Positions 1 to 64,000 of a stretch of DNA of 64,000 nucleotides are shown here, piece by piece (position 1 is the first letter of the stretch; every line of letters begins with the position of its first letter). Below the pieces are notes generated by a model, which was not told the origin of the DNA, searched no databases, and saw only the letters and a program-made list of their open reading frames with translations. The translations under genes and the position numbers were made by a program. Origin of the DNA: Bacteroides luhongzhouii. Its GTDB lineage: Bacteria; Bacteroidota; Bacteroidia; Bacteroidales; Bacteroidaceae. Where the stretch lies: the NCBI RefSeq assembly GCF_009193295.2, contig NZ_CP059973.1, positions 186,001-250,000 of the forward strand, in the 5' to 3' direction.

Positions 1-1002
1 TGGACTATTTTCGACGGATTCAATATCAGTACCACCTACAAACAGTTGAAAGAGCTGGAACGTCAGGGGGAAACCAACACCCGTATTGCTATTGAAGATT
101 TTATTGCTGCCCTGACTTCCGAATACTATAATTTTATCCAGCAGAAGATCCGTCTGAAAAACTTTCATTATGCAATGTCCCTTTCCAAAGAGCGCTTGCG
201 CATAGCCGAGGCTAGTCACCTGGTCGGTAAGTTTTCAGGACTGGATTATCAGCAGGCAAAAGTGGATTTCAATGCAGACAGTGCCCAATACATCAAACAA
301 CAGGAATTGCTACATTCTTCACGCATCCAGTTGAATGAACTAATGGCCAACAACAACGTCAATCAAAACATTATTATCAAAGACTCCACCATCGACGTAC
401 ACAGCGACTTGCAATTTGATGATTTGTGGAATTCTACGTTAGCAACCAATGCTTCTTTGCTTAAGGCCGATCAAAACACGGTACTTGCCCAATTGGACTA
501 CAAGAAAATAAACTCACGCAACTATCCATATCTCAAATTAAATACCGGATATGGATATACGTTCAACAAGTATGACATCAACGCAAACAGTAGAAGAGGT
601 GAACTGGGTTTTAATGCCGGAATAACTGTCGGTTTTAATATATTCGACGGTAATCGTCGCCGCGAAAAGAGAAATGCAAGTCTGGCTTTCAAAAATCGTC
701 GCCTGGAACGACAGGACATGGAGTTAGCACTCCGCTCTGATCTTAGTAACCTATGGCAAGCCTATCGCAACAATCTCCAATTGTTGAATCTGGAACGTCA
801 AAACCTGATAACCGCCAAGGACAACCACGATATTGCCATGGACCGTTATATACAGGGAGACCTCTCCGGCTTTGAAGTGCGCGAAGCACAAAAAAGTTTG
901 TTAGATGCAGAGGAACGCATCCTCTCCGCCGAATACAATACGAAACTTTGCGAAATATCACTGTTGCAAATCAGTGGAAAGATTACGAAGTATCTGGAAT
1001 AA
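1..1002 (+). CDS. TolC-family outer membrane efflux protein (5' end outside window)
   Basis: Outer-membrane channel component of a tripartite efflux or type I secretion complex. The frame is open from base 1, beginning with a WTIFDGFN stretch typical of the first beta-hairpin of TolC/OEP proteins, so the gene starts upstream of the window; the TTG at 46 is not a real start. About 333 residues are visible, dominated by long alpha-helical heptads, with a second FDG motif (NIFDGNRRREKRNAS) in the repeat half, which reflects the duplicated OEP architecture. It ends at TAA 45 bp before a pectate lyase gene. The inner-membrane partners would lie to the left. Substrate cannot be inferred. Confidence 0.85.
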   Translation, partial: WTIFDGFNISTTYKQLKELERQGETNTRIAIEDFIAALTSEYYNFIQQKIRLKNFHYAMSLSKERLRIAEASHLVGKFSGLDYQQAKVDFNADSAQYIKQQELLHSSRIQLNELMANNNVNQNIIIKDSTIDVHSDLQFDDLWNSTLATNASLLKADQNTVLAQLDYKKINSRNYPYLKLNTGYGYTFNKYDINANSRRGELGFNAGITVGFNIFDGNRRREKRNASLAFKNRRLERQDMELALRSDLSNLWQAYRNNLQLLNLERQNLITAKDNHDIAMDRYIQGDLSGFEVREAQKSLLDAEERILSAEYNTKLCEISLLQISGKITKYLE

Positions 1003-1047
1003 GGAGCATACATTTGCATACCATAAAAACATTAAATAATAAAAGCC

Positions 1048-2142
1048 ATGAGAAAACTAAGCCTTTTCTTACTGCTACTTTTTATCCTGACAAATGTTTC
1101 AGCCCAAAAAGCAACAGATTACAGAAAACAGCAAAACTACAAAGAATGGGTACACATCGCTCCCAAATTTGACGATGATTTCTTCAAGACGGAAGAAGCC
1201 CAACGCATCGGTGACAACGTGTTACTATATCAACAAACGACCGGAGGCTGGCCTAAGAATATTTATATGCCGGCGGAACTGACGGAACAAGAATATAATG
1301 CGGCACTAAAAGCTAAAGAAGATACCAACCAAAGTACCATTGATAACAATGCCACTACGACAGAAATAGAATATTTGTCACGGCTTTATCTGGCTACGCA
1401 AGAGGAGAAATATAAAGAAGGAGTGCTGAATGGTATTCAATATTTGCTCAAATCACAGTATGAAAACGGTGGATGGCCTCAATTTTATCCGCGTCCCAAA
1501 GGTTATTATGTACAAATCACCTACAATGACAATGCAATGGTAAGAGTCATGAATCAACTTCGGGCCATATACGAAAAGAAAGCTCCGTACACTTTCCTTC
1601 CTGACAATATCTGCGAACAAGCACATAATGCATTTAATAAAGGGATAGAGTGTATACTCAAAACGCAGGTGCGCCAAAATGGAGAGTTAACAGTATGGTG
1701 CGCCCAACACGACCGTGTCACTTTGGAACCCTGCAAAGCACGTGCCTATGAACTCCCGTCACTAAGCGGACAAGAGTCTGACAATATTGTATTGCTGCTG
1801 ATGTCACTTCCCAATCCATCTGCAGACGTTGTAAAATCCATAGAAGGAGCTATCAAATGGTTCCAAAAGTCTGAAATAAAAGGAATACAGAAGGAATATT
1901 TCACTAACAGTGAAGGCAAAAAAGATTATCGCATGATTCCTTGTGAAGACTGCCCTACTCTTTGGGCACGTTTTTATGAACTGGAGACAAACCGGCCTTT
2001 TTTCTGCGACCGTGACGGCATTAAAAAATATGATATATCAGAAATCGGGCACGAGCGCCGGAATGGCTATAGCTGGTATAACAAAGATGGAAGTAAGGTG
2101 TTGAAGAGATATGAAAAATGGAAAAAAGAACAGCATAAGTAA
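1048..2142 (+). CDS. Secreted pectate lyase, PL10-like (PelA type)
   Basis: Cleaves polygalacturonate by beta-elimination; likely periplasmic or surface acting. The 364-residue protein has a signal peptide of about 19 residues ending in VSA before Q20. Family signatures: GGWPK (66-70), DNNATTTEI (99-107), GGWPQFYP (141-148), a YNDNAMVRVM stretch (159-168) and an ARAYELPS segment near 231-238, which by family analogy may hold the catalytic arginine (inference). The length suits a stand-alone catalytic module without binding domains. There is no SusC/SusD pair or other pectinase beside it, so it is not visibly part of a polysaccharide utilization locus here. Confidence 0.85.
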   Translation: MRKLSLFLLLLFILTNVSAQKATDYRKQQNYKEWVHIAPKFDDDFFKTEEAQRIGDNVLLYQQTTGGWPKNIYMPAELTEQEYNAALKAKEDTNQSTIDNNATTTEIEYLSRLYLATQEEKYKEGVLNGIQYLLKSQYENGGWPQFYPRPKGYYVQITYNDNAMVRVMNQLRAIYEKKAPYTFLPDNICEQAHNAFNKGIECILKTQVRQNGELTVWCAQHDRVTLEPCKARAYELPSLSGQESDNIVLLLMSLPNPSADVVKSIEGAIKWFQKSEIKGIQKEYFTNSEGKKDYRMIPCEDCPTLWARFYELETNRPFFCDRDGIKKYDISEIGHERRNGYSWYNKDGSKVLKRYEKWKKEQHK

Positions 2143-2220
2143 TCACAAATGATGAAAAGTTGATATTTACACTGCAAAAGTAAATATTCGGAAAATCTTT
2201 AAGTCCTTAAAATAAGAAGA

Positions 2221-2255
2221 GGGGCTGTCTAACAACAAAAAAGTTAGACAGCCCC
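2221..2255. terminator. Bidirectional intrinsic terminator
   Basis: A perfect 13-bp stem (ggggctgtctaac at 2221-2233, gttagacagcccc at 2243-2255) with a 9-nt A-rich loop lies between the convergent pectate lyase and fumarase genes. It can serve both strands. Confidence 0.8.
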
Positions 2256-2316
2256 TTATAAATTCACGGTATTTACAACCTCTTCTTACAGTTTTATCCC
2301 AATAGGTATAAACCGG

Positions 2317-3954
2317 TTATTTTTTGCAATTCCACGGTTTCAACTGTTTAAAGAAGTCATTACCCTTATCATCTACCAAGATAAATGCAGGGAAGTTTTC
2401 TACTTCAATCTTCCAGATAGCTTCCATACCCAATTCCGGATATTCCACACATTCGATGCTCTTGATGTTATTCTGTGCAAGGATAGCTGCCGGGCCTCCG
2501 ATAGAGCCAAGATAGAAACCACCATATTTCTTACAAGCATCTGTCACCTGCTGGCTACGGTTACCTTTTGCCAACATCACCATGCTACCGCCATGACTTT
2601 GGAACAGTTCTACATAAGAGTCCATACGTCCTGCCGTAGTAGGACCCATAGAGCCACACGCCATGCCTTCCGGAGTTTTTGCCGGACCTGCATAATAAAT
2701 AGGATGATCCTTAATATATTGTGGCAAGTCTTCACCGCGATCCAAACGTTCTTTCAGTTTAGCATGAGCAATGTCACGGCCTACGATAATCGTTCCGTTC
2801 AATGACAGACGGGTAGCAACCGGATATTTAGTCAGCTCTTTCAGAATTTCAGGCATCGGACGATTGAGGTCGATCTTTACAACATCACCTTCACCAGCCT
2901 GACGCAATTCTGCCGGAATAAGTTCACCCGGATTTGAATCCAGTTTCTCAATCCAGATACCTTCTTTATTGATTTTACATTTGATGTTACGGTCGGCAGA
3001 GCAAGATACGCCCAACCCTACCGGACAAGAAGCACCATGACGAGGCAGACGGATGATGCGTACATCGTGAGCAAGATATTTACCTCCGAATTGTGCACCC
3101 AACCCAATCTTGTGAGCTTCTGCCAATACTTCTTTTTCCAGTTCGACATCGCGGAATGCACGGCCATATTCGTTTCCGGTAGTCGGCAGGTTATCATAGA
3201 AATGAGTAGAAGCTAATTTCACTGTCAACAGGTTCTTTTCAGCAGAAGTACCACCAATTACGAAAGCGATATGATAAGGAGGACAAGCTGCTGTTCCCAA
3301 TGTTTTCATCTTTTCAACCAAGAACGGAACCAGTGTACCGGGATTCAGGATCGCTTTTGTTTCCTGATACAAATATGTCTTGTTGGCAGAGCCACCACCT
3401 TTTGTTACACAAAGGAATTCATATTCCATACCTTCGGTAGCTTCGATGTCAATCTGTGCAGGGAGGTTACATTTGGTATTTACCTCATCATACATATTCA
3501 GAGGCGCATTCTGTGAATAACGCAGGTTTTCTTCAGTGTATGTTTTATATACGCCCAGTGAAAGCGCTTCTTCGTCAGAATATCCAGTCCACACCTGCTG
3601 TCCTTTTTCACCGTGAATAATAGCAGTACCAGTGTCCTGACAGAATGGAAGTATGCCCTTTGAAGCAACTTCTGCGTTACGCAGGAAAGTCAGCGCCACA
3701 TACTTATCGTTTTCACTTGCTTCCGGATCACTCAGAATCTTAGCAACTTGTTCGTTGTGTGAACGACGAAGCATGAATGATACATCACGAAAAGCCGCAT
3801 TAGCCATCGCAGTCAAACCTTCTTTTTCAATTTTCAGGATGGGATTTCCTTCAAACTCGCTTACTGATACATAGTCTTTTGTAAGCAGATAATACTCAGT
3901 TGTATCTTTTCCCTTTTCAAACATGGGCTGATACTTAAACGGAGGTGTTGCCAT
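2317..3954 (-). CDS. Class I (iron-sulfur) fumarate hydratase
   Basis: Interconverts fumarate and malate; in Bacteroides this works in the reductive branch towards succinate. The 545-residue protein carries both the alpha-type N-terminal and beta-type C-terminal domains in one chain, as in E. coli FumA/FumB. Visible motifs are [10 protein letters not shown] with C105 as a cluster ligand, a [11 protein letters not shown] segment near 182, a CPVGLGVSC segment near 310-320, and [12 protein letters not shown] followed by [14 protein letters not shown] in the C-terminal domain. The start ATG at 3954 gives the usual length. It is separated by 225 bp from the upstream minus-strand gene, so probably has its own promoter. 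Confidence 0.95.
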
Positions 3955-4002
3955 AAGTTTCTTATTTTATTACGTAATGTTAGTTAGTGTGGCAAAGGTA
4001 GT

Positions 4003-4064
4003 AATTAAGAATGAAGAATGATGAATGATGAATGAAGAATTAAGAATGAATAACGGAGAAAAGA
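4003..4064. repeat. Low-complexity GAATGA/AATTAAGAATG repeat
   Basis: Short imperfect direct repeats of gaatgatgaatgatgaatga and aattaagaatga occupy the gap between the fumarase start and the preceding gene. No gene is visible. It may be slippage-prone sequence. Confidence 0.55.
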
Positions 4065-4103
4065 AGGAACAGCAAGAGACAACCCTAAACTATAAAACAA
4101 GAA

Positions 4104-4151
4104 GCGGCGAACAAGCAATGCTATCCTTCGGCATCTGCTGTTCACCGCCCA
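4104..4151. terminator. Imperfect hairpin downstream of the DUF4954-type gene
   Basis: gcggcgaacaagcaatgc pairs imperfectly with catctgctgttcaccgc around a cttcgg-containing loop, just after the stop of the minus-strand gene at 4180. It may be a terminator or a repeat; the stem contains bulges. Confidence 0.35.
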
Positions 4152-4179
4152 CTGTTTTGTTTACAGTTTGCTGTTTCGA

Positions 4180-6171
4180 TTATTCTACGATAGCTTCAAT
4201 TCGCTTGATAAGCTCATCTCCAAGAGCTGTTTTATCTTCAATATGTTTCAACACAGCAGTCACAAATGTATTGCTTTCGAAATCACCGCGTACTTGCTCA
4301 AAGTCCAGCTTCATTTCGTCGTGAGAGCCATCAGCACCGAATCCGGTCATGGAAGACAACGAGAATTCTTTCTTAGCATCCTCATATACCATCTTATCCA
4401 ATCCGACAACAGCTTGCTGCCAGGCTTTCACGATACCGATGATATCTTGTGCTGTTATCGTTTCCGGATCTAAGCCATAAAATTCCTGAATCTTATGATA
4501 AGCCCATGTCCATTCATAAGTATAATAATTCTCATGCATTTCCGCGAAGCTTGCATTGATGGACTTCAAACGATTGACAGCTCCTCTCTCAATGCCATCC
4601 AGCAATCGGTCGATCTCACTCTTGGGGGCAATCAGTCCGGAAACATCCACCCATTCGCCAATACCAATTTCCGTATCGGGTTTCAGGCGTTGGCGGATTT
4701 CTTCATTGCTCTGAAAGTTAATGCCTTCCAGCCGTTTTATAATGGAGTTTCCTAAGAACTTGTGGATAGCAATTTCATAAAAACGGATTCCGTTGTTCAA
4801 AGAAGAGTTCTTGATTTTAGCACTCTGGTAAGAGTAGATTTCTGAAGTTTCACCGGACACACGTTTCAATTCTTTCAAAATGGAACGACCTTTGAACATC
4901 TTCTGAATGGTATAAGGACTCAACAGGTTATAATTGATATAATCCAGCCTGTTCGGGTCTTTGCGGCTATCACGTTTCGGCCATTTTTGTGCATCACGGA
5001 TAGTACCTACACTTCTCAAGTTGACTCCCGGAACCAGATAAGTTGTATTCCGCTGCTCTATCAGGTAAGAGAAAGGAAGATTAGATGTATCGGCATGATT
5101 GACATGACGTCCCATTACCAATGAGAACGCTCCGACACGTGCCGGCCACAAGATATATGAATCAGAAGTAGTCTTCGCTCCTCTTTCCATCGTTCCTTGA
5201 TGAATAGGTCCCAACTTATACATGTGGTTGCTCTGATTGGATCCCGAGCCTGCATTCATAAACGAAAACATTCCGGCAATCAGCAAAGTAGACTTATGAT
5301 GTGTCACAGTGAAAGGACCTGCAAAAATAGCACACGCCTCACCGTTCTCTCCCTGACAATTACTAAAAAATAAAGAATCGGAAGCGGAATAATTGTGTCC
5401 CAATTTACAGGACTGTCCGACGAAACAACGGGTCAGCATTGTGCCGTCATCCACTTTTGAACCGGAAGAGATAATGAAGTCGTCACAAATTACCCCGTGA
5501 CCGATATGTACAGGCGCTGTCACATTACTATTGACGCTTCCATTGGACAAACGACAAGTTCCACAAATGTGACAGTAATCACCAATCCGGACATTCTTGA
5601 TTGAACCTGTATTGAGAATCATGACATGATTGCCAATACTACCGACAGCAGAAGCGTGTTTGTTGGAATAATAATCCGCAATTGCTTTCATGCGGTTAAT
5701 CAGTTCGGGACGATGACGATACAGCGCAAGTATATATGCCTGATGCGCAGATAGTTTGTCGTTCATCAACACTTCGCGCCCCCCTGTTTCATTCAAAACG
5801 GCCACTTCTACCCCATTACCGAAAGTGCTTAATCCATCCACTAAGATTATATCTACATTCTCAATGAAGGTATCACTACCAATCTCATAATTAGCAATGT
5901 AATTCTGGATATTTTCAATACAACAGTTATCACCCACCGATACATTGTGTAACGTCACATGACGTAATCCCGAATGTTTCTTAATTCCCCCCGGCAATGT
6001 AAATTCAGATTCGAATACCCCCAGTTTTACTTCACCCGAGAAACGGGTATGATGGACGTACTCACAATTAAAGCCCTCTGCCACTGATACATTTCCCCAA
6101 TCATCGGCCAGACACGACTGGCTCTTCAACTGAAGTACCTCATCTTCAGTCAATCTACGATAGTCTTTCAT
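4180..6171 (-). CDS. DUF4954-type left-handed beta-helix (hexapeptide repeat) protein
   Basis: A 663-residue cytoplasmic protein whose first half (about residues 40-330) reads as repeated hexapeptide turns such as IRIGDYCHICGTC and APVHIGHGVICDD, the left-handed beta-helix of acyltransferases and sugar-nucleotide enzymes. The C-terminal half is alpha-helical. I recognise it as the conserved Bacteroidetes family DUF4954, with no established reaction. There is no signal peptide. It lies between hflX and fumarase on the same strand, but with gaps of 92 and 225 bp. A nucleotidyl- or acyltransferase role is only an inference from the fold. Confidence 0.75.
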   Translation of the reverse strand: MKDYRRLTEDEVLQLKSQSCLADDWGNVSVAEGFNCEYVHHTRFSGEVKLGVFESEFTLPGGIKKHSGLRHVTLHNVSVGDNCCIENIQNYIANYEIGSDTFIENVDIILVDGLSTFGNGVEVAVLNETGGREVLMNDKLSAHQAYILALYRHRPELINRMKAIADYYSNKHASAVGSIGNHVMILNTGSIKNVRIGDYCHICGTCRLSNGSVNSNVTAPVHIGHGVICDDFIISSGSKVDDGTMLTRCFVGQSCKLGHNYSASDSLFFSNCQGENGEACAIFAGPFTVTHHKSTLLIAGMFSFMNAGSGSNQSNHMYKLGPIHQGTMERGAKTTSDSYILWPARVGAFSLVMGRHVNHADTSNLPFSYLIEQRNTTYLVPGVNLRSVGTIRDAQKWPKRDSRKDPNRLDYINYNLLSPYTIQKMFKGRSILKELKRVSGETSEIYSYQSAKIKNSSLNNGIRFYEIAIHKFLGNSIIKRLEGINFQSNEEIRQRLKPDTEIGIGEWVDVSGLIAPKSEIDRLLDGIERGAVNRLKSINASFAEMHENYYTYEWTWAYHKIQEFYGLDPETITAQDIIGIVKAWQQAVVGLDKMVYEDAKKEFSLSSMTGFGADGSHDEMKLDFEQVRGDFESNTFVTAVLKHIEDKTALGDELIKRIEAIVE

Positions 6172-6263
6172 TTTAATAATGTGTTAATGTGTCAATATGC
6201 TAATATGTCAATTGACTACGCATGTTGCATAGAAATCGGCACATCTGCACTTTGACATATTGA

Positions 6264-7523
6264 TTATTCTTCCTCTTCTTCGTAGGTCTGATAAAGAAAA
6301 TCGTTATAGGGATATTTCTGAACGTGTAATTCTTTCACTCGCTGATAAACTACATTTTTCAGTTCGTCTATATTGATTCGTTCGCGGGCGGAAATAAAGA
6401 GGCAGTTATCCTCCATCTTTGCCATCCACGTCTTCACCAGTTCTTCGAGTGTTAAGTTTTCCTTTGTTCGGGGGGTAAGGTCGTCCGGCGCTTTCTCCAC
6501 GTAGGTGTAAGCGTCTATTTTATTAAATACAAGTATCATAGGTTTGCCACTGCCGCCAATCTCTGCCAGTGTCTTGTTCACCACCTCAATCTGTTCCTCA
6601 AATCCGGGGTGGGAAATATCGACTACGTGCACAAGCAAATCTGCTTCACGCACCTCATCCAAGGTAGATTTAAAAGATTCGACCAGGTCGGTAGGCAACT
6701 TGCGAATAAATCCTACCGTATCTGACAACAGGAACGGCAGATTATCAATAATCACTTTGCGTACAGTGGTGTCTAAAGTCGCGAACAGTTTGTTTTCTGC
6801 AAACACTTCGCTCTTGGAGAGAAGATTCATCATGGTTGATTTTCCCACGTTGGTATAACCAACCAGTGCAACACGTATCATACGTCCGCGATTCTTTCGT
6901 TGGGTAGCCTTCTGCTTATCAATCTCCGCCAGGCGTTCTTTCAGTAATGACATACGGTTCAGGATGATACGGCGGTCCATCTCGAGCTGTGTTTCACCCG
7001 GACCACGAAGTCCCACGGAACCTTTACCACCACCGGCACCAGAACCACCTCCCTGGCGTTCCAAGTGAGTCCAGAGTCGCTGCAAACGCGGCAACATATA
7101 TTTATATTGCGCAAGCTCCACCTGTGTCTTCGCATTGGCTGTCTGCGCACGCATGGCAAATATATCAAGAATCAATGAAGTACGATCCAGTATCTTCACT
7201 TTCAGTTCAGCTTCAATATTACGAATCTGCTTCGCAGAAAGCTCATCATCAAAGATGACCATTCCTACTTCACGTTCTTCTTCCTCTTCGTTACGAATAT
7301 ATTGTCTGATTTCTTCCAACTTTCCTTTTCCGACATAGGTCACAGAATGAGCTGTGGGCAACTTCTGCGTAAATCGTTTCACTACTTCCGCCCCAGCCGT
7401 CTCGGCAAGGAAAGCCAGTTCATCCAGATACTCATTCGTTTTACGCTCATCCTGCGTTTGTGTGATGAGTCCGACAAGCACTGCTGTCTCTACTTTGGCT
7501 TCGGATATTACAAATTCTTTCAT
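6264..7523 (-). CDS. hflX: Ribosome-associated GTPase HflX
   Basis: A GTPase that binds the 50S subunit and rescues or splits stalled ribosomes. The 419-residue chain has the glycine-rich HflX linker (about 157-180, ending GPGETQLEMDRR), then the G domain: G1 GYTNVGKST (222-230), G3 DTVGF and G4 NKIDA. The N-terminal HflX domain is complete. The C-terminus ends in an acidic EEEEE run. A terminator-like hairpin at 7571-7603 separates it from the SusD gene upstream, so it is expressed independently of the SusCD switch. Confidence 0.95.
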   Translation of the reverse strand: MKEFVISEAKVETAVLVGLITQTQDERKTNEYLDELAFLAETAGAEVVKRFTQKLPTAHSVTYVGKGKLEEIRQYIRNEEEEEREVGMVIFDDELSAKQIRNIEAELKVKILDRTSLILDIFAMRAQTANAKTQVELAQYKYMLPRLQRLWTHLERQGGGSGAGGGKGSVGLRGPGETQLEMDRRIILNRMSLLKERLAEIDKQKATQRKNRGRMIRVALVGYTNVGKSTMMNLLSKSEVFAENKLFATLDTTVRKVIIDNLPFLLSDTVGFIRKLPTDLVESFKSTLDEVREADLLVHVVDISHPGFEEQIEVVNKTLAEIGGSGKPMILVFNKIDAYTYVEKAPDDLTPRTKENLTLEELVKTWMAKMEDNCLFISARERINIDELKNVVYQRVKELHVQKYPYNDFLYQTYEEEEE

Positions 7524-7570
7524 TCTTTACTTCTATTATATATAATAATGTGAGCGCAAATATAACAAAA

Positions 7571-7603
7571 AAAAAGAGGACAATGTTTTATTGCCCTCTT
7601 TTT
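7571..7603. terminator. Terminator after the left SusC/SusD pair
   Basis: aaaaagaggacaat (7571-7584) pairs with attgccctcttttt (7590-7603) with one mismatch, flanked by A and T runs. It lies just beyond the SusD stop at 7627 on the minus strand and before hflX. Confidence 0.65.
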
Positions 7604-7626
7604 CGCATCATTTATCACCTTAGAAT

Positions 7627-9099
7627 CTATAAATCAAACCACATCTTTTCCCAAATTTTAGGAGATTCTTTGGGTGCATTAGGATTAGCTGTCATTTCCT
7701 CAGGACTATATTCCCATCTACGAATAAGTTCCCGAGAAGTAGCTTCTGTCGGCACAGTAAGTACAGGTACCTCATTACCATTGGATCCTGATCTTCTCCA
7801 CTGTACAAATTCTTCCAACGGTCTGTCCATCAAATCAATCCATTGCTGAATATGAATCTCATATAAAGCTCTATCAGGTTCCAATGTGTTTAAATCATCC
7901 AAAGCGTCAATAAATTCAGTTGTCTTTACCGGATCTGCTTCATAATAATCACAAGCTGTTTGAATAGCTTTTTTATATAATTCATTAGCTTTCACCAAAT
8001 TAGAAGTTACTCCCAACCCACGTACATACGCTTCCGCTTCAAAAAACAACTGTTCCTGATAAGAATAAATTAATTCAGGTGCCTCTTTTCTAAAAAGATA
8101 CTTACTTATAACGGAAGATAATAAATCCGCATTTTCATCATCAGTTTCTTCTGCTGCCTGCCGAGTATCCAAGCCTCGATACAGCCCGTCAGCTCCCGGT
8201 TCAAAATATCTGGAAATACGAGAATCATTACGTTCCTGCATAGGCTTCAATACATTATTATTTGCAAAAAACATAATATTGATGCCATTTGTATACTTCT
8301 CCAATATTTTATATTTAGGATTTTCATTACCGGCAGTCTGTAAATATGGGAACTGCAGATTATCATCAGCCGAACTAATCATACCACCATCACTTATCAA
8401 CTTTCCAATCTGTTCTGCTTTCGTCGGATCTTTATCCACCATTGTCATTAAAGTTCTGAATTTTAAAGATTTGGCCAACCGAATCCACTTTTGCATATCA
8501 CCTTTATAAAAAATATCGTAATCAGTAATGGCCAAAGGATCATCCAAGTTGATCTCATTCAACGCTTCATCCAACAAGCTTACTACACCATTCAAAACTA
8601 CTTCCTGAGAATCAAATTTTGGATACTTAACTCCTTCTATCCAAGCCTCTGTAAATGGAATATCTCCCCATATCATTGTTGCCTCATAAATATGTTGAGC
8701 TAGAATAATTTTACATTGAGCAATTCCATTATGATTGACAGGAGTAGCTTCTTGAGCATTTTTGATAGCTAACTGCAAATTATTACCTCCAACAGAATAG
8801 TAATGCTTCCATGTATTACCAAGGCTATATGGATCTATGACATAATAACCTTCCGCCCAGCCCCCATAATCATCGCCGCCGTCTGCCTGACACTGGATAC
8901 TTTGAGAAAGAGGAATGTAAGCATCTCCTCCGGTACGACTACCAGCCCAATTCACTACTGCATAATTGAATAAATATCCGGGATCCACCTTTTCCGCAGA
9001 ATTTGGATTATGATTAACATCCAACCAATCACTACATGAGCTCAAAATAGCACATGTAAATATGATTGCTATAGTATATATTGATCTTTTATTTTTCAT
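7627..9099 (-). CDS. SusD/RagB-family lipoprotein (SusD-like_2 type), partner of left SusC
   Basis: A surface lipoprotein that caps its cognate SusC and binds an oligomeric nutrient. The 490-residue protein has a lipobox (AILSSCSDW, cysteine near 22), followed by DWLDVNHNPNSAEKVDP, typical of the SusD-like_2 branch, and a TPR-like alpha-helical body. It lies 21 bp downstream of the left SusC on the same strand, so it would be cotranscribed with it. Because that SusC currently lacks a promoter and N-terminus, this gene is probably silent in the orientation sequenced here. It belongs to a different SusD subfamily from the gene at 17687, so the switch exchanges substrate-binding modules. Substrate unknown. 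Confidence 0.88.
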   Translation of the reverse strand: MKNKRSIYTIAIIFTCAILSSCSDWLDVNHNPNSAEKVDPGYLFNYAVVNWAGSRTGGDAYIPLSQSIQCQADGGDDYGGWAEGYYVIDPYSLGNTWKHYYSVGGNNLQLAIKNAQEATPVNHNGIAQCKIILAQHIYEATMIWGDIPFTEAWIEGVKYPKFDSQEVVLNGVVSLLDEALNEINLDDPLAITDYDIFYKGDMQKWIRLAKSLKFRTLMTMVDKDPTKAEQIGKLISDGGMISSADDNLQFPYLQTAGNENPKYKILEKYTNGINIMFFANNNVLKPMQERNDSRISRYFEPGADGLYRGLDTRQAAEETDDENADLLSSVISKYLFRKEAPELIYSYQEQLFFEAEAYVRGLGVTSNLVKANELYKKAIQTACDYYEADPVKTTEFIDALDDLNTLEPDRALYEIHIQQWIDLMDRPLEEFVQWRRSGSNGNEVPVLTVPTEATSRELIRRWEYSPEEMTANPNAPKESPKIWEKMWFDL

Positions 9100-9120
9100 A
9101 TTATTTCTCTTTGATAATTA

Positions 9121-12072
9121 TTATAATGTCAATCTAATATTAAATCCGAAACTTCTTGTTGTTGGAATACTATTGAACTCAACTCCCCCACCGATCTGTG
9201 CAGGTCCAAAAAAGTTAGCTTCCGGATCAATGTGAGGCACATGATCTTTTATAATCCAAAGATTACGAGCCTCAAAGCCTAAATCAAGAGATTTGACAAA
9301 GAAACTTCTGAACCATTTTCTAGGAAAACTATAAGAAAAGTTCAACTCACGTAATTTAACATATGAAGCATCGAAAATATTACCCTCATTATTACTTGAT
9401 TTTGCCACATGCCCCCAATAATCTTGCATACTTTTAACCGGCACATCATTAGCTCTGTAAGTTCCATCAGATTGTAAGATGACTCCCGGTTCAATAAACG
9501 ACGCATCTTCCCGATGGGCAGCAGTTTCAGCAGCAAGTCCGGTAGTGCGTAAAGTACCCACTGTTTCAGAGTAAAGAGAACCACCTTGACGAATATCTAT
9601 CAGAAAACTCAATGTGAAACCTTTGTAAGAGAACGTATTATTAATACCCATTGTAAAGTCCGGGTAAACATCTCCCAAACGCACATTGTTTACAATTTCA
9701 CGGAGTCCTGTCTTTTCGTTAATAACATAATTGCCCGAATCATCACGTTTCCACCCTGTACCATACAGACCAAACGAACCACCAACTTCCGCTTTTATCT
9801 GCAATCCACTCAATCCACTAGTCAACGAGTACTCATCCAACCCTTCTGCCAGCTCATCAACTTTCTGGGTGTTTTTTGCAAAAGTAGCCTCCAAGTCCCA
9901 TTTAAAATCCTTAGTCTGTACAGGGGTAACTCCTAATGCTACTTCAATCCCTTTATTAGATACTTTTCCCGCATTAATATTATTGGCAAAATACCCCGTG
10001 GACAAAGGAACATCAATGCTTACGATTTGATTTTTAGTTACACTTTTATAATAAGTCAAGTCTAAACGAATACGATTTTGAAAAAAGCGTAAATCAGTAC
10101 CTACCTCAAACGATGCCTGATTTTGTGGTTTAAGATTCTCATTCGGCAATACACGAGGACCTGTAAATCCGACTAATCCATTATGGGGGAAAACATTCGT
10201 TAAATTATACTGCAAAAAATAAGAATTAACCGGAGTATATTGAAACGCCAACTGATATGGTTGTTCATCACTACCGACATTAGCATAACTCATACGCAAT
10301 TTTCCATAACTCAAAACATCCTTATTCTTCATCAATTCTGTAAAAATAAAACTACCACTAATTGACGGATAAAAATAAGAACGATTATTTACAGGTAATG
10401 TAGATGACCAGTCATTTCTTCCTGTCACATCCAAGAATACCATGTTCTTATAACTGAAGCTTATATCTCCATAAAGACCAACCAGCCGTTTCTTAGAGGT
10501 ATAATTTACCGGACTCGTTGTCTTAGCATTAGTATATGCATACAATTCATCTACAACCAGATTTTGCGCCAACACATTATTATTTCTCCAGTCTTCCTGA
10601 TATATATTGTGTCCCAACATTACTTTTACTCCATAATCTTCCGCAAATGTTTTCTCATACGATATCATCAAATCATTATTCAAAATACGCTTATAGAGAT
10701 CCCATGTCTGGAACTGTCCTTCAAGATTACCAATTGTCCCTTTCGAATATACTTTACGTCTGGTTTCTGTATAAAAGTCAGTTCCTGCATTATTCGAGAT
10801 TGTCAGTCCTTCTATCGGTTTATAAGTCAAAACAATATTGCCGATAAGACGATCCAACTGATTAGTAAATTTATTCTTGTTGATTATCCAATACGGATTG
10901 TTACTCTTTCCTTCCGGATCCAGTGATATTTGCTTACCGTATTCGTCAATCCAATTGTTTTTCACATCGTTGATATTTACCGTACGCGGCATTCCGTTTA
11001 TCAAAGGAATGAGCAAGTTATTATCATTAGATCCCTGAGCAGGCCGTCCTTCCGAATCAGAGCGGATGTACTGTGCTGAAACTCGCCCTGTGAAGTTCTT
11101 GGTGAAATTCATACCACCATTAACGGCAAAAGCATATTTATTATAATCGGATCCGGGCACCACCCCTGTCTGATTAGTAGTAGAGACACTGATTCTAAAA
11201 TCAGAACGCTCTGTACCACCAGCAATTGCGACATTATTTATATAACTCATACCTGTCTCATAGAAATCTTTTACATTGTCAGGATATGCTTGCAAAGTAA
11301 CCTGTTCTCCTTTAAAATCTGCAAATGTCTGATCTTGCACAGAAGATATCTTAGGCCCCCAACCATTCAACATTTTTACATTATATTTGCCATAACTTCC
11401 TTGTGCGTAATCATTTTGAAAATCTGGCAGTTTCAAAACATTCTCAAAACGTGTGGAAGAATTAACTGTAACAGATACCTGCGAATTGCGACTACCTTTT
11501 TTGGTGGTTATTACGATAGCACCATCTTTCGCACGCGCACCATACAATGCAGTTGCCGCAGCCCCTTTTAAAACATTAATAGACTCGATATCATCCGAGC
11601 TAATATCTCCTGCACGGTTTCCAACATCAACAATGCCATTAGTTCTGTCCGGATTGAACGCCCCATTGTCAATAGGCAAACCATCAACAATAAAAAGTGG
11701 AGACGACACGCTACCAATAGAAGAAGCACCACGAATCTGAATACTAGAACTTCCCCCTGCAGTACCTGACGACTGTCCAATCTGTACACCTGCGATCTTA
11801 CCTGACAAGGAGTTTAAAACATTACTTTCACGTGCCTTGGTTATTTCATCACCTTTAACACTTGTCACTGAATATCCCAAAGACTTTTCAGAACGTTTAA
11901 TCCCCATCGCAGTCACCACAACCTCATCAAGTTTCTGAGAATCAGATTTTAACACAACTTTCAGATTCGGTTTTATAACCACTTCTTGAGTTTGCATTCC
12001 AATGTATGAAATTTGCAAAGTCTTTGCAGAACTAAATACAACTATAATATCTTGATTACTAATAATATACAC
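9121..12072 (-). CDS. SusC/RagA TonB-dependent transporter lacking its 5' end (silent partner of an inversion switch)
   Basis: Outer-membrane nutrient importer. The body is intact: plug domain with VVVTAMGIKRSEKSLGYSVTSV, the IQIRGASS and PLFIVDGLP segments, ALYGARAKDGAIVITTKKG, and a full beta-barrel ending FGFNIRLTL. However, homology to SusC begins only at the serine codon at 12033 (SSAKTLQISYIG). The upstream part (gtg at 12072, MYIISNQDII...) is unrelated AT-rich sequence with no signal peptide, no carboxypeptidase-regulatory-like domain and no ribosome-binding site. The junction coincides with a 53-bp inverted repeat shared with the other SusC at 14727. Inversion would fuse the 67-codon leader of that gene in frame, giving a complete protein of about 1037 residues. 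So this is an alternate allele, not a decayed gene. Confidence 0.88.
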   Translation of the reverse strand: MYIISNQDIIVVFSSAKTLQISYIGMQTQEVVIKPNLKVVLKSDSQKLDEVVVTAMGIKRSEKSLGYSVTSVKGDEITKARESNVLNSLSGKIAGVQIGQSSGTAGGSSSIQIRGASSIGSVSSPLFIVDGLPIDNGAFNPDRTNGIVDVGNRAGDISSDDIESINVLKGAAATALYGARAKDGAIVITTKKGSRNSQVSVTVNSSTRFENVLKLPDFQNDYAQGSYGKYNVKMLNGWGPKISSVQDQTFADFKGEQVTLQAYPDNVKDFYETGMSYINNVAIAGGTERSDFRISVSTTNQTGVVPGSDYNKYAFAVNGGMNFTKNFTGRVSAQYIRSDSEGRPAQGSNDNNLLIPLINGMPRTVNINDVKNNWIDEYGKQISLDPEGKSNNPYWIINKNKFTNQLDRLIGNIVLTYKPIEGLTISNNAGTDFYTETRRKVYSKGTIGNLEGQFQTWDLYKRILNNDLMISYEKTFAEDYGVKVMLGHNIYQEDWRNNNVLAQNLVVDELYAYTNAKTTSPVNYTSKKRLVGLYGDISFSYKNMVFLDVTGRNDWSSTLPVNNRSYFYPSISGSFIFTELMKNKDVLSYGKLRMSYANVGSDEQPYQLAFQYTPVNSYFLQYNLTNVFPHNGLVGFTGPRVLPNENLKPQNQASFEVGTDLRFFQNRIRLDLTYYKSVTKNQIVSIDVPLSTGYFANNINAGKVSNKGIEVALGVTPVQTKDFKWDLEATFAKNTQKVDELAEGLDEYSLTSGLSGLQIKAEVGGSFGLYGTGWKRDDSGNYVINEKTGLREIVNNVRLGDVYPDFTMGINNTFSYKGFTLSFLIDIRQGGSLYSETVGTLRTTGLAAETAAHREDASFIEPGVILQSDGTYRANDVPVKSMQDYWGHVAKSSNNEGNIFDASYVKLRELNFSYSFPRKWFRSFFVKSLDLGFEARNLWIIKDHVPHIDPEANFFGPAQIGGGVEFNSIPTTRSFGFNIRLTL
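11981..12033 (-). repeat. Left inverted repeat of the SusC inversion switch
   Basis: 53 bp, matching 14727-14779 in reverse complement with a single C/T difference at its 30th base. It encodes SSAKTLQISYIGMQTQEV in both genes and lies in the same codon phase. Beyond the repeat towards the gene body, identity drops sharply. Confidence 0.9.
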
Positions 12073-12884
12073 GATGTTTGCTTTCCTTCGGCAATAAATC
12101 TTTCGTTGTCGTTATTATGCAGATTATCAATATGTTAAACACCTACCAAACGTATTAATTTGCAGATTTATGATACCAGATTTCTATCAAAAATAGGACA
12201 TAACCATCTATTAATTAATTATTTAAATTCTTATCTTATGTGATATAAGCTAAAACTTATTTCCATCTTAACTGTTGAAGATGGGTTTCTTGTTCTAAAT
12301 TATATCCAATAATTATTGACTATAATAATATATTCATTAGCAAATGATAATCTAAGAAAAAGAAAAACTCCAGATGAAAAAATGCATATTTTATTACTGT
12401 ATATTTTAAAATATGCAGGGGTGGATTCAAATATTCTCCAAAATCGCAGAGGATATGATTGATGAATATTCATATTGGATGGTTATATGCTCTTTTTGTA
12501 TCAAAGAGATTGTGTAATTACATCTAATTATGTAAAAAGAAGTATTTATCATTTATTTGACGCTAAAATGAAAGAACCCAAAATGCCGGATTCTAATAGC
12601 TATTAGAGGCTATCAGGGTTATAAATTAGCTTTTAATCCTTTCCTTTTAAAGAAAGCAGGGGCTTCTCTACGACCAATGACCCGTTCCTTTTAAAGGAAC
12701 ACTTTATTCCTTTAAATGGGACGAGTGATAATATTCGTAATAACGATGTGTATTTAGGTCATGTATATGCGTTTTTGAAACTGATATTGCATATTCTTTC
12801 ATTTAATTATACACTTTTCTTTCTATTAGAGAAAATTAGACCCTCCATTTCTAAAACTAAATCTTAAAAACAGAACACTTTCAT
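12073..12884. other. Gene-less AT-rich part of the invertible segment
   Basis: About 810 bp between the truncated SusC and the recombinase stop. No convincing ORF. It holds a perfect short palindrome (gttccttttaaaggaac near 12684-12700) followed by a related attcctttaaatgggac sequence. It would face the right-hand SusC body after inversion and should then supply no start signals. Confidence 0.5.
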
Positions 12885-14075
12885 CTAGCTTTTGTACCTA
12901 TTATTATTTTTTGATGAGGCCGTTTTCTCAAGATCACGTACCACTGTTATATCCATTATATTTGCATATACCTGTGTAGTCTTCACACTTTTGTGTCCTA
13001 ATAGCTTTTGTACCGTAGTAATATTGGCACCACTATATAATAATAAGGTGGCATTTGTATGGCGGGCGGTGTGGAATGACACACGTTTATCAATTTTCGC
13101 CAAGCCTGCTAATAAATTCAATTCTTTGTTGATATTCGAATTGTCTTTCAATTTAAAGAAGCTGTCAAGATCATCTTTATAGCGTTGCAATATCTCGATT
13201 CCTTTGCCTTCAAATAATAAATATAAAGGAAGACGTACCTCAATACCAGTTTTAACAGACTTGTATATAATCCAGGTTTCCTGATGGAATTCAACAATAT
13301 TTGCGGAGGTCAGACTGGTGAAATCAGAATATCGTAACCCTGCGTAGCAACAAAATAAAAAAGCATCTTTTGTTTTTTGTAGCCTCGTATATCTTCCTTT
13401 TAGCTGTAAATTTTCAAAGCGATATAATTCTTCCGGAGCTAGGTGCGTATGACTTCCCTCTATACTTTTAATTTTATACTTTCTAAAAGCATACTTTTGT
13501 ATATCCATATATTCCTTATTTATAGCAACGTTAATATATCGTTTTAGATGCTTCATGTGCTTGGCAATAGTATTAAGGTGATAGCCTTTAGACTGCAGGT
13601 GATTATCAAATTCGGACACAAATTCAAATGTCAAATCGGTGAATAATATCTCTTTCTTAAATCCCTGAAGTAATTCAAGGGTGGAAAGATGATTTTGTCT
13701 GGTACTCTCTTTCAAAAGAGAATTAGCTACTTCTTCTTTGAAGAAAGTTAAGAATGACTTCCCGTTACTCAGAGGTTTATCAATCGAATTCTTTAATAAA
13801 TCTAGCGATATAGGCTTTCCTTGTTGCCATAATCCAAGTTCTGTATGCTCAATAGCAGCTATATTTTCATACAACATACGATTCAAAACATTGGCGTTAG
13901 GATGATTCTTCACCATCTTTCGTTTGGTATCCCACTGATCGGGTTTGAGATATATTTTGGTGGAGAAATACATTTTTTTCCTGTTCAAGTAGGCCTCTAC
14001 TTGTACTAACGCCATTCCTTTTTTATTCAATCTCTTTTTTCTGTTAAACACAAGGTTGTAACTGATCTTTTCCAT
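12885..14075 (-). CDS. Tyrosine recombinase (Tsr type) of the SusC switch
   Basis: Site-specific recombinase expected to invert the flanking SusC promoter segment. The 396-residue protein has an N-terminal arm/core-binding region (SAM-like, about 100-200) and a catalytic domain with all expected residues: R248 in CYAGLRYSD, K275, H335 and R338 in HTARHT, H361 in LGHKSVKTT and nucleophile Y370. The pentad is complete, unlike the integrase at 27480. It lies inside the inverted repeats, so it moves with the segment and remains intact in both orientations. Its 3' end is 812 bp from the silent SusC and its start is 450 bp from the active SusC start, divergently. Confidence 0.88.
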   Translation of the reverse strand: MEKISYNLVFNRKKRLNKKGMALVQVEAYLNRKKMYFSTKIYLKPDQWDTKRKMVKNHPNANVLNRMLYENIAAIEHTELGLWQQGKPISLDLLKNSIDKPLSNGKSFLTFFKEEVANSLLKESTRQNHLSTLELLQGFKKEILFTDLTFEFVSEFDNHLQSKGYHLNTIAKHMKHLKRYINVAINKEYMDIQKYAFRKYKIKSIEGSHTHLAPEELYRFENLQLKGRYTRLQKTKDAFLFCCYAGLRYSDFTSLTSANIVEFHQETWIIYKSVKTGIEVRLPLYLLFEGKGIEILQRYKDDLDSFFKLKDNSNINKELNLLAGLAKIDKRVSFHTARHTNATLLLYSGANITTVQKLLGHKSVKTTQVYANIMDITVVRDLEKTASSKNNNRYKS

Positions 14076-14525
14076 ACTTTCATTTTTTAATTAATAATAG
14101 AACAAATTAGATGTAATTCTGTGCTATATTAGAGGCGAATAAGCATTAATATCTCTAAAAAAATAAATCTTCAAATAACATAGTATTCACAAAACTTTAA
14201 ATTAAATGCCACTTTTTTATTCGTTCTTCTACGAAAAAAGCAAAAAGAATAGCTTTTAAAAGTGTTTTATGACTAAAAACGAGCAAAAGAAATATTAAAG
14301 GATACATTTTGCTCATACAAAGTGTTACTATTCATTTTATCGATCAACGCTTTTAATAAGAAAAAATATGCTTATCGGCACAAATACAGTATATAAAATA
14401 ACAAAATGTTATATTTGCAACCTTTTTTTATTAATATAATTGTTAGTTTCAGATTTATTAATATATTTGCAAATTGTTAGAGTAAAGATACAAATAATGT
14501 AAAGTTAAACTTTAAGAGAGAATTT
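14076..14525. other. Divergent regulatory region between recombinase and active SusC
   Basis: Very AT-rich 450 bp with no gene. It contains two TAnnTTTG-like -7 boxes reading towards SusC (tatatttg at 14410-14417 and 14462-14469). Since it lies inside the invertible segment, it is the mobile promoter of whichever SusC is joined. Confidence 0.6.
14440..14469 (+). promoter_or_regulatory. Candidate Bacteroides promoter for the active SusC
   Basis: The -7 box tatatttg (14462-14469) fits TAnnTTTG, with a ttgtta -33-like element about 20 bp upstream, 56 bp before the SusC start. A second candidate box is at 14410-14417. Confidence 0.5.
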
Positions 14526-17500
14526 ATGAAAAGAAAATTGATGCTGTTATTGGCATGCCTTTTTGTGGGCATAGGTCTGGTAACTGCCCAAACTCAAAAA
14601 ATCACAGGCGTTGTGATTTCTGAGGAAGACGGGCAGCCGGTTGTTGGCGCTTCTGTGTTGGTAAAAGGTACCACTCAAGGTACAATCACAGATGTAGATG
14701 GTAATTTTAATTTGTCGAATGTACCAAGTTCTGCAAAGACTTTGCAAATTTCATATATTGGAATGCAAACTCAAGAAGTAGCTATCAAACCCAAATTGAA
14801 AGTAATACTAAAAGCCGATGCACAACAGCTTGAAGAAGTTATGGTAGTAGCTTATGGTACAGCTAAAAAGCAATCCTTTACCGGTTCTGCCGACATGGTA
14901 AAATCTGATCAAATAGAAAAACGTACTGTGGCCAACTTAAGCAAAGCACTAGAAGGTACAGCTCCCGGTATCCAAATGACTTCCGGAGGCGGACAGCCCG
15001 GTGAGGCGTCAAAAGTTGTCATCCGCGGATTCGGTTCGATAAATGCAAGTAATAACCCGTTGTACGTTCTTGATGGTATTCCTTTTGATGGTGATTTAAG
15101 TTCCATCAACCCTGCAGACATAGAATCGATGTCTGTACTAAAAGATGCCTCATCCGCTGCTCTCTATGGTGCACGTGGCGCAAATGGAGTTATCATGATT
15201 ACTACCAAAAAAGGAAAAGAAGGCAAGCCGTCTGTAAATCTAAAAGCATCATGGGGAGTTACTTCCAGAGCATTCCCGCGTTACAACACAGTCAACGCTA
15301 AAGAATTTATGGAAGCTACTTTCGAAGGATATAAGAACTACCTTTTAGATGACGGAGAAACCGATAGTGATGCTAGAGAAATAGCAGCAGGAGACTTGAT
15401 TCCTACATTAGGAGGATATAATCCATTTAATGTATCAAATGACCAGCTGATCGACCCGGCAACAGGAAGGCTTAATTCAAATGCTCAATTGCTTTATCAA
15501 GACGATTGGATGGATGAAGCAACCAAAGACAGCCCTTTGAGACAAGAGTATCAATTTTCAGTATCAGGAGGTAATAGCAATACAAATTATAACTTCTCTT
15601 TGGGCTATTTGAATGAAGACGGATTAGCTGTAAATACAGGATTCGAACGTTTCTCCGGTAGAATGAATATTGATTCACAAATAAAGAAATGGTTGAAATC
15701 CGGGCTCTCCGCTTCTTTCTCAACCACAACACAAGATTACACTTATGAAGATGGCGGATCTGCTTTTTATAATATCTGGTATTCTTCAGAAATGATTGCT
15801 CCCATTTATCCTGTATATAAGAAAAATGCGGATGGCAGCAATCTGCTTGTTGATGGAGAAAAAGAATATGATTATGGTGTAAATCGTCCTTCATTCAGTA
15901 ACATGAACTGGATTGCCGCCCTTTATCAAGACAAACGCGAGCGTAAATCTGATAACTTAAGCTCAAGAGCTTATGTTACATTGTCAGGCAAGGATTACGA
16001 TGAACTGGGTTTCTTTAAAGATTTCACCTTAACTAGTAATATAGGTATTGATTACCGTAACCGAAATACATTAAATTATTATAATCCGGATGAGGGAGAT
16101 GCTGCCGGTGTGGGTGGTGACTCCTACAGATCCGCGACGAGAATGCTTAGTTATACGTTTAATCAACTATTAAATTATAACAAAACATTCGACAAGCACT
16201 CGCTTGACGTTTTGGTAGGACATGAATTTTATTCCTATGAAAACCTATTATTGAGTGCTGAACGACAAGGTTTTCCATTCAATGGCTTACAGGAACTGGC
16301 CAACGGTGCTCAAATCATAGGTGGTACCTCATATAAAGATATATATAAAATAGAGTCAGTATTCGGACGTATAAATTACTCATTCTCCGACCGTTACTAT
16401 TTATCAGGAAGCTACCGTACAGATGGTTCTTCACGTTTTCATAAAGATAACAGATGGGGATCATTCTGGTCATTAGGCGGTGCTTGGCGCATTTCAGAAG
16501 AAGCATTTATGTCCGGGGCTAAATCATGGTTAAATAGTTTAACGTTAAAAGCAAGCTATGGTGTACAAGGAAATGACGCAATTATAGACAAAGACGGATA
16601 TGAAACTTATTATGGCTGGCAAAGCTTGTATGATATGGACTATGCAAATGCCAGCATGTCCGGTGCGTTGCTCTATTCTCTTGAAAATAAATCATTGAAA
16701 TGGGAAAAAAATAAAAACTTGAATATTGGCATAGAAGGTACATTATTAGACTCACGTTTACGCGTTTCTTTGGAATATTATATAAAAAAGACATCAGATT
16801 TGCTTTTAATGAAACCGAAGGCCACGTCTACAGGAGTAAACGGTTATTATGACAATGTAGGAGCGATGGAAAACAAAGGTATTGACCTTAGTATCTCCGG
16901 AGATATATTTAATAAAAGAGACTTTTCATGGACAATGGGTATTATGCTCAGTTCATTTAAGAATAAAATAACCGAATTAACATCAGGTACAGAACAAATT
17001 GTGTTAGGCGCAACTATTCTGAAAGTAGGTGAACCAATCCGTTCTTTCTATATGGCCAAATCAGCCGGAGTTGATCCCGAAACCGGCAGTATGCTATATT
17101 GGATAAAAGATGATCAGGGAAATTGGGTAAAAGACAGTAATTATAATAAAGCGAATTCAACAGATCGTCAATTATGCGGAAGCCGTATTCCTGATTTTTA
17201 TGGCAGTTGGAACAATAATTTCACTTACAAGAATTTCGATCTTTCATTCTTGTTTACGTTCTCCGTTGGTGGAAAAGTCTACGATAGCAAATATGCTAAT
17301 CTAATGAGTACTCGTAATGTCGGACAAAATTTCCATAAAGATATGCTCAATGCCTGGAAAGCACCAGGGGATATCACCGACGTACCTCGAATGGTATTAC
17401 TTGCTAATGATCAGATAAGCGATCGTTTCCTTATAGATGCATCTTATTTATCACTCAAAAACATAACATTAGGCTATAACTTACCGAAGAAATGGTTGCA

Positions 17501-17663
17501 AAAAGCAGGTATAAGCAATATCCGTATTTTCGCAACAGGAGACAATTTATTCTTGGTATCCGCATTGAAGGGAATGGATCCGCAGTATAACTTCACCGGT
17601 TCACAAGACTATACTTACACTCCAGTACGTAACATTACTTTTGGATTCGATTTGAAATTTTAA
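14526..17663 (+). CDS. SusC/RagA TonB-dependent transporter (expressed partner of the switch)
   Basis: Complete 1045-residue outer-membrane importer. Signal peptide of about 21 residues (LFVGIGLVTAQ), then a carboxypeptidase-regulatory-like domain (GVVISEEDGQPVVGASVLVKG and VDGNF, about 27-95), plug domain with GFGSINASNNPLYVLDGIP and ALYGARGANGVIMITTKKG, and a barrel ending ITFGFDLKF. The ATG at 14526 follows aagagagaattt, a weak purine-rich leader. The 53-bp recombination repeat covers codons 68-85 approximately, at the end of the N-terminal domain. So inversion keeps the leader and swaps plug and barrel. The SusD partner follows 23 bp downstream. Substrate unknown. Confidence 0.93.
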   Translation: MKRKLMLLLACLFVGIGLVTAQTQKITGVVISEEDGQPVVGASVLVKGTTQGTITDVDGNFNLSNVPSSAKTLQISYIGMQTQEVAIKPKLKVILKADAQQLEEVMVVAYGTAKKQSFTGSADMVKSDQIEKRTVANLSKALEGTAPGIQMTSGGGQPGEASKVVIRGFGSINASNNPLYVLDGIPFDGDLSSINPADIESMSVLKDASSAALYGARGANGVIMITTKKGKEGKPSVNLKASWGVTSRAFPRYNTVNAKEFMEATFEGYKNYLLDDGETDSDAREIAAGDLIPTLGGYNPFNVSNDQLIDPATGRLNSNAQLLYQDDWMDEATKDSPLRQEYQFSVSGGNSNTNYNFSLGYLNEDGLAVNTGFERFSGRMNIDSQIKKWLKSGLSASFSTTTQDYTYEDGGSAFYNIWYSSEMIAPIYPVYKKNADGSNLLVDGEKEYDYGVNRPSFSNMNWIAALYQDKRERKSDNLSSRAYVTLSGKDYDELGFFKDFTLTSNIGIDYRNRNTLNYYNPDEGDAAGVGGDSYRSATRMLSYTFNQLLNYNKTFDKHSLDVLVGHEFYSYENLLLSAERQGFPFNGLQELANGAQIIGGTSYKDIYKIESVFGRINYSFSDRYYLSGSYRTDGSSRFHKDNRWGSFWSLGGAWRISEEAFMSGAKSWLNSLTLKASYGVQGNDAIIDKDGYETYYGWQSLYDMDYANASMSGALLYSLENKSLKWEKNKNLNIGIEGTLLDSRLRVSLEYYIKKTSDLLLMKPKATSTGVNGYYDNVGAMENKGIDLSISGDIFNKRDFSWTMGIMLSSFKNKITELTSGTEQIVLGATILKVGEPIRSFYMAKSAGVDPETGSMLYWIKDDQGNWVKDSNYNKANSTDRQLCGSRIPDFYGSWNNNFTYKNFDLSFLFTFSVGGKVYDSKYANLMSTRNVGQNFHKDMLNAWKAPGDITDVPRMVLLANDQISDRFLIDASYLSLKNITLGYNLPKKWLQKAGISNIRIFATGDNLFLVSALKGMDPQYNFTGSQDYTYTPVRNITFGFDLKF
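14727..14779 (+). repeat. Right inverted repeat of the SusC inversion switch
   Basis: 53 bp, inverted copy of 11981-12033 with one mismatch. The first codon is AGT at nucleotide 202 of the gene, so exchange at any point in the repeat preserves the reading frame. Confidence 0.9.
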
Positions 17664-17686
17664 TCACGAATAAAAATTAGCTGAAA

Positions 17687-19210
17687 ATGAAAAAACATAT
17701 ATATAAATTTTTGTGCGCAGGAATATTAGCAATGGGATTTACCTCATGCAACCTCGACACAGAACCCACAGATAAACTCCCCCAAGAACAACTACTAAGT
17801 GATATTGGAGGTGTGGAAGCTATTTTAAATGGTGTATACCGTAGTTTCTACAAAACAGACTGGTCGGAAGGATATCCAACCGAAAATTTCGGACCTTCTT
17901 CTGTTGCTCTCGCAGGAGAGCTAATGGTAGGTGATGATATGCAACTCCGTGAATTCGGTAATTATTGGTTTGCTTACGATTTCTTAAGATGGACACGCAC
18001 GGAAATCAACAACAAATCAGACCGTCCTTATGTATGGTGGAACATGTTCTATCAGTTTGTAAATAATGCAAATGTGATGATAGCCAGTCTTGACCAGATA
18101 GAAACCTCAGAAGTTAAAAAACAGAAGAATTTAAAAGCACAGGCATTATCCTTACGAGCTTATGCATATTTTAATTTAGTTTCTTTATACCAATTAACTT
18201 ATAAAGGGCATGAATCATCACCAGGAGTCCCTATCTATACAGAGCCAACAAGTATTGAGACTAAAGGCAATGGTCGTGGCACTGTAGAGCAAGTGTATAA
18301 AAGAATAAACGACGATTTGAAAGACGCAATTCAGTTGTTTGAAGAAGCCGGATTAACTCAAAGTCACAAATCACATATTGATAAATATGTAGCTTACGGA
18401 ATAAAAGCTCGTGTAGCTCTTATTCAAGAAGATTGGGCTGCCGCTTCATCAGCTGCACAAGAAGCAATGAAGAAGGACGGACTAGGACTTATGGGAAATG
18501 ATGATTTATTAAATGGCTTTAACAGCATTACCAATAAAGAATGGATGTGGGGGTCAGAAATTTTTGAATCTCAAGCTACCGGTTGGTATTCATTCTTCAA
18601 TCACATGGATGCAGCCGCAGGAGGTCACGCAGCGACATGCCGCAAAATAACCTCATCAGTGTTGTATGATGCTATAGATGACAACGACACCCGTAAAAAG
18701 TGGTTTACTGCACCTACTGGAATGACACCTGACGAAGAAGACGAGAATACAAGTCTGACTCCAGAAGAAGTTAGCTATAACCAACTAAAATTCAGAGTAA
18801 AATCTATAGGGACATGGAATAGCGATTATATTTACATGAGAATGGCAGAAATGTATTTGATTGCAGCCGAAGCTGAATGCAGACAGGGAACCGGGCATTT
18901 TTCTAAAGCTAAATCTCTGCTTAAAGAAGTAATTAGCTATAAATATGAAGATCCTTCCGAATATGAAAACAAAGTAGATGGCCTGCAAGAAAGCAATGAC
19001 ATCACATTGACAGAAGAAAATATAACATCAACAACTTTACTTGATGAAATTTTACTTCAACGTCGTATCGAATTATGGGGAGAAGGAGCACGTCTATTGG
19101 ACTACAGGCGTTATATTGATCCGGAAGACTGGGAAATGACAATGATGATTCCAATGACAGAGTTCGACGGTAATGAAAGCTTAAATATTGCCACTGACCA
19201 GAATCCATAA
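17687..19210 (+). CDS. SusD/RagB-family lipoprotein, partner of the active SusC
   Basis: A 507-residue surface lipoprotein: lipobox FTSCNLD (cysteine near 21), N-terminal DTEPTDKLPQEQLLSDIGGVEAILNGVYR typical of RagB/SusD, TPR helices with LRAYAYFNLVSLYQ, and the C-terminal SusD signature RIELWGEGARLLDYRR. It starts 23 bp after the SusC stop, as usual for SusCD pairs, and binds the glycan or peptide ligand for transport. It is the classical SusD/RagB type, in contrast to the SusD-like_2 protein of the silent pair. A terminator follows at 19291-19343. Confidence 0.93.
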   Translation: MKKHIYKFLCAGILAMGFTSCNLDTEPTDKLPQEQLLSDIGGVEAILNGVYRSFYKTDWSEGYPTENFGPSSVALAGELMVGDDMQLREFGNYWFAYDFLRWTRTEINNKSDRPYVWWNMFYQFVNNANVMIASLDQIETSEVKKQKNLKAQALSLRAYAYFNLVSLYQLTYKGHESSPGVPIYTEPTSIETKGNGRGTVEQVYKRINDDLKDAIQLFEEAGLTQSHKSHIDKYVAYGIKARVALIQEDWAAASSAAQEAMKKDGLGLMGNDDLLNGFNSITNKEWMWGSEIFESQATGWYSFFNHMDAAAGGHAATCRKITSSVLYDAIDDNDTRKKWFTAPTGMTPDEEDENTSLTPEEVSYNQLKFRVKSIGTWNSDYIYMRMAEMYLIAAEAECRQGTGHFSKAKSLLKEVISYKYEDPSEYENKVDGLQESNDITLTEENITSTTLLDEILLQRRIELWGEGARLLDYRRYIDPEDWEMTMMIPMTEFDGNESLNIATDQNP

Positions 19211-19290
19211 ATAATTTACTTTTTAATAAAACAAAAAGAGTAGATGCGATACATCCTAATTCTAGGATATAATACAGATTTATAAAGGTA

Positions 19291-19343
19291 AAAAAGAGAC
19301 TAAATTCTTTAAGGGCAAGCCTTGAAAATTTAGTCTCTTTTTT
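19291..19343 (+). terminator. Terminator of the right SusC/SusD operon
   Basis: aaaaagagactaaatt (19291-19306) pairs with aatttagtctctttttt (19327-19343), giving a 15-16-bp stem followed by T residues. Confidence 0.75.
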
Positions 19344-19391
19344 CTATCAAAACAGCCCCAAGAACCTTTTATTCATTCTACCAACCAATGA

Positions 19392-19922
19392 ATGTCAGTA
19401 TATGCAGCTCAAGTTCATTGCATGGATTATAATGTAGGACGCTTAATCAGTTATCTGGAAGAAAAAGGAGAGTTAAACAACACTTTACTTATTTTCTTGT
19501 CGGATAACGGTGCATGTGCCGAACCTCATCGTGAGAAAGGTTTCGGAACTATCGATATGATTAATAACCCGAAAGAATGGGTGAATCCGTCCTACGGTCT
19601 GCCATGGGCACAGGTTAGTAATACACCGTACCGTAAGTATAAAGTAAGAGCATACGAAGGTGGAACTTCTACTCCGTTGATTATTTCCTGGCCTGACAAG
19701 TATGCGAAATACAATGGTGAGATAAGGTACAACAGAGCTTTCCTGCCTGACATCATGGCAACTTTCATCGATGCAGCGAAAACCAGCTACCCGAAGACTT
19801 ATCATGGAGGAAATGAAATCATTCCTTTGGAAGGTGCAAGTATGCTACCGATATTGACCGATACGGATACAGAATTGCATGAATACATTTTCGGTGAACA
19901 CTTTGACAACTGTGTAGTATGA
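19392..19922 (+). pseudogene. Sulfatase fragment (central part only)
   Basis: The 176 residues resemble the middle to late part of a secreted S1-type sulfatase: YAAQVHCMDYNVGRLISYLEE, a metal-binding-type LSDNGAC motif, RAYEGGTSTPLIISWP and FLPDIMATFIDAA. The N-terminal half with the CxPSR/CxAGR formylglycine site is absent, and the C-terminal end stops early (EHFDNCVV). It has no signal peptide and only a chance start codon. Full-length family members are about 450-550 residues. It follows the SusC/SusD terminator and looks like the relic of a gene deleted at both ends. It cannot be catalytically active without the modified cysteine. Confidence 0.8.
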
Positions 19923-19924
19923 CA

Positions 19925-19971
19925 GAACTGCCCTCTAAAAGTTTTTGCATCTAACTTTTGGAGGGCAGTTC
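19925..19971 (+). terminator. Strong hairpin terminator after the sulfatase remnant
   Basis: gaactgccctctaaaagtt (19925-19943) pairs with aacttttggagggcagttc (19953-19971), a 19-bp stem with one G-T wobble, followed by attttttac. Confidence 0.8.
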
Positions 19972-20035
19972 ATTTTTTACAGCAGGGATAAATTTAAATT
20001 TAGGACTCTTTAGCCCTTCCTTCTATCCTTTATCA

Positions 20036-20686
20036 TCAAGGAAGCATTCCCTCTCTCACAATTTCCACCAAAATCGGTTTCAATCCGCTGACGAAACACT
20101 CCACTGCAATCACCATCAGAATCAATCCCATCAGACGCATCATCACATTATTCCCCGTCTCTCCCAATACATTTACTAATTTCGTGGAAGCACGAAGAAT
20201 AAAAAAAGTCAGCAGATAAATCAAAGCAATAGTACCGATTAATATTCCTTTCATTTCATAAGAATGAGCATCCTGCATCAAGACAATTGCATTGGCAATC
20301 GCTCCGGGACCGCACAACATAGGAATGCCGAGAGGAGTGATAGAGATATCATCCGCATATGTTTTGATTTCTTCATCTTTCAGTTTCATCGGTGTATAAC
20401 GGGCTTGAAGCATATCAAAGCCTATCTTGAAAATAATCACCCCGCCGGCAATACGGAAACCATTGGTAGAGATACCGAAGAACTTGAAAAGGAACTGGCC
20501 GGCAAAGACAAATACCATTAATGTAATAAACGACACAATGGTGGCGCGACGTACGATAGACTGACGCTCCTTATCCGTCATACCATGGGTCATGGTAAGG
20601 AAGACAGGCATCGTTCCCAATGGGTTGGTCAACGTAAAGAATGAAGTGAAACAAAGTAAGGCAAAAGGCAGAAGCGTACTATCCAT
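20036..20686 (-). CDS. MarC-family integral membrane protein
   Basis: A 216-residue inner-membrane protein with six predicted hydrophobic segments and the MarC signatures TNPLGTMPVFLTMT (about 20-33) and GIPMLCGPGAIANAIVLM near 117-134. MarC proteins are annotated as NAAT-type transporters, but the physiological substrate is not established. The start ATG at 20686 gives the normal family length. It is followed on the same strand, 61 bp upstream, by a HAD phosphatase gene; cotranscription is possible. Confidence 0.88.
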   Translation of the reverse strand: MDSTLLPFALLCFTSFFTLTNPLGTMPVFLTMTHGMTDKERQSIVRRATIVSFITLMVFVFAGQFLFKFFGISTNGFRIAGGVIIFKIGFDMLQARYTPMKLKDEEIKTYADDISITPLGIPMLCGPGAIANAIVLMQDAHSYEMKGILIGTIALIYLLTFFILRASTKLVNVLGETGNNVMMRLMGLILMVIAVECFVSGLKPILVEIVREGMLP

Positions 20687-20747
20687 GATTATATCGTATT
20701 TTATACAAAACTAAAACGCAACAAAAATACGACTTAATCCAGAAAAC

Positions 20748-21440
20748 CTATAATAAATTCATTAATTCTTTCAAGGAATGAATGTGATAAGTAGGGAGGA
20801 AAGGGAAAGTAGTCCGTTCCGTCACATTGTAGAAAGCCTGATGCATTCCTACTCCATGTGCCCCGGTTATATCTGCCTCCCAACTGTCACCAATCATCAA
20901 GGATTCGCTCAATTCAGATTGAGTAGCCGACAAGGCAAAATAGAATATCTCCGGCCAAGGTTTCAACACTCCGAGATCTTCCGAGAGAATCACCTTTCTG
21001 AAATATCCGTCCACTCCTGCCGAACGCATCTTGCGTGATTGCAATTCACGAAACCCATTAGAAAGGATATAGAGATTATATTTAGGAGCAAGAAATTCCA
21101 ACACCTCCTTCGCATGAGGCATCAAAGTACTTTTGGTAGGAATAATCGCGAAAAAATCTTTCGAGAAGCGTTCGGCGAGCGATTCATCTTTTACTCCCAC
21201 AGCCTGTAAAGGATAAAAGAAACGCTGGCGATTCAATTCATCCTTTGTTATCTTTCCTTCACCGTACTCAATCCAAAGTTCGGTATTTCTTTGTTGATAA
21301 AGGGTGTAATAATGATCGAACGAATCAAAATAGCGGTCGAACGAATATTTCTGATATACTTCTTCAAAAGTATCACGGGCATTTTGAGAGAAAGCCCAAA
21401 TGGTGTCATCAAGATCAAAAAAGAGATTTTTATATTTCAT
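20748..21440 (-). CDS. HAD-family phosphatase, YjjG-like nucleotidase
   Basis: A 230-residue cytoplasmic haloacid-dehalogenase hydrolase. Motif I is FFDLDDTIW (nucleophile D9, acid D11), motif II ILSNGF, and motif IV MIGDSWEADITGA. The helical cap with YQQRNTELW and the length fit the YjjG/YfnB group, which dephosphorylates pyrimidine 5'-nucleotides and protects against non-canonical pyrimidines. The precise substrate is inferred from family resemblance only. Confidence 0.85.
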   Translation of the reverse strand: MKYKNLFFDLDDTIWAFSQNARDTFEEVYQKYSFDRYFDSFDHYYTLYQQRNTELWIEYGEGKITKDELNRQRFFYPLQAVGVKDESLAERFSKDFFAIIPTKSTLMPHAKEVLEFLAPKYNLYILSNGFRELQSRKMRSAGVDGYFRKVILSEDLGVLKPWPEIFYFALSATQSELSESLMIGDSWEADITGAHGVGMHQAFYNVTERTTFPFLPTYHIHSLKELMNLL

Positions 21441-21470
21441 CAGTAGTTATGCGTAATAAGAAATAAAAAA

Positions 21471-21513
21471 GCCAATGTGCTAATTTCTTGAATCCAGGAA
21501 TCAGCACATTGGC
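21471..21513 (-). terminator. Terminator after the coiled-coil lipoprotein gene
   Basis: gccaatgtgct (21471-21481) pairs with agcacattggc (21503-21513), an 11-bp perfect stem located just beyond the minus-strand stop at 21536 with an A-run (T-run on the coding strand) at 21461-21470. Confidence 0.7.
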
Positions 21514-21535
21514 AATTCAAAAAGGGATATCTACC

Positions 21536-22393
21536 TTATTTTACCTGGATAACCAAGTATCTGGATACACTCCAGAATTCAGTAGGATTAGTAATCTTCA
21601 GTGTCAACTGGCCTTTGTCATCTTTTACCAATTCATAAGAACCGGACGGATGAGTAGTCAGTAACTCAGCACGCTTAGAGTACAACTTGATTTCTTTTGT
21701 TGTACGGATATCGATTTGAGTGAAATAATCCTTATTGAAATCAGCGCTCTTCAATACATCTCCGCTCTGAAGAATTTTTTGAGCTTTCAATTCAGATTTA
21801 GTACCGAATACAAACCAAGCCGCATTCAGGCTCTTTTCCTGTTCAGCAACAGTTTTAGCTTTTGCTTCGTTTTCTGCAGCCAACGTTTCTTTAGCGGCAG
21901 ACAAGTCGCTGACAGCAGCATCCAGTTCCTGGATACGGATATTCTTGGAAGCCAGTTCTGTTTGAAGTTCTTCGATACGCTGTTGTTTAGCATTCAATTC
22001 AGCAGTCAAAGCGGCAACAGCTTTTTTCATCTGTGCAGAATTGTAATTGCTATTCTTCAACTGTGCCTGTAATTTTGCAATCTGCGCTTTGTTTTCTTCC
22101 ATTTGCTTGGAGATAAATTCGATATCAGAAGCAATCTGTTGCTTGGCACTGGCAGAGTTTTCAGTGATGGTCCCACGCTGCAAGTCAACACGGCTTTCGG
22201 CAGCATTGATCTTACGAAAACCTTCCTGAACTTCATTGAAAGTACCCATCATATCATCCAGTTCAGCATTGCGCTGATTCAGTTCCATCAAAAGAGAATC
22301 ATTTTCAGCTTTCAGGTCTTTATTTCCACCTTTAAAGCCATCACACGAAGCCAACATGGCTACGCATACAAATAAAACAGCTAACTTTTTCAT
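21536..22393 (-). CDS. Coiled-coil surface lipoprotein (Cbp1-like)
   Basis: A 285-residue protein with a lipoprotein signal (AMLASCDGF, cysteine near 17), followed by a long heptad-rich coiled coil (about 28-195, with many Lys/Glu/Gln/Ala) and a globular C-terminal domain of about 90 residues (from SLNAAWFVFGTKSELKAQKIL). It resembles the Bacteroides family annotated as Cbp1-type collagen-binding adhesin, but I cannot verify binding and treat that as a name by resemblance. Likely outer-membrane anchored. Other readings: a cell-envelope spacer or murein-associated lipoprotein. Confidence 0.75.
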   Translation of the reverse strand: MKKLAVLFVCVAMLASCDGFKGGNKDLKAENDSLLMELNQRNAELDDMMGTFNEVQEGFRKINAAESRVDLQRGTITENSASAKQQIASDIEFISKQMEENKAQIAKLQAQLKNSNYNSAQMKKAVAALTAELNAKQQRIEELQTELASKNIRIQELDAAVSDLSAAKETLAAENEAKAKTVAEQEKSLNAAWFVFGTKSELKAQKILQSGDVLKSADFNKDYFTQIDIRTTKEIKLYSKRAELLTTHPSGSYELVKDDKGQLTLKITNPTEFWSVSRYLVIQVK

Positions 22394-22426
22394 ACGTTTA
22401 CGTTTTACGTTTTTTAATGAAATTAT

Positions 22427-23101
22427 TTAATCATCTATTCCTGCTAATACTATCACAATCTCGCCCCGGGGTTCGGTAACGGTAAAGTGTTCTATCAATT
22501 CAGCCAAACTGCCTCGAACAGTTTCTTCGTGGAGTTTGGATATTTCACGCGACACGGTTGCCTGACGTTCAACACCGAAATATTCGGCAAACTGCGTTAA
22601 CGTCTTCAACAGACGGTGGGGTGATTCATAAAACACCATCGTGCGGTGTTCTTCCGCCAATGTCTTCAGTCGTGTCTGCCGTCCTTTCTTCTGGGGAAGA
22701 AATCCCTCGAAGCAGAACTTCTCATTCGGCAATCCCGATGCAACGAGTGCCGGAACAAAAGCTGTTGCTCCCGGCAAGCACTGCACTTCGATACCGTTGC
22801 GCACACATTCACGAACAACCAGAAATCCGGGATCGGAAATTCCAGGCGTTCCGGCATCCGAAATAAGTGCTACCGTTTCACCAGCCTTTATTCTATTAAC
22901 AACACTTTCCACCGTTTTATGTTCATTAAATTTGTGGTGGGATTGCATTGCATTCTTTATTTCAAAGTGTTTCAGCAAAATACCGGAAGTACGTGTATCC
23001 TCCGCCAAAATCAGATCAACCTCTTTCAGAACTTTGATAGCACGAAAAGTCATGTCCTCCAGATTCCCTACCGGCGTAGGCACTACATATAGCTTTCCCA
23101 T
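22427..23101 (-). CDS. rsmI: 16S rRNA (cytidine1402-2'-O)-methyltransferase RsmI
   Basis: Methylates C1402 of 16S rRNA at the decoding centre using SAM. The 224-residue chain has the tetrapyrrole-methylase fold signatures: VPTPVGNLEDMT at the N-terminus, LAEDTRTSGILLKHF, ALISDAGTPGISDPG (about 78-92), LPGATAFVPALVASG and a conserved FEGFLPQKKG. This is the compact version without the C-terminal extension. The adjoining gene at 23107 is on the same strand with a 5-bp gap, so they are probably cotranscribed. Confidence 0.95.
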   Translation of the reverse strand: MGKLYVVPTPVGNLEDMTFRAIKVLKEVDLILAEDTRTSGILLKHFEIKNAMQSHHKFNEHKTVESVVNRIKAGETVALISDAGTPGISDPGFLVVRECVRNGIEVQCLPGATAFVPALVASGLPNEKFCFEGFLPQKKGRQTRLKTLAEEHRTMVFYESPHRLLKTLTQFAEYFGVERQATVSREISKLHEETVRGSLAELIEHFTVTEPRGEIVIVLAGIDD

Positions 23102-23106
23102 TTGTT

Positions 23107-23727
23107 TTATGCTGATTGATTAAAATATTTCTTTAGCAGTTCCAAAAAATCATTCACCGCCTCTTTTTCTTCATTTATTTCGACTTTCGAGGACAAAAAT
23201 GCGACCGCAGTCTTGTAGGAACTCATTACTGATATCTGTTCGATAACACGATTCATCAAATCAGTGTCCCCTCCGAACAGCTCACGAGAAAAACGGAAAG
23301 AATCATTCAGGCTGATAGCATGTCGCAAGCCGGCAGATAATTTGAGACTTTCTCCCAACACTGCCGATTTAAGTTCTTCCTCTTTCACAACAGTTTCAAC
23401 TACAGGCTCCTCAACAATTGCCGGTTCCTCTTTTTCCCCTTCTTCTTTCACAACAACAGATTCAAGAGATTGTATAATAACAGGGGAATCTACTTCAGAT
23501 TCGGCAACTTCGTTAGTATCTTCCACTGTTTCTTCTACAGCTGACGTAGAAGTCAACTGAACAGCATCCACTTCCTGCTGTAGTTCATCCAAACGTCCCT
23601 GCATCCGTGTAATGCTCCGCTTCAACAGTTCAGACAAAGTCAGAGTCGGCTCCTTGGTAAACGAATCCATGAGGTAGTTCAACTCATGAACATCCAACTC
23701 AATATCTGTTAATAGCTTCTGTTTCAT
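23107..23727 (-). CDS. Conserved hypothetical protein with acidic linker
   Basis: Not recognised beyond a Bacteroidetes hypothetical. The 206 residues comprise an N-terminal helical segment (about 1-55, ending in a short coiled coil RMQGRLDELQQEVD), a very acidic low-complexity linker rich in Glu/Val/Pro (about 60-118), and a C-terminal helical domain (SAGLRHAISLNDSFRFSREL to the end) that looks well folded. There is no signal peptide. It is only 5 bp upstream of rsmI and probably in the same operon. Confidence 0.7.
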   Translation of the reverse strand: MKQKLLTDIELDVHELNYLMDSFTKEPTLTLSELLKRSITRMQGRLDELQQEVDAVQLTSTSAVEETVEDTNEVAESEVDSPVIIQSLESVVVKEEGEKEEPAIVEEPVVETVVKEEELKSAVLGESLKLSAGLRHAISLNDSFRFSRELFGGDTDLMNRVIEQISVMSSYKTAVAFLSSKVEINEEKEAVNDFLELLKKYFNQSA

Positions 23728-23803
23728 GTCAGTCCATTGTTTATACGGTGCGAATGTAGGAATAATTTATGCAATAACTTAAAATAATGGATAATTTAAC
23801 AGT

Positions 23804-23830
23804 TCTTGCACATTGAATTGCTTACCTTTG
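23804..23830 (+). promoter_or_regulatory. Candidate promoter for tdk
   Basis: The -7 box tacctttg (23823-23830) fits TAnnTTTG exactly, with a ttg -33-like element about 17-19 bp upstream, 38 bp before the tdk ATG. Confidence 0.6.
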
Positions 23831-23867
23831 TCCACATATTTATTTAATCAAGAAAACACAAAATCTC

Positions 23868-24467
23868 ATGGTATTATTTTCAGAAGACCACATACAGGAG
23901 ACCAGGAGAAGAGGCCGGATCGAAGTTATCTGCGGTTCCATGTTCTCCGGAAAAACAGAGGAATTAATTCGCAGAATGAAGAGAGCAAAATTCGCAAAAC
24001 AACGTGTAGAAATATTCAAACCGGCTATTGATACCCGTTATTCAGAAGAAGACGTAGTCTCTCATGACAGCCATTCTATCGCTTCTACCCCCATCGATTC
24101 GTCAGCCAGTATTCTACTGTTTACTTCAGAGATAGACGTAGTAGGTATTGATGAAGCACAGTTTTTCGATAATGGTTTGATTGACGTATGCAACCAGCTC
24201 GCCAACAATGGTATCCGTGTCATTATCGCAGGCTTGGATATGGACTTTAAAGGAAATCCGTTCGGGCCTATGCCACAATTGTGCGCCATTGCCGATGAAG
24301 TCTCCAAAGTTCATGCAATCTGTGTAAAATGTGGCCAGCTGGCTTCTTTCTCACATCGTACAGTCAAGAATGAGAAACAGGTTCTTTTAGGTGAAACAGC
24401 CGAATACGAGCCTTTGTGTAGAGAATGTTATCTCCGTGCACGAGGGGAAGATGAGCAGAAAATATAA
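23868..24467 (+). CDS. tdk: Thymidine kinase (type II)
   Basis: Phosphorylates thymidine to dTMP with ATP in the pyrimidine salvage pathway. The 199-residue protein has the P-loop GSMFSGKT (23-30), the catalytic DEAQFF motif (95-100) with E96 as likely general base, and a zinc site formed by C152, C155, C184 and C187. The length and lasso region match bacterial type II enzymes. The next gene begins 21 bp downstream on the same strand. Confidence 0.96.
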
Positions 24468-24488
24468 ACTCTATAAAAAAAGCAGATT

Positions 24489-25622
24489 ATGGAAAGGAAA
24501 AAGATAACATTCGACAGTTTTATACGCGGTTCCATCGGATGTGTGTTAGTCGTGGGAATATTAATGCTTGTGGAACGCCTTAGCGGAGTGTTATTACCTT
24601 TCTTTATTGCCTGGCTGATAGCTTATATGGTCTATCCGTTAGTCAAGTTCTTCCAGTATAAGCTACGATTGAAAAGCCGCATTATTTCCATCTTCTGTTC
24701 CTTATTCCTTATTACGGTTATCGGAATCACTTTATTCTATCTGTTAGTACCGCCGATGATTTCGGAAATAGGCAGAATGAACGACTTGCTGGTGACTTAC
24801 CTCACCAATGGAGCCGGTAACAATGTACCTAAGAATCTTTCTGAATTTATCCACGAGAATATTGATCTTCAGGCACTGAACCGTATATTAAGTGAAGAGA
24901 ATATCCTGGCGGCAATCAAAGACACTGTCCCCAGAGTGTGGACTTTGCTTGCAGAATCTCTCAACATTCTATTCAGCATCCTTGCCTCCTTTATTATATT
25001 ATTATATGTAATCTTTATATTACTGGATTATGAAGCGATAGCTGAAGGATGGCTGCATCTACTACCCAATAAATACCGCACGTTTGCCTCCAACCTAGTT
25101 CACGACGTACAGGATGGTATGAACAGATATTTCCGTGGACAGGCTTTAGTTGCTTTCTGCGTAGGTATTCTCTTTAGCATTGGTTTCCTGATTATCGACT
25201 TCCCAATGGCTATTGCTCTGGGCCTTTTCATCGGAGCATTAAATATGGTTCCCTACTTGCAAATCATTGGTTTCCTTCCCACTATCTTATTGGCGATCCT
25301 CAAAGCCGCCGACACCGGACAGAACTTCTGGATTATCATTGCATGCGCATCAGCCGTCTTCGCAATCGTACAAATCATACAGGATACCTTTCTTGTCCCT
25401 AAAATCATGGGGAAGATTACCGGACTGAATCCTGCCATCATCCTTTTATCTCTTTCCATCTGGGGTTCATTAATGGGAATGCTCGGCATGATCATCGCCT
25501 TACCACTAACAACTTTAATGCTCTCCTACTACCAACGCTTTATTATCAACAAAGAAAAGATAAAATATGATGAAGTAGAAACCTCTGATAATCAAGAAAC
25601 AAGCCATAACGAGAAAAAATAA
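24489..25622 (+). CDS. AI-2E/PerM-family membrane transporter
   Basis: A 377-residue inner-membrane protein with about eight hydrophobic segments. Family features are the N-terminal VLLPFFIAWLIAYMVYPLVKFF, the central FRGQALVAFCVGILFSIGF, a GLFIGALNMVPYLQIIGFLPT segment and PAIILLSLSIWGSLMGMLGMIIALP near the C-terminus. The family includes exporters of various solutes; the substrate here is unknown, and the AI-2E name does not imply autoinducer transport. The C-terminal tail is hydrophilic. Confidence 0.9.
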   Translation: MERKKITFDSFIRGSIGCVLVVGILMLVERLSGVLLPFFIAWLIAYMVYPLVKFFQYKLRLKSRIISIFCSLFLITVIGITLFYLLVPPMISEIGRMNDLLVTYLTNGAGNNVPKNLSEFIHENIDLQALNRILSEENILAAIKDTVPRVWTLLAESLNILFSILASFIILLYVIFILLDYEAIAEGWLHLLPNKYRTFASNLVHDVQDGMNRYFRGQALVAFCVGILFSIGFLIIDFPMAIALGLFIGALNMVPYLQIIGFLPTILLAILKAADTGQNFWIIIACASAVFAIVQIIQDTFLVPKIMGKITGLNPAIILLSLSIWGSLMGMLGMIIALPLTTLMLSYYQRFIINKEKIKYDEVETSDNQETSHNEKK

Positions 25623-25646
25623 TTGAAACTTTTTTCTACGGAATGC

Positions 25647-25676
25647 TTGCAAATTAAATAAAAGTAACTACCTTTG
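25647..25676 (+). promoter_or_regulatory. Candidate tRNA-Lys promoter
   Basis: The -7 box tacctttg (25669-25676) with ttg at 25647-25649, about 40 bp before the mature tRNA. Confidence 0.6.
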
Positions 25677-25716
25677 CACCCGCAATCAGGAAATAACTGA
25701 TCCGCAAATAAGGATT

Positions 25717-25789
25717 GATTCGCTAGCTCAGCAGGTAGAGCACAACACTTTTAATGTTGGGGTCCTGGGTTCGAGCCCCAGGCGGATCA
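25717..25789 (+). tRNA. tRNA-Lys (anticodon UUU)
   Basis: A 73-nt cloverleaf: acceptor gattcgc pairs with gcggatc (one G-U), the D arm is gctcagcaggtagagc, the anticodon stem caaca/tgttg encloses loop cttttaa with anticodon TTT, and the T arm is cctggg ttcgagc cccagg. CCA is not encoded. Its 3' 13 bases form the left attachment site of the mobile element that follows. Confidence 0.93.
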
Positions 25790-25791
25790 CT
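25777..25791 (+). repeat. attL, 15-bp direct repeat in tRNA-Lys
   Basis: cccaggcggatcact, identical to 38429-38443. It covers the 3' side of the T arm and the acceptor stem of the tRNA gene, the classical integration target of tyrosine integrases. Confidence 0.85.
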
Positions 25792-25813
25792 GAAAACAAA
25801 AGAAAAATCAAGC

Positions 25814-25846
25814 AAATCCCTGATAATCAGATATTATCAGGGATTT
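25814..25846 (+). terminator. Terminator after tRNA-Lys (element-borne copy)
   Basis: aaatccctgataat (25814-25827) pairs with attatcagggattt (25833-25846), followed by cttttttct. Sequence around it resembles the hairpin after attR at 38447-38481, suggesting that the element carried a replacement tRNA terminator. Confidence 0.75.
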
Positions 25847-25990
25847 CTTTTTTCTGGCAGGTAGCAGAAAATAGCCGTTTCAAGCATATTATCGGTGGAT
25901 AAATCGTGGGACTAAAATTTAGTTCTAAAAAGGGGTCAATGTAAAAAACAGGTTGAAGTGTTAAAAAACTACCCGAGTGTGAGATTCTTT

Positions 25991-26974
25991 TTAGGCGCAT
26001 AGCTTGGAGAGTCTGAACAGAAAGAATGGGATATCAGTAACGCCTCGGAATTGACTTCTGAATGCCTTGACTTTTGCGTTGAAAGATTCAGCGCCGGCAT
26101 TGGTGGAACGGTTGACAAAGTAATTCAGGATTGTGTCATAGTGGTTGCGGAATGTTTCTGTAACAGTGCGGAATTGGCCTCCGGCCATTTTCTCCACTTT
26201 GTCGTACCATCGGGCAAGATTCAGCCGGGCAGTGTCCTTATCAACTTTTTGGTTGAATATGCGGGTGAGGTCCATGGCAAGATCATACGCGTGTTTCAGC
26301 TCGGGATAAAATTCAAAAATGATGTCGGCTCTCCATTGCTGGGACTTCGTCCATTTGGAGGCATGTTTTGTCAGAATGTATTTGGCACGTGCAAGGAGCT
26401 GTTTCCGGGTGTCGCCGTTGGCATAACGGTAAGGAACATACGGAATGCCCTCCCTGCGACAGCGTGCAATCTCTTCGTTTTCAATATCCCTTGCCATCCA
26501 CCGCAGAGATATCCGCAGCTCGTCTATGGCATCGTAGTAGAGTTTATGGACATGAAAACGGTCGTTGGTCACGATGGCTTTGGGGAATGACCGACGGGCT
26601 ATGAGCATCATGGATGACGAAAGGTCGAGCGTTATCTCTCTTACCGTCTTTCGTCTGGCAGAAGATATCTTCTCAAGAACTGCAATGACCGTTTCAGCCC
26701 TGGTACCACGTATCGCCGCAACAAGCGCGCCCTTCCCGCCGTGAGCGTCACGGTTGGTGACAAAGGTATAGAGCTCGCCGCAGCTGAGCGAAGACTCGTC
26801 GATGGCCAGGTTCGGACCGATGTTCTGCGGATATAGCACGTACCCATCGGCGTGACACAGCTGCTTCCACTGCCTGTAGCCACTGAAAATCTCCTTATAC
26901 TGCCGCGATAGGTTGGAGCCATTTACACCGTAATGAGCACCGATTGAGCGTATGCTCTCAGGGGTGGATTCAAT
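25991..26974 (-). CDS. IS transposase, DDE type (ORF2)
   Basis: Catalytic transposase with the ISL3-like pattern LAIDESSLSCGELYTFVTN, REITLDLSSSMMLIARRSFPKA, TNDRFHVHKL and, near the C-terminus, NAGAESFNAKVKAFRSQFRG. The frame is open for 327 codons back to an ATT at 26974, with a stop 4 codons further upstream. So there is no ordinary start codon covering the conserved N-terminal part (ESIRSIGAHYGVNGSNLSRQ); the first GTG at 26839 would remove it. ORF2 is +1 relative to ORF1 and overlaps its end, which ends in the SD-like run aaaagaggagg. Expression may rely on frameshifting or an unusual ATT start. Confidence 0.8.
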   Translation of the reverse strand: MESTPESIRSIGAHYGVNGSNLSRQYKEIFSGYRQWKQLCHADGYVLYPQNIGPNLAIDESSLSCGELYTFVTNRDAHGGKGALVAAIRGTRAETVIAVLEKISSARRKTVREITLDLSSSMMLIARRSFPKAIVTNDRFHVHKLYYDAIDELRISLRWMARDIENEEIARCRREGIPYVPYRYANGDTRKQLLARAKYILTKHASKWTKSQQWRADIIFEFYPELKHAYDLAMDLTRIFNQKVDKDTARLNLARWYDKVEKMAGGQFRTVTETFRNHYDTILNYFVNRSTNAGAESFNAKVKAFRSQFRGVTDIPFFLFRLSKLCA

Positions 26975-27317
26975 CCTCCTCTTTTAAAAAAGCAACGAAC
27001 TCAGGGGTCAGGCGGCTGCCTTCTTCCGTCAGATCGTAGTCATAGGTAAAGATACTCCCGTCTTCCATGTCGCGCCACTTACGCCGTCGCACATGCAAGT
27101 ATACCGCCTTCCCGCGAATCGGAAAATCCTGTATCACACGTTCTTCGGTAAAGCCATATTCGCGGACAGTACCCTTCTTGTAATCTTCGCGAGACATATA
27201 ACCACGCTCGTCAAGCCAGTAATCCAGCCGTTCGTACGTTTCCTCGTAGTTGACAAACTCAAAGTTGGCCGTGATAATCTCCGGAAAGATTGTTTTTAAT
27301 ATCTGCCATTGTTTCAT
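26970..27317 (-). CDS. IS accessory protein (ORF1), N-terminal region of ISAon1-type transposase
   Basis: 115 residues, starting MKQWQILKTIFPE and ending AFLKEED. It resembles the small protein encoded upstream of ISAon1/ISL3-like transposases in Bacteroidetes, probably a DNA-binding N-terminal module. It sits inside the terminal repeats, directly upstream of ORF2 with a few bases of overlap in another frame. Confidence 0.75.
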   Translation of the reverse strand: MKQWQILKTIFPEIITANFEFVNYEETYERLDYWLDERGYMSREDYKKGTVREYGFTEERVIQDFPIRGKAVYLHVRRRKWRDMEDGSIFTYDYDLTEEGSRLTPEFVAFLKEED

Positions 27318-27479
27318 ACCGCAAAGTTAGCAAGACTATCACATTTTAACAACCTGTTTTTTACATTGACCCCTAAAAAGTCCCACGAATTTACATCTTT
27401 CTCACTGATTCATAGCATTTTGCATAGACTTACTTTGGAAGAGAATACATCGTTTTGTAACTTAAAAAACGATGTAAAA

Positions 27480-28699
27480 ATGGCTCGAAAATCATTTTCT
27501 GTTTTGTTCTTTATCAAAAAAGCCAAGTTATTAAAGAACGGAGAAGCACCTGTATGCATGAGAATCACTGTAAACGGCTGTATGGTAGATATTTCTATCA
27601 AAAGAAGTTGTCCCGTAAACCTATGGAATCAGGCAAAAGAGAATTCAAAAGGAAAAGACCGTATGTCGGTGGAACTGAACCACTACTTAGAAATCACACG
27701 CTCACGCATACACCAAATTTATAGGGAACTGGAAACTTCCGACAAGGTTATCACCGTTGATCTTGTGAGAAAACTGTATTATGGTGTGGATGAAGAAAGC
27801 AAAACCCTTTTGCAAGTATTCAGAGAACACAACGAACAAAGTCGTAAGCTGATCGGAAAAGACTTTGTTAGTAAAACCGTTCAACGGTATGAAACCACTA
27901 CCCGATATTTGGAGGAATTCATTAAGAAAGAATATCAGTTATCTGATATTGCCCTGAATAACTTGGAAGCCAACTTCATTTCTAAGTTCGAGCTTTCTTG
28001 AAGATTGAAAAAGGTTGTGCGCAGAACTCCGCTATCACCCGACTAAAGAATTTGAAGAAGATTATCCGCATTGCTCTGGAAAACGACTGGATAAAGAAAG
28101 ATCCGTTTGCTTACTATCGTTTCAAACTGGAAGAAACTGATCCCGAATTTCTGACGATGGACGAGATTAAAATCATTCTCGCTAAAGAGTTCACAATTAA
28201 ACGAGTAGAACAGGTACGTGACGTTTTTGTCTTTTGCATTTTTACTGGCTTGGCGTTCAGCGATGTGAAAGATTTATCACCCGAACACTTGGTAAAAGAC
28301 AATAAAGGAGAACTTTGGATAAGGAAGAACCGCCAAAAGACAAAAATCATGTGTAACATTCCTGTGTTACCAGTAGCAGCTTCCATACTTGATAAATATA
28401 AGGATGTGGCAGAGTGTACCGGAAAACTTTTACCTGTATTGTGTAATCAACGCATGAACAGTTATTTGAAGGAAATTGCCGATGTGTGCGGAATTCATAA
28501 AAATCTTAGCACACATACCGCCCGTCATAGCTACGCCACAAGCATTTGCCTTGCAAATGGCGTGAGTATGGAGAATGTTGCTAAGATGTTAGGTCATGCA
28601 GATACAAGCGTAACAAAACACTATGCAAGGGTATTGGATCAGAATATTTTCAAGGATATGCAAAAAGTAAATAGCTGCCTGTCGGAATTGGCTATATAA
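27480..28699 (+). pseudogene. Tyrosine integrase of the element, frameshifted
   Basis: Integrase expected to recombine attP with the tRNA-Lys site. The first frame (ATG 27480, MARKSFSVLFF) runs to TGA at 27999-28001 after FISKFELS; the second continues from there with KIEKGCAQNSAI to 28699. Restoring one base in the cttt run near 27993-27997 would join them into a protein of about 407 residues. The catalytic part has HTARH, LGHADTSVTKHY with the nucleophile tyrosine, but the first arginine is replaced (FTGLAFSDV), as is known for IntDOT-like integrases. The frameshift may be a true mutation, a programmed event or a sequencing error. The IS ends only about 100 bp upstream. Confidence 0.85.
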
Positions 28700-28721
28700 T
28701 AAAGATAGTAGCTAATATTGA

Positions 28722-28763
28722 AAAAGGATTGGGAAGAATGAATTTCATTTTCTCAATCCTTTT
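28722..28763 (+). terminator. Terminator after the integrase
   Basis: aaaaggattgggaa (28722-28735) pairs with ttctcaatcctttt (28750-28763) with one G-T pair, followed by cttttat. Confidence 0.7.
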
Positions 28764-28850
28764 CTTTTATAGTAAGTTTTCCAGAACTCAATATGAAGCA
28801 TTGACAAAGATAAGTTCCATATTTAGCCTGTTCAAGTCCGAGCCTTCGGT

Positions 28851-28900
28851 TTAGATGAAAATCTTCCTCTCACTATGTTCGAGCGTATTTTCATCTAAAG
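28851..28900. repeat. Inverted repeat between integrase and excisionase-like gene
   Basis: tttagatgaaaat (28851-28863) and attttcatctaaa (28888-28900) form a perfect 13-bp stem with a 24-nt loop. Possible terminator for the minus-strand HTH gene or a protein binding site. Confidence 0.5.
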
Positions 28901-28982
28901 ACTTGCACAGACTAAATACTTCACTGGAAAAGTCAATGATTCAAATTAAATTCCGAAAAACAATGTTTTCGGGGCTGGTGGG

Positions 28983-29276
28983 CTATTCTTTCCAGCTTTC
29001 AAAGTAGTGCTTTTGGAGTAGCTTATCAATATCACTTTGACGGTAGATGATTTTACCTTTTATCTGAATAAAGGGGATTAGTCCCGTATCTCGCCACTCT
29101 TGCAGGGTTCGCAAACTGACATTCAGTTTCTTGGAAACTTCATTGTTGGAAAGAAAGCGTTCCCCGTTTAGGTGGGGCTTGTAGTGCTTGACAATAGATT
29201 CAATGCCGTTCAGCATTGAATCAAGCGAAGAAATAAATTCTTTGACTTGTGGGGTATCTTTATTTATTAGTTCCAT
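28983..29276 (-). CDS. Helix-turn-helix protein, excisionase-like (MerR-type HTH_17)
   Basis: A 97-residue DNA-binding protein with a winged-helix motif at about 42-90 (RFLSNNEVSKKLNVSLRTLQEWRDTGLIPFIQIKGKIIYRQSDIDKLLQ). It is typical of the small Xis-like proteins that neighbour integrases in Bacteroides mobile elements and may direct excision. The N-terminal 40 residues are helical. It is the first gene leftward of a minus-strand cluster that also holds a second HTH protein and a DUF3876-type protein. Confidence 0.8.
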   Translation of the reverse strand: MELINKDTPQVKEFISSLDSMLNGIESIVKHYKPHLNGERFLSNNEVSKKLNVSLRTLQEWRDTGLIPFIQIKGKIIYRQSDIDKLLQKHYFESWKE

Positions 29277-29329
29277 GATTGAAAGATTGTTTTATTGAAA
29301 TATTGATTTCAAGATGGCTAGATAGCAGA

Positions 29330-29623
29330 CTAGTTGCGCAGATAGTCACCAAGCGATGAAATACTAAGTACATCTTTTACCGAATCATAATCTACATAGA
29401 GTCGTTTGGATGCAATGGAAATAAAGTACTGGCTATCATCTTGCTGTATCTCATAAGTAGCGGGTGAAGCCTGTTTGGTAGTTTCCGATACATATATAAT
29501 AGAAAGAAGGTACTCTTTATCATTCCGATAGATGATAACCGTAGGATTCAGATTAACGCTTTCCCATGTGCCGACAATGGAAAATAGGTTGAAGGACGGA
29601 TAATCTTTTTTAGTTCTTTTCAT
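29330..29623 (-). CDS. DUF3876-like small protein
   Basis: About 97 residues from MKRTKKDYPSFNLFS at 29623; a longer frame extends to 29740 but overlaps the upstream HTH gene, so I prefer this start, which overlaps its 3' end by 14 bp. It reads as a small beta-rich domain (IVGTWESVNLNPTVIIYRND, then YFISIASKRLYVDYDSVKDVLSI). I recognise the pattern as DUF3876, common in Bacteroides mobile elements with no known function. Confidence 0.7.
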   Translation of the reverse strand: MKRTKKDYPSFNLFSIVGTWESVNLNPTVIIYRNDKEYLLSIIYVSETTKQASPATYEIQQDDSQYFISIASKRLYVDYDSVKDVLSISSLGDYLRN

Positions 29624-29924
29624 AAGACGTGGTTTGTTTGAGTGATTGATTCTGTGTTTCACTGTCTGCAATAATTCTTTCAATATCGGATGACTTATAA
29701 TAAATCTTGCTCCCGATTTGAGAATAAGCCAACCGCCCACTACTTCGGTAATATTGCAGCGTGCGTTTACTAAAGCCTAACAATAGGCATACTTCCTGAC
29801 TATCCAGCCAGTTTTCGTCTTTCTGAGTATGAGTGCTGCATAAACATTCTATTCGTTTGGCAAACTTGGTGAACCGTTCGCAGACATGCGAAAAGGTTCT
29901 CTTTTCAATGGTTACTACTTCCAT
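29610..29924 (-). CDS. Helix-turn-helix protein, excisionase-like
   Basis: 104 residues; HTH_17-type winged helix at about 39-88 (WLDSQEVCLLLGFSKRTLQYYRSSGRLAYSQIGSKIYYKSSDIERI). The N-terminal part is helical. Paralogous to the genes at 28983 and 32511. Probably works in control of integration/excision or mobilization; not assignable more precisely. Confidence 0.8.
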   Translation of the reverse strand: MEVVTIEKRTFSHVCERFTKFAKRIECLCSTHTQKDENWLDSQEVCLLLGFSKRTLQYYRSSGRLAYSQIGSKIYYKSSDIERIIADSETQNQSLKQTTSYEKN

Positions 29925-30241
29925 GCTTCTAATTTAAAATGGTTTATAAAACGTGTTGATTCTATTTTCATCGGCAAATGAAAGAAGAATTAAGAGCCGT
30001 TTTCAAAACTGTCTGGAAGTGGTAGAATATGACTATATCTGGCTTCTTCCAAAAATTCAAAAGCCAGATATATAATTGAAATATGCTTTGTTATTAGAAA
30101 ATACTATATTAATATCAAAAGTAGAATTTTAAGTCTCCACACCTGCGCTATGCTTCGGGTTATATTCTAGTTTAAAACTTGCACAAACTGGATAATACAC
30201 TGATAGAGTTAATGTTATTAATCCGTCTCAGAAAAAATGTT
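29925..30241. other. Intergenic region with a hairpin
   Basis: About 317 bp without a gene. It holds an 11-bp inverted repeat (atatctggctt at 30034-30044, aagccagatat at 30060-30070), possibly a terminator or operator between the LuxR-type gene and the HTH gene. Nothing else recognised. Confidence 0.45.
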
Positions 30242-31026
30242 TTATTGAATCGAGCTGTTTAATAAGCCCAACCTTTGAGCAATATTAACAGCTTCAATAG
30301 AATTGTTTGCCTTTAATTTTAATAGTATGTTTTGCCTATGAGTATTTATTGTATTGATACTGACATTTAAAGAGTTTGCAATTTCTTTGCTTAATAAGCC
30401 TTGTTTCATTAATTGTAAAACGCACAACTCCCTATTAGTCAATGGTTCTTCTAAGGTATCTGACAAATCAATAAATATCTGTTCTCCTGTTTCAAAATTA
30501 TATAGGTGGCTTTTGGTTATTTCTGATTCATGACTTGCATCAACATCAATAACCGAAAGCATAAGCCAAATATTACCAGATTTATCCAATTCTATTGCTT
30601 GCTCCTGTTCAATAATACGGATATATTCACCACGTACATTTTTTACTCGCATCTCATGTACCATCTTGTGCTTCATTTTTTCTTCTGCGGAAAGACTACT
30701 TAATAAAGAGTAGATTTTCTTTCTAACAAGCAAGCCGTAATGTATATCACCCGGATGAATAATTTCTAAGACAGGTTCATGTCCGTTGATAAATAACCTT
30801 TCAGGGTCAATTCCGTATGACTGAGGAATATTGTCTGATACAAAAACGAATTTTTTAGTACAGCAATCAAAGACCAGCACAATACTATGCGCTAGTTCCG
30901 ACAATCTGAGCCAATCTGTTTTTTTTGTTCTATAACAGAGTAATCCAACTCGTTGATAAAAGCGCTTGATGTTGGCAGAATATTTTCGACTACTTTTTCT
31001 ATTTTATCTATTGATTCATTTTTCAT
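30242..31026 (-). CDS. LuxR-type regulator split by a frameshift at an A8 tract
   Basis: The C-terminal frame (30242-30904 and further upstream) encodes a PAS-like sensor region (AHSIVLVFDCCTKKFVFVSDN, then HPGDIHYGLLVRKK) and a LuxR/FixJ HTH (PLTNRELCVLQLMKQGLLSKEIANSL ...) at its end. Directly upstream, from ATG at 31026 (MKNESIDKIEKVVENILP), another frame reads into the same protein but meets a stop after SDCRN. A -1 shift at the run of eight A (30919-30926 on the plus strand as T8) joins both to about 260 residues with a sensible EQKKTDWLRLSELAHS junction. Slippage on A AAA AAA could be programmed; a simple mutation is the alternative. Confidence 0.72.
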
Positions 31027-31193
31027 ATCTCACATTTTCAGTCCATTAAGGCTTGCCTCATTATAAATGACTATTGTAACAGTTAAGGCTTGCCTGTAAC
31101 TTTGCACAAAGTTAATAAATTAATAATGAATAACATGTGTAAGGTTACATATAGTTATCCATGCCAATAATAAACAATTAAAAACTATCAATT

Positions 31194-31685
31194 ATGATTC
31201 AGAAAGTTAAGTTAATAACACGTGAAGGTAAAAAAGTTATGGGCTACCGAGTTACTGTTACTTCGGATTTTCATTCTAATATAGAGAATATATGGGATAA
31301 AATTCAAGATATTGATACTTTGAGAGAGATTTGTAAACCTAAAGCTAGTTTTATTGCTTGTGATGATTCTCCTATACAGTGGAAAGAAGGCAAAACTTTT
31401 GTTTTCAAAATGTACTTGCATGGCTTTTTACCAGTAGGTAGTCATACAATTAATGTTGTCAAGATGGATAAAGCGTCACGAGAAATAAATACAAAAGAAT
31501 ATGATAATACTGTAGTCATTTGGAATCACTATATTAAGATGGAAGAAATAAGCCAACAGGTAACCCGATATACTGACACTGTGGATTTATATGCAGGCTG
31601 TTTAACGTCTATTGCCGCATGGTGGACTTTGAAATTTTATAAGCACAGACAACGCAAATGGCAAAAGATAGCTAAGAGTTTATAA
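31194..31685 (+). CDS. SRPBCC (START-like) superfamily protein
   Basis: 163 residues with the helix-grip pattern: VTSDFHSNIENIWDKIQDIDTLREI at the N-terminus, a beta-rich centre (GKTFVFKMYLHGFLPVGSHTINV), and a long C-terminal helix (TSIAAWWTLKFYKHRQRKWQKIAKSL). The fold binds hydrophobic ligands; the function here is unknown. It starts a plus-strand pair with the RteC-like gene 30 bp downstream and is divergent from the LuxR-type regulator, which may control it. Confidence 0.65.
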   Translation: MIQKVKLITREGKKVMGYRVTVTSDFHSNIENIWDKIQDIDTLREICKPKASFIACDDSPIQWKEGKTFVFKMYLHGFLPVGSHTINVVKMDKASREINTKEYDNTVVIWNHYIKMEEISQQVTRYTDTVDLYAGCLTSIAAWWTLKFYKHRQRKWQKIAKSL

Positions 31686-31715
31686 ATTCATATAGAGCGA
31701 TAAAAACAGAAAGCC

Positions 31716-32357
31716 ATGTCAGATTGGGATTTAACTGAAAAACGTATATATAAATTGCTAAGACATCCATACCAATTAGATAAGTCTGTTGTTGAAGATA
31801 TGGCTTCTGCTTATTTGGAATTTGTGGAGGAACTCTTCGATTACCTGAATAGAATAGGCGACAATAAAATACGAATTAGACAGCTTAATATGAGTTATAT
31901 TGACTTTGGAACACTTAAAGCGTTGGAAGAATCATGTCCCACAGAAAACAGTAAGTTGAAATTGGTTTTTCTAGATAAGTTGTTATCGTTGATAAATATG
32001 GAACAGGAATTAATTTATCGACAGATGGAGTATCCTAAATTTTTTATCAATATTGAATCTGAATGGAAATCACCATTTTATCTAAATAATGAAGTAATAA
32101 AACTCGTAGATATGATGGAGCTAGTTTGTGGTATTTTCTATATATCAGATGGTGTTATTCGCATAGATCATAAGGAAATCTTTCTTAGCGATGTAGCTCG
32201 TATCTTTGAAAAGATGTTTAATATAAATTTTGGTGATATTTATAAGAAAGAAAGTGCAGTAATCAAACGAAAGCCAATGAAAATAACTGAATTTCTCGAT
32301 AGGTTGAAAGCTGCTATTATCCAGAAGAGTAAAGAAGAAGGTTACTATCATTCATAA
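31716..32357 (+). CDS. RteC-like regulator
   Basis: 213 residues resembling RteC, the regulator that activates excision of CTnDOT-type elements. Characteristic C-terminal part: EWKSPFYLNNEVIKLVDMMELVCG, then ISDGVIRIDHKEIFLSDVARIFEKMFNINFGDIY and ITEFLDRLKAAIIQK. It is shorter than the best-known RteC proteins, lacking part of the N-terminal region. Together with the neighbouring HTH genes it probably regulates excision or mobilization of this element. Confidence 0.75.
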   Translation: MSDWDLTEKRIYKLLRHPYQLDKSVVEDMASAYLEFVEELFDYLNRIGDNKIRIRQLNMSYIDFGTLKALEESCPTENSKLKLVFLDKLLSLINMEQELIYRQMEYPKFFINIESEWKSPFYLNNEVIKLVDMMELVCGIFYISDGVIRIDHKEIFLSDVARIFEKMFNINFGDIYKKESAVIKRKPMKITEFLDRLKAAIIQKSKEEGYYHS

Positions 32358-32510
32358 AGTATAAAGTAATTTGATCTGAAAATCAATCATATACATGCAA
32401 TTTATGGGGGAGTACCACTGGTATTCCCCTAACTTATTTGCACTCATTTGCCGAACTTTGCTTCATCAATCGATTGAAAACAAGAATGTTGAACTTAAAA
32501 ATTAAGCAAA

Positions 32511-32843
32511 ATGTATATAGATAACGAAAACTTCGAGAGGTGGATGGAAAAACTATCCAAGAAACTCACTGAAATCGGACAAGACTTGAAATCACTCATC
32601 AATACTGATGCGGTACTAGATGATAATGAGAAGATTCTCGATAATCAAGATTTAGCTTTTCTCCTGAAAGTATCTTTCCGAACTCTTCAACGCTACAGAG
32701 TAAATAAACAACTTCCCTATTTCACTATCGGAAGGAAAACCTATTATCGGGCTGTAGATATTCGAGCTTTTGTTCGTGAACGTGCCGATTCTCAAACCTA
32801 CAAGCAGTTTGAAAAAGCCAATCAGTTGGATAATCAACCTTGA
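32511..32843 (+). CDS. Helix-turn-helix protein, excisionase-like
   Basis: 110 residues with HTH_17-type winged helix at about 44-92 (DNQDLAFLLKVSFRTLQRYRVNKQLPYFTIGRKTYYRAVDIRAFV). Third such protein of this element. It lies between the RteC-like gene and the oriT-like region and may take part in relaxosome or excision control. Confidence 0.8.
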   Translation: MYIDNENFERWMEKLSKKLTEIGQDLKSLINTDAVLDDNEKILDNQDLAFLLKVSFRTLQRYRVNKQLPYFTIGRKTYYRAVDIRAFVRERADSQTYKQFEKANQLDNQP

Positions 32844-32894
32844 TAGCAAAAAGTAGCAGAGGAAAGAAGCCTGTGTTCAGGATATTCCTTTGTG

Positions 32895-33110
32895 CTGCCA
32901 CCCCGATTTAGCAGAAACTGCTTCACCTATCGGTTCAGCCCATTTCGCTAAATCGAGCAAGAGGGAACTGGACAAGTCCTGTTCTTCCCTCTTGCCCTGC
33001 GGGGCAAAGCCTTCGGCTTTAGCGTGTTACAGGAACACGCTGTAATAACACCTGTAATAAGTATTTTCTTTGTAATGCTTATTATCAGGTATTTATCTAT
33101 TCATATTTCT
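32895..33110. other. Probable origin of transfer (oriT) region
   Basis: Hairpin-rich, more GC-rich stretch directly before the mobilization genes. Inverted repeats: cgatttagc/gctaaatcg (32904-32912, 32947-32955), gcaagagggaa/ttccctcttgc (32957-32967, 32985-32995), aaagcc/ggcttt near 33006-33020, and agcgtgtt/aacacgct (33021-33028, 33034-33041). Position and structure fit an oriT; the nick site cannot be determined. Confidence 0.5.
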
Positions 33111-33127
33111 ATAAAAAAGTAATTACC

Positions 33128-33712
33128 ATGCCAAACAGCAGTCGAAAAACGATATTCACTACCATTTCCATAGACAAGGAAGCGGCAGCTTTGGTAGAGA
33201 AGATATGCAAACGCTATTCACTGAAAAAGAGTGAAGTTGTAAAGTTGGCGTTTGGGTATATAGATAAAGCACATATCAATCCATCCGAAGCACCTGAATC
33301 TGTAAAATCAGAACTGGCGAAAATAAATAAGAGACAGGATGATATTATACGTTTCATTCGTCATTATGAGGAAGAACAACTAAACCCCACGATACGGGCA
33401 ACAAATTCTATCGCTTTACGCTTCAATGCTATCGGCAAAACATTGGAAACTCTTATTCTCTCTCAACTAGAAGCCAGTCAGGAGAGACAAACAGCCGTAC
33501 TTAAAAAGCTAAGTGAACAGTTTGGCAATCATGCCGGTGTGATAAACAACCAGTCCAAACAGATTAATGCACTCTACCATATACACCAACAGGATTATAA
33601 AAAGTTGCTTCAACTGATACAACTCTATTCAGAACTTTCTGCTTGCGGCGTGATGGATAGCAGAAAGAAAGAGAACCTGAAAAACGAAATCGGTAATCTA
33701 ATAAATACATAG
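33128..33712 (+). CDS. BfmA/BtgA-family mobilization accessory protein
   Basis: 194 residues. The N-terminus (SRKTIFTTISIDKEAAALVEKICKRYSLKKSEVVKLAFGYIDK) looks like a ribbon-helix-helix or related DNA-binding segment, followed by long coiled-coil helices (about 65-190). It precedes the relaxase gene by 4 bp, the usual order btgA-btgB, and probably helps load the relaxase at oriT. Confidence 0.78.
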   Translation: MPNSSRKTIFTTISIDKEAAALVEKICKRYSLKKSEVVKLAFGYIDKAHINPSEAPESVKSELAKINKRQDDIIRFIRHYEEEQLNPTIRATNSIALRFNAIGKTLETLILSQLEASQERQTAVLKKLSEQFGNHAGVINNQSKQINALYHIHQQDYKKLLQLIQLYSELSACGVMDSRKKENLKNEIGNLINT

Positions 33713-33716
33713 AGCC

Positions 33717-34688
33717 ATGCACATAGATTTTGCTCCACCATCTAAAGGTACATATAATAATGCTGGCAGTAGCCGACAGCTAGCAAATTACCTTGAACAT
33801 GAGGACTTAGAAAGAATGGAAAAGGGTATCTATACCGAAGGCTTTTTCAATCTTGCAGAGGATAATATCTATAAATCAAAGGTTATAAAAGATATAGATA
33901 CCAATATCGGGCAACTATTGAAAACAGATGCTAAGTTTTTTGCTATTCATATCAGCCCATCGGAAAAGGAACTCAGAGTAATGGGTAATACAGAACAGGA
34001 ACAAGCTGAAGCGATGAAACACTATATCCGTGAAGTGTTTATTCCTGAATACGCAAAGAACTTCAAAAAAGAACTATCCGCTTCGGATATAAAATTTTAC
34101 GGTAAGATTCATTTTAACCGTAGTTGTTCAAGGAATGAACTGAACATGCACTGCCATTTGATAGTCAGCCGTAAAGACCAATCCAACAAAAAGAAACTAT
34201 CACCACTTACGAATCATAAGAACACCAAGAATGGAATAGTCAAAGGTGGTTTTGACCGTGTGAATCTCTTTCAGCAGGCAGAACAGGGATTTGATAAGCT
34301 ATTCGGATATGATCGCCAACAAACAGAATCATTTGATTACCAAAATGTGATGAAAAACGGTTCTATATCGGAACAGTTTGAACTACAGGAGCAAGAAACT
34401 CAATCCAGTGAAAGAAAAACAGAAATCAACCAGGATAGCAACCAAGAGAACTTATTTTCTATCAATCTTGAAAACAAGGAAGCAAGTAACCAAGCTTTCA
34501 ATACAAATACCCATATTTTCACTCCACAAGAAAATAATACCTCTATCAATCCATCTTTCTATAATGAAAACAACCAAACATCAAATTCATTCATTTCTTT
34601 TATTTCTTCACAAAAAGCAGACTTCCAATTCAACTCCGAAGAACAAATACCTAAGCTCAAGAAAAGAAGGAAGCAAAAAAGGCTTTAA
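33717..34688 (+). CDS. BtgB-like/DUF5712 relaxase (mobilization protein)
   Basis: A 323-residue protein that should nick oriT and lead the transferred strand. The N-terminal 210 residues form the relaxase domain, with a histidine-rich LNMHCHLIVSRKD motif (H145, H147) and an earlier FAIHISPSEKE strand. The C-terminal 110 residues are a low-complexity Gln/Asn/Ser-rich tail ending KKRRKQKRL, an unusual composition in a protein of this size. Start at ATG 33717, 4 bp after the accessory gene. Confidence 0.8.
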   Translation: MHIDFAPPSKGTYNNAGSSRQLANYLEHEDLERMEKGIYTEGFFNLAEDNIYKSKVIKDIDTNIGQLLKTDAKFFAIHISPSEKELRVMGNTEQEQAEAMKHYIREVFIPEYAKNFKKELSASDIKFYGKIHFNRSCSRNELNMHCHLIVSRKDQSNKKKLSPLTNHKNTKNGIVKGGFDRVNLFQQAEQGFDKLFGYDRQQTESFDYQNVMKNGSISEQFELQEQETQSSERKTEINQDSNQENLFSINLENKEASNQAFNTNTHIFTPQENNTSINPSFYNENNQTSNSFISFISSQKADFQFNSEEQIPKLKKRRKQKRL

Positions 34689-34773
34689 GTTATTTTAGTT
34701 CAAGAAAACAACCAAGTTTTGGCACTCTCGAATAAAAGCGACTCATTATGTACATAAAAATATAAAAGTTTAA

Positions 34774-34781
34774 TATATTTG
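34774..34781 (+). promoter_or_regulatory. Candidate promoter of the three-gene cargo operon
   Basis: tatatttg fits TAnnTTTG, lying 180 bp upstream of the first cargo gene, after the relaxase stop. The long AT-rich leader is unusual and could hold regulatory sequence. Confidence 0.4.
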
Positions 34782-34960
34782 TATTTGAGTTGACAACTGT
34801 ATCAAGATACAGTCCCCTCAATCGGCTGAAAATGTAGTTCAGAGTGATTACAACTAAAATCACAGTCAAAAAAATCATCTCTGTATTATATTTCTAAGTG
34901 CTTTAATTGGCTATTTGAAAACGATAATGTATCAAAAAAGTAAACTTTTAAATATATACC

Positions 34961-36007
34961 ATGAAAAAACTAAAGAAAATAGGACATGATATTGCATTGA
35001 ATAATTTTGTAGTTCATCAAGTTACTAAAATGGCAGGAGATAGAAAGACAGGATTAAAGTTAGCAAAATCGACTCTTAAAACGACAACAAAGGAATCTGC
35101 CTTTATTGCTAAAATTACAGATGCCTATTCTAAAAAATCACATCCGACATATGGCATCTTTAATACAGAAAATAAGTCTAATGAGTTTCAAACTTCATTA
35201 AGAGAATTTTGTGCAGGAAAAACTGATTTCATTTCCTTCTCTCAAAGATCGATGAATTACTATAAGACTGTTATAGAAAAAAATGCACCTGCAAGTGGAG
35301 GGTTTGTTGTATTTGCTTTTTATAATAATACAACAAACAAGACACAACATCTTCTGGTTTTAACTCTCAATAACAAAGATGGCTATTATATTGATGAAAA
35401 AAATCTTACTATTGAAGATATAAAGAATTTAGACTTGAGCAAAATAGATGTGGCATGTCTTATTAATATAACAAAATGGCTAAAAATTGAAAGGGGCGAG
35501 AATTTGGAGAGTAAAACCTATCTATCCTTCGTAAAAGGGAATAAAGATATTAGTCTTTACTTTATGGATTTTATTGGATGTCAAAATAAGACAACTAGTA
35601 CAGATTCTTCTAAAAAATTAGCAAATGCATTAGTGAGATTTTGTACAAATAAGAAATATGATGATGCAAAAACAAGAGATATTAAAAATGCCGTTTATTA
35701 TTACTGTATTGAATGTATTAATGCAAAAAAAGAAATTTCATTATCTGCTATATCTGCGCTCATAAATCCAGAAAATCCTGATGAATTTCAAGAATTTGCA
35801 TCTTCGGAGGAAAACGAAGTAGATGAAATTATTAGTGGAGATAAAACGATCTTGAAGACATTGAATTATGTCAAATATAGAACACCTGATTTAACTGTAG
35901 AATTCAATAATAAGTTAATAGGAGTTCAAATATTCTACAGCGACAAAAAAAACGAACTAACAATTAAAAATGTACCGGATGAATTGAGAAAGCAAATAAC
36001 CCAATGA
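34961..36007 (+). CDS. NdpA/YejK-like nucleoid-associated protein (cargo gene 1)
   Basis: 348 residues, close to the 335 of E. coli YejK, and collinear with it. YSKKSHPTYGIFNTE corresponds to the SKNKAYGLFSEE region, SGGFVVFAFY to the GGFVLF strand, INITKWLK to LTEW, YLSFVKGNKDISLYFMDFIGC to the conserved FLKG..FFMDFLG block, and LTIKNVPDELRKQI to the C-terminal end. The family binds nucleoid DNA but has no clear molecular function. It overlaps the next gene by 4 bp (ATGA type). Very AT-rich, located in the cargo slot of a mobile element, which is unusual for a nucleoid protein. Confidence 0.82.
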   Translation: MKKLKKIGHDIALNNFVVHQVTKMAGDRKTGLKLAKSTLKTTTKESAFIAKITDAYSKKSHPTYGIFNTENKSNEFQTSLREFCAGKTDFISFSQRSMNYYKTVIEKNAPASGGFVVFAFYNNTTNKTQHLLVLTLNNKDGYYIDEKNLTIEDIKNLDLSKIDVACLINITKWLKIERGENLESKTYLSFVKGNKDISLYFMDFIGCQNKTTSTDSSKKLANALVRFCTNKKYDDAKTRDIKNAVYYYCIECINAKKEISLSAISALINPENPDEFQEFASSEENEVDEIISGDKTILKTLNYVKYRTPDLTVEFNNKLIGVQIFYSDKKNELTIKNVPDELRKQITQ

Positions 36008-37209
36008 GACATATGATGCTTACACAAATAGTAGACATATTAACAAAAAGCAATATAACTATTTCTGATGATTCTCTTTCAGTTGACAATTACAAGATAT
36101 TAGACGAAAGCAGCATTATTAGTTTGGAGAATTGCATTGAACAAATATATGATAATAAAGGGAATATTATTGGATTATCAGATATTCAAAAGAAGCAAAA
36201 TGTTCGTATTGTATTCTCTCTGTATAGATTAAACCAAACAGGTTATTATGAGACATCCGATGTCTTTGTTCGAAAAAACAAAATTATATCTCCTGCGTCC
36301 TATTATATTCAAAATATAGGATTCCAAAATAGTGAGCATACTTTTATAAAGAAATATCATGCCTTAATTAACTTTATTCAATCAATTGGTGATCTGGCTA
36401 AATACAAAGAAGAATCTCCTGATATAACAACATGTGTCATCATCTGCGAACAGAAAGCCCTTATTCTGCCTATCATTTACAGTGGTGAGGATGTTGTCAA
36501 TATAGATTTCCCAATAGAAGAAATGAATTATGCAACAGAATTATTCAAAAAAAATAATAGCGAAGAAAAACTTCTTTTCATTAATGAATTAATGGAATTT
36601 TTATCAAATGTAACAGAAGAAAATCGCTTTGTCTATTTATTGCAAAACTTCAATGAGTATTATTCCAAGTCTATTGATAGCTTTCAATATTATATCAGAA
36701 ACTTCTCATATAATAAACTGAAATCAGAATTAGATAATGCGATATTAGATTATTCTAAAAAAATACAATCAGTAATTAATGATGCACAGTCTAAACTCAT
36801 TGCTATTCCTGCTGCTTTTGTTTTAGCAGCAGCCAACATTGAATTTGATAATATATTATCAATAAAAAATATAGCTATTTTAATTAGCTTGTATATATTT
36901 GCTCTGTTAATAGGTATATTCCTAAATAACCAAAGCAGCGTCTTAAATATGATTGATATTAATATTCAATCATATAAAGGAACTTTTGGGGGTAATAGTA
37001 ACGTTGTAAAAGATGCATTTATATTAGTCGATAAGGAGCTAATGAAACAAAAAAACAGACTGTTTATTACTCAATTTATCAATTGGGGAATACCTGCTTT
37101 ATTAACACTCTTGTATATAGTTGTTTTCATAGCAAACATATCAATAATCACATCTGACATAATAATAAAAATATTAAAATCATGTATCACTCAGAATCTT
37201 CATATATAG
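36004..37209 (+). CDS. Membrane protein of the NdpA operon (cargo gene 2)
   Basis: Not recognised. 401 residues: a soluble N-terminal region (1-235) with alternating beta and alpha segments, a helical linker (SYNKLKSELDNAILDYSKKIQ, about 235-258), then hydrophobic segments at about 265-280, 288-307 and 361-385 with a hydrophilic loop between. There is no signal peptide. So the soluble part is probably cytoplasmic, anchored by a C-terminal membrane domain, an arrangement often seen in membrane-acting defence effectors. It is translationally coupled to both neighbours (4-bp and 28-bp overlaps). Confidence 0.75.
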   Translation: MRHMMLTQIVDILTKSNITISDDSLSVDNYKILDESSIISLENCIEQIYDNKGNIIGLSDIQKKQNVRIVFSLYRLNQTGYYETSDVFVRKNKIISPASYYIQNIGFQNSEHTFIKKYHALINFIQSIGDLAKYKEESPDITTCVIICEQKALILPIIYSGEDVVNIDFPIEEMNYATELFKKNNSEEKLLFINELMEFLSNVTEENRFVYLLQNFNEYYSKSIDSFQYYIRNFSYNKLKSELDNAILDYSKKIQSVINDAQSKLIAIPAAFVLAAANIEFDNILSIKNIAILISLYIFALLIGIFLNNQSSVLNMIDINIQSYKGTFGGNSNVVKDAFILVDKELMKQKNRLFITQFINWGIPALLTLLYIVVFIANISIITSDIIIKILKSCITQNLHI

Positions 37210-38219
37210 AAAATACTTCCTTGCATCTTGTTGGCAATAAATCAAACGAAGAAAATATTCGTTTCTCCAGCAACTTGCTAAATATAAGTACCGACTTAAA
37301 TAGAATTTTATTACACTATTTCTTGTCTTCTTTCAAAAGCAATGAATTCTATAATTTCTACCATGATATTAATATAGAAATGAATGAAGTGTATGTTTGT
37401 GTAGAAAATATATTTAAAAACAATGAAACATTACATGCACAGTCTATAAATCTGGCAAAACACTTGTATAAAAAAAGTACACATCCTCAAATCAAGGGTG
37501 GCGAATTTTATACCGTTTACTTTAAAGATTGCATTTTAGAAGGAGAGATAGTAGATGCTATTGGTTTATTTAAATCAGAGAATAAAGACACTTTTTTAAA
37601 AGTATCAACGCTGAAAAATGATTTTAAAATCGAAACTGTTGAAGGCGTTAATATCAATAAATTAGATAAAGGTTGTTTGATATTCAATAAAGAACGCGAG
37701 AGTGGATATATAGTTGTTGTAGTAGATAATACAAACAAAGGGATTGAAGCACAATATTGGTTGGATGATTTTTTAAGTATTAGACAACGCAATGATGAAT
37801 ATCATGACACCCAAAACATACTCTCACTTTGCAAAAGCTTTATAAAAAAAGAGTTGCCAAAACATTTTGAAATTTCAAAAGCAGATCAAGCTGAATTACT
37901 GAATAAATCAGTGAGCTATTTTAAAAATAATGAGAATTTCAATATGAAAGAATTTGCTAGTGAGGTAATTTGCCAACCAGAAATCATTAATACTTTTAAT
38001 CAGTACAAGTCTTCATTCCAAGAAGACTATGATATAAGAATTGCAGATAATTTCACTATTTCAGAAAGTGCTGTAAAAAAACAAGTACGTTCAATAAAAA
38101 GTGTGATCAAACTAGATAAAAATTTCGACATCTATATTCATGGAAATTCAGAGCTTATAGAGCAAGGGGAGGATAGTAAAGGGAAATTTTATAAAATGTA
38201 TTACACCGAAGAATCGTAG
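37182..38219 (+). CDS. Second NdpA-like nucleoid-associated protein (cargo gene 3)
   Basis: 345 residues of a divergent NdpA branch: YKKSTHPQIKGGEFYTVYFKDCILEGE, DAIGLFKSENKDTFLKV, GCLIFNKERESGYIVVVVDN, AQYWLDDFLSIRQRNDEYHDT and a C-terminal beta-rich end. It is clearly not a duplicate of cargo gene 1 but shares the general domain. Start overlaps the membrane-protein gene by 28 bp; a start further inside cannot be excluded. The operon ends about 210 bp before attR. Confidence 0.75.
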   Translation: MYHSESSYIENTSLHLVGNKSNEENIRFSSNLLNISTDLNRILLHYFLSSFKSNEFYNFYHDINIEMNEVYVCVENIFKNNETLHAQSINLAKHLYKKSTHPQIKGGEFYTVYFKDCILEGEIVDAIGLFKSENKDTFLKVSTLKNDFKIETVEGVNINKLDKGCLIFNKERESGYIVVVVDNTNKGIEAQYWLDDFLSIRQRNDEYHDTQNILSLCKSFIKKELPKHFEISKADQAELLNKSVSYFKNNENFNMKEFASEVICQPEIINTFNQYKSSFQEDYDIRIADNFTISESAVKKQVRSIKSVIKLDKNFDIYIHGNSELIEQGEDSKGKFYKMYYTEES

Positions 38220-38428
38220 AGCATTGACTTACCGTATAAGGTTAGAGTAATAAAAATGCAGTCAATAATTTGTTAGAAAAGGAAATGATACTATCTTTGC
38301 CCTCAGTATTCTCCATGAGCAAACTACCGCAAAAGCACGTAGCAAATTAGTGGGATAAATCATGGGATATGCTTGAAGCTAAAAATATAAAGTTTTAAAT
38401 ATCAGCATGGTAATTCCTATTGGAGAAT

Positions 38429-38443
38429 CCCAGGCGGATCACT
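38429..38443 (+). repeat. attR, 15-bp direct repeat
   Basis: cccaggcggatcact, identical to 25777-25791. It is followed by a hairpin homologous to that behind the tRNA. Only the last part of the tRNA sequence is present. Confidence 0.85.
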
Positions 38444-38446
38444 CAA

Positions 38447-38481
38447 GAAATCCCCGATAATCATAGATTATCGGGGATTTC
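38447..38481 (+). terminator. Original tRNA-Lys terminator, now behind attR
   Basis: gaaatccccgataatc (38447-38462) and gattatcggggatttc (38466-38481) form a perfect 16-bp stem followed by tcttttt. Similar to 25814-25846; probably the chromosomal terminator displaced by integration. Confidence 0.75.
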
Positions 38482-38605
38482 TCTTTTTGGGCAGCTAACA
38501 GAAATAGAGGATCATGATAAGCGTAAGCCAGTCTGACTGATACCGATACCAAGCTATACGCCGTCAGTCTTCTCGATTGCAACAAGAATCAGCAGTTTCT
38601 CTTTC

Positions 38606-39682
38606 TCATCTTCCTATCAATTCCAAAAATAAATTCGGAAGAGTGTCAGTTGAATCTTGAACAAAATTCTTATACTTATAATAGATATAAGGAAATGATT
38701 TATCTTTTGTACTTAATGGCGCTTCTTTATACACTTGATTCATTATAGGAGCAACATAGCTTAATTTGTAAGAACTAAACTGACTTGCAATTAGACGAGC
38801 TTTGCTCAACTTGTTCATCTCTTGCGCATTAACAAATTCATGCATTAAACGCTGATATTCTGCATGTCTCGTCCAATCTTTGCCAAATGGAAGATCCGGA
38901 AAAGAGATGACATCAACTTCTTTGAGTATAAAATCTGTAGAGTTCTGTGACCAAGTTATAATAAACAAACGTAATCCAGATTGAACTCTTAATATTTCTT
39001 GCGACTGCCAACGTCTTACATCATTATCATATTGAATATAACCATACTGGTTAGTTCTTGCATATTTTCCCAAGAAAAATTCATTGTTGCAATGCTTAGC
39101 GACTTCAGTATTATTTGCATTCTGAAATTCTAGTATTGCAATTGGCTGAGAATCTTGATTTGAAACAAAACAATCTATATTTGTAGGCCAAGCACATCCA
39201 GCACTTCTAAGAGCTCTGTCAAAATAAGGCAAGTCTTTACGCTCACGATATGGTTTTGTCGACTTCCAATCCTTAATTGTAGAGATCCAGTTAGAAAAGC
39301 CATGATATGTATCATATGAGACAGAGAATTTGCATGTAGCAAGATTCAAAATAGTATACACCCATACGGACTCCTCTTCATCACAATACAATACATATGT
39401 CAATGGACAATTGAAAGCATTTGCAAAATTTATTTTTCGTTGTAGAACTTCAGGTGTCTCTAATGATATTATTGCAGAAAGAACATCTCTTTCAGAAGAT
39501 ATACCTGGAACAAAATCCACTCTCGCACGTTCAAATAAATGTGTAACAATATTGTTATTGTTTTCATTACATCCTTCAATGGCATCAAAGAAGAGCCCTG
39601 TCTTTTCAACTAGTATTTTCTTTGCCCAATTAATAGCATCACTTCGCTCAGAAGTTTCCTTACGATAATTTATAAATGCCAT
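38606..39682 (-). CDS. Unknown protein of the type III R-M operon, possible PD-(D/E)xK-like
   Basis: Not recognised as a named family. 358 residues, no signal peptide. A possible nuclease-like core is visible: FDRALRSAGCAWPTNIDCFV with D170, then a hydrophobic strand IAILEFQNA with E185 and Q187, resembling the D-xn-ExK/Q pattern of PD-(D/E)xK enzymes. It is the third gene of the mod-res operon, 11 bp after res, so a role linked to restriction or anti-phage activity is likely. res already has its own nuclease site, so this would be an additional or regulatory protein. Confidence 0.6.
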   Translation of the reverse strand: MAFINYRKETSERSDAINWAKKILVEKTGLFFDAIEGCNENNNNIVTHLFERARVDFVPGISSERDVLSAIISLETPEVLQRKINFANAFNCPLTYVLYCDEEESVWVYTILNLATCKFSVSYDTYHGFSNWISTIKDWKSTKPYRERKDLPYFDRALRSAGCAWPTNIDCFVSNQDSQPIAILEFQNANNTEVAKHCNNEFFLGKYARTNQYGYIQYDNDVRRWQSQEILRVQSGLRLFIITWSQNSTDFILKEVDVISFPDLPFGKDWTRHAEYQRLMHEFVNAQEMNKLSKARLIASQFSSYKLSYVAPIMNQVYKEAPLSTKDKSFPYIYYKYKNFVQDSTDTLPNLFLELIGR

Positions 39683-39693
39683 AATAAATTTGA

Positions 39694-42600
39694 TTAATTA
39701 ATTGTTTGCATCACATCTAATAGATGCTCATAACTATCTACATCATGATACTTAACATTTTCGGTAGACATTTCATTGAAAAGCTTCTTTGCACAACTAA
39801 TCTTTGCTTTCTCAATTGCACGAAGTTCCATTGAATCCATTGTTCCTTTAGTTTCTGCGATGAAGAAAATATGCTTCACTGTACCTTTTTTGAAAGCTAT
39901 TGCCCAATCTGGAGAATAGTTGCCTACTGGTGTAGGAATATGAAAACTCTTTGGTAGTTTTGCGTATACCTCAACTTCCTCTGCGCTTTCAAGGCTTTGG
40001 CAAAAAGTCTTTTCTATACTATTTTCTGCTGTTCCATCAGTGAAAACATAATCTGTGATATGACGTTTTGCACGAATAGCTTTATCATAGCCTGTACTAT
40101 GTTTTTCTGCTGTAAAAATAGAATTATCATACTTACCCTCAATGCGATTATACGAGATATGCTCAATAACCATAGTCGCTTTTTGAGCTTTAATCAGGTT
40201 AATAACCTTCGTTATAAACTCCTCTGGATTAACCGCAAACATCATTTTTTTCTCTGGAGTTAATTTCTCCAAAATACGACTAACAGTTATTCGTGTTAGG
40301 GTAGCTCCTTTGGCAATATCACCAATCAAATCATAGGGTGTTGTACATGCATATGTATTTCGCAAGTTTTGTGAGCGCGAAGAAACTCCACCAAATGTCG
40401 TTCCACTCTTAATTTGCAATTGAGATATTTTTTCATTTTGTTGTCCAGTTGTTATGCTATATCTTACTTGTGCAACATGCAATTCTTTATTAATCACCTC
40501 AGAAGCATTCTTAATCAATTCTTCACTGTCAAGACTTACAGTATATGCATACTTATGATTAATTTTTTTCCATAAATCCTGGAATTCTTTCTTATAAAAG
40601 TTCTCGTTAAGCGGGTTATCTTCAATTGTAGTATCGTGACCATTTTCAAACATACCATCCAAAGCATGCTCATCAAAAATAGATTGAATGAGTTTATGAA
40701 CTGGTTCTTCCATGCCACGGAGTTTTTTGGGTAGCTGTTCCAATGTTCCACTTATAACCGCTTTGTGATATTCTTTCGTAATACCACCTTTAGAATCGAT
40801 ATAGTCGTTGTCCACGAGGTAAGAAACAATACTTGCCGCCTGTTGATCATCAATTGTGATAATGTTTTCGCCAACCTTTAGTATCTTACCCTTAAAATAT
40901 TCTGTAGTCGCTTTAGTCGGACGATCATAAAGAACATCTCTTGTCTCTTTCTGTAAATCGGTCACAAAAGTAGCATAGCTTTCGCTTGCAATTACAGTGA
41001 GTTTATTAATCTCGTGAACCAGGTCTTCACCTATAGTCTGTGCATCCATGCGGGTTCCCAAGCTGTTCACTGCAAGGCGTAACCCTCGTCCAACCTCTTG
41101 ACGCTTAACTGTTGCACTTTCGGAATGTTTAAGAGTACAAATCTGGAAAACATTTGGATTATCCCACCCCTCACGTAGTGCTGAATGAGAGAATATAAAA
41201 CGTGTTGGCTCATCAAAACTTAACAAACGCTCCTTATTTTTTAAGATCAGATCATACGCAGAAATGTCATCTGAAATATCTGATCCTTTTTTCAATTCGC
41301 TGTTAACACTATGCCCTTTTTTATCAATACTAAAGTATCCACGATGAATATCATGAGTATCAAAGCGACGAAGATATACCTGATAATCATCCTTTTCAGC
41401 TTCATCACCACTTAAACCAAATAATCTCAGTTTATCATTAAGTATATTGTTATATTCCTCCTCAAAAATTTTCCCATATTCTCCAAGAAGTTCTTCTCCA
41501 TCTTCACCATATTGACGATACATTGAAACATGATCTATAAAAAAAAGCGAAAGTGTCTTTATACCCCTACGGAATAACGCCTCTTCCTTTTCAAAATGAG
41601 ATTGAATTGTCTCACGAATTTGAATACGACGCATATCCTTTTCAGAGATGTCACCAACGACATTTCCTGTTTTCATTATTTCTCCATTGACAAATTCAAT
41701 CGTACTATTATCTGGATCGATATTATTTATTGTATATCCACTTTTATACTGTTGTAATTCATTGGATGCTAAATATAAGTTATCTCCTACACCCAAAACT
41801 TTAGTTTTTCGAACAACACCATTTGCTTGGCGCACTTCGATTTCTAATCTTGCCATCGGAGGCTTATTACTTGAAACAACGATCTTTTCGAAGAAAATAT
41901 ATCGGTCAGTACCTCGAAGATTGTGTATTTCAAAACCTTTTACTTGGATTTTCTTTACAAGTTTTTTATTGTATGCATCAAGAGCGTCAAGAACATACAC
42001 CTCATTGTGATGATTCTTATGAGTAGCCGAGTAGTTGATCAAAAAAAGAGGATTAAAGTTCTTGATTCCTGTTTGAGTAGCAGCACCTTCCATTTTTTGT
42101 GGTTCATCCAGGATGACAATTGGACGATTTGCTTTAATAATATCTATAGGACGACGACTGTTAAACTCATCACGTTTTGAGTATATAATACGACTTTCTT
42201 TATTCTTTGCCCCCTCTCTCATTGACGTTGCAAATGCTTGAGTATTTATAATCATCACATTTATTCCAGCATCACTTGAGAATTTATCTAATGCATTTAA
42301 ATTACCACTGTTGTAAATGAAAAATCTTGCTTTTTTGCCATAATGTCTCATGAAATGCTCAACTGTCATTTCCATAGACTTTTTTACGCCTTCACGTATG
42401 GCAATACTAGGTACGACTACGATAAATTTACTCCATCCGTACTGCTTATTCAGCTCAAACATGGTCTTCACATACACATAAGTCTTACCTGTACCGGTTT
42501 CCATTTCGACATCCAAAGATACACGCCCTATGGCTGAAAATAGTTTTGATGACTTATGTATATTCTGCTGCGCTTGAATTGCATTAATGTTTTCAAGTAG

Positions 42601-42885
42601 TTGCTGATCCGACAAAACAATATCTGCATTACGATATCCAGCTGCATCCAGCTGTTCCTCAGCATCTGAGACATCAATACCATCTCCCAAATCATTAAAA
42701 TGCAACCGGAGAGCTTGAACTTCTTCTTTAGAAGCTGCCTTTGCTTTTTTTCCAGAATCTCTTGCATAGATAGTGTTATCACTAGTCTCATCAAACTTTG
42801 GTTGGCCTGCAAAAACACTAACGATGCTTTCAACAGCATCTGTTTGATATGGTTGTATTTTGAAATCAAATTTCATTTCTTTCAT
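39694..42885 (-). CDS. res: Type III restriction enzyme Res subunit (helicase-nuclease)
   Basis: ATP-dependent translocase/endonuclease that cleaves unmodified DNA when complexed with Mod. The 1063 residues have Walker A METGTGKTYV (GTGKT 131-135), a DEPQ box (260-263), downstream superfamily 2 motifs (FIFSHSALREGWDNPNVFQIC and QEVGRGLRLAVN) and the C-terminal nuclease site SPDWAIAF...FIAETKG (D993, E1011, K1013). All key residues are present, so the enzyme looks functional. Start is 3 bp after the mod stop. Confidence 0.93.
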   Translation of the reverse strand: MKEMKFDFKIQPYQTDAVESIVSVFAGQPKFDETSDNTIYARDSGKKAKAASKEEVQALRLHFNDLGDGIDVSDAEEQLDAAGYRNADIVLSDQQLLENINAIQAQQNIHKSSKLFSAIGRVSLDVEMETGTGKTYVYVKTMFELNKQYGWSKFIVVVPSIAIREGVKKSMEMTVEHFMRHYGKKARFFIYNSGNLNALDKFSSDAGINVMIINTQAFATSMREGAKNKESRIIYSKRDEFNSRRPIDIIKANRPIVILDEPQKMEGAATQTGIKNFNPLFLINYSATHKNHHNEVYVLDALDAYNKKLVKKIQVKGFEIHNLRGTDRYIFFEKIVVSSNKPPMARLEIEVRQANGVVRKTKVLGVGDNLYLASNELQQYKSGYTINNIDPDNSTIEFVNGEIMKTGNVVGDISEKDMRRIQIRETIQSHFEKEEALFRRGIKTLSLFFIDHVSMYRQYGEDGEELLGEYGKIFEEEYNNILNDKLRLFGLSGDEAEKDDYQVYLRRFDTHDIHRGYFSIDKKGHSVNSELKKGSDISDDISAYDLILKNKERLLSFDEPTRFIFSHSALREGWDNPNVFQICTLKHSESATVKRQEVGRGLRLAVNSLGTRMDAQTIGEDLVHEINKLTVIASESYATFVTDLQKETRDVLYDRPTKATTEYFKGKILKVGENIITIDDQQAASIVSYLVDNDYIDSKGGITKEYHKAVISGTLEQLPKKLRGMEEPVHKLIQSIFDEHALDGMFENGHDTTIEDNPLNENFYKKEFQDLWKKINHKYAYTVSLDSEELIKNASEVINKELHVAQVRYSITTGQQNEKISQLQIKSGTTFGGVSSRSQNLRNTYACTTPYDLIGDIAKGATLTRITVSRILEKLTPEKKMMFAVNPEEFITKVINLIKAQKATMVIEHISYNRIEGKYDNSIFTAEKHSTGYDKAIRAKRHITDYVFTDGTAENSIEKTFCQSLESAEEVEVYAKLPKSFHIPTPVGNYSPDWAIAFKKGTVKHIFFIAETKGTMDSMELRAIEKAKISCAKKLFNEMSTENVKYHDVDSYEHLLDVMQTIN

Positions 42886-42888
42886 TGT

Positions 42889-44841
42889 TTAATATACCTT
42901 AAGATGGGTATCCGGGCTATATGACTTAAACAACTGTTCAAAGTTAACAGCAACACTATCGTTTGCCATAGAACTATCTCGCATTACAAAATAATATGGT
43001 TTGCTCTGAGCTATTTCTGAAATAACTTTATCAGTAACTCCTGGTTCAAAACAAGCCATCATATAACCATCTGCAACAGAATATACAGTTTTACCATGTA
43101 TAATGGTTGTCTCTATTTTACTTGAGAGAAGGCAATCTAATTCCAACATGGCCTGAAACAACAAATCATCAGCTGTTCTGTCTAACTTTATATTATCAAC
43201 AGTAGATGCAAACAAATCCTTTGTAACATAATCGTTAGGAGTATACCATACCTGTTGCATATTACTTGAATCCAGTTTTAACACACGAAAACCTGTGTCA
43301 AACGAAGCATCAGGATACGTTTCTTTTAGCATCTTAGATGCCTGCCGTATACGTTCTTTTCCTATTTCACAAATGTTTTTAAAACCTGCCTTATTCGCTT
43401 CACTTTTAGGTTCAGTAGGTTCCTGCAACTGTACCATGATAAACTTTTTACGAGTACCCTCTTTGGCGTTCATCTCCATAACAGCATGCGCAGTTGTTGC
43501 AGAGCCAGAGAAGAAGTCTAAAATAATACAATCATCATCTGGAGCCGCAAAACCAATAATACGACTTAATAAGGAAACTGATTTAGGATTATCAAATATT
43601 TTTTTACCGCCAAGTAATTGTTCCAGTTGCTTTGTTGAAGCTCTGCCATCTTCATAATATATACTTTTAAACTGTTCTTTGACAGTCTCTATACGTTTTT
43701 TAACGTGAGGTTGTGTCGTTTCATCTTTTCCCCACTCAATATCTCCAACCTTATCATAATCCCAAAAAGTTGTTTCAGTCCAACGCCAACCGAATTCAGG
43801 CTTTACACACGGTTTACCAGTAACAGGATGAATGATATCAAATGTATAGCCACCAGGTTTTGTATTAGATGAATTTGTGGAGTTACTGTACACACCACGT
43901 TCATCCACATTATTATAATGAGATACTCCCTTTAAATCTGTCTCATTTGCTTTTATCCATTGGCGCAATAGTTTCTGCTGTTCAGCAATGTCTGTAGTTT
44001 TATGCTTTATCAATTTATATTGTGCATTGATCTTTTGAGCTTTATCAGACTCAACAAACCATGGAGTAAGGAAATTCACATCCTTTGCAAAACAAAGAAT
44101 GTACTCATGCTCTGTTGATATTTGACGAGGATTGTTATCTGTAGCTGATTGCCAAATAATTTCACCAACAAAATTTATTGAGCCAAATAGTTCACAACAA
44201 ATCTTTTTCAAATTCTCAACTTCATTCTGGTCAATACTAATAAATATCACACCGTCTTTTGCAAGCAAATTTCTAGCAATCTTTAAACGAGGATACATCA
44301 TGTTAAGCCAGTCAGTATGAAAGCGGCCATTAGACTCCATATTAGCGGATAGCCGATTTCCATCTTCATTATATTGGCCTGAGCGCAACATATATTCTGA
44401 TGTCGTCTGAGAAAATTTGTCTGGATATACAAATTCCTTACCTGTATTATAAGGTGGGTCTATATAAATCAGTTTAACTGTATCCAAGTAATTTTCTTGC
44501 AAGAGCTTTAGAACTTCAAGATTATCACCTTCTATATAAAGATTTTCGGTTGTATTGAAGTCTCCATAACTTTCTCCTATACAAGGGCGAAGTGTGTTCA
44601 TACTTGGAGCATTTGCTGCAAGAATAGCTTTTCTCTTGTCGGGCCAGGTGAACTGGTAACGTTCATCTTTGCCTTCTACAACATATGTAGAGATCTCTTG
44701 CATAAGTACGTCTTTATCAATAGCTCTAACCAGGTTACCATCGATATCAACGGTTTCCGTCACAGCATTTGGAAACAGTGCAGCAAGTTTTGCAAAATTC
44801 TCATCTGCTCGATTTTTGGTTTGCATTCTTAGTCTATTCAT
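42889..44841 (-). CDS. mod: Type III DNA methyltransferase Mod subunit (N6-adenine)
   Basis: Recognition and methylation subunit. 650 residues; motif IV DPPYNTG (128-134) precedes motif I DFFSGSATTAHAVM (442 onward), the beta-class order, with the target recognition domain in between (about 205-400). It methylates adenine in one strand of an asymmetric site; the specificity is not deducible. No tandem repeat tract typical of phase-variable mod genes was seen in the coding region. First gene of the operon with res and the 38606 gene; two XRE regulators lie upstream on the same strand. Confidence 0.92.
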   Translation of the reverse strand: MNRLRMQTKNRADENFAKLAALFPNAVTETVDIDGNLVRAIDKDVLMQEISTYVVEGKDERYQFTWPDKRKAILAANAPSMNTLRPCIGESYGDFNTTENLYIEGDNLEVLKLLQENYLDTVKLIYIDPPYNTGKEFVYPDKFSQTTSEYMLRSGQYNEDGNRLSANMESNGRFHTDWLNMMYPRLKIARNLLAKDGVIFISIDQNEVENLKKICCELFGSINFVGEIIWQSATDNNPRQISTEHEYILCFAKDVNFLTPWFVESDKAQKINAQYKLIKHKTTDIAEQQKLLRQWIKANETDLKGVSHYNNVDERGVYSNSTNSSNTKPGGYTFDIIHPVTGKPCVKPEFGWRWTETTFWDYDKVGDIEWGKDETTQPHVKKRIETVKEQFKSIYYEDGRASTKQLEQLLGGKKIFDNPKSVSLLSRIIGFAAPDDDCIILDFFSGSATTAHAVMEMNAKEGTRKKFIMVQLQEPTEPKSEANKAGFKNICEIGKERIRQASKMLKETYPDASFDTGFRVLKLDSSNMQQVWYTPNDYVTKDLFASTVDNIKLDRTADDLLFQAMLELDCLLSSKIETTIIHGKTVYSVADGYMMACFEPGVTDKVISEIAQSKPYYFVMRDSSMANDSVAVNFEQLFKSYSPDTHLKVY

Positions 44842-45067
44842 ATATATATTTTAGTTTTTATCAAATAAAAATTACTACATCAACCTCTTAATTCTTTTTT
44901 GAGCTTAAGTATTTACTGATGCAACTCAAATTTCTTCCGATATTGGACTTCTTTGCGAGCTTTTGATTCTAACATCGCCATATGTTTTTAAAGGCTTCAT
45001 TATAAGCGATCTGAGAAGTTGTATTCCTTTTCAGAATGTACATCTAGTATTGCTATTTGACCTTCTT

Positions 45068-45475
45068 TTACTTACTATCCTCTTTTCCCTTACTATATTT
45101 TTCTCTTTCTATTTTCAACAATTCCTCAAACAATTTCACAGCTTGCTCCATTGAAAAGTGATTGAGATTTTCCACATGAGTTATAGGACCTATATTAGAT
45201 GCACTCACATGGCAATTTTCATAAAAATTGTTTGTACTATATAGGACTGTTTCTTCTGTGAACTTCTTTAAGCCATCTTCCGTGACACCTAATGCGTCAG
45301 CTACTTGTTTTAATTTGTCGTCATCTATTTTTTCTGATTGCTCCATTTTAGAGATAGCTTGTTTAGTCACTCCCAATAGCTCCCCTAAATCAGTCTGTGT
45401 CATACCGCGAAGACGCCGTATTCGTTCTATTTTCCGTCCTAAATGCGAATTGTTCGTATAAGATTCAGTTTCCAT
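45068..45475 (-). CDS. XRE-family transcriptional regulator
   Basis: About 135 residues from METESYTNNSHLG at 45475 (the frame continues upstream, but that start overlaps the previous gene's end). Cro/CI-type HTH at about 12-70 (KIERIRRLRGMTQTDLGELLGVTKQAISKMEQSEKID), followed by a helical C-terminal tail. It ends 226 bp before mod and may control the restriction operon, although it could equally be a relic of another element. Confidence 0.82.
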   Translation of the reverse strand: METESYTNNSHLGRKIERIRRLRGMTQTDLGELLGVTKQAISKMEQSEKIDDDKLKQVADALGVTEDGLKKFTEETVLYSTNNFYENCHVSASNIGPITHVENLNHFSMEQAVKLFEELLKIEREKYSKGKEDSK

Positions 45476-45491
45476 AATAATAAATTTATTT

Positions 45492-45787
45492 TTAAGAATG
45501 TTGTGCGATTGATATAGCACCTTGCTCAAAAGTATTATCTCTGATATTATTAATATTATAAATAGCCTTCTCTACATCAAAGTCTTCAATCACTTCTGCA
45601 GATATTCAATTTGATTTAAAAGACCTTCTTCTATTTCTTCCTGTTTCTCAATTTTTGAGACGACCTGCTGGTTTACACCAAGATCAGCCGCTAGAGCTTC
45701 CTGCTTCATACCAAAGTAAACACGGATCTTCTGCAGATTATGTCCTACATGTCTCCGGTTTGCTTTATCTTTTACTTCGATATCCAT
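45492..45787 (-). pseudogene. XRE-family regulator with a frameshifted C-terminus
   Basis: The first frame (MDIEVKDKANRRHVGHNLQKIR) encodes a HTH (MKQEALAADLGVNQQVVSKIE) but stops at 45590 after QIEYLQK. A second frame continues from there as AEVIEDFDVEKAIYNINNIRDN, the end expected for this small family, to a stop at 45492. A small indel near 45595-45605 therefore truncates it. It lies 16 bp before the XRE gene at 45475; together they would form a regulator pair. Confidence 0.72.
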
Positions 45788-46098
45788 ATCACTATCTTTT
45801 TAACTAGTACTTTGAGACAAAGGTAGTAAAAATCAACCCAAATCAAACCAAAGTCAACTTTATTTTTTTTTCAATCTCCAGTTCTATATGCATAATTTTG
45901 CCCTAATAAAATCTAATAGCCTATGGGGTAAGTAAAGTCGTTACAATCGAGACATAGCTTTAAATTGTCCGGAAATATAGCTATCCAAAAACAAATTAGT
46001 AAACATACAATTAAACAAAAAGCATGCACGGGCTTATTGCTAACAGAACGATCTAAGGTATACTGAAAAACTCTCAAAGAGAGACGATTATCGGAGCA
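45788..46098. other. Intergenic region without recognised gene
   Basis: AT-rich, about 310 bp. No supported ORF, RNA or repeat. It marks the right end of the restriction-modification island. Confidence 0.4.
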
Positions 46099-46260
46099 AA
46101 TATCGTTGAAAAAGGTAGCAGTAACGGTTTGGAGTATCTCAAACAATATGCCGAAGTTAATTATACCGGAGACGCAAACTATATAGATCAGCAAGGCACA
46201 AGAGATGGAAACATCGTTACTGCCGGAGGATTGATAGAAAAGAGAATGAACGACAAACAG
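46099..46260 (+). pseudogene. Remnant of a DJ-1/PfpI-family protein
   Basis: About 50 codons resembling the later part of DJ-1/PfpI proteins (NGLEYLKQYAEVNYTGDANY and RDGNIVTAGGLIE). There is neither start nor the nucleophile-elbow part. Downstream the frame degenerates. Family assignment is from memory of the motif and tentative. Confidence 0.45.
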
Positions 46261-46273
46261 AGACGAGAAAATG

Positions 46274-47542
46274 CTATCTCATCTTCCAACCACCAAAAAG
46301 TGTTTTCTTAAAGCAGGCCTTGTTTCGTTTCGCCTCTTCCGAATCATACTCTATAGCAAGATCAAAGTACTCTATTGCCTGCGGTATATTCTGTTCCGTA
46401 CCTCGTCCGAAGCCATAAGCAACACCAAAAGCATTCAGTACCATAGCATCAAGAGGTTCCCATACCTCATCGAGTCTACCATTCTCTTCTATCTCGGAAA
46501 GGAATTCGAATGCCGCATCATCATCCTGAAAAGTGCCTAGACCGTTCTGATAACAAATAGCAAGTTCGGCTGCCGGTTGCCAAGAATCCTCATCATCCAT
46601 ATTATGATATGCCTTATCTAACCATAACACTGCCTTGGCATAATCCTGTATTATATTGCCACGCCCTTCAAAGTAGAAGTTGCCTACCTGAAATTGCGCC
46701 TTTGCGTTACCTGCCTTCGCTGCTATCATGTAATTCTCAAATGCCTTGTCCAAATCTTCATCAACGCCGTACCCTGTTCCGTAACACACAGCCACATTGT
46801 AGGCGGACTGGACATCTCCGCGCTCCACAGCCATTGAGTAATAATGGAAAGCCCCCTCCGCATCATCATACTCATCTTCCAGCAATTTGCCGTAGTCATT
46901 ACAAGTGAGCGGATCACCCGTATCAGCAAGAAGTTTCAGGTAGTTCTCGTACACCTCGTCATCAATATCCGCCAGTCCCGACTCATAAATGGTACGATAG
47001 TTGCCGAATGCGGCAGGCAGACCGTTATCGAACGAGTTTTCATAGTATTTTGCCGCTATAGGATAAGCAAAAGCGTAATACTCATCTTCAGAATTATATT
47101 TGCGGTTTTCTTCCTCACCACGAATGACGAGATAATCACCATAGAACATAACATTTCCCACCACATATTGGCTAAAGGCATCTCCCGCCTGTGCTTGCTG
47201 TATCACTGTCGTAAAAGCTTCCTCAAGAGATGCGAAAGGCATCGTTTTCTGAACAGCAGGAGACAAGTTACCGGTCCGCAAAGCACATAATACCCCATCG
47301 GCACTGCCCCGGCGCACACTCTCCTTAATCAACTGGGATGCCTGCTCCTCATCTACGGGAAATTCTGCTCCGCACCAGACAAAATCTTCCCCTAAATGGC
47401 ATCGTCCAAGGTAACAGTAAGCATCCGCATCCCCCTCTTCCGCTGCCTGACGCAGAAGCTCATATCCTTCCCACATTTGTTCTTTGTCGTAGCTTTTCCA
47501 TATTTTGTCAATGGCAACAGCTACTGTTTCACTGTGTTTCAT
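46274..47542 (-). CDS. Sel1-repeat (TPR-like) protein
   Basis: 422 residues made of Sel1-like repeats, e.g. ADAYCYLGRCHLGEDF near the N-terminus, VQSAYNVAVCYGTGYGVDEDLDKAFENY and AKAQFQVGNFYFEGRG in the middle, and GVAYGFGRGTEQNIPQAIEYFDLAI at the end. There is no signal peptide, so it is cytoplasmic. Sel1 proteins are interaction scaffolds; the partner is not known. It lies 49 bp downstream of the 47592 gene, same strand, probably in an operon. Such pairs often belong to polymorphic toxin or immunity regions, but no toxin is seen here. Confidence 0.82.
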   Translation of the reverse strand: MKHSETVAVAIDKIWKSYDKEQMWEGYELLRQAAEEGDADAYCYLGRCHLGEDFVWCGAEFPVDEEQASQLIKESVRRGSADGVLCALRTGNLSPAVQKTMPFASLEEAFTTVIQQAQAGDAFSQYVVGNVMFYGDYLVIRGEEENRKYNSEDEYYAFAYPIAAKYYENSFDNGLPAAFGNYRTIYESGLADIDDEVYENYLKLLADTGDPLTCNDYGKLLEDEYDDAEGAFHYYSMAVERGDVQSAYNVAVCYGTGYGVDEDLDKAFENYMIAAKAGNAKAQFQVGNFYFEGRGNIIQDYAKAVLWLDKAYHNMDDEDSWQPAAELAICYQNGLGTFQDDDAAFEFLSEIEENGRLDEVWEPLDAMVLNAFGVAYGFGRGTEQNIPQAIEYFDLAIEYDSEEAKRNKACFKKTLFGGWKMR

Positions 47543-47591
47543 TGTTACAAATTATTATATATCCGTTTTCTTTCGATATGTCTTTTATTCT

Positions 47592-48368
47592 TCATTCATC
47601 ATTAGCCACTTCTTCCGTTATATCCTCCCATTCATCCGTAATCCGGGGAAACTCACGTTTATGGTAATAATTGAAAAGCCAAAATCTGATACGGCCGATA
47701 TAAGAAGCTCGAGTCATGAGCACCACCCAATCTCCCTCTTCATTATTTCCTCCTATTTCGACGATATAATTATCTTTCGTCCTCCTCACTTCCAGATACC
47801 CGTTCTGACAGCCGGGAGTCTTCAACAGCAGCGAAGAACATTTGCCGGCTTCGAGATTCTCGAGAGCCGCCAACACGTCTTCATAATCGATAAATTTGAA
47901 TTCTTCATTGTCTACGTATAAATAATACGGCTCGTCAGCAGGAGATACCGGAGTGAAATGCCCTTTCTCCCAATTCTTAATTTCCGGAATTTCAAGCCGT
48001 TCGAAGTAGTTACAGAACATCCGGACAATATCACTCGGACTATAATCACAGCTAGAATACCTTGTCAACCCGTCAGACATGGCGAAACATACTGCAACTT
48101 GCAGATTGCCGTCCGGCACACTCATACACGATATCCCGGAACAATTACCATAAGGAGTGATTACAGGACGACAGTTACTGAGCCATATATCTCCATATTC
48201 ATCAATATTATTTATTGCCCGCTTTATCTCCTCTTCGGAAACAAGTGATGTCCGTTCATAACCTTCCGAATAGTTCAACACAAATTGCATAGGTAGTTCA
48301 AATGCTACAACCTCCTCCGGCTTTTGCTTCTTTCCCGAGATCTTTTTTTTAAGAAATGAAAAAAACAT
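47592..48368 (-). CDS. Hypothetical acidic protein upstream of the Sel1 gene
   Basis: Not recognised. 258 residues, acidic, with a basic short N-terminus (FFSFLKKKISGKKQK). A possible domain comprises NYSEGYERTSLVSEEEIKRAI, then WLSNCRPVITPYGNCSG and a C-terminal part with GGNNEEGDWVVLMTRA and IGRIRFWLFNYYHKREFP. No signal peptide. Its compact acidic character and neighbour suggest an immunity-like or stress protein, which is inference only. Confidence 0.6.
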   Translation of the reverse strand: MFFSFLKKKISGKKQKPEEVVAFELPMQFVLNYSEGYERTSLVSEEEIKRAINNIDEYGDIWLSNCRPVITPYGNCSGISCMSVPDGNLQVAVCFAMSDGLTRYSSCDYSPSDIVRMFCNYFERLEIPEIKNWEKGHFTPVSPADEPYYLYVDNEEFKFIDYEDVLAALENLEAGKCSSLLLKTPGCQNGYLEVRRTKDNYIVEIGGNNEEGDWVVLMTRASYIGRIRFWLFNYYHKREFPRITDEWEDITEEVANDE

Positions 48369-48802
48369 TTGGTGTATTCTTAGTAGTTTTGCGAGTGCAA
48401 AAATAAAAAAAGATCACTAAAATCAATCTATGTATTGCATTTTATTCGTACATCAAGCCAACGGGAAATACTTTACCACGCTCATCTTCCAGCCCTTGCA
48501 GCTTTTTACATATAATCTGTGCTCCAAGCATACTGAAAGTAAATCCATGATCTCCCGAGGCAGGAATTGGCCGGCTTCGTAAACATGCACGGTTATGCAG
48601 GCACAGCATTATCTTCTTTGAAACAACAGCACATCAAAAAAGCAAGAATGGAAAATTGTGCAGCTGGTACGTATGGCGGCAGAAAAACACGGGAAAGGGT
48701 GGATATCCAATCACCAATAAATTGAAATAAAGAGGCTTGTCACCCTATCAGACAAGCCTCTTTACTATAAATTTCGAAAGTACTATAAACGCATCGTGCA
48801 AA
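48369..48802. other. Intergenic region with a possible gene remnant
   Basis: On the minus strand about 45 codons ending at a stop at 48442-48444 read as a plausible protein C-terminus (RPIPASGDHGFTFSMLGAQI and GKVFPVGLMYE), without any start or upstream domain. I cannot name the family. The rest shows no gene apart from the terminator at 48729-48763. Confidence 0.35.
48729..48763 (-). terminator. Terminator of the fimbrillin-like operon
   Basis: aaagaggcttgtc (48729-48741) and gacaagcctcttt (48751-48763), a perfect 13-bp stem, just beyond the stop at 48803. Confidence 0.75.
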
Positions 48803-50623
48803 TTACATCGGTAATTTTCCGACTATGTCTTTCGAACATACAGGCAATTTACCTTCTTTTCCCATATTTACAAAAACAGTGGCACATAATACGGTCCATT
48901 GGTCACCGTATGTCATCGTACTGCTGTGGTTATATCCCAGACAATGTCCGTATTCATGGAACATGGCTTGACGGGGATAATTGTGCGGATGAGCATCGGG
49001 GGGAGTAGCATCAAAATAGACACCGGTATAACAATAACTAGCCAGTCCATACGTACTGCCCCCACCAAGTCCGCCGACACCCGAGACACATCCCAGCACA
49101 AGTCCTCCATGACTGCGAATTCTTTGACGCAAATTATCTAAATTGATCGGATTTCCTCCATTGTCTTTCAGTCTTCCTTCATAATTGTTCATTTCCGCAT
49201 TAAACTCTTCGGAAGAGAACATAAAAGCCATATTGAGAGCCAACGCCACTCCGTGCCGACACAACAACGGGTTCATGTGCCGCCAATATGCATGACCAGC
49301 GTCAGCCGAATAGGCAGAAAAACGTATGAACCAATGGCTGTCTATCTGTTCCATTTTCTTCATGAACGGATCATCCGTCCGGAAGACAAGCGTCACATCA
49401 TCATTCGCAAGTTCATGTTGTGCAGGCACCACCACTTTCCGACCGTTACTAGTGGTGAACGTCCGTTCCGAATCTACGACAGGCAAAGGAAACGAAGCTT
49501 CCATAAAAGGATAAATCTGGTCGAAGTGCGCCAGTTCGAAAAACTCGGTACTGACTTTGTTAAAGCGGCACAAAACCGTTACATCCTGAATGCCGACAGG
49601 AGAGAAGAACTTAACGAGCAGTTCATGTTCGTTTGAAATGGACATCTGCAATGGAGCATTTGCATAAAAAGACCGACGCCCACTGTTATAAAAGACATCA
49701 CGCGGCTCATCGGCAAGAAACATCGTATCAGTCCGGAAACGAACAAAATCTTCCTCACGCACACGAAAGAAACCGTCCTGATTTTCCGGATGAAGGTAAT
49801 CAATACTGATATGCGACACTCGCCCGGGCTCAATATTACAACCAATGAAACGGTATTTGCGTTCAAACCGCCTACCGTCGCTACATTCCGACTCGATAGA
49901 CACAAAACCGGAAAGTGGTTTGTTTCCCGGTAACGAGTAGAAGGAGCATTTCCCGGTAATGTCATACGCCTCTACTCCTTTCGCTCCTGAATATTGCCCA
50001 TCCACACCAAGAGTGGCATATATTCCCTCAGAATCATCAAATGTAATATCAATCTTTCGGATGAATCTCCACATATAGTCGGATGACAGCTTCAAGTCTA
50101 CGTCCACTCTTCCCACACAACGTTCCAATGTTACAAGCTGTGATACCGGAGCCTGCTCTCTTCCAATGTGCAATTCTATCTTTTTATAAAAATAAACTGC
50201 ATCGAGCGGCGCTTTTTCTGTAAAGTTCATCAACCAATCATCAGACAAATACGCAGGATCTTTGATCGTTTCTCCTGTCTCTTCTTCCACACTAGTGGTA
50301 GCAAGAAATGCCAATGTATAATCCCCCTGTTCCAATCCTTCGATCGTCAGTTTGGAAAAGTCATTTTCCAGCTTCTGGTACAAAGGTTTGATTATCCTAC
50401 CTTCTTTATCGGCAACGGCATACCACATACGAGTAATCTGTTCCTGGCTACCGCTGCGTGTCTGTACGATAAAAACGTCATCTTCCTGCAAACCAAACAG
50501 AAACGTCACTTGTCCCATACTGGAGGATATGTTGTCCGTTTCCTGTTCGAAATCCCCCGAACAAGAGGCAAGCACCAATATCCAAAGTAACAGTATTGTG
50601 ATTTTCATCATCTTCATTCTCAT
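48803..50623 (-). CDS. FimB/Mfa2-like lipoprotein with C-terminal metzincin metalloprotease site
   Basis: 606 residues. Lipoprotein signal (WILVLASCSGDF, C21). The N-terminal 270 residues read like FimB/Mfa2-type fimbrial anchor domains (FSKLTIEGLEQGDYTLAFLA, TLERCVGRVDVDLKLSSD). The C-terminal part ends with a zinc-binding HEYGHCLGYNH motif (H556, E557, H560, H566) and a Met-turn candidate at M570, matching the metzincin pattern HExxHxxGxxH. So it is probably a surface-anchored zinc protease fused to a fimbrial-type domain. Gene starts 6 bp after the fimbrillin-like gene, same operon. Substrate unknown. Confidence 0.72.
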   Translation of the reverse strand: MRMKMMKITILLLWILVLASCSGDFEQETDNISSSMGQVTFLFGLQEDDVFIVQTRSGSQEQITRMWYAVADKEGRIIKPLYQKLENDFSKLTIEGLEQGDYTLAFLATTSVEEETGETIKDPAYLSDDWLMNFTEKAPLDAVYFYKKIELHIGREQAPVSQLVTLERCVGRVDVDLKLSSDYMWRFIRKIDITFDDSEGIYATLGVDGQYSGAKGVEAYDITGKCSFYSLPGNKPLSGFVSIESECSDGRRFERKYRFIGCNIEPGRVSHISIDYLHPENQDGFFRVREEDFVRFRTDTMFLADEPRDVFYNSGRRSFYANAPLQMSISNEHELLVKFFSPVGIQDVTVLCRFNKVSTEFFELAHFDQIYPFMEASFPLPVVDSERTFTTSNGRKVVVPAQHELANDDVTLVFRTDDPFMKKMEQIDSHWFIRFSAYSADAGHAYWRHMNPLLCRHGVALALNMAFMFSSEEFNAEMNNYEGRLKDNGGNPINLDNLRQRIRSHGGLVLGCVSGVGGLGGGSTYGLASYCYTGVYFDATPPDAHPHNYPRQAMFHEYGHCLGYNHSSTMTYGDQWTVLCATVFVNMGKEGKLPVCSKDIVGKLPM

Positions 50624-50629
50624 CCTCCC

Positions 50630-52516
50630 CTATTTTTTTACACAACGTACAGAGGCAAATGCTTCCATCTGCAATTGTTGCTTCTTAATAGTAGTTTTCT
50701 CTGCTCCTTCAAATGGTAACCAATAGGCCCATGCATATCCGCCCGGACAGCCGTTGCGTTCGCTTGCCCACAACACTGCCTTTCTTCCAAAGCCAGGATT
50801 GTTGGACGTCGTTTTATCACCTTTTCCGCCAACCAAAGGAATGATAAGGCAACGCTTGGTTTCTTCTGAAGTAAATTTCACATAGTGCTGCGTGCCCGTC
50901 ACACCAGTCGGTGTGATCAGTTTGCCTTCCCCTACATGAAGTGTAGCGATAATTGTTTCTCCATTTCCTGCCTTATATGTGCCCGGAATCTCCTGTCCGG
51001 CAGGAAGAAGAGACTGCAATTCTGCAACAGTCGGTATCCGATACCCTTCCGGACAAGGCATGTGGCTATCATTTTTCCATGGGGTATCGGCTGCCTGATT
51101 TCCCAGATTGTTGGAAGGATTGTATCCTTGCCATGGCACATACATATATAAACGTCCGGACTGGAACAGCCCACCCACAGTATTTATCCAGCTTGTGCGA
51201 TACATATCTTCGATTGTAATCCCGTCCAACGGATAAATCTGGTCATCAAGATCGCGGCTGCGCGCATTGAATGCCATCCATACGTTTCCGCCTATTTCTA
51301 CAGTCTCAATTTGCTTGTCACTGGGAGCCACACGAATCTCCACATAATCATACGTCCCATCCAGTAATACATTTTTCAAATGTACCCGTACTGCATATCC
51401 CAGACGTCCGTTGCCTTGCGCATTCACCGATACGTTGAATACCGACACAATGCCTTCCGCTTCTTCCGACATGGATATACTTCCCACGTTTACGTCGTCA
51501 CCGGCACCTTCCGTAGAAGATATGCCAATAGGAGTGTCGGACACAAACGCCAGCGTCATTTCACCAACACCCGTAGCAGGCACTTCCAAAATATTGTTTT
51601 CATAATCCGCCTTCACTTCTGCCGGAATCTTCGATTTGGATGCACTGAGCAGAATGCGGTGGTTCGTATCAGGCTTACCGATAATCGTCTCCCCTTCTTC
51701 CCACGGTTTGATAGTAAAGTTTCCCTCTATCTTAGCACCTACATTCAGCACAGTCAATTCATATACTTTATTACGTTCGACGACAGGCAACTCTACTTTC
51801 AGCCTAATGGGCACTTCGCCATACGTTCCGCGTAAAACGATATGAACAGGACGCATACTCTCAAAAATACGGAACACTTCTTTCTGTTCACCGTTGAAAT
51901 CGGAACTAAACTCTTTCCGATAGTTTACCGTTTTATCTGAAGCCTGTTTATTTTCAATGAACGGGAAAGTTTCCGCCGGAGCGTCTTCTACAATGATTTC
52001 CTTGATTTTCGTCTTGCTATCAGCAATCGTATTCAGGTCGATACGTGCCACACCACGTTTCATAGCTACATTAATCTCTGTACCTCCACGGGTTACCACT
52101 CCACTCTCCAACTCAACAACTGCTGCCATAAAGCTCGGTGCGGAATTATCATGCAGTCCTTCACCAATGACCATATTGCGAAATTCTTCTTCACTGGTAA
52201 CATTTTCTTCCATCGCTCCCTCCAATCCTGTCAGGAAATAAAGCCGCGATCCACTCACCGCTGAAATCTCGGACTGCCCGTCTTTTCCCGGATTCAATTG
52301 TTCCGCCTTGTAAAGACCTCCATCACTAAACTGAAAAACAGACACATCCTTAAGTTCTTCAGAAGATTCCTCACCTGAAACTGTAATACCTTTTAATGTT
52401 ACTGAATAAGTTTGTTGAATAACTTTTTCCTCTGTTTGCTCATTGTTCGAACAGGAGCCTAAAAATAACGCTCCCATTAAAATAGAAACAATGGCTTTTC
52501 TGCTAGAATAATTCAT
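50630..52516 (-). CDS. Fimbrillin-like lipoprotein with C-terminal FISUMP domain
   Basis: About 628 residues, using the ATG at 52516 (MNYSSRKAIVSILMGALFLGSCSNN, lipobox cysteine C22); the frame extends to 52582 but without a better start. The N-terminal part is typical fimbrillin-like (VTLKGITVSGEESSEELKDVSVFQF, RGVARIDLNTIADSKTKIKEI). The C-terminal part from about residue 400 is a Fibrobacter-succinogenes-major-paralog-type domain (PCPEGYRIPTVAELQSLL, LWASERNG, FASVRCVKK). Presumably exported and surface exposed, forming or decorating a pilus with the FimB-like protease that follows. Confidence 0.78.
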   Translation of the reverse strand: MNYSSRKAIVSILMGALFLGSCSNNEQTEEKVIQQTYSVTLKGITVSGEESSEELKDVSVFQFSDGGLYKAEQLNPGKDGQSEISAVSGSRLYFLTGLEGAMEENVTSEEEFRNMVIGEGLHDNSAPSFMAAVVELESGVVTRGGTEINVAMKRGVARIDLNTIADSKTKIKEIIVEDAPAETFPFIENKQASDKTVNYRKEFSSDFNGEQKEVFRIFESMRPVHIVLRGTYGEVPIRLKVELPVVERNKVYELTVLNVGAKIEGNFTIKPWEEGETIIGKPDTNHRILLSASKSKIPAEVKADYENNILEVPATGVGEMTLAFVSDTPIGISSTEGAGDDVNVGSISMSEEAEGIVSVFNVSVNAQGNGRLGYAVRVHLKNVLLDGTYDYVEIRVAPSDKQIETVEIGGNVWMAFNARSRDLDDQIYPLDGITIEDMYRTSWINTVGGLFQSGRLYMYVPWQGYNPSNNLGNQAADTPWKNDSHMPCPEGYRIPTVAELQSLLPAGQEIPGTYKAGNGETIIATLHVGEGKLITPTGVTGTQHYVKFTSEETKRCLIIPLVGGKGDKTTSNNPGFGRKAVLWASERNGCPGGYAWAYWLPFEGAEKTTIKKQQLQMEAFASVRCVKK

Positions 52517-52646
52517 GTTTTTAATATATAATTTCGAAATAATTGAAAACATTACCGGTACGTTTTTTAAAAGCGGCGACAAAAATACTACTTTTTATCT
52601 ATCGGCAAAATCAAATATTTAGAATATATATACAAAAAACACTCAT

Positions 52647-53177
52647 TCATAACAGAGGCTTACCATTTAATTCCAAATCCAGCAACCTCTTTTTAGCAGA
52701 AAGTCCGCCAGCATACCCTACAAGCGCTTGGTTACTTCCAACCACACGATGGCACGGAGCAAAAATAGAAATAGCGTTCGCCCCGTTAGCAGCAGCAACC
52801 GCACGGACAGCCTTCGGCACATTCAGTTGTCCGGCCAACTCACCGTATGACACAGTCGAACCGTATGGAATCTCCAACAACTTATGCCATACACTCTTCT
52901 GAAACTCGGTACCTACAAAAAGCAAAGGCACCTCAAACACAGTCCGCTTGCCATTGAAATATTCATCCAACTGCCTGATCGCTTCCTGTATCACATCTGA
53001 TGTCCTCTCCTCATAACCTGCTTTCAACAGTTTCCGCAATCTCCTGTCTACAATATCCCTGTGACTTTCAGCCGCCCAGTCACAAAGGCAAAGCTTATCC
53101 CCAACCGAGCCAAGCATCAAATCACCACAAGGGGAATGATAACGCTGTATCTGAATTATATTAGTTTTATCTTCCAT
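52647..53177 (-). CDS. ogt: Methylated-DNA-protein-cysteine S-methyltransferase
   Basis: Repairs O6-alkylguanine by transferring the alkyl group to its own cysteine. From the ATG at 53177 it has 176 residues (an upstream start at 53213 is possible). The active-site motif IFAPCHRVVGSN, the preceding helix-turn-helix SYGELAGQLNVPKAVRAVAAANGAN and GYAGGLSAKKRLLDLE fit Ogt/AGT proteins. No Ada-type N-terminal regulatory domain is present. Confidence 0.92.
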   Translation of the reverse strand: MEDKTNIIQIQRYHSPCGDLMLGSVGDKLCLCDWAAESHRDIVDRRLRKLLKAGYEERTSDVIQEAIRQLDEYFNGKRTVFEVPLLFVGTEFQKSVWHKLLEIPYGSTVSYGELAGQLNVPKAVRAVAAANGANAISIFAPCHRVVGSNQALVGYAGGLSAKKRLLDLELNGKPLL

Positions 53178-53320
53178 ACTTCCAAAGATACATTTATTAT
53201 AATTACTCTTCAATTTAATCCTCGATTATTTTAATCCCCCAATTATTTTTTGTACACGATTTACCCTAACACCCGACTTGTATTCCCCTATTCATCGTCC
53301 TTTCTCCCCCCCCTTATCAA

Positions 53321-55414
53321 TTACTCCACTTTCATCAAATGATAAAGCGTCCCCTTGCGGGACTTACGACAGGGAATATTCAGTTTTTGAAGTGCACGCC
53401 CAAACTGTCCGACTTTATTAATAGCCAACTTATCCCGTGTTTTCGTCTGCAAATAACTCAAAATCTGCATGGCAGTCAGCCATTCACCTTCCATTTCCTC
53501 TTCTATCGGATTAAGATAGCAGTGGAACAACTGCTCCAGCGGACTAGCCTGTTCAAACTCACGGTTAGTCTGTTTCAATATGTTTTCATCTTCATCATTC
53601 AGCCAATAACGCTCACCTTTATAAATAGCTTCCATCGCTTGAGCATAAAGCTGTTTGTAATTGATGGTAACGTTCGTATTGATAGGAGCCGTCACCTCAA
53701 TGCAAATGAAACGGCGGCTACCGCTAGGATCAGTCAGCAAATCTTTCTGATTGCTGGTGCCGATAAAAGAAGCATAACGCCTCATCTCCCGAATCGTATT
53801 ACCGTATGGTTTGCGCAAATTCGCCACAGGCTTCTGCAACAAATGCTTCAAGAATCCCTGCTGACTGACATTAATCTGATCGAACTCATCAATGTTTATC
53901 AGAAAAAAACGTCCCAAATAGCGTTCCGCCTCCTGTTTACTTTTGAAATCAATGCTGTCCGTATAACCGAAACGCAACTCCGGCGGCAGAATAATGCGAC
54001 AGAATGTAGACTTACGATACCCCTGCGAACCAACCAGCAAAGGCGAAGTATTATTACCATGCTGCCGATCGACTCCCCTCCAATGCGCCACCATACTAAG
54101 AAACCAACGGTAAAACAAATCCTGCCAGTGCGGATTGTCACATGGCACCAAACCTGCCAATGCACGAATACGATCCTTCCCATCCCAACGTCCTGTCTCA
54201 TAAAGATATTCCTCCACAGGATTATACAAAGGAACACATTCCGAATTCAGAAAACGATCCACATCACGGTCCCACGCACTGATCCCTTCTTTCAAAGCAT
54301 TGATCGCAATACTGTTGCGCACCCGTTTATCCACCGGCTTAAAACAAAAGTGAATAGAATCGCGCTGCCGATATTCCAAATCGTCCTGCACCGTATTGTA
54401 ACGGAATTCATACCGACGTTTCATAAATTCTTCCAACAGAAAAGCCGTCTCCTGCTCTTTGCTGATACTGCTTTTCTTACCAAACCCCTTACATTCCTGA
54501 TAAAGATTATGCAGTATCGAACGGATCACCTGCTCTTCTTCCTCGCGATAATAATGAATCATCGTCTGCCGTATCGCTTCCTCTTCGGGAATACCCGCTT
54601 TAAAACAATGCTCGGCAAGGTGGACCAGTAAAGGCTGCAAGTTGTCCCCACGTTTCCAATTCTCCATTTCCTGAAGTGCCCTGTTCAAGGCCGCTTCATA
54701 AATCTTCGTGAATGTTTGCGCCGACTCATATCCCGGCTGCAACCGCAATAACGGATTTTTCTCTCCCTGTTTCCGCTGGCGGAAAGTCTCTTCTCCCGGC
54801 ATTGTAAGCGGTTGTTCCAGGCAGAACGGCACCGCATCCGGATTATAATAAGGAGATTCGTCCAACGTCATACGGCATTTCTGCGCCAATACCGGTTCTT
54901 TCAAGTCAATATCAAAAGGCAACATCGGCTGATAACATTTCACAGCCAGCCAATAAGCATGAACATGAAATAATTCCGCCTCCGCTTCCTTAGTCGGCAA
55001 CCCTCCGTCATCCGGCAAAGCAAAACGCACCCATATTTTTACACTACGACCGCTGGAGCCACAAAAAGCGGCAAAAGTCTGTGGCAGAAGCGCTGCCTGC
55101 CGTTTCACAAATTCCGCTTCGGACCCACCGGCCAACCGGCTCACTTCCAACTGTACCAAACCATTATACTGCTTCATCTTCCGTTCGCCCTCTTTGGTAC
55201 GGGTATATTCCACAGCCGAATAGATGTATGACAATTTATCAATATGTTCGTATCGGGCATACGTACCTTCCAGCAACGGTATAATCTCCCGCAAAGCCGT
55301 GATATGTCCCGCCTTTGTTTCCGTCTTCATTTTGTCGAATAGTGTGCCTGCCTCACAAATGCTAAGAGTTTCTTTTCCGCTCCCGTTGTCTTGTCTGATT
55401 AAAGTAATTTTCAT
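53321..55414 (-). CDS. VirE/DUF3874-type ATPase protein
   Basis: 697 residues. The N-terminal part is a BT4734-like/VirE_N region (about 60-210). The central VirE domain is a P-loop type, Walker A-like LLVGSQGYRKSTFCR and Walker B FLINIDEFDQI, followed by FIGTSNQKDLLTDPSGSRRFICIEV, similar to primase-helicase-like proteins of mobile elements. The C-terminal DUF3874 part is winged-helix-like. Common in Bacteroides beside the HU-like gene transcribed divergently; role in replication or phage/element biology unproven. Confidence 0.82.
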   Translation of the reverse strand: MKITLIRQDNGSGKETLSICEAGTLFDKMKTETKAGHITALREIIPLLEGTYARYEHIDKLSYIYSAVEYTRTKEGERKMKQYNGLVQLEVSRLAGGSEAEFVKRQAALLPQTFAAFCGSSGRSVKIWVRFALPDDGGLPTKEAEAELFHVHAYWLAVKCYQPMLPFDIDLKEPVLAQKCRMTLDESPYYNPDAVPFCLEQPLTMPGEETFRQRKQGEKNPLLRLQPGYESAQTFTKIYEAALNRALQEMENWKRGDNLQPLLVHLAEHCFKAGIPEEEAIRQTMIHYYREEEEQVIRSILHNLYQECKGFGKKSSISKEQETAFLLEEFMKRRYEFRYNTVQDDLEYRQRDSIHFCFKPVDKRVRNSIAINALKEGISAWDRDVDRFLNSECVPLYNPVEEYLYETGRWDGKDRIRALAGLVPCDNPHWQDLFYRWFLSMVAHWRGVDRQHGNNTSPLLVGSQGYRKSTFCRIILPPELRFGYTDSIDFKSKQEAERYLGRFFLINIDEFDQINVSQQGFLKHLLQKPVANLRKPYGNTIREMRRYASFIGTSNQKDLLTDPSGSRRFICIEVTAPINTNVTINYKQLYAQAMEAIYKGERYWLNDEDENILKQTNREFEQASPLEQLFHCYLNPIEEEMEGEWLTAMQILSYLQTKTRDKLAINKVGQFGRALQKLNIPCRKSRKGTLYHLMKVE

Positions 55415-55761
55415 CCAATTTTTGTCTATTTTTTCTACAATTACATCTGCATATTTAATTCCTGTAAAGATACACTTTTATCTTCCGGAAAGCAAGCATT
55501 TCATCCGATAAATGTCCGTAGTTCATTTGCATTTACCTTATTATTTATGTATCTTTGCTTAGTAGTTGTCAAGGGCTCACCCGTGTGAACAAACAGGCTA
55601 TCAATTGTAAACAAAAACGTCCACAGACGTAAACAGCTTTGTTCACATAGGTGAGCCCTTGCAAAGCATTAGAGCTTAACAAAAGAAACATTAAGCACTA
55701 ATGTACTACTATCTAAGAGAATACATAACAAGAACAGTTCATTTAAAACAAATATAAAGCT
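55415..55761. other. Divergent region between VirE-like and HU-like genes
   Basis: About 350 bp, no gene. Holds the large palindrome at 55570-55661. A TAnnTTTG-like tatctttg at 55550-55557 lies just before it. Confidence 0.5.
55570..55661. repeat. Large inverted repeat (24-bp arms)
   Basis: Arms at 55570-55593 (caagggctcacccgtgtg...) and 55638-55661 pair with two mismatches across a 44-nt spacer that contains repeated gtaaaca and acgt motifs. It could be an operator, a replication or recombination site, or an attenuator hairpin in the leader of the HU-like gene. Confidence 0.8.
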
Positions 55762-56412
55762 ATGGCAATATTATTCGATTGGTATGAAGACCCGAAGCCT
55801 TCAAACAAACAGCAGGGAGAAAATGAAAATACCCTGCATCCGCGCATCAAATACAACGGTTCGATTGGGACCGACGTACTACGCCGCCGTATTCAGGAGC
55901 GTTGCTCGCTGACAGAAACAGACGTCACAGCCGTACTTGATGCGCTTTCGCACATCATGGGACAGGAATTGGCAGAAGGACGCCAAGTTCATCTGAACGG
56001 CATCGGTTATTTCCATCCGTGCCTGACCACTACGGAACCCGTAACGATAAGTACCAAACGGAAAGCAACTAAAGTGAAACTGAAAGCAATCCAGTTTCGC
56101 GCTGACCAAACATTGAAAAACGAGTTCGGTGTGCTTAAAGCGAAAAGCCTCAAAGGAGGACTGGATTTCACCCAACTGACAAACGAAGAAATTGACTTGC
56201 AACTGACGAAATACTTCCGGACTCACCAATTTATGCGGAGACATGACTTCCAATATCTTTGCGGAATGGCAAGAAGCACAGCCATGCGACATATCCGACG
56301 TCTGCGCGACGAGGGCAAACTGAAAAATATGGGTGGAGCCATGCAGCCGATTTATGTGCCTGGAAGTGGATATTATAGTAATAATGAAGAAGTTAGTAAA
56401 AAAACGGAATAA
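55762..56412 (+). CDS. HU-like DNA-binding protein with C-terminal extension
   Basis: 216 residues. The first 125 form an HU/IHF-like domain (IGTDVLRRRIQERCSLTETDVTAVLDALSHIMGQELAEGRQVHLNGIGYFHP), the Bacteroidetes HU-type variant. The C-terminal 80 residues (EIDLQLTKYFRTHQFMRRHDFQYLCGMARSTAMRHIRRLRDEGKL) look like a winged helix, so it has two DNA-binding parts. Transcribed divergently from the VirE-like gene. Confidence 0.85.
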   Translation: MAILFDWYEDPKPSNKQQGENENTLHPRIKYNGSIGTDVLRRRIQERCSLTETDVTAVLDALSHIMGQELAEGRQVHLNGIGYFHPCLTTTEPVTISTKRKATKVKLKAIQFRADQTLKNEFGVLKAKSLKGGLDFTQLTNEEIDLQLTKYFRTHQFMRRHDFQYLCGMARSTAMRHIRRLRDEGKLKNMGGAMQPIYVPGSGYYSNNEEVSKKTE

Positions 56413-56479
56413 GATTAGTCAACTCAAATCAGGACGAGACAGGGTGAGAGTAAAAAGTTACCCTCACCTACTCTCACCT

Positions 56480-56546
56480 TTACCCTCACACCTGTAACCC
56501 CGATGAATAAATGGATTGAGCATAGAGGGTGAGGGTGTGAGGGTAA
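56480..56546. repeat. CCCTCAC/GTGAGGG-rich inverted repeat
   Basis: ttaccctcacacc (56480-56492) pairs perfectly with ggtgtgagggtaa (56534-56546); further accctcac and gtgagggt copies surround it (from about 56440). Probably a terminator-like or protein-binding repeat after the HU-like gene. Confidence 0.6.
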
Positions 56547-56625
56547 AACGTCACCAACATTTATTTGAGAACATTTTCAATGCGAGCAACTATTATACAA
56601 GAATACCTCCATACCAATCAACATT

Positions 56626-57705
56626 TTACAGGGGAATCTTAACCATTTCAACCGGCTGCTCCTGTATCTTATCCAACGGTTGTGATTGATATTTTACCTT
56701 TGAGAAATCAATAGCTTTCAAGTCAATGCAACGTATTGAATTGTTATAAGCCGTCTTATAATAAACTTTCCGGTTCGTGAGGTCGATAGCCGAGGTCCAT
56801 TGCGTAGCACTGGGAATATCGGGAATATCACCTTGCGAATGTTCTATACCGATAGGAATATCAAAATTATTAAGCAAGTGGAAACATTGCTGCACAGTAT
56901 CAAAACCCGTAGCACGTTGCGGAGCTGTCCCCCGATAAAAGGCAGCACGTACAAACCGCGAAGGAGGCGTGGCATCACCCGGAATACCGAGAAAACCGGA
57001 GTTGCCACCAGTCGGTTGCAACGTAATACCGCCCAATTTTTGCACGGAAGCGTCACCCGGATGAAGATTGACGTAATTGTTCAAATTTGTAAGTTGCCAT
57101 TCAAAACCGGGGGCATTCGTCAATACTCCTACTTCATTCTCATAAAAATGCGGCACGCCACCTACAATCTCCAACACGACCTGACGCCCCGACGGTTCAC
57201 CGATACGCCAATGTACTACCGCTGTCTCTTCCAGTCCTACGACACGTACAGAAGAAAGGGCTGCCTTCACCTCGTCAATAGTGGAAAACTGTGACAACAG
57301 CCACTCCGTCACTTGAAGGTCTGCCAATGTCCGCTGGTTCTGTGCAGCATCATACGTCTCATAACCACCATAATGGGGAAAGAAAAATAGTCCGGCCGAA
57401 AGTCCTGCCTCATTGATTCCTTCGGCAATAAATTCTTTTTGTACAACAGTCAGACCGACCACTCCATATTTTGCCGTGAACGTTAGTCCATTGACACCCG
57501 TAGGGGTGAATGACGTGAGCTGTTGCCCACGTGGAATAATCACATACTCGCTTTGCAACACACCACGCGCCCATTCAATCGTACGGGCTTGCACATAACT
57601 GCCGTCACGGGATGTCAGCGAGATTCCCGTACAAGCTACAGCCTGAAAAGTGCTGCCACATACGGCAGCAACCCCTAACAATAAGTTCTTTGTCATCTTC
57701 ATCAT
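56626..57705 (-). CDS. Choloylglycine hydrolase-family enzyme (bile salt hydrolase/penicillin acylase type)
   Basis: Linear amide C-N hydrolase (Ntn type). 359 residues with a signal peptide cut before C25 (AFQAVA-like region then CTGISL), so that the N-terminal nucleophile cysteine is exposed. Further conserved parts: ARTIEWARG with R41, INEAGLSAGLFFFP, VLTNAPGFEWQLTNLNNYV and TQWTSAIDLTNRKVYYKT. This is the Gram-negative cluster in which known Bacteroides members deconjugate bile salts; a penicillin-V acylase or related amidase activity is possible. Located in the periplasm. Stands alone between intergenic regions. Confidence 0.88.
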   Translation of the reverse strand: MMKMTKNLLLGVAAVCGSTFQAVACTGISLTSRDGSYVQARTIEWARGVLQSEYVIIPRGQQLTSFTPTGVNGLTFTAKYGVVGLTVVQKEFIAEGINEAGLSAGLFFFPHYGGYETYDAAQNQRTLADLQVTEWLLSQFSTIDEVKAALSSVRVVGLEETAVVHWRIGEPSGRQVVLEIVGGVPHFYENEVGVLTNAPGFEWQLTNLNNYVNLHPGDASVQKLGGITLQPTGGNSGFLGIPGDATPPSRFVRAAFYRGTAPQRATGFDTVQQCFHLLNNFDIPIGIEHSQGDIPDIPSATQWTSAIDLTNRKVYYKTAYNNSIRCIDLKAIDFSKVKYQSQPLDKIQEQPVEMVKIPL

Positions 57706-58198
57706 TATTTATATATTTATTCTCTAAAAACTCAATACTGTATAAAGACAACAAAATAGGGGTTATTTTAGTTTGCAGATATATCTTTAGAGGTTATCCT
57801 ATAAAACAAGGAAAAGCCGGACAAACATATTTTATGCTCATCGAACAAAACAAAAACGGGAAATTGTTTGTCATTTCTTTGCTATCCTCCATAAATCATC
57901 TATCTTTGCCTTTTGAAAGCCGAAGAGAAATGCGGCATATTGAAACGTTTTTTTGCGCTAAGAAAACTACCAATTTTATTATAAACAAAAAACATGGTTT
58001 CAATAAATCTGTTTCATACGTGCGACCTAGGGTCGGGCGTGTGAACATATTTATTAAACCATGTGGGTATTGGTAGTACCTCTTAGCGGATAAATATGAA
58101 CTCAGCGTCCGGCTTCTTTTATATATAAGGTATACATCACACAAGTATATACCAAACATACAACAGAACACGGACGGTCATCAATATCCAAAAGAAGA
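57706..58198. other. Intergenic region with a large palindrome
   Basis: About 490 bp upstream of the bile-salt-hydrolase-like gene and of the plus-strand HTH gene. No supported ORF. Contains the palindrome at 57993-58063. Confidence 0.5.
57993..58063. repeat. Imperfect 35-bp-arm palindrome
   Basis: Left arm 57993-58027 (catggtttcaataaat...) and right arm 58031-58063 (...ttattaaaccatg) pair with a few mismatches and single-base bulges around a 3-nt centre (gacctagggtc core). The gtgtgaaca piece is shared with the palindrome at 55570. Confidence 0.75.
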
Positions 58199-58360
58199 AT
58201 GAACAGACCGAACAAAGAAACATTGCGCCGTGTCATCCGGAAGATGCACAAACAGAATGACCATGAAAAGCTTGCGGAGAAACTATCCGCATCTACCAAC
58301 ATGCCTGTGAAAATCCGCCCCTGTATCACACACCAAACAAAATGTCAGCGAAGCCAGTGA
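58199..58360 (+). CDS. Possible 53-residue basic protein
   Basis: ATG at 58199 (MNRPNKETLRRVIRKMHKQN) to TGA at 58360. Highly basic and helical in its first 30 residues. It lies 80 bp upstream of the HTH gene. No family recognised; it could be a leader peptide, a small DNA-binding protein or chance. Confidence 0.35.
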   Translation: MNRPNKETLRRVIRKMHKQNDHEKLAEKLSASTNMPVKIRPCITHQTKCQRSQ

Positions 58361-58440
58361 ACACATATAGCTAACTTCCTGCAAATCCTCCCAAGCAACA
58401 AAACAAGAATTCAATTATCAACTTAATCCCTATTACTCCT

Positions 58441-58962
58441 ATGGCAAACTGGTTAACAATCAAGCAACTGTCCGAAAAACGCGGCATTGCAGAATCCACT
58501 CTCCGAAATTGGACAAACTTAGGCTACATCACTTCCTCAACTATCGACAATATCATAATGCTGGACGACGATAGCCTGACTTCCTATTTGGACACCCATC
58601 AAAGCAAAGGACTTAGTAAAGAATCCCTGGAAAAATTAATCAAAGAGAAAGAGATGGAATACGAAATCATTCTCTCCCGCCTCAACGACGAACTGTTCCT
58701 TTTAAAAACCCAAAGCCTCCACCAACCGCTTTTTCATACCATCGTGCAAGAACTCGGGCAACTGGATTCATTTCCATCGTATTTTTTAGCCAATTCACAA
58801 GCCTCCTCCCACAATGTGAATTACCTGACACATATTCTGCGTATACTTCCGTTTTTTCATGAATTATCAGGTATTAAATATTTGGGAGTCTGGTACGGTA
58901 CTGCTCCAGTTCCATACCGACTCCTTCTGATTATATCAGCTTCAACCCTACAATTGAAATAA
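58441..58962 (+). CDS. Helix-turn-helix protein, C-terminus probably altered
   Basis: 173 residues. N-terminal MerR-type HTH (WLTIKQLSEKRGIAESTLRNWTNLGYI) and a helical segment (KGLSKESLEKLIKEKEMEYEIILSRLNDEL). After about residue 105 (ELGQL) the composition changes to a hydrophobic, low-quality stretch and the end overlaps the convergent SMR gene by 32 bp. This suggests a frameshift or truncation of a longer regulator. Function unknown. Confidence 0.5.
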   Translation: MANWLTIKQLSEKRGIAESTLRNWTNLGYITSSTIDNIIMLDDDSLTSYLDTHQSKGLSKESLEKLIKEKEMEYEIILSRLNDELFLLKTQSLHQPLFHTIVQELGQLDSFPSYFLANSQASSHNVNYLTHILRILPFFHELSGIKYLGVWYGTAPVPYRLLLIISASTLQLK

Positions 58963-59251
58963 TCAAAGTCGTCATAAAAAACAAACGACCCAAAGTTGCC
59001 GGTTCGTGAAAGAATAGGATACCGACCAATACAGTCCCCACTGCTCCTATCCCTGTCCAAACAGGATATGCAGTGCCGATAGGCAATGTTTGCGCAGCCT
59101 TTGCCAGCAGGAACATACTCAAGGTTACAGAGATTACAAATCCCGCCCCCCACAAATAAAAGTCAGTGTCCGTTGCTCCTTTAATCTTGCCTAGACAAAA
59201 AGTAAAACCAACCTCAAACAGTCCGGCAATAATCAATATAATCCAATTCAT
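58931..59251 (-). CDS. Small multidrug resistance (SMR) family exporter
   Basis: 106 residues, four transmembrane helices, starting MNWIILIIAGLFEVGFTFCLGKIK with the membrane-embedded glutamate E13 of the family. PIGTAYPVWTGIGAVGTVLVGILFF is the conserved helix 3 region. It exchanges small cations (guanidinium-like in the SugE/Gdx branch or drugs in the EmrE branch) for protons. Divergent from the Crp/Fnr regulator, which may control it. Confidence 0.92.
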   Translation of the reverse strand: MNWIILIIAGLFEVGFTFCLGKIKGATDTDFYLWGAGFVISVTLSMFLLAKAAQTLPIGTAYPVWTGIGAVGTVLVGILFFHEPATLGRLFFMTTLIISIVGLKLI

Positions 59252-59276
59252 ATCATTCTATTTTAATATCAGACTG

Positions 59277-59284
59277 CAAAATTA
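59277..59284 (-). promoter_or_regulatory. Candidate promoter of the SMR gene
   Basis: caaaatta on the plus strand is taattttg on the minus strand, fitting TAnnTTTG, 26 bp upstream of the SMR start. Confidence 0.45.
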
Positions 59285-59374
59285 ACAGAATGCCCGGAGC
59301 TTTCACTTTACATTTGATAAGAAATGACGGTATAAGAGTATCGTCAATTCTTCTTTTCCTAATGTAACTTTTTG

Positions 59375-59382
59375 TATTTTTG
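59375..59382 (+). promoter_or_regulatory. Candidate promoter of the Crp/Fnr gene
   Basis: tatttttg fits TAnnTTTG. Because the TTG at 59372 lies inside it, the true start of the following gene must be downstream. Confidence 0.5.
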
Positions 59383-59404
59383 CAGACTAATGATTCAATG
59401 CGAT

Positions 59405-59977
59405 ATGGATATACACGAGATTATAAACAGGATATATCGGATGCCGGAGGCTTCGGTGGATAAGGTGGTTAAGCGTCTGTCAAAGGTCACATACCCCAAA
59501 GGCCATCATATATTGGAGGCTGGTAAGACCGAAACGAATATCTTTTTCATCGAAAAAGGGATTGCCAGAGCTTATATTCCCGTAGACGGAAAAGAGGTAA
59601 CGTTCTGGATTGGGAAAGAAGGGTCTACCATTGTCTCATTGAAAAGTTATGTAAATAATCAACAGGGATATGAGTCAATGGAACTAATGGAAAACTCGAT
59701 GTTATATCTATTAAAGCGCAAAGATTTACACGAATTATTCAAGGAAGATATCCATGTTGCCAACTGGGGACGCAAGTTTGCCGAATCAGAGTTCCTGCAA
59801 ACAGAGGAAAGACTTATTTCTCTCTTATTCACCACTGCATCCGAACGGTATATGAAACTGATACAAAATAATCCGGAACTATTACAAAGAGTACCACTGG
59901 AATGTCTTGCCTCTTATCTGGGAATAACTCCGGTAAGTTTAAGCCGGATAAGAGCGAAATTGAAACGGGTATTTTGA
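59405..59977 (+). CDS. Crp/Fnr-family transcriptional regulator
   Basis: About 190 residues from MDIHEIINRIYRMPEA; ATG at 59390 is an alternative. An N-terminal cyclic-nucleotide-binding-type beta-barrel (YPKGHHILEAGKTETNIFFIEKGIARAY) and a C-terminal HTH (VPLECLASYLGITPVSLSRIRAKL) are present. No cysteine cluster like Fnr. Divergent from the SMR exporter (120-bp shared region), suggesting control of that gene. Confidence 0.88.
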   Translation: MDIHEIINRIYRMPEASVDKVVKRLSKVTYPKGHHILEAGKTETNIFFIEKGIARAYIPVDGKEVTFWIGKEGSTIVSLKSYVNNQQGYESMELMENSMLYLLKRKDLHELFKEDIHVANWGRKFAESEFLQTEERLISLLFTTASERYMKLIQNNPELLQRVPLECLASYLGITPVSLSRIRAKLKRVF

Positions 59978-60074
59978 GACAGCAACACAGGAACATAAGT
60001 TAGGATTCGAAGAGTAGACATATCCGGCACTGCTATTATTAGTAAAAGTAGAGCCGGATAAAATCATCGTATAT

Positions 60075-61328
60075 TTAAAAACGTATGTCCCAAATACCGC
60101 AAGACTTCTCTAATTCCACCAAAGAAGCTACATATCCTTTCATGGTTTCAAGATATTCCTGCTGTACTTCATTATAGGTACGTTGAGCTACTAATACATC
60201 CAAAATATTGGTTTCACCACGTTTGTATCTATAAACCATCCCATCAAGCACCTTTCGTGAATCTTCGAGCATCCCCGACCTAAACTGGGCTACCTTCTTT
60301 TTTTCCGCTTCATGGCAGAACCATGCTTGAGTAATCTCCACCTGTATTTGTAATTCCATCTCTCTTTCCAATATTTCAGATTGAGCAATACGGAATTTAG
60401 CTGCTTTGACTGCTCCTTTATTCATATTTGAGAAGGACAACGGAATAGATATCCCTGCGGTAGCAGAACGCGCCGGAGGAAGAAAACCGTTCCAGTCTCT
60501 TTCATAAGAGACTGACAGACCAATGTCCGGACGACGCTCTGCCTTCGTCAACTTGTACGCACGGGCAGTGACTTCGGTACTTTTTTGAGCTGCAAGTAAG
60601 TCTATACGATTGTCTAAACCAACTTTGATTAGTTCTGACAGTATAAACTCACGGTTCAGTTCCTCCCAATTACCAAACGGGATATGAAGAGTATCCGCTG
60701 TCACGCCCATCTGTTTGTTAAGCATAACCAATGCAGACTGATATGCTGCTTCCTGTCCGTAAACTGTATTGAGTAAAGTAACGGCTTCCAGTTTCGACTG
60801 ACGGGCATCATTCTCCGTAATTTCTCCTGCCGCATAACGCAAACTATCCGATCGGCTCAATTGCAGCATATATTCATAAGAACTTCGCTGCACTCCAAGT
60901 AGCTCTTTCTGCAAAATAGCTTCCAGAAAAAGATTGGCTGCCTCGGCTCGCAAATCCTGAAATCCCTGTTCTATCATCAACTTCTCAAACGCTGCCTGAC
61001 TTCGTGCCAATTTAATTCGCGCCTCTCGTTTTTTTCCTAATTCCAATGAATAGGAAAGTCCCAACGAAAAAGTTTCATTACCAGCTTCAAATCCGAGTTC
61101 CGGATCAGGAAACACCTTTGCGGCAATAGCTTCCGCATCAGCTATACTCACATTCAACTTTTCTGCCAGATAATCCAGATTGTTCTTTCCTACCCTGTTC
61201 AGATATTCTTCGAAAGAAATATTCCGTTGTGGGTGTCCGACGGAAATCTGCGCAAAAATATGAACAGTCATCGCTTCCACAAGCAGCAAAAGAAGCAAGC
61301 TATTAAAGTGTATATTCTTTTTCATCAT
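60075..61328 (-). CDS. TolC-family outer membrane protein (CusC/CzcC-like)
   Basis: 417 residues with a signal peptide (LLLVEAMTVHIFAQ). Long OEP helices, FPDPELGFEAGNETFSLGLSYSLELGKKREARIKLA in the first repeat and GISIPLSFSNMNKGAVKAAKFRIAQSE in the second, typical of the outer channel of heavy-metal RND systems. Its start overlaps the end of the RND pump gene by 26 bp, so both are translated from one mRNA. Confidence 0.9.
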   Translation of the reverse strand: MMKKNIHFNSLLLLLLVEAMTVHIFAQISVGHPQRNISFEEYLNRVGKNNLDYLAEKLNVSIADAEAIAAKVFPDPELGFEAGNETFSLGLSYSLELGKKREARIKLARSQAAFEKLMIEQGFQDLRAEAANLFLEAILQKELLGVQRSSYEYMLQLSRSDSLRYAAGEITENDARQSKLEAVTLLNTVYGQEAAYQSALVMLNKQMGVTADTLHIPFGNWEELNREFILSELIKVGLDNRIDLLAAQKSTEVTARAYKLTKAERRPDIGLSVSYERDWNGFLPPARSATAGISIPLSFSNMNKGAVKAAKFRIAQSEILEREMELQIQVEITQAWFCHEAEKKKVAQFRSGMLEDSRKVLDGMVYRYKRGETNILDVLVAQRTYNEVQQEYLETMKGYVASLVELEKSCGIWDIRF

Positions 61329-64000
61329 TCTTCTTTTTATTTAAAACGTTATTCTCAATCAGATAGTAAAAAACCGGAAGCACAAACATGGAGATGAGTG
61401 ATGAGAACATCAATCCATAGACAATGACCGTTGCCAAAGGACGTTGCACATCACTGCCAATCCCTGTTGCCAGAGAAGCGGGAAATAGTCCGAGCACTGT
61501 TGTGACGGAAGTCATCAGGATGGGGCGGAACCGTTGGCGTGCCCCTTCGACAACAGACTTCCGAAGTTCCATTCCTCCTTTGCGCAAACTATTTATCTGG
61601 GATATCATAATAATTCCGTTCTGGATGGAAAGCCCGAACATAGCAATGAAACCCACAGCAGACGATACATTCAAGGTCATACCACGTATATTGAGCGCGA
61701 GCATCCCGCCGAAAAGTGCCAACGGCACGATGGACAATACCAGTCCGGCTTGCCGGAACTTCCCGAACGTAGCATAAAGCAAAATAAACATACACATCAG
61801 TGTCAACGGAAGGATGACAGAAAGACGGGTATAGGCTCTGTCCTGATTTTCAAAGGCACCTCCCCACTTGACTGTGTATTTGCTGCTATCATACTGTACT
61901 TTCTGATTGATAACTTCCTGAGCCTCTTTTAGAAAAGAGGCCAAATCGCGCCCACGCAAATTCAACTTTACCGTCAGATGACGTCTGTTCATTTCGCGAG
62001 TGATCGTACTTTCTCCGACACTCAATTTCACATCGGCTACCTGTGAAAGAGGTATTTCAGCTCCGGTAGAAGAGGTTAGCATCAGTCCGGCTATCTTTTC
62101 GGGTGTATCCCGCACTGCTTCTTTATATTTACAGGTGATATCATACTGCCGGTCTCCCTGATAAAGTTGCGCAATAGCTTTACCTCCGATTGCCACCTCT
62201 ATCAAATCAGCTACATCAGACACATTCAACCCGTATCGGGCAATCGCATCCCGGTTCATAATGATCTGCAGTTGAGGTAAGGGCGGTTCCTGATCAATAT
62301 CCAAATCAACGGCCCCCTTCACCGTTCCCAACACCCGGGTTATTTCTTCCGCGATACGACGTGTTTCCCGGAAATCCTCACCATATACTTTTACAACCAA
62401 TTCGCTATGTGCTCCGGCTATTTTATCCATCACCCCGTCTATCATCGGTTGACTGAATCCGACTCTAAAACCGGGCAGCGTCTTATATTCTTCTTCCAAT
62501 TCATGAATCAAATCCTGCTTGGTTTTTCCTTTCGGCCATTCATCATATGGTTTCATACCAATAGACACCTCAAAATGCGAAGGGGTGAACGGATCTGTGC
62601 CATCATCATTTCTTCCTGCCTGAACCATGATATAAGTAACTTCGGGATATTTCATCGTACGGGCACGAAGTGTGTCGGACATCTCTCTCGACTTCTCAAC
62701 AGAAATACCGGGAGGAAGATTCACCTGCAACCAAATAGAGCCCTCGTCCAGTTCAGGAAGAAAATCTTTCCCGACAACACCGCTCAACACGATACCTGTT
62801 ATCAGAATCAGGCACGAAAGGATGATTATATTCACTGGTTTTTCTATGAGTTTCACTATCGCACCGGTATATTTATCCTTCAATTTTTCCAGCCATTTAT
62901 TCTTATAAATCCTGCGCGGCTTACGATAAATAGCATAAGCAAGTCCCGGGATCAGCAGAAGGGCGACTAAAAGAGCTCCAATCATAGCATAACTCATTGT
63001 AAATGCCATGGGAGTGAAAAGTTTACGTTCCACACGTTCAAAAACAAATAACGGTAAATAGGCTGTAATTATGACGATGGTAGAAAAAAGGATCGGGCGC
63101 CCTACTTCTTTGACACGTTGCGCGATACTTTTTTCTTCGATATATTGTCCGGGATGATCCTCACGTTTCTTGAGAATCGTTTCCAGCATAACGATAGCAC
63201 CATCCACAATGATCCCAAAATCAATAGCTCCAAGCGATAGAAGGTTGGCGGGAATATCTGTGAGATGCATCAGGATAAAGGCGATAAGCAAAGATACCGG
63301 AATGGTGATTGAAACCAGCAATGCTCCACGCCAATTACCCAAAAACAGGATAAGCACAATAATCACCAATGCCATTCCCATCAGCAAGGTATGAGAAACT
63401 GTATTCAAGGTGGTGTCTACCAGACTGGTACGATCCAGAAAAGTATGTATCCGCACCCCTTCCGGCAAAGTTTCATTATTCAATTCATCTACTGCCGCAT
63501 GAATGCCGTCCAGTACCTTAGACGGATTCTCGTGTTTCAGAAGAAGCACGACTCCCTCCAGACTTTCCGAATAATCACGAGTGCGATCGGTATATCCCAA
63601 TATGCCTTTCCTCTCCAAATTTCCATATTTTAAAGAACCGATATCATTCAAAAAAACAGGAACTCCGGAAGTCGTACTAACCACAATGTGGCCTAAATCG
63701 TCCAAGTTCTCAATCAAACCGATACCACGTACCACATACCCCAAGTCTCCCCTGTTCAATATGCTTCCGCCCACATTGGCATTATTATTTTCAATAGCCT
63801 CAATAACCTGGCTAAGAGACAAGTGATATTGTTCCAGTTTATACGGATCTATTTCTACCTGGAACTGGGTGGTAATACCTCCGAAGTTTGTCACATCCGC
63901 CACTCCCGAAACTTCTTTAATGCGGGGAATAATCACCCAATTCTGAAGGTCAGTCAGTTCACGAAGTGAATGTTGGTCACTTTCTATAATATAACGGTAG
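61303..64000 (-). CDS. CusA/CzcA-type heavy-metal RND efflux pump (5' end outside window)
   Basis: Inner-membrane proton-driven pump. About 898 residues are visible, the frame being open to the right edge (YRYIIESDQHSLRELTDLQNWV precedes the first apparent start at 63936, so that is not the real start). Signatures: VSGVADVTNFGG, the IDFGIIVDGAIVMLE transmembrane motif with the proton-relay aspartates, the GKDFLPELDEGSIWLQVNLP start of the second periplasmic loop, and the C-terminal repeat of the HME-RND fold with SVTTVLGLFPASLATG. It exports metal cations through the TolC-like protein; a membrane-fusion protein is expected downstream or outside the window. Confidence 0.92.
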   Translation of the reverse strand, partial: YRYIIESDQHSLRELTDLQNWVIIPRIKEVSGVADVTNFGGITTQFQVEIDPYKLEQYHLSLSQVIEAIENNNANVGGSILNRGDLGYVVRGIGLIENLDDLGHIVVSTTSGVPVFLNDIGSLKYGNLERKGILGYTDRTRDYSESLEGVVLLLKHENPSKVLDGIHAAVDELNNETLPEGVRIHTFLDRTSLVDTTLNTVSHTLLMGMALVIIVLILFLGNWRGALLVSITIPVSLLIAFILMHLTDIPANLLSLGAIDFGIIVDGAIVMLETILKKREDHPGQYIEEKSIAQRVKEVGRPILFSTIVIITAYLPLFVFERVERKLFTPMAFTMSYAMIGALLVALLLIPGLAYAIYRKPRRIYKNKWLEKLKDKYTGAIVKLIEKPVNIIILSCLILITGIVLSGVVGKDFLPELDEGSIWLQVNLPPGISVEKSREMSDTLRARTMKYPEVTYIMVQAGRNDDGTDPFTPSHFEVSIGMKPYDEWPKGKTKQDLIHELEEEYKTLPGFRVGFSQPMIDGVMDKIAGAHSELVVKVYGEDFRETRRIAEEITRVLGTVKGAVDLDIDQEPPLPQLQIIMNRDAIARYGLNVSDVADLIEVAIGGKAIAQLYQGDRQYDITCKYKEAVRDTPEKIAGLMLTSSTGAEIPLSQVADVKLSVGESTITREMNRRHLTVKLNLRGRDLASFLKEAQEVINQKVQYDSSKYTVKWGGAFENQDRAYTRLSVILPLTLMCMFILLYATFGKFRQAGLVLSIVPLALFGGMLALNIRGMTLNVSSAVGFIAMFGLSIQNGIIMISQINSLRKGGMELRKSVVEGARQRFRPILMTSVTTVLGLFPASLATGIGSDVQRPLATVIVYGLMFSSLISMFVLPVFYYLIENNVLNKKKNDEKEYTL

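Follow-up and report, generated by a model that had tools for sequence, protein, structure and literature searches.

A DS-1-like gene pair with an added NA37 gene in the cargo slot of a Bacteroides mobile element

The operon and its mobile element

The window analysed here is a 64,000-nucleotide stretch of the Bacteroides luhongzhouii genome (contig NZ_CP059973.1, positions 186,001 to 250,000). Within it, three overlapping genes on one strand (+) are located between the relaxase and attR of a 12.7 kb element integrated in tRNA-Lys, with BfmA-type and MobB/DUF5712 mobilization genes upstream of the operon. The features, in window coordinates, are:

25777–25794, + strand: attL-side direct repeat, over the 3' end of tRNA-Lys (25717–25790), from repeat comparison
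33128–33712, + strand: BfmA/BtgA-family mobilization protein of the element (NF041200, above cut-off)
33717–34688, + strand: MobB-type relaxase (DUF5712) of the element (PF18976, above cut-off; NF041495, 155 bits, cut-off 200)
34774–34781, + strand: candidate Bacteroides-type -7 box TAnnTTTG, weak (motif search and shuffles)
34961–36007, + strand: gene 1, class I (YejK/DS1_1-like) NA37 protein, 348 aa (PF04245, NF053868, PDB 9be2)
36004–37209, + strand: gene 2, membrane protein, 401 aa, distant homologue of the second DS-1 protein (NF053869, profile comparison, hydropathy, model)
37182–38219, + strand: gene 3, class II NA37 protein, 345 aa, of a type common in Bacteroidales (PF04245, homologue counts, model)
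38429–38446, + strand: attR-side direct repeat, 17/18 identical to the attL-side copy, from repeat comparison

Genes 1 and 2 overlap by 4 bp (36004–36007) and genes 2 and 3 by 28 bp (37182–37209), exactly as reported in a first-pass annotation of this DNA. The same annotation placed the operon in the cargo slot between the mobilization genes and attR, and BfmA, MobB and the direct repeats were all located accordingly. The order of the three genes is more than a chance arrangement, since it recurs in other genomes. As for the operon's own promoter, a TAnnTTTG sequence of the Bacteroides promoter type is present at 34774; this is weak evidence, since 14% of shuffled sequences contain one or more such matches.

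Two NA37 proteins of different classes

Genes 1 and 3 are the only NA37 genes found in the whole 5.76 Mb genome. Both had been described as NdpA/YejK-like, and profile comparison with PF04245 (NA37; cut-off 24.6 bits) agrees, giving 205.9 bits (E 1.3e-60) for gene 1 and 122.7 bits (E 2.8e-35) for gene 3. The two proteins match each other only weakly by BLASTP (E 0.021). The sequence of gene 1 matches that of E. coli YejK (PDB 9be2) at E 2.9e-38 and scores 220.3 bits with the YejK equivalog model NF001557, under the 341-bit cut-off; with the NCBIfam model NF053868 (DS1_1_antiphage) it reaches 109.5 bits (E 1.8e-31), below the cut-off of 330. The predicted structure of gene 3 (mean pLDDT 78) was compared with the PDB using Foldseek, and 9be2 was the sole match at E <= 0.001 (E 6.7e-9, TM-score 0.47).

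NA37 proteins are nucleoid-associated and affect topoisomerases; according to excerpts of PMC10053502, gyrase and topoisomerase IV are both inhibited by YejK. None of the proteins of genes 1, 2 and 3 contains a nuclease domain above the Pfam cut-off. A search of the three proteins against PADLOC, which presumably includes Kiwa models, returned 0 families at E <= 1. This agrees with the earlier statement that the families differ from those of Kiwa, as far as this search and the Foldseek matches listed for gene 3 show.

The membrane protein

Gene 2 had been called an unrecognised protein. This holds for Pfam, where no family is found above the cut-off, but not for NCBIfam, where the protein matches NF053869 (DS1_2_antiphage) with 65.5 bits (E 4.5e-18), below the cut-off of 315. 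The first-pass annotation had also reasoned that its proposal would fail if gene 2 were a known housekeeping or conjugation protein, and no such identity was found by Pfam, PADLOC or NCBIfam. Database searches yielded 215 relatives at E <= 0.001; among the 120 matches listed, some are 98% identical and named Bacteroides fragilis and Coprobacter.

The proposed layout of a soluble N-terminal region followed by C-terminal membrane segments is consistent with both hydropathy, which gives membrane-like stretches at residues 283–311 and 357–392, and the AlphaFold2 model (mean pLDDT 83, pTM 0.58), in which an alpha/beta N-terminal part is joined to three long helices (216–277, 287–326 and 332–400). 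No structural relative was found in a structure search with the predicted model. Mean conservation across relatives peaks at residues 216–262 (78%) and 263–314 (71%), compared with 54% for residues 1–215, 59% for 315–355 and 37% for 356–401, and invariant polar residues lie near the membrane edges. The two conservation peaks suggest that the membrane junction of gene 2 is active and is not a passive anchor.

Relation to DS-1

By sequence, the products of genes 1 and 2 are distantly homologous to the two proteins of the E. coli anti-phage system DS-1 (DefensePredictor system 1). The NCBIfam model numbered after NF053869 is DS2_1, so DS-1 is covered by two consecutive models. The name evidently derives from the DefensePredictor study (Science 2026), in which, according to excerpts of PMC13092281, 94 transcription units were assayed, 42 were protective, and the YejK nucleoid-associated domain was among the newly validated defence domains. 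The NCBIfam names lead us to equate DS-1 with the YejK system of PMC13092281; the pair would thus come from the set validated in E. coli, and the same excerpts give no mechanism for it.

A reference locus was found in E. coli (plasmid record CP088862.1), where the pair scores above both DS-1 cut-offs (451.4 and 375.2 bits). It lies in a lambdoid prophage-type region, flanked by holin and antitermination genes and encoded on the opposite strand, and has no third gene. Its DNA is present in 105 of 5426 complete E. coli genomes. Comparison of the gene 2 family profile with the second protein of E. coli DS-1 gave a probability of 95.9 and E 5.1e-9. The defence role that the first-pass annotation had put forward thus gains support from homology to an experimentally tested system. 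Its statement that no system of this composition had been described has to be withdrawn for genes 1 and 2, which match the DS-1 models, and the third gene is what is new. Because both window proteins score far below the DS-1 cut-offs, we regard the operon as a DS-1-like relative and not as DS-1, and its function may have shifted.

Distribution of the pair and of the three-gene order

A pattern-based scan with one genome per species produced 20 loci related to the window. Gene 1 is directly upstream of gene 2 in 19 of them, and gene 3 is directly downstream of gene 2 in ten (L007–L015 and L018), including one (L011) where gene 3 is cut by the contig end. The proposal of the first-pass annotation would have fallen if the three genes did not co-occur elsewhere, and here they do. 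Among 393 Bacteroidales genomes, gene 2 was detected at E <= 0.001 in four, including a doubtful case (G332); this weak match was discarded because that genome has no NA37 protein at all. No description of the three-gene form was found in the open-licence PMC literature, among the matches listed.

The pair of genes 1 and 2 was also present in seven of the eight phage and plasmid records fetched. The carriers include Sinorhizobium phage phi2LM21, records of Methylobacter, Pseudomonas putida, Methylobacterium and Sphingomonas, and, as open reading frames, two unannotated human-gut phage scaffolds; in the eighth record (L039), a gene-2-type stretch occurs but gene 1 is absent. When ten proteins of relatives were scanned with NCBIfam, all seven of gene 2 type matched DS1_2 at 62–87 bits and all three of gene 1 type matched DS1_1, in every case below the cut-off.

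Neighbouring open reading frames of at least 110 aa were collected from 16 of the 20 loci, yielding 135 proteins, which were scanned with PADLOC as a tally, 20 of them also singly. At least 9 of the 16 loci have a defence-model match no more than about 8 kb away, a raw count that includes some models of broad helicase or nuclease families. The tally is headed by type I methylase and specificity models, and single scans placed type I restriction genes near five loci (L009, L012, L019, L020 and L026). Other neighbours are NsnA (L017), Ppl (L021), DpdF/PsyrT (L015), PDC-S73 (L016) and AbiH, which stands directly 3' of gene 2 in L026.

Gene 3 in the operon and elsewhere

Homologues of gene 3 are found in 158 of 393 genomes of Bacteroidales and in 76 of 395 genomes of the phylum, mostly one per genome. 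By tblastn, no relative of gene 1 or gene 2 was detected in flanks of up to 1.5 kb at any of 29 loci of the best gene 3 homologues besides the window, so the gene 3 class also stands alone. In a tree of 47 gene-3-type proteins, from which the truncated copy of L011 was excluded, the ten operonic copies do not form one clade, and the starred branches force at least three changes between the operonic and stand-alone states. Copies have therefore moved between the operon slot and stand-alone genes, in one direction or the other. A single clean capture of gene 3 is not supported, operonic and stand-alone copies being intermixed on the tree. The three-gene state itself needs just two changes on the gene 2 tree, and likewise on the gene 1 tree.

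All 11 three-gene members, the window included, fall within one clade of 18 loci on the gene 2 tree (support 100/99), in which six two-gene members are nested (96/95). The count below omits the eighteenth member (L023), whose contig ends inside gene 2 and which has a cut gene-3-type piece at another contig's end, and also L024, where gene 2 is broken and gene 1 is absent. Each of the six two-gene hosts in the clade has a gene-3-type protein elsewhere in its genome. In eight of the 11 three-gene hosts the operon accounts for every NA37 protein, and three have a further one (G786, G788 and G790). Fisher's test on these counts gives p = 0.009, a value that ignores shared descent and is not to be taken as a probability. 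Outside the clade, a second NA37 protein occurs in four of seven two-gene hosts (G797, G800, G706 and G552), and the remaining three (G247, G200 and G737) have only that of the operon. A strict need for a second NA37 protein across the whole family is ruled out by these three hosts.

The counts within the clade are suggestive of a cis copy of gene 3 that is dispensable where the chromosome encodes the same class. The six two-gene hosts constitute one subclade (Flavobacteriaceae, Weeksellaceae and Sphingobacteriaceae), and the gene 3 class is common in some families of the phylum sample, so the pattern may reflect descent and may amount to one evolutionary event, perhaps one loss. Metagenome assemblies, where genes can be missing, account for eight of the 11 three-gene hosts; the three from other assemblies (the window genome, L007 and L009) all lack another NA37 protein.

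Discussion

We tentatively propose, with a probability of roughly 0.4, that genes 1–3 form a defence module in which a DNA-binding NA37 protein senses invading DNA and switches a membrane effector that halts the infected cell. Gene 1 would bind phage DNA, or the altered topology or protein coat of that DNA. The signal would then travel along gene 2's conserved cytoplasmic helix (216–262) into the first membrane hairpin (263–314), and oligomerisation of the hairpin would make the inner membrane leaky, resulting in abortive infection. The pore role is a guess because gene 2 has no structural relative among the search results; an abortive membrane effector is nonetheless preferred, since we take the conservation of gene 2 to reflect the passing of a signal to a membrane domain that is active. 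Gene 3 could serve as a self-reference or regulatory subunit, either via mixed dimers with gene 1 or through occupancy of host DNA, and hosts with a chromosomal protein of the gene 3 class may manage without the cis copy. This self-reference role is challenged from two sides, by the two-gene hosts that have no second NA37 protein (G247, G200 and G737) and by the three-gene hosts that have a further one (G786, G788 and G790).

The conservation of gene 2 also bears on a possible but unlikely alternative, a membrane-tethered DNA trap, in which gene 2 would be an anchor and lattice former and the NA37 proteins would bind the incoming phage genome at the membrane, preventing its replication or transcription but leaving the cell alive. 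The conservation speaks against such a trap, being highest at the membrane junction and hairpin of gene 2 and not in the soluble domain. The pairing of a DNA-binding-type protein with a membrane partner in the operon is in line with the trap, as is the lack of a Pfam nuclease domain in the three proteins. The model would be Kiwa-like while unrelated to Kiwa, in which, according to excerpts of PMC12904381, KwaA forms membrane tetramers and KwaB dimers bind DNA without cutting it; the three window proteins themselves had no PADLOC match.

It is also doubtful that gene 3 is a passenger, with genes 1 and 2 alone providing defence and gene 3 being carried along or only managing the supercoiling of the element. 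DS-1 as modelled consists of two proteins, gene 3 is lacking at the E. coli locus and in the two-gene relatives, and the scattered operonic copies on the gene 3 tree, with their three or more changes of state, would suit a passenger; the overlap of the reading frames in the window would not, and neither would the hold of the gene 3 class on the third position in half of the 20 loci, which is unexpected for a passenger.

A more elaborate scheme, which we rate as rather improbable, is three-subunit immunity: the DS-1-like pair would read foreign DNA against DNA dressed by a class II NA37 protein, a self marker of the host's own class that is supplied in cis in hosts lacking it and is possibly borrowed in trans. 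If this were true, E. coli DS-1 would depend on the host YejK.

Least probable is regulation of the element, with NA37 proteins that relieve host silencing and control transfer and with gene 2 as a mobilization accessory: the operon is directly 3' of the relaxase, and NdpA2 boosts TprA-driven expression of PAPI-1 transfer genes in Pseudomonas aeruginosa (excerpts of PMC8565334), but the pair is found without these mobilization genes in the E. coli lambdoid prophage-type region, in the Sinorhizobium phage and beside type I restriction genes, and the E. coli relative of the pair has an anti-phage model that goes back to a tested system.

The DS-1-like pair is now extended to Bacteroidota, phages and plasmids, and a three-gene branch is defined. 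This raises the question of whether DS-1-like defence requires a second NA37 protein, be it in cis or in trans. If so, chromosome organisation would be tied directly to self-recognition in bacterial immunity.

Comparison with known systems

The nucleoid protein YejK/NdpA (PF04245, PDB 9be2) belongs to the same family as genes 1 and 3. Unlike it, these genes share an operon with a membrane protein, and gene 1 is below the equivalog cut-off. NdpA2 of the ICE PAPI-1 is likewise an NA37 protein carried by a mobile element; it differs in that it is described as working on transfer genes together with TprA and MvaT, and the excerpts of PMC8565334 mention no membrane partner. With Kiwa (KwaA and KwaB; excerpts of PMC12904381), the operon has in common only the general plan of a membrane protein and a DNA-binding protein. 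The window proteins have no sequence match to it, and KwaB is absent among the structure matches listed for gene 3, which does not exclude a relationship.

The closest system is DS-1. In both, the protein directly after the NA37 protein is of membrane type and about 400 aa long, both proteins are related by profile homology, and the genes lie on mobile elements. The defining arrangement of an NA37 gene directly 5' of a DS1_2-type gene is found in the window, as at 19 of the 20 related loci. In contrast, the window proteins are well under the curated cut-offs (109.5/330 and 65.5/315 bits), identity to the E. coli proteins is 22% over 188 aa for gene 1 and 35% over a 66-residue core for gene 2, the host group is another one, and the two genes of DS-1 are joined in the window by an added, overlapping NA37 gene. 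The claim of novelty narrows to a three-gene variant related to DS-1.

Gene content of the element and its flank

The operon lies in an integrated element; further genes of the element, and those just beyond its right end, were annotated as follows.

25991–26839, −, ISL3-type transposase, lying between attL and the integrase
27309–28001 and 27998–28699, +, the element's tyrosine recombinase, split over two ORFs
30242–30904, −, LuxR-type regulator with a PAS domain, within the element
32511–32843, +, HTH_17 protein
38606–39682, −, 358-aa ORF accompanying the restriction-modification pair, immediately beyond attR
39694–44841, −, type III restriction-modification pair (PADLOC), immediately beyond attR and outside the element

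The two recombinase ORFs overlap in different frames, one comprising the arm/SAM-like part and the other the catalytic part. The HTH_17 protein scored 20.3 bits with the model of the MADS defence protein MAD1, below the cut-off of 80, and is more likely one of the element's own proteins, a regulator or of excisionase type, than MAD1. A Pfam search assigned the 358-aa ORF to no family.

NA37 genes and DS-1-like pairs across genomes

Matches to the NA37 class of gene 3 occur in 158 of the 393 genomes of the window's order, whereas a whole-genome search of the window's own genome found no NA37 gene outside the operon.

The E. coli DS-1 pair, and genes adjoining DS-1-like pairs, were also recorded elsewhere.

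L112:4028–4660 (Acinetobacter phage record), 210-aa ORF, overlapping and directly following the pair
L026:9186–10172 (two-gene locus, Flavobacterium flabelliforme), AbiH, starting 4 bases past the end of gene 2
L110:2523–4915 (E. coli plasmid record CP088862.1), DS-1, opposite strand, flanked by holin and antitermination genes

The 210-aa ORF, which matched no family in Pfam and NCBIfam searches, is perhaps another third component. The E. coli DS-1 system itself resides in a lambdoid prophage-type region, and of 5426 complete E. coli genomes, 105 contain the DNA of this locus.
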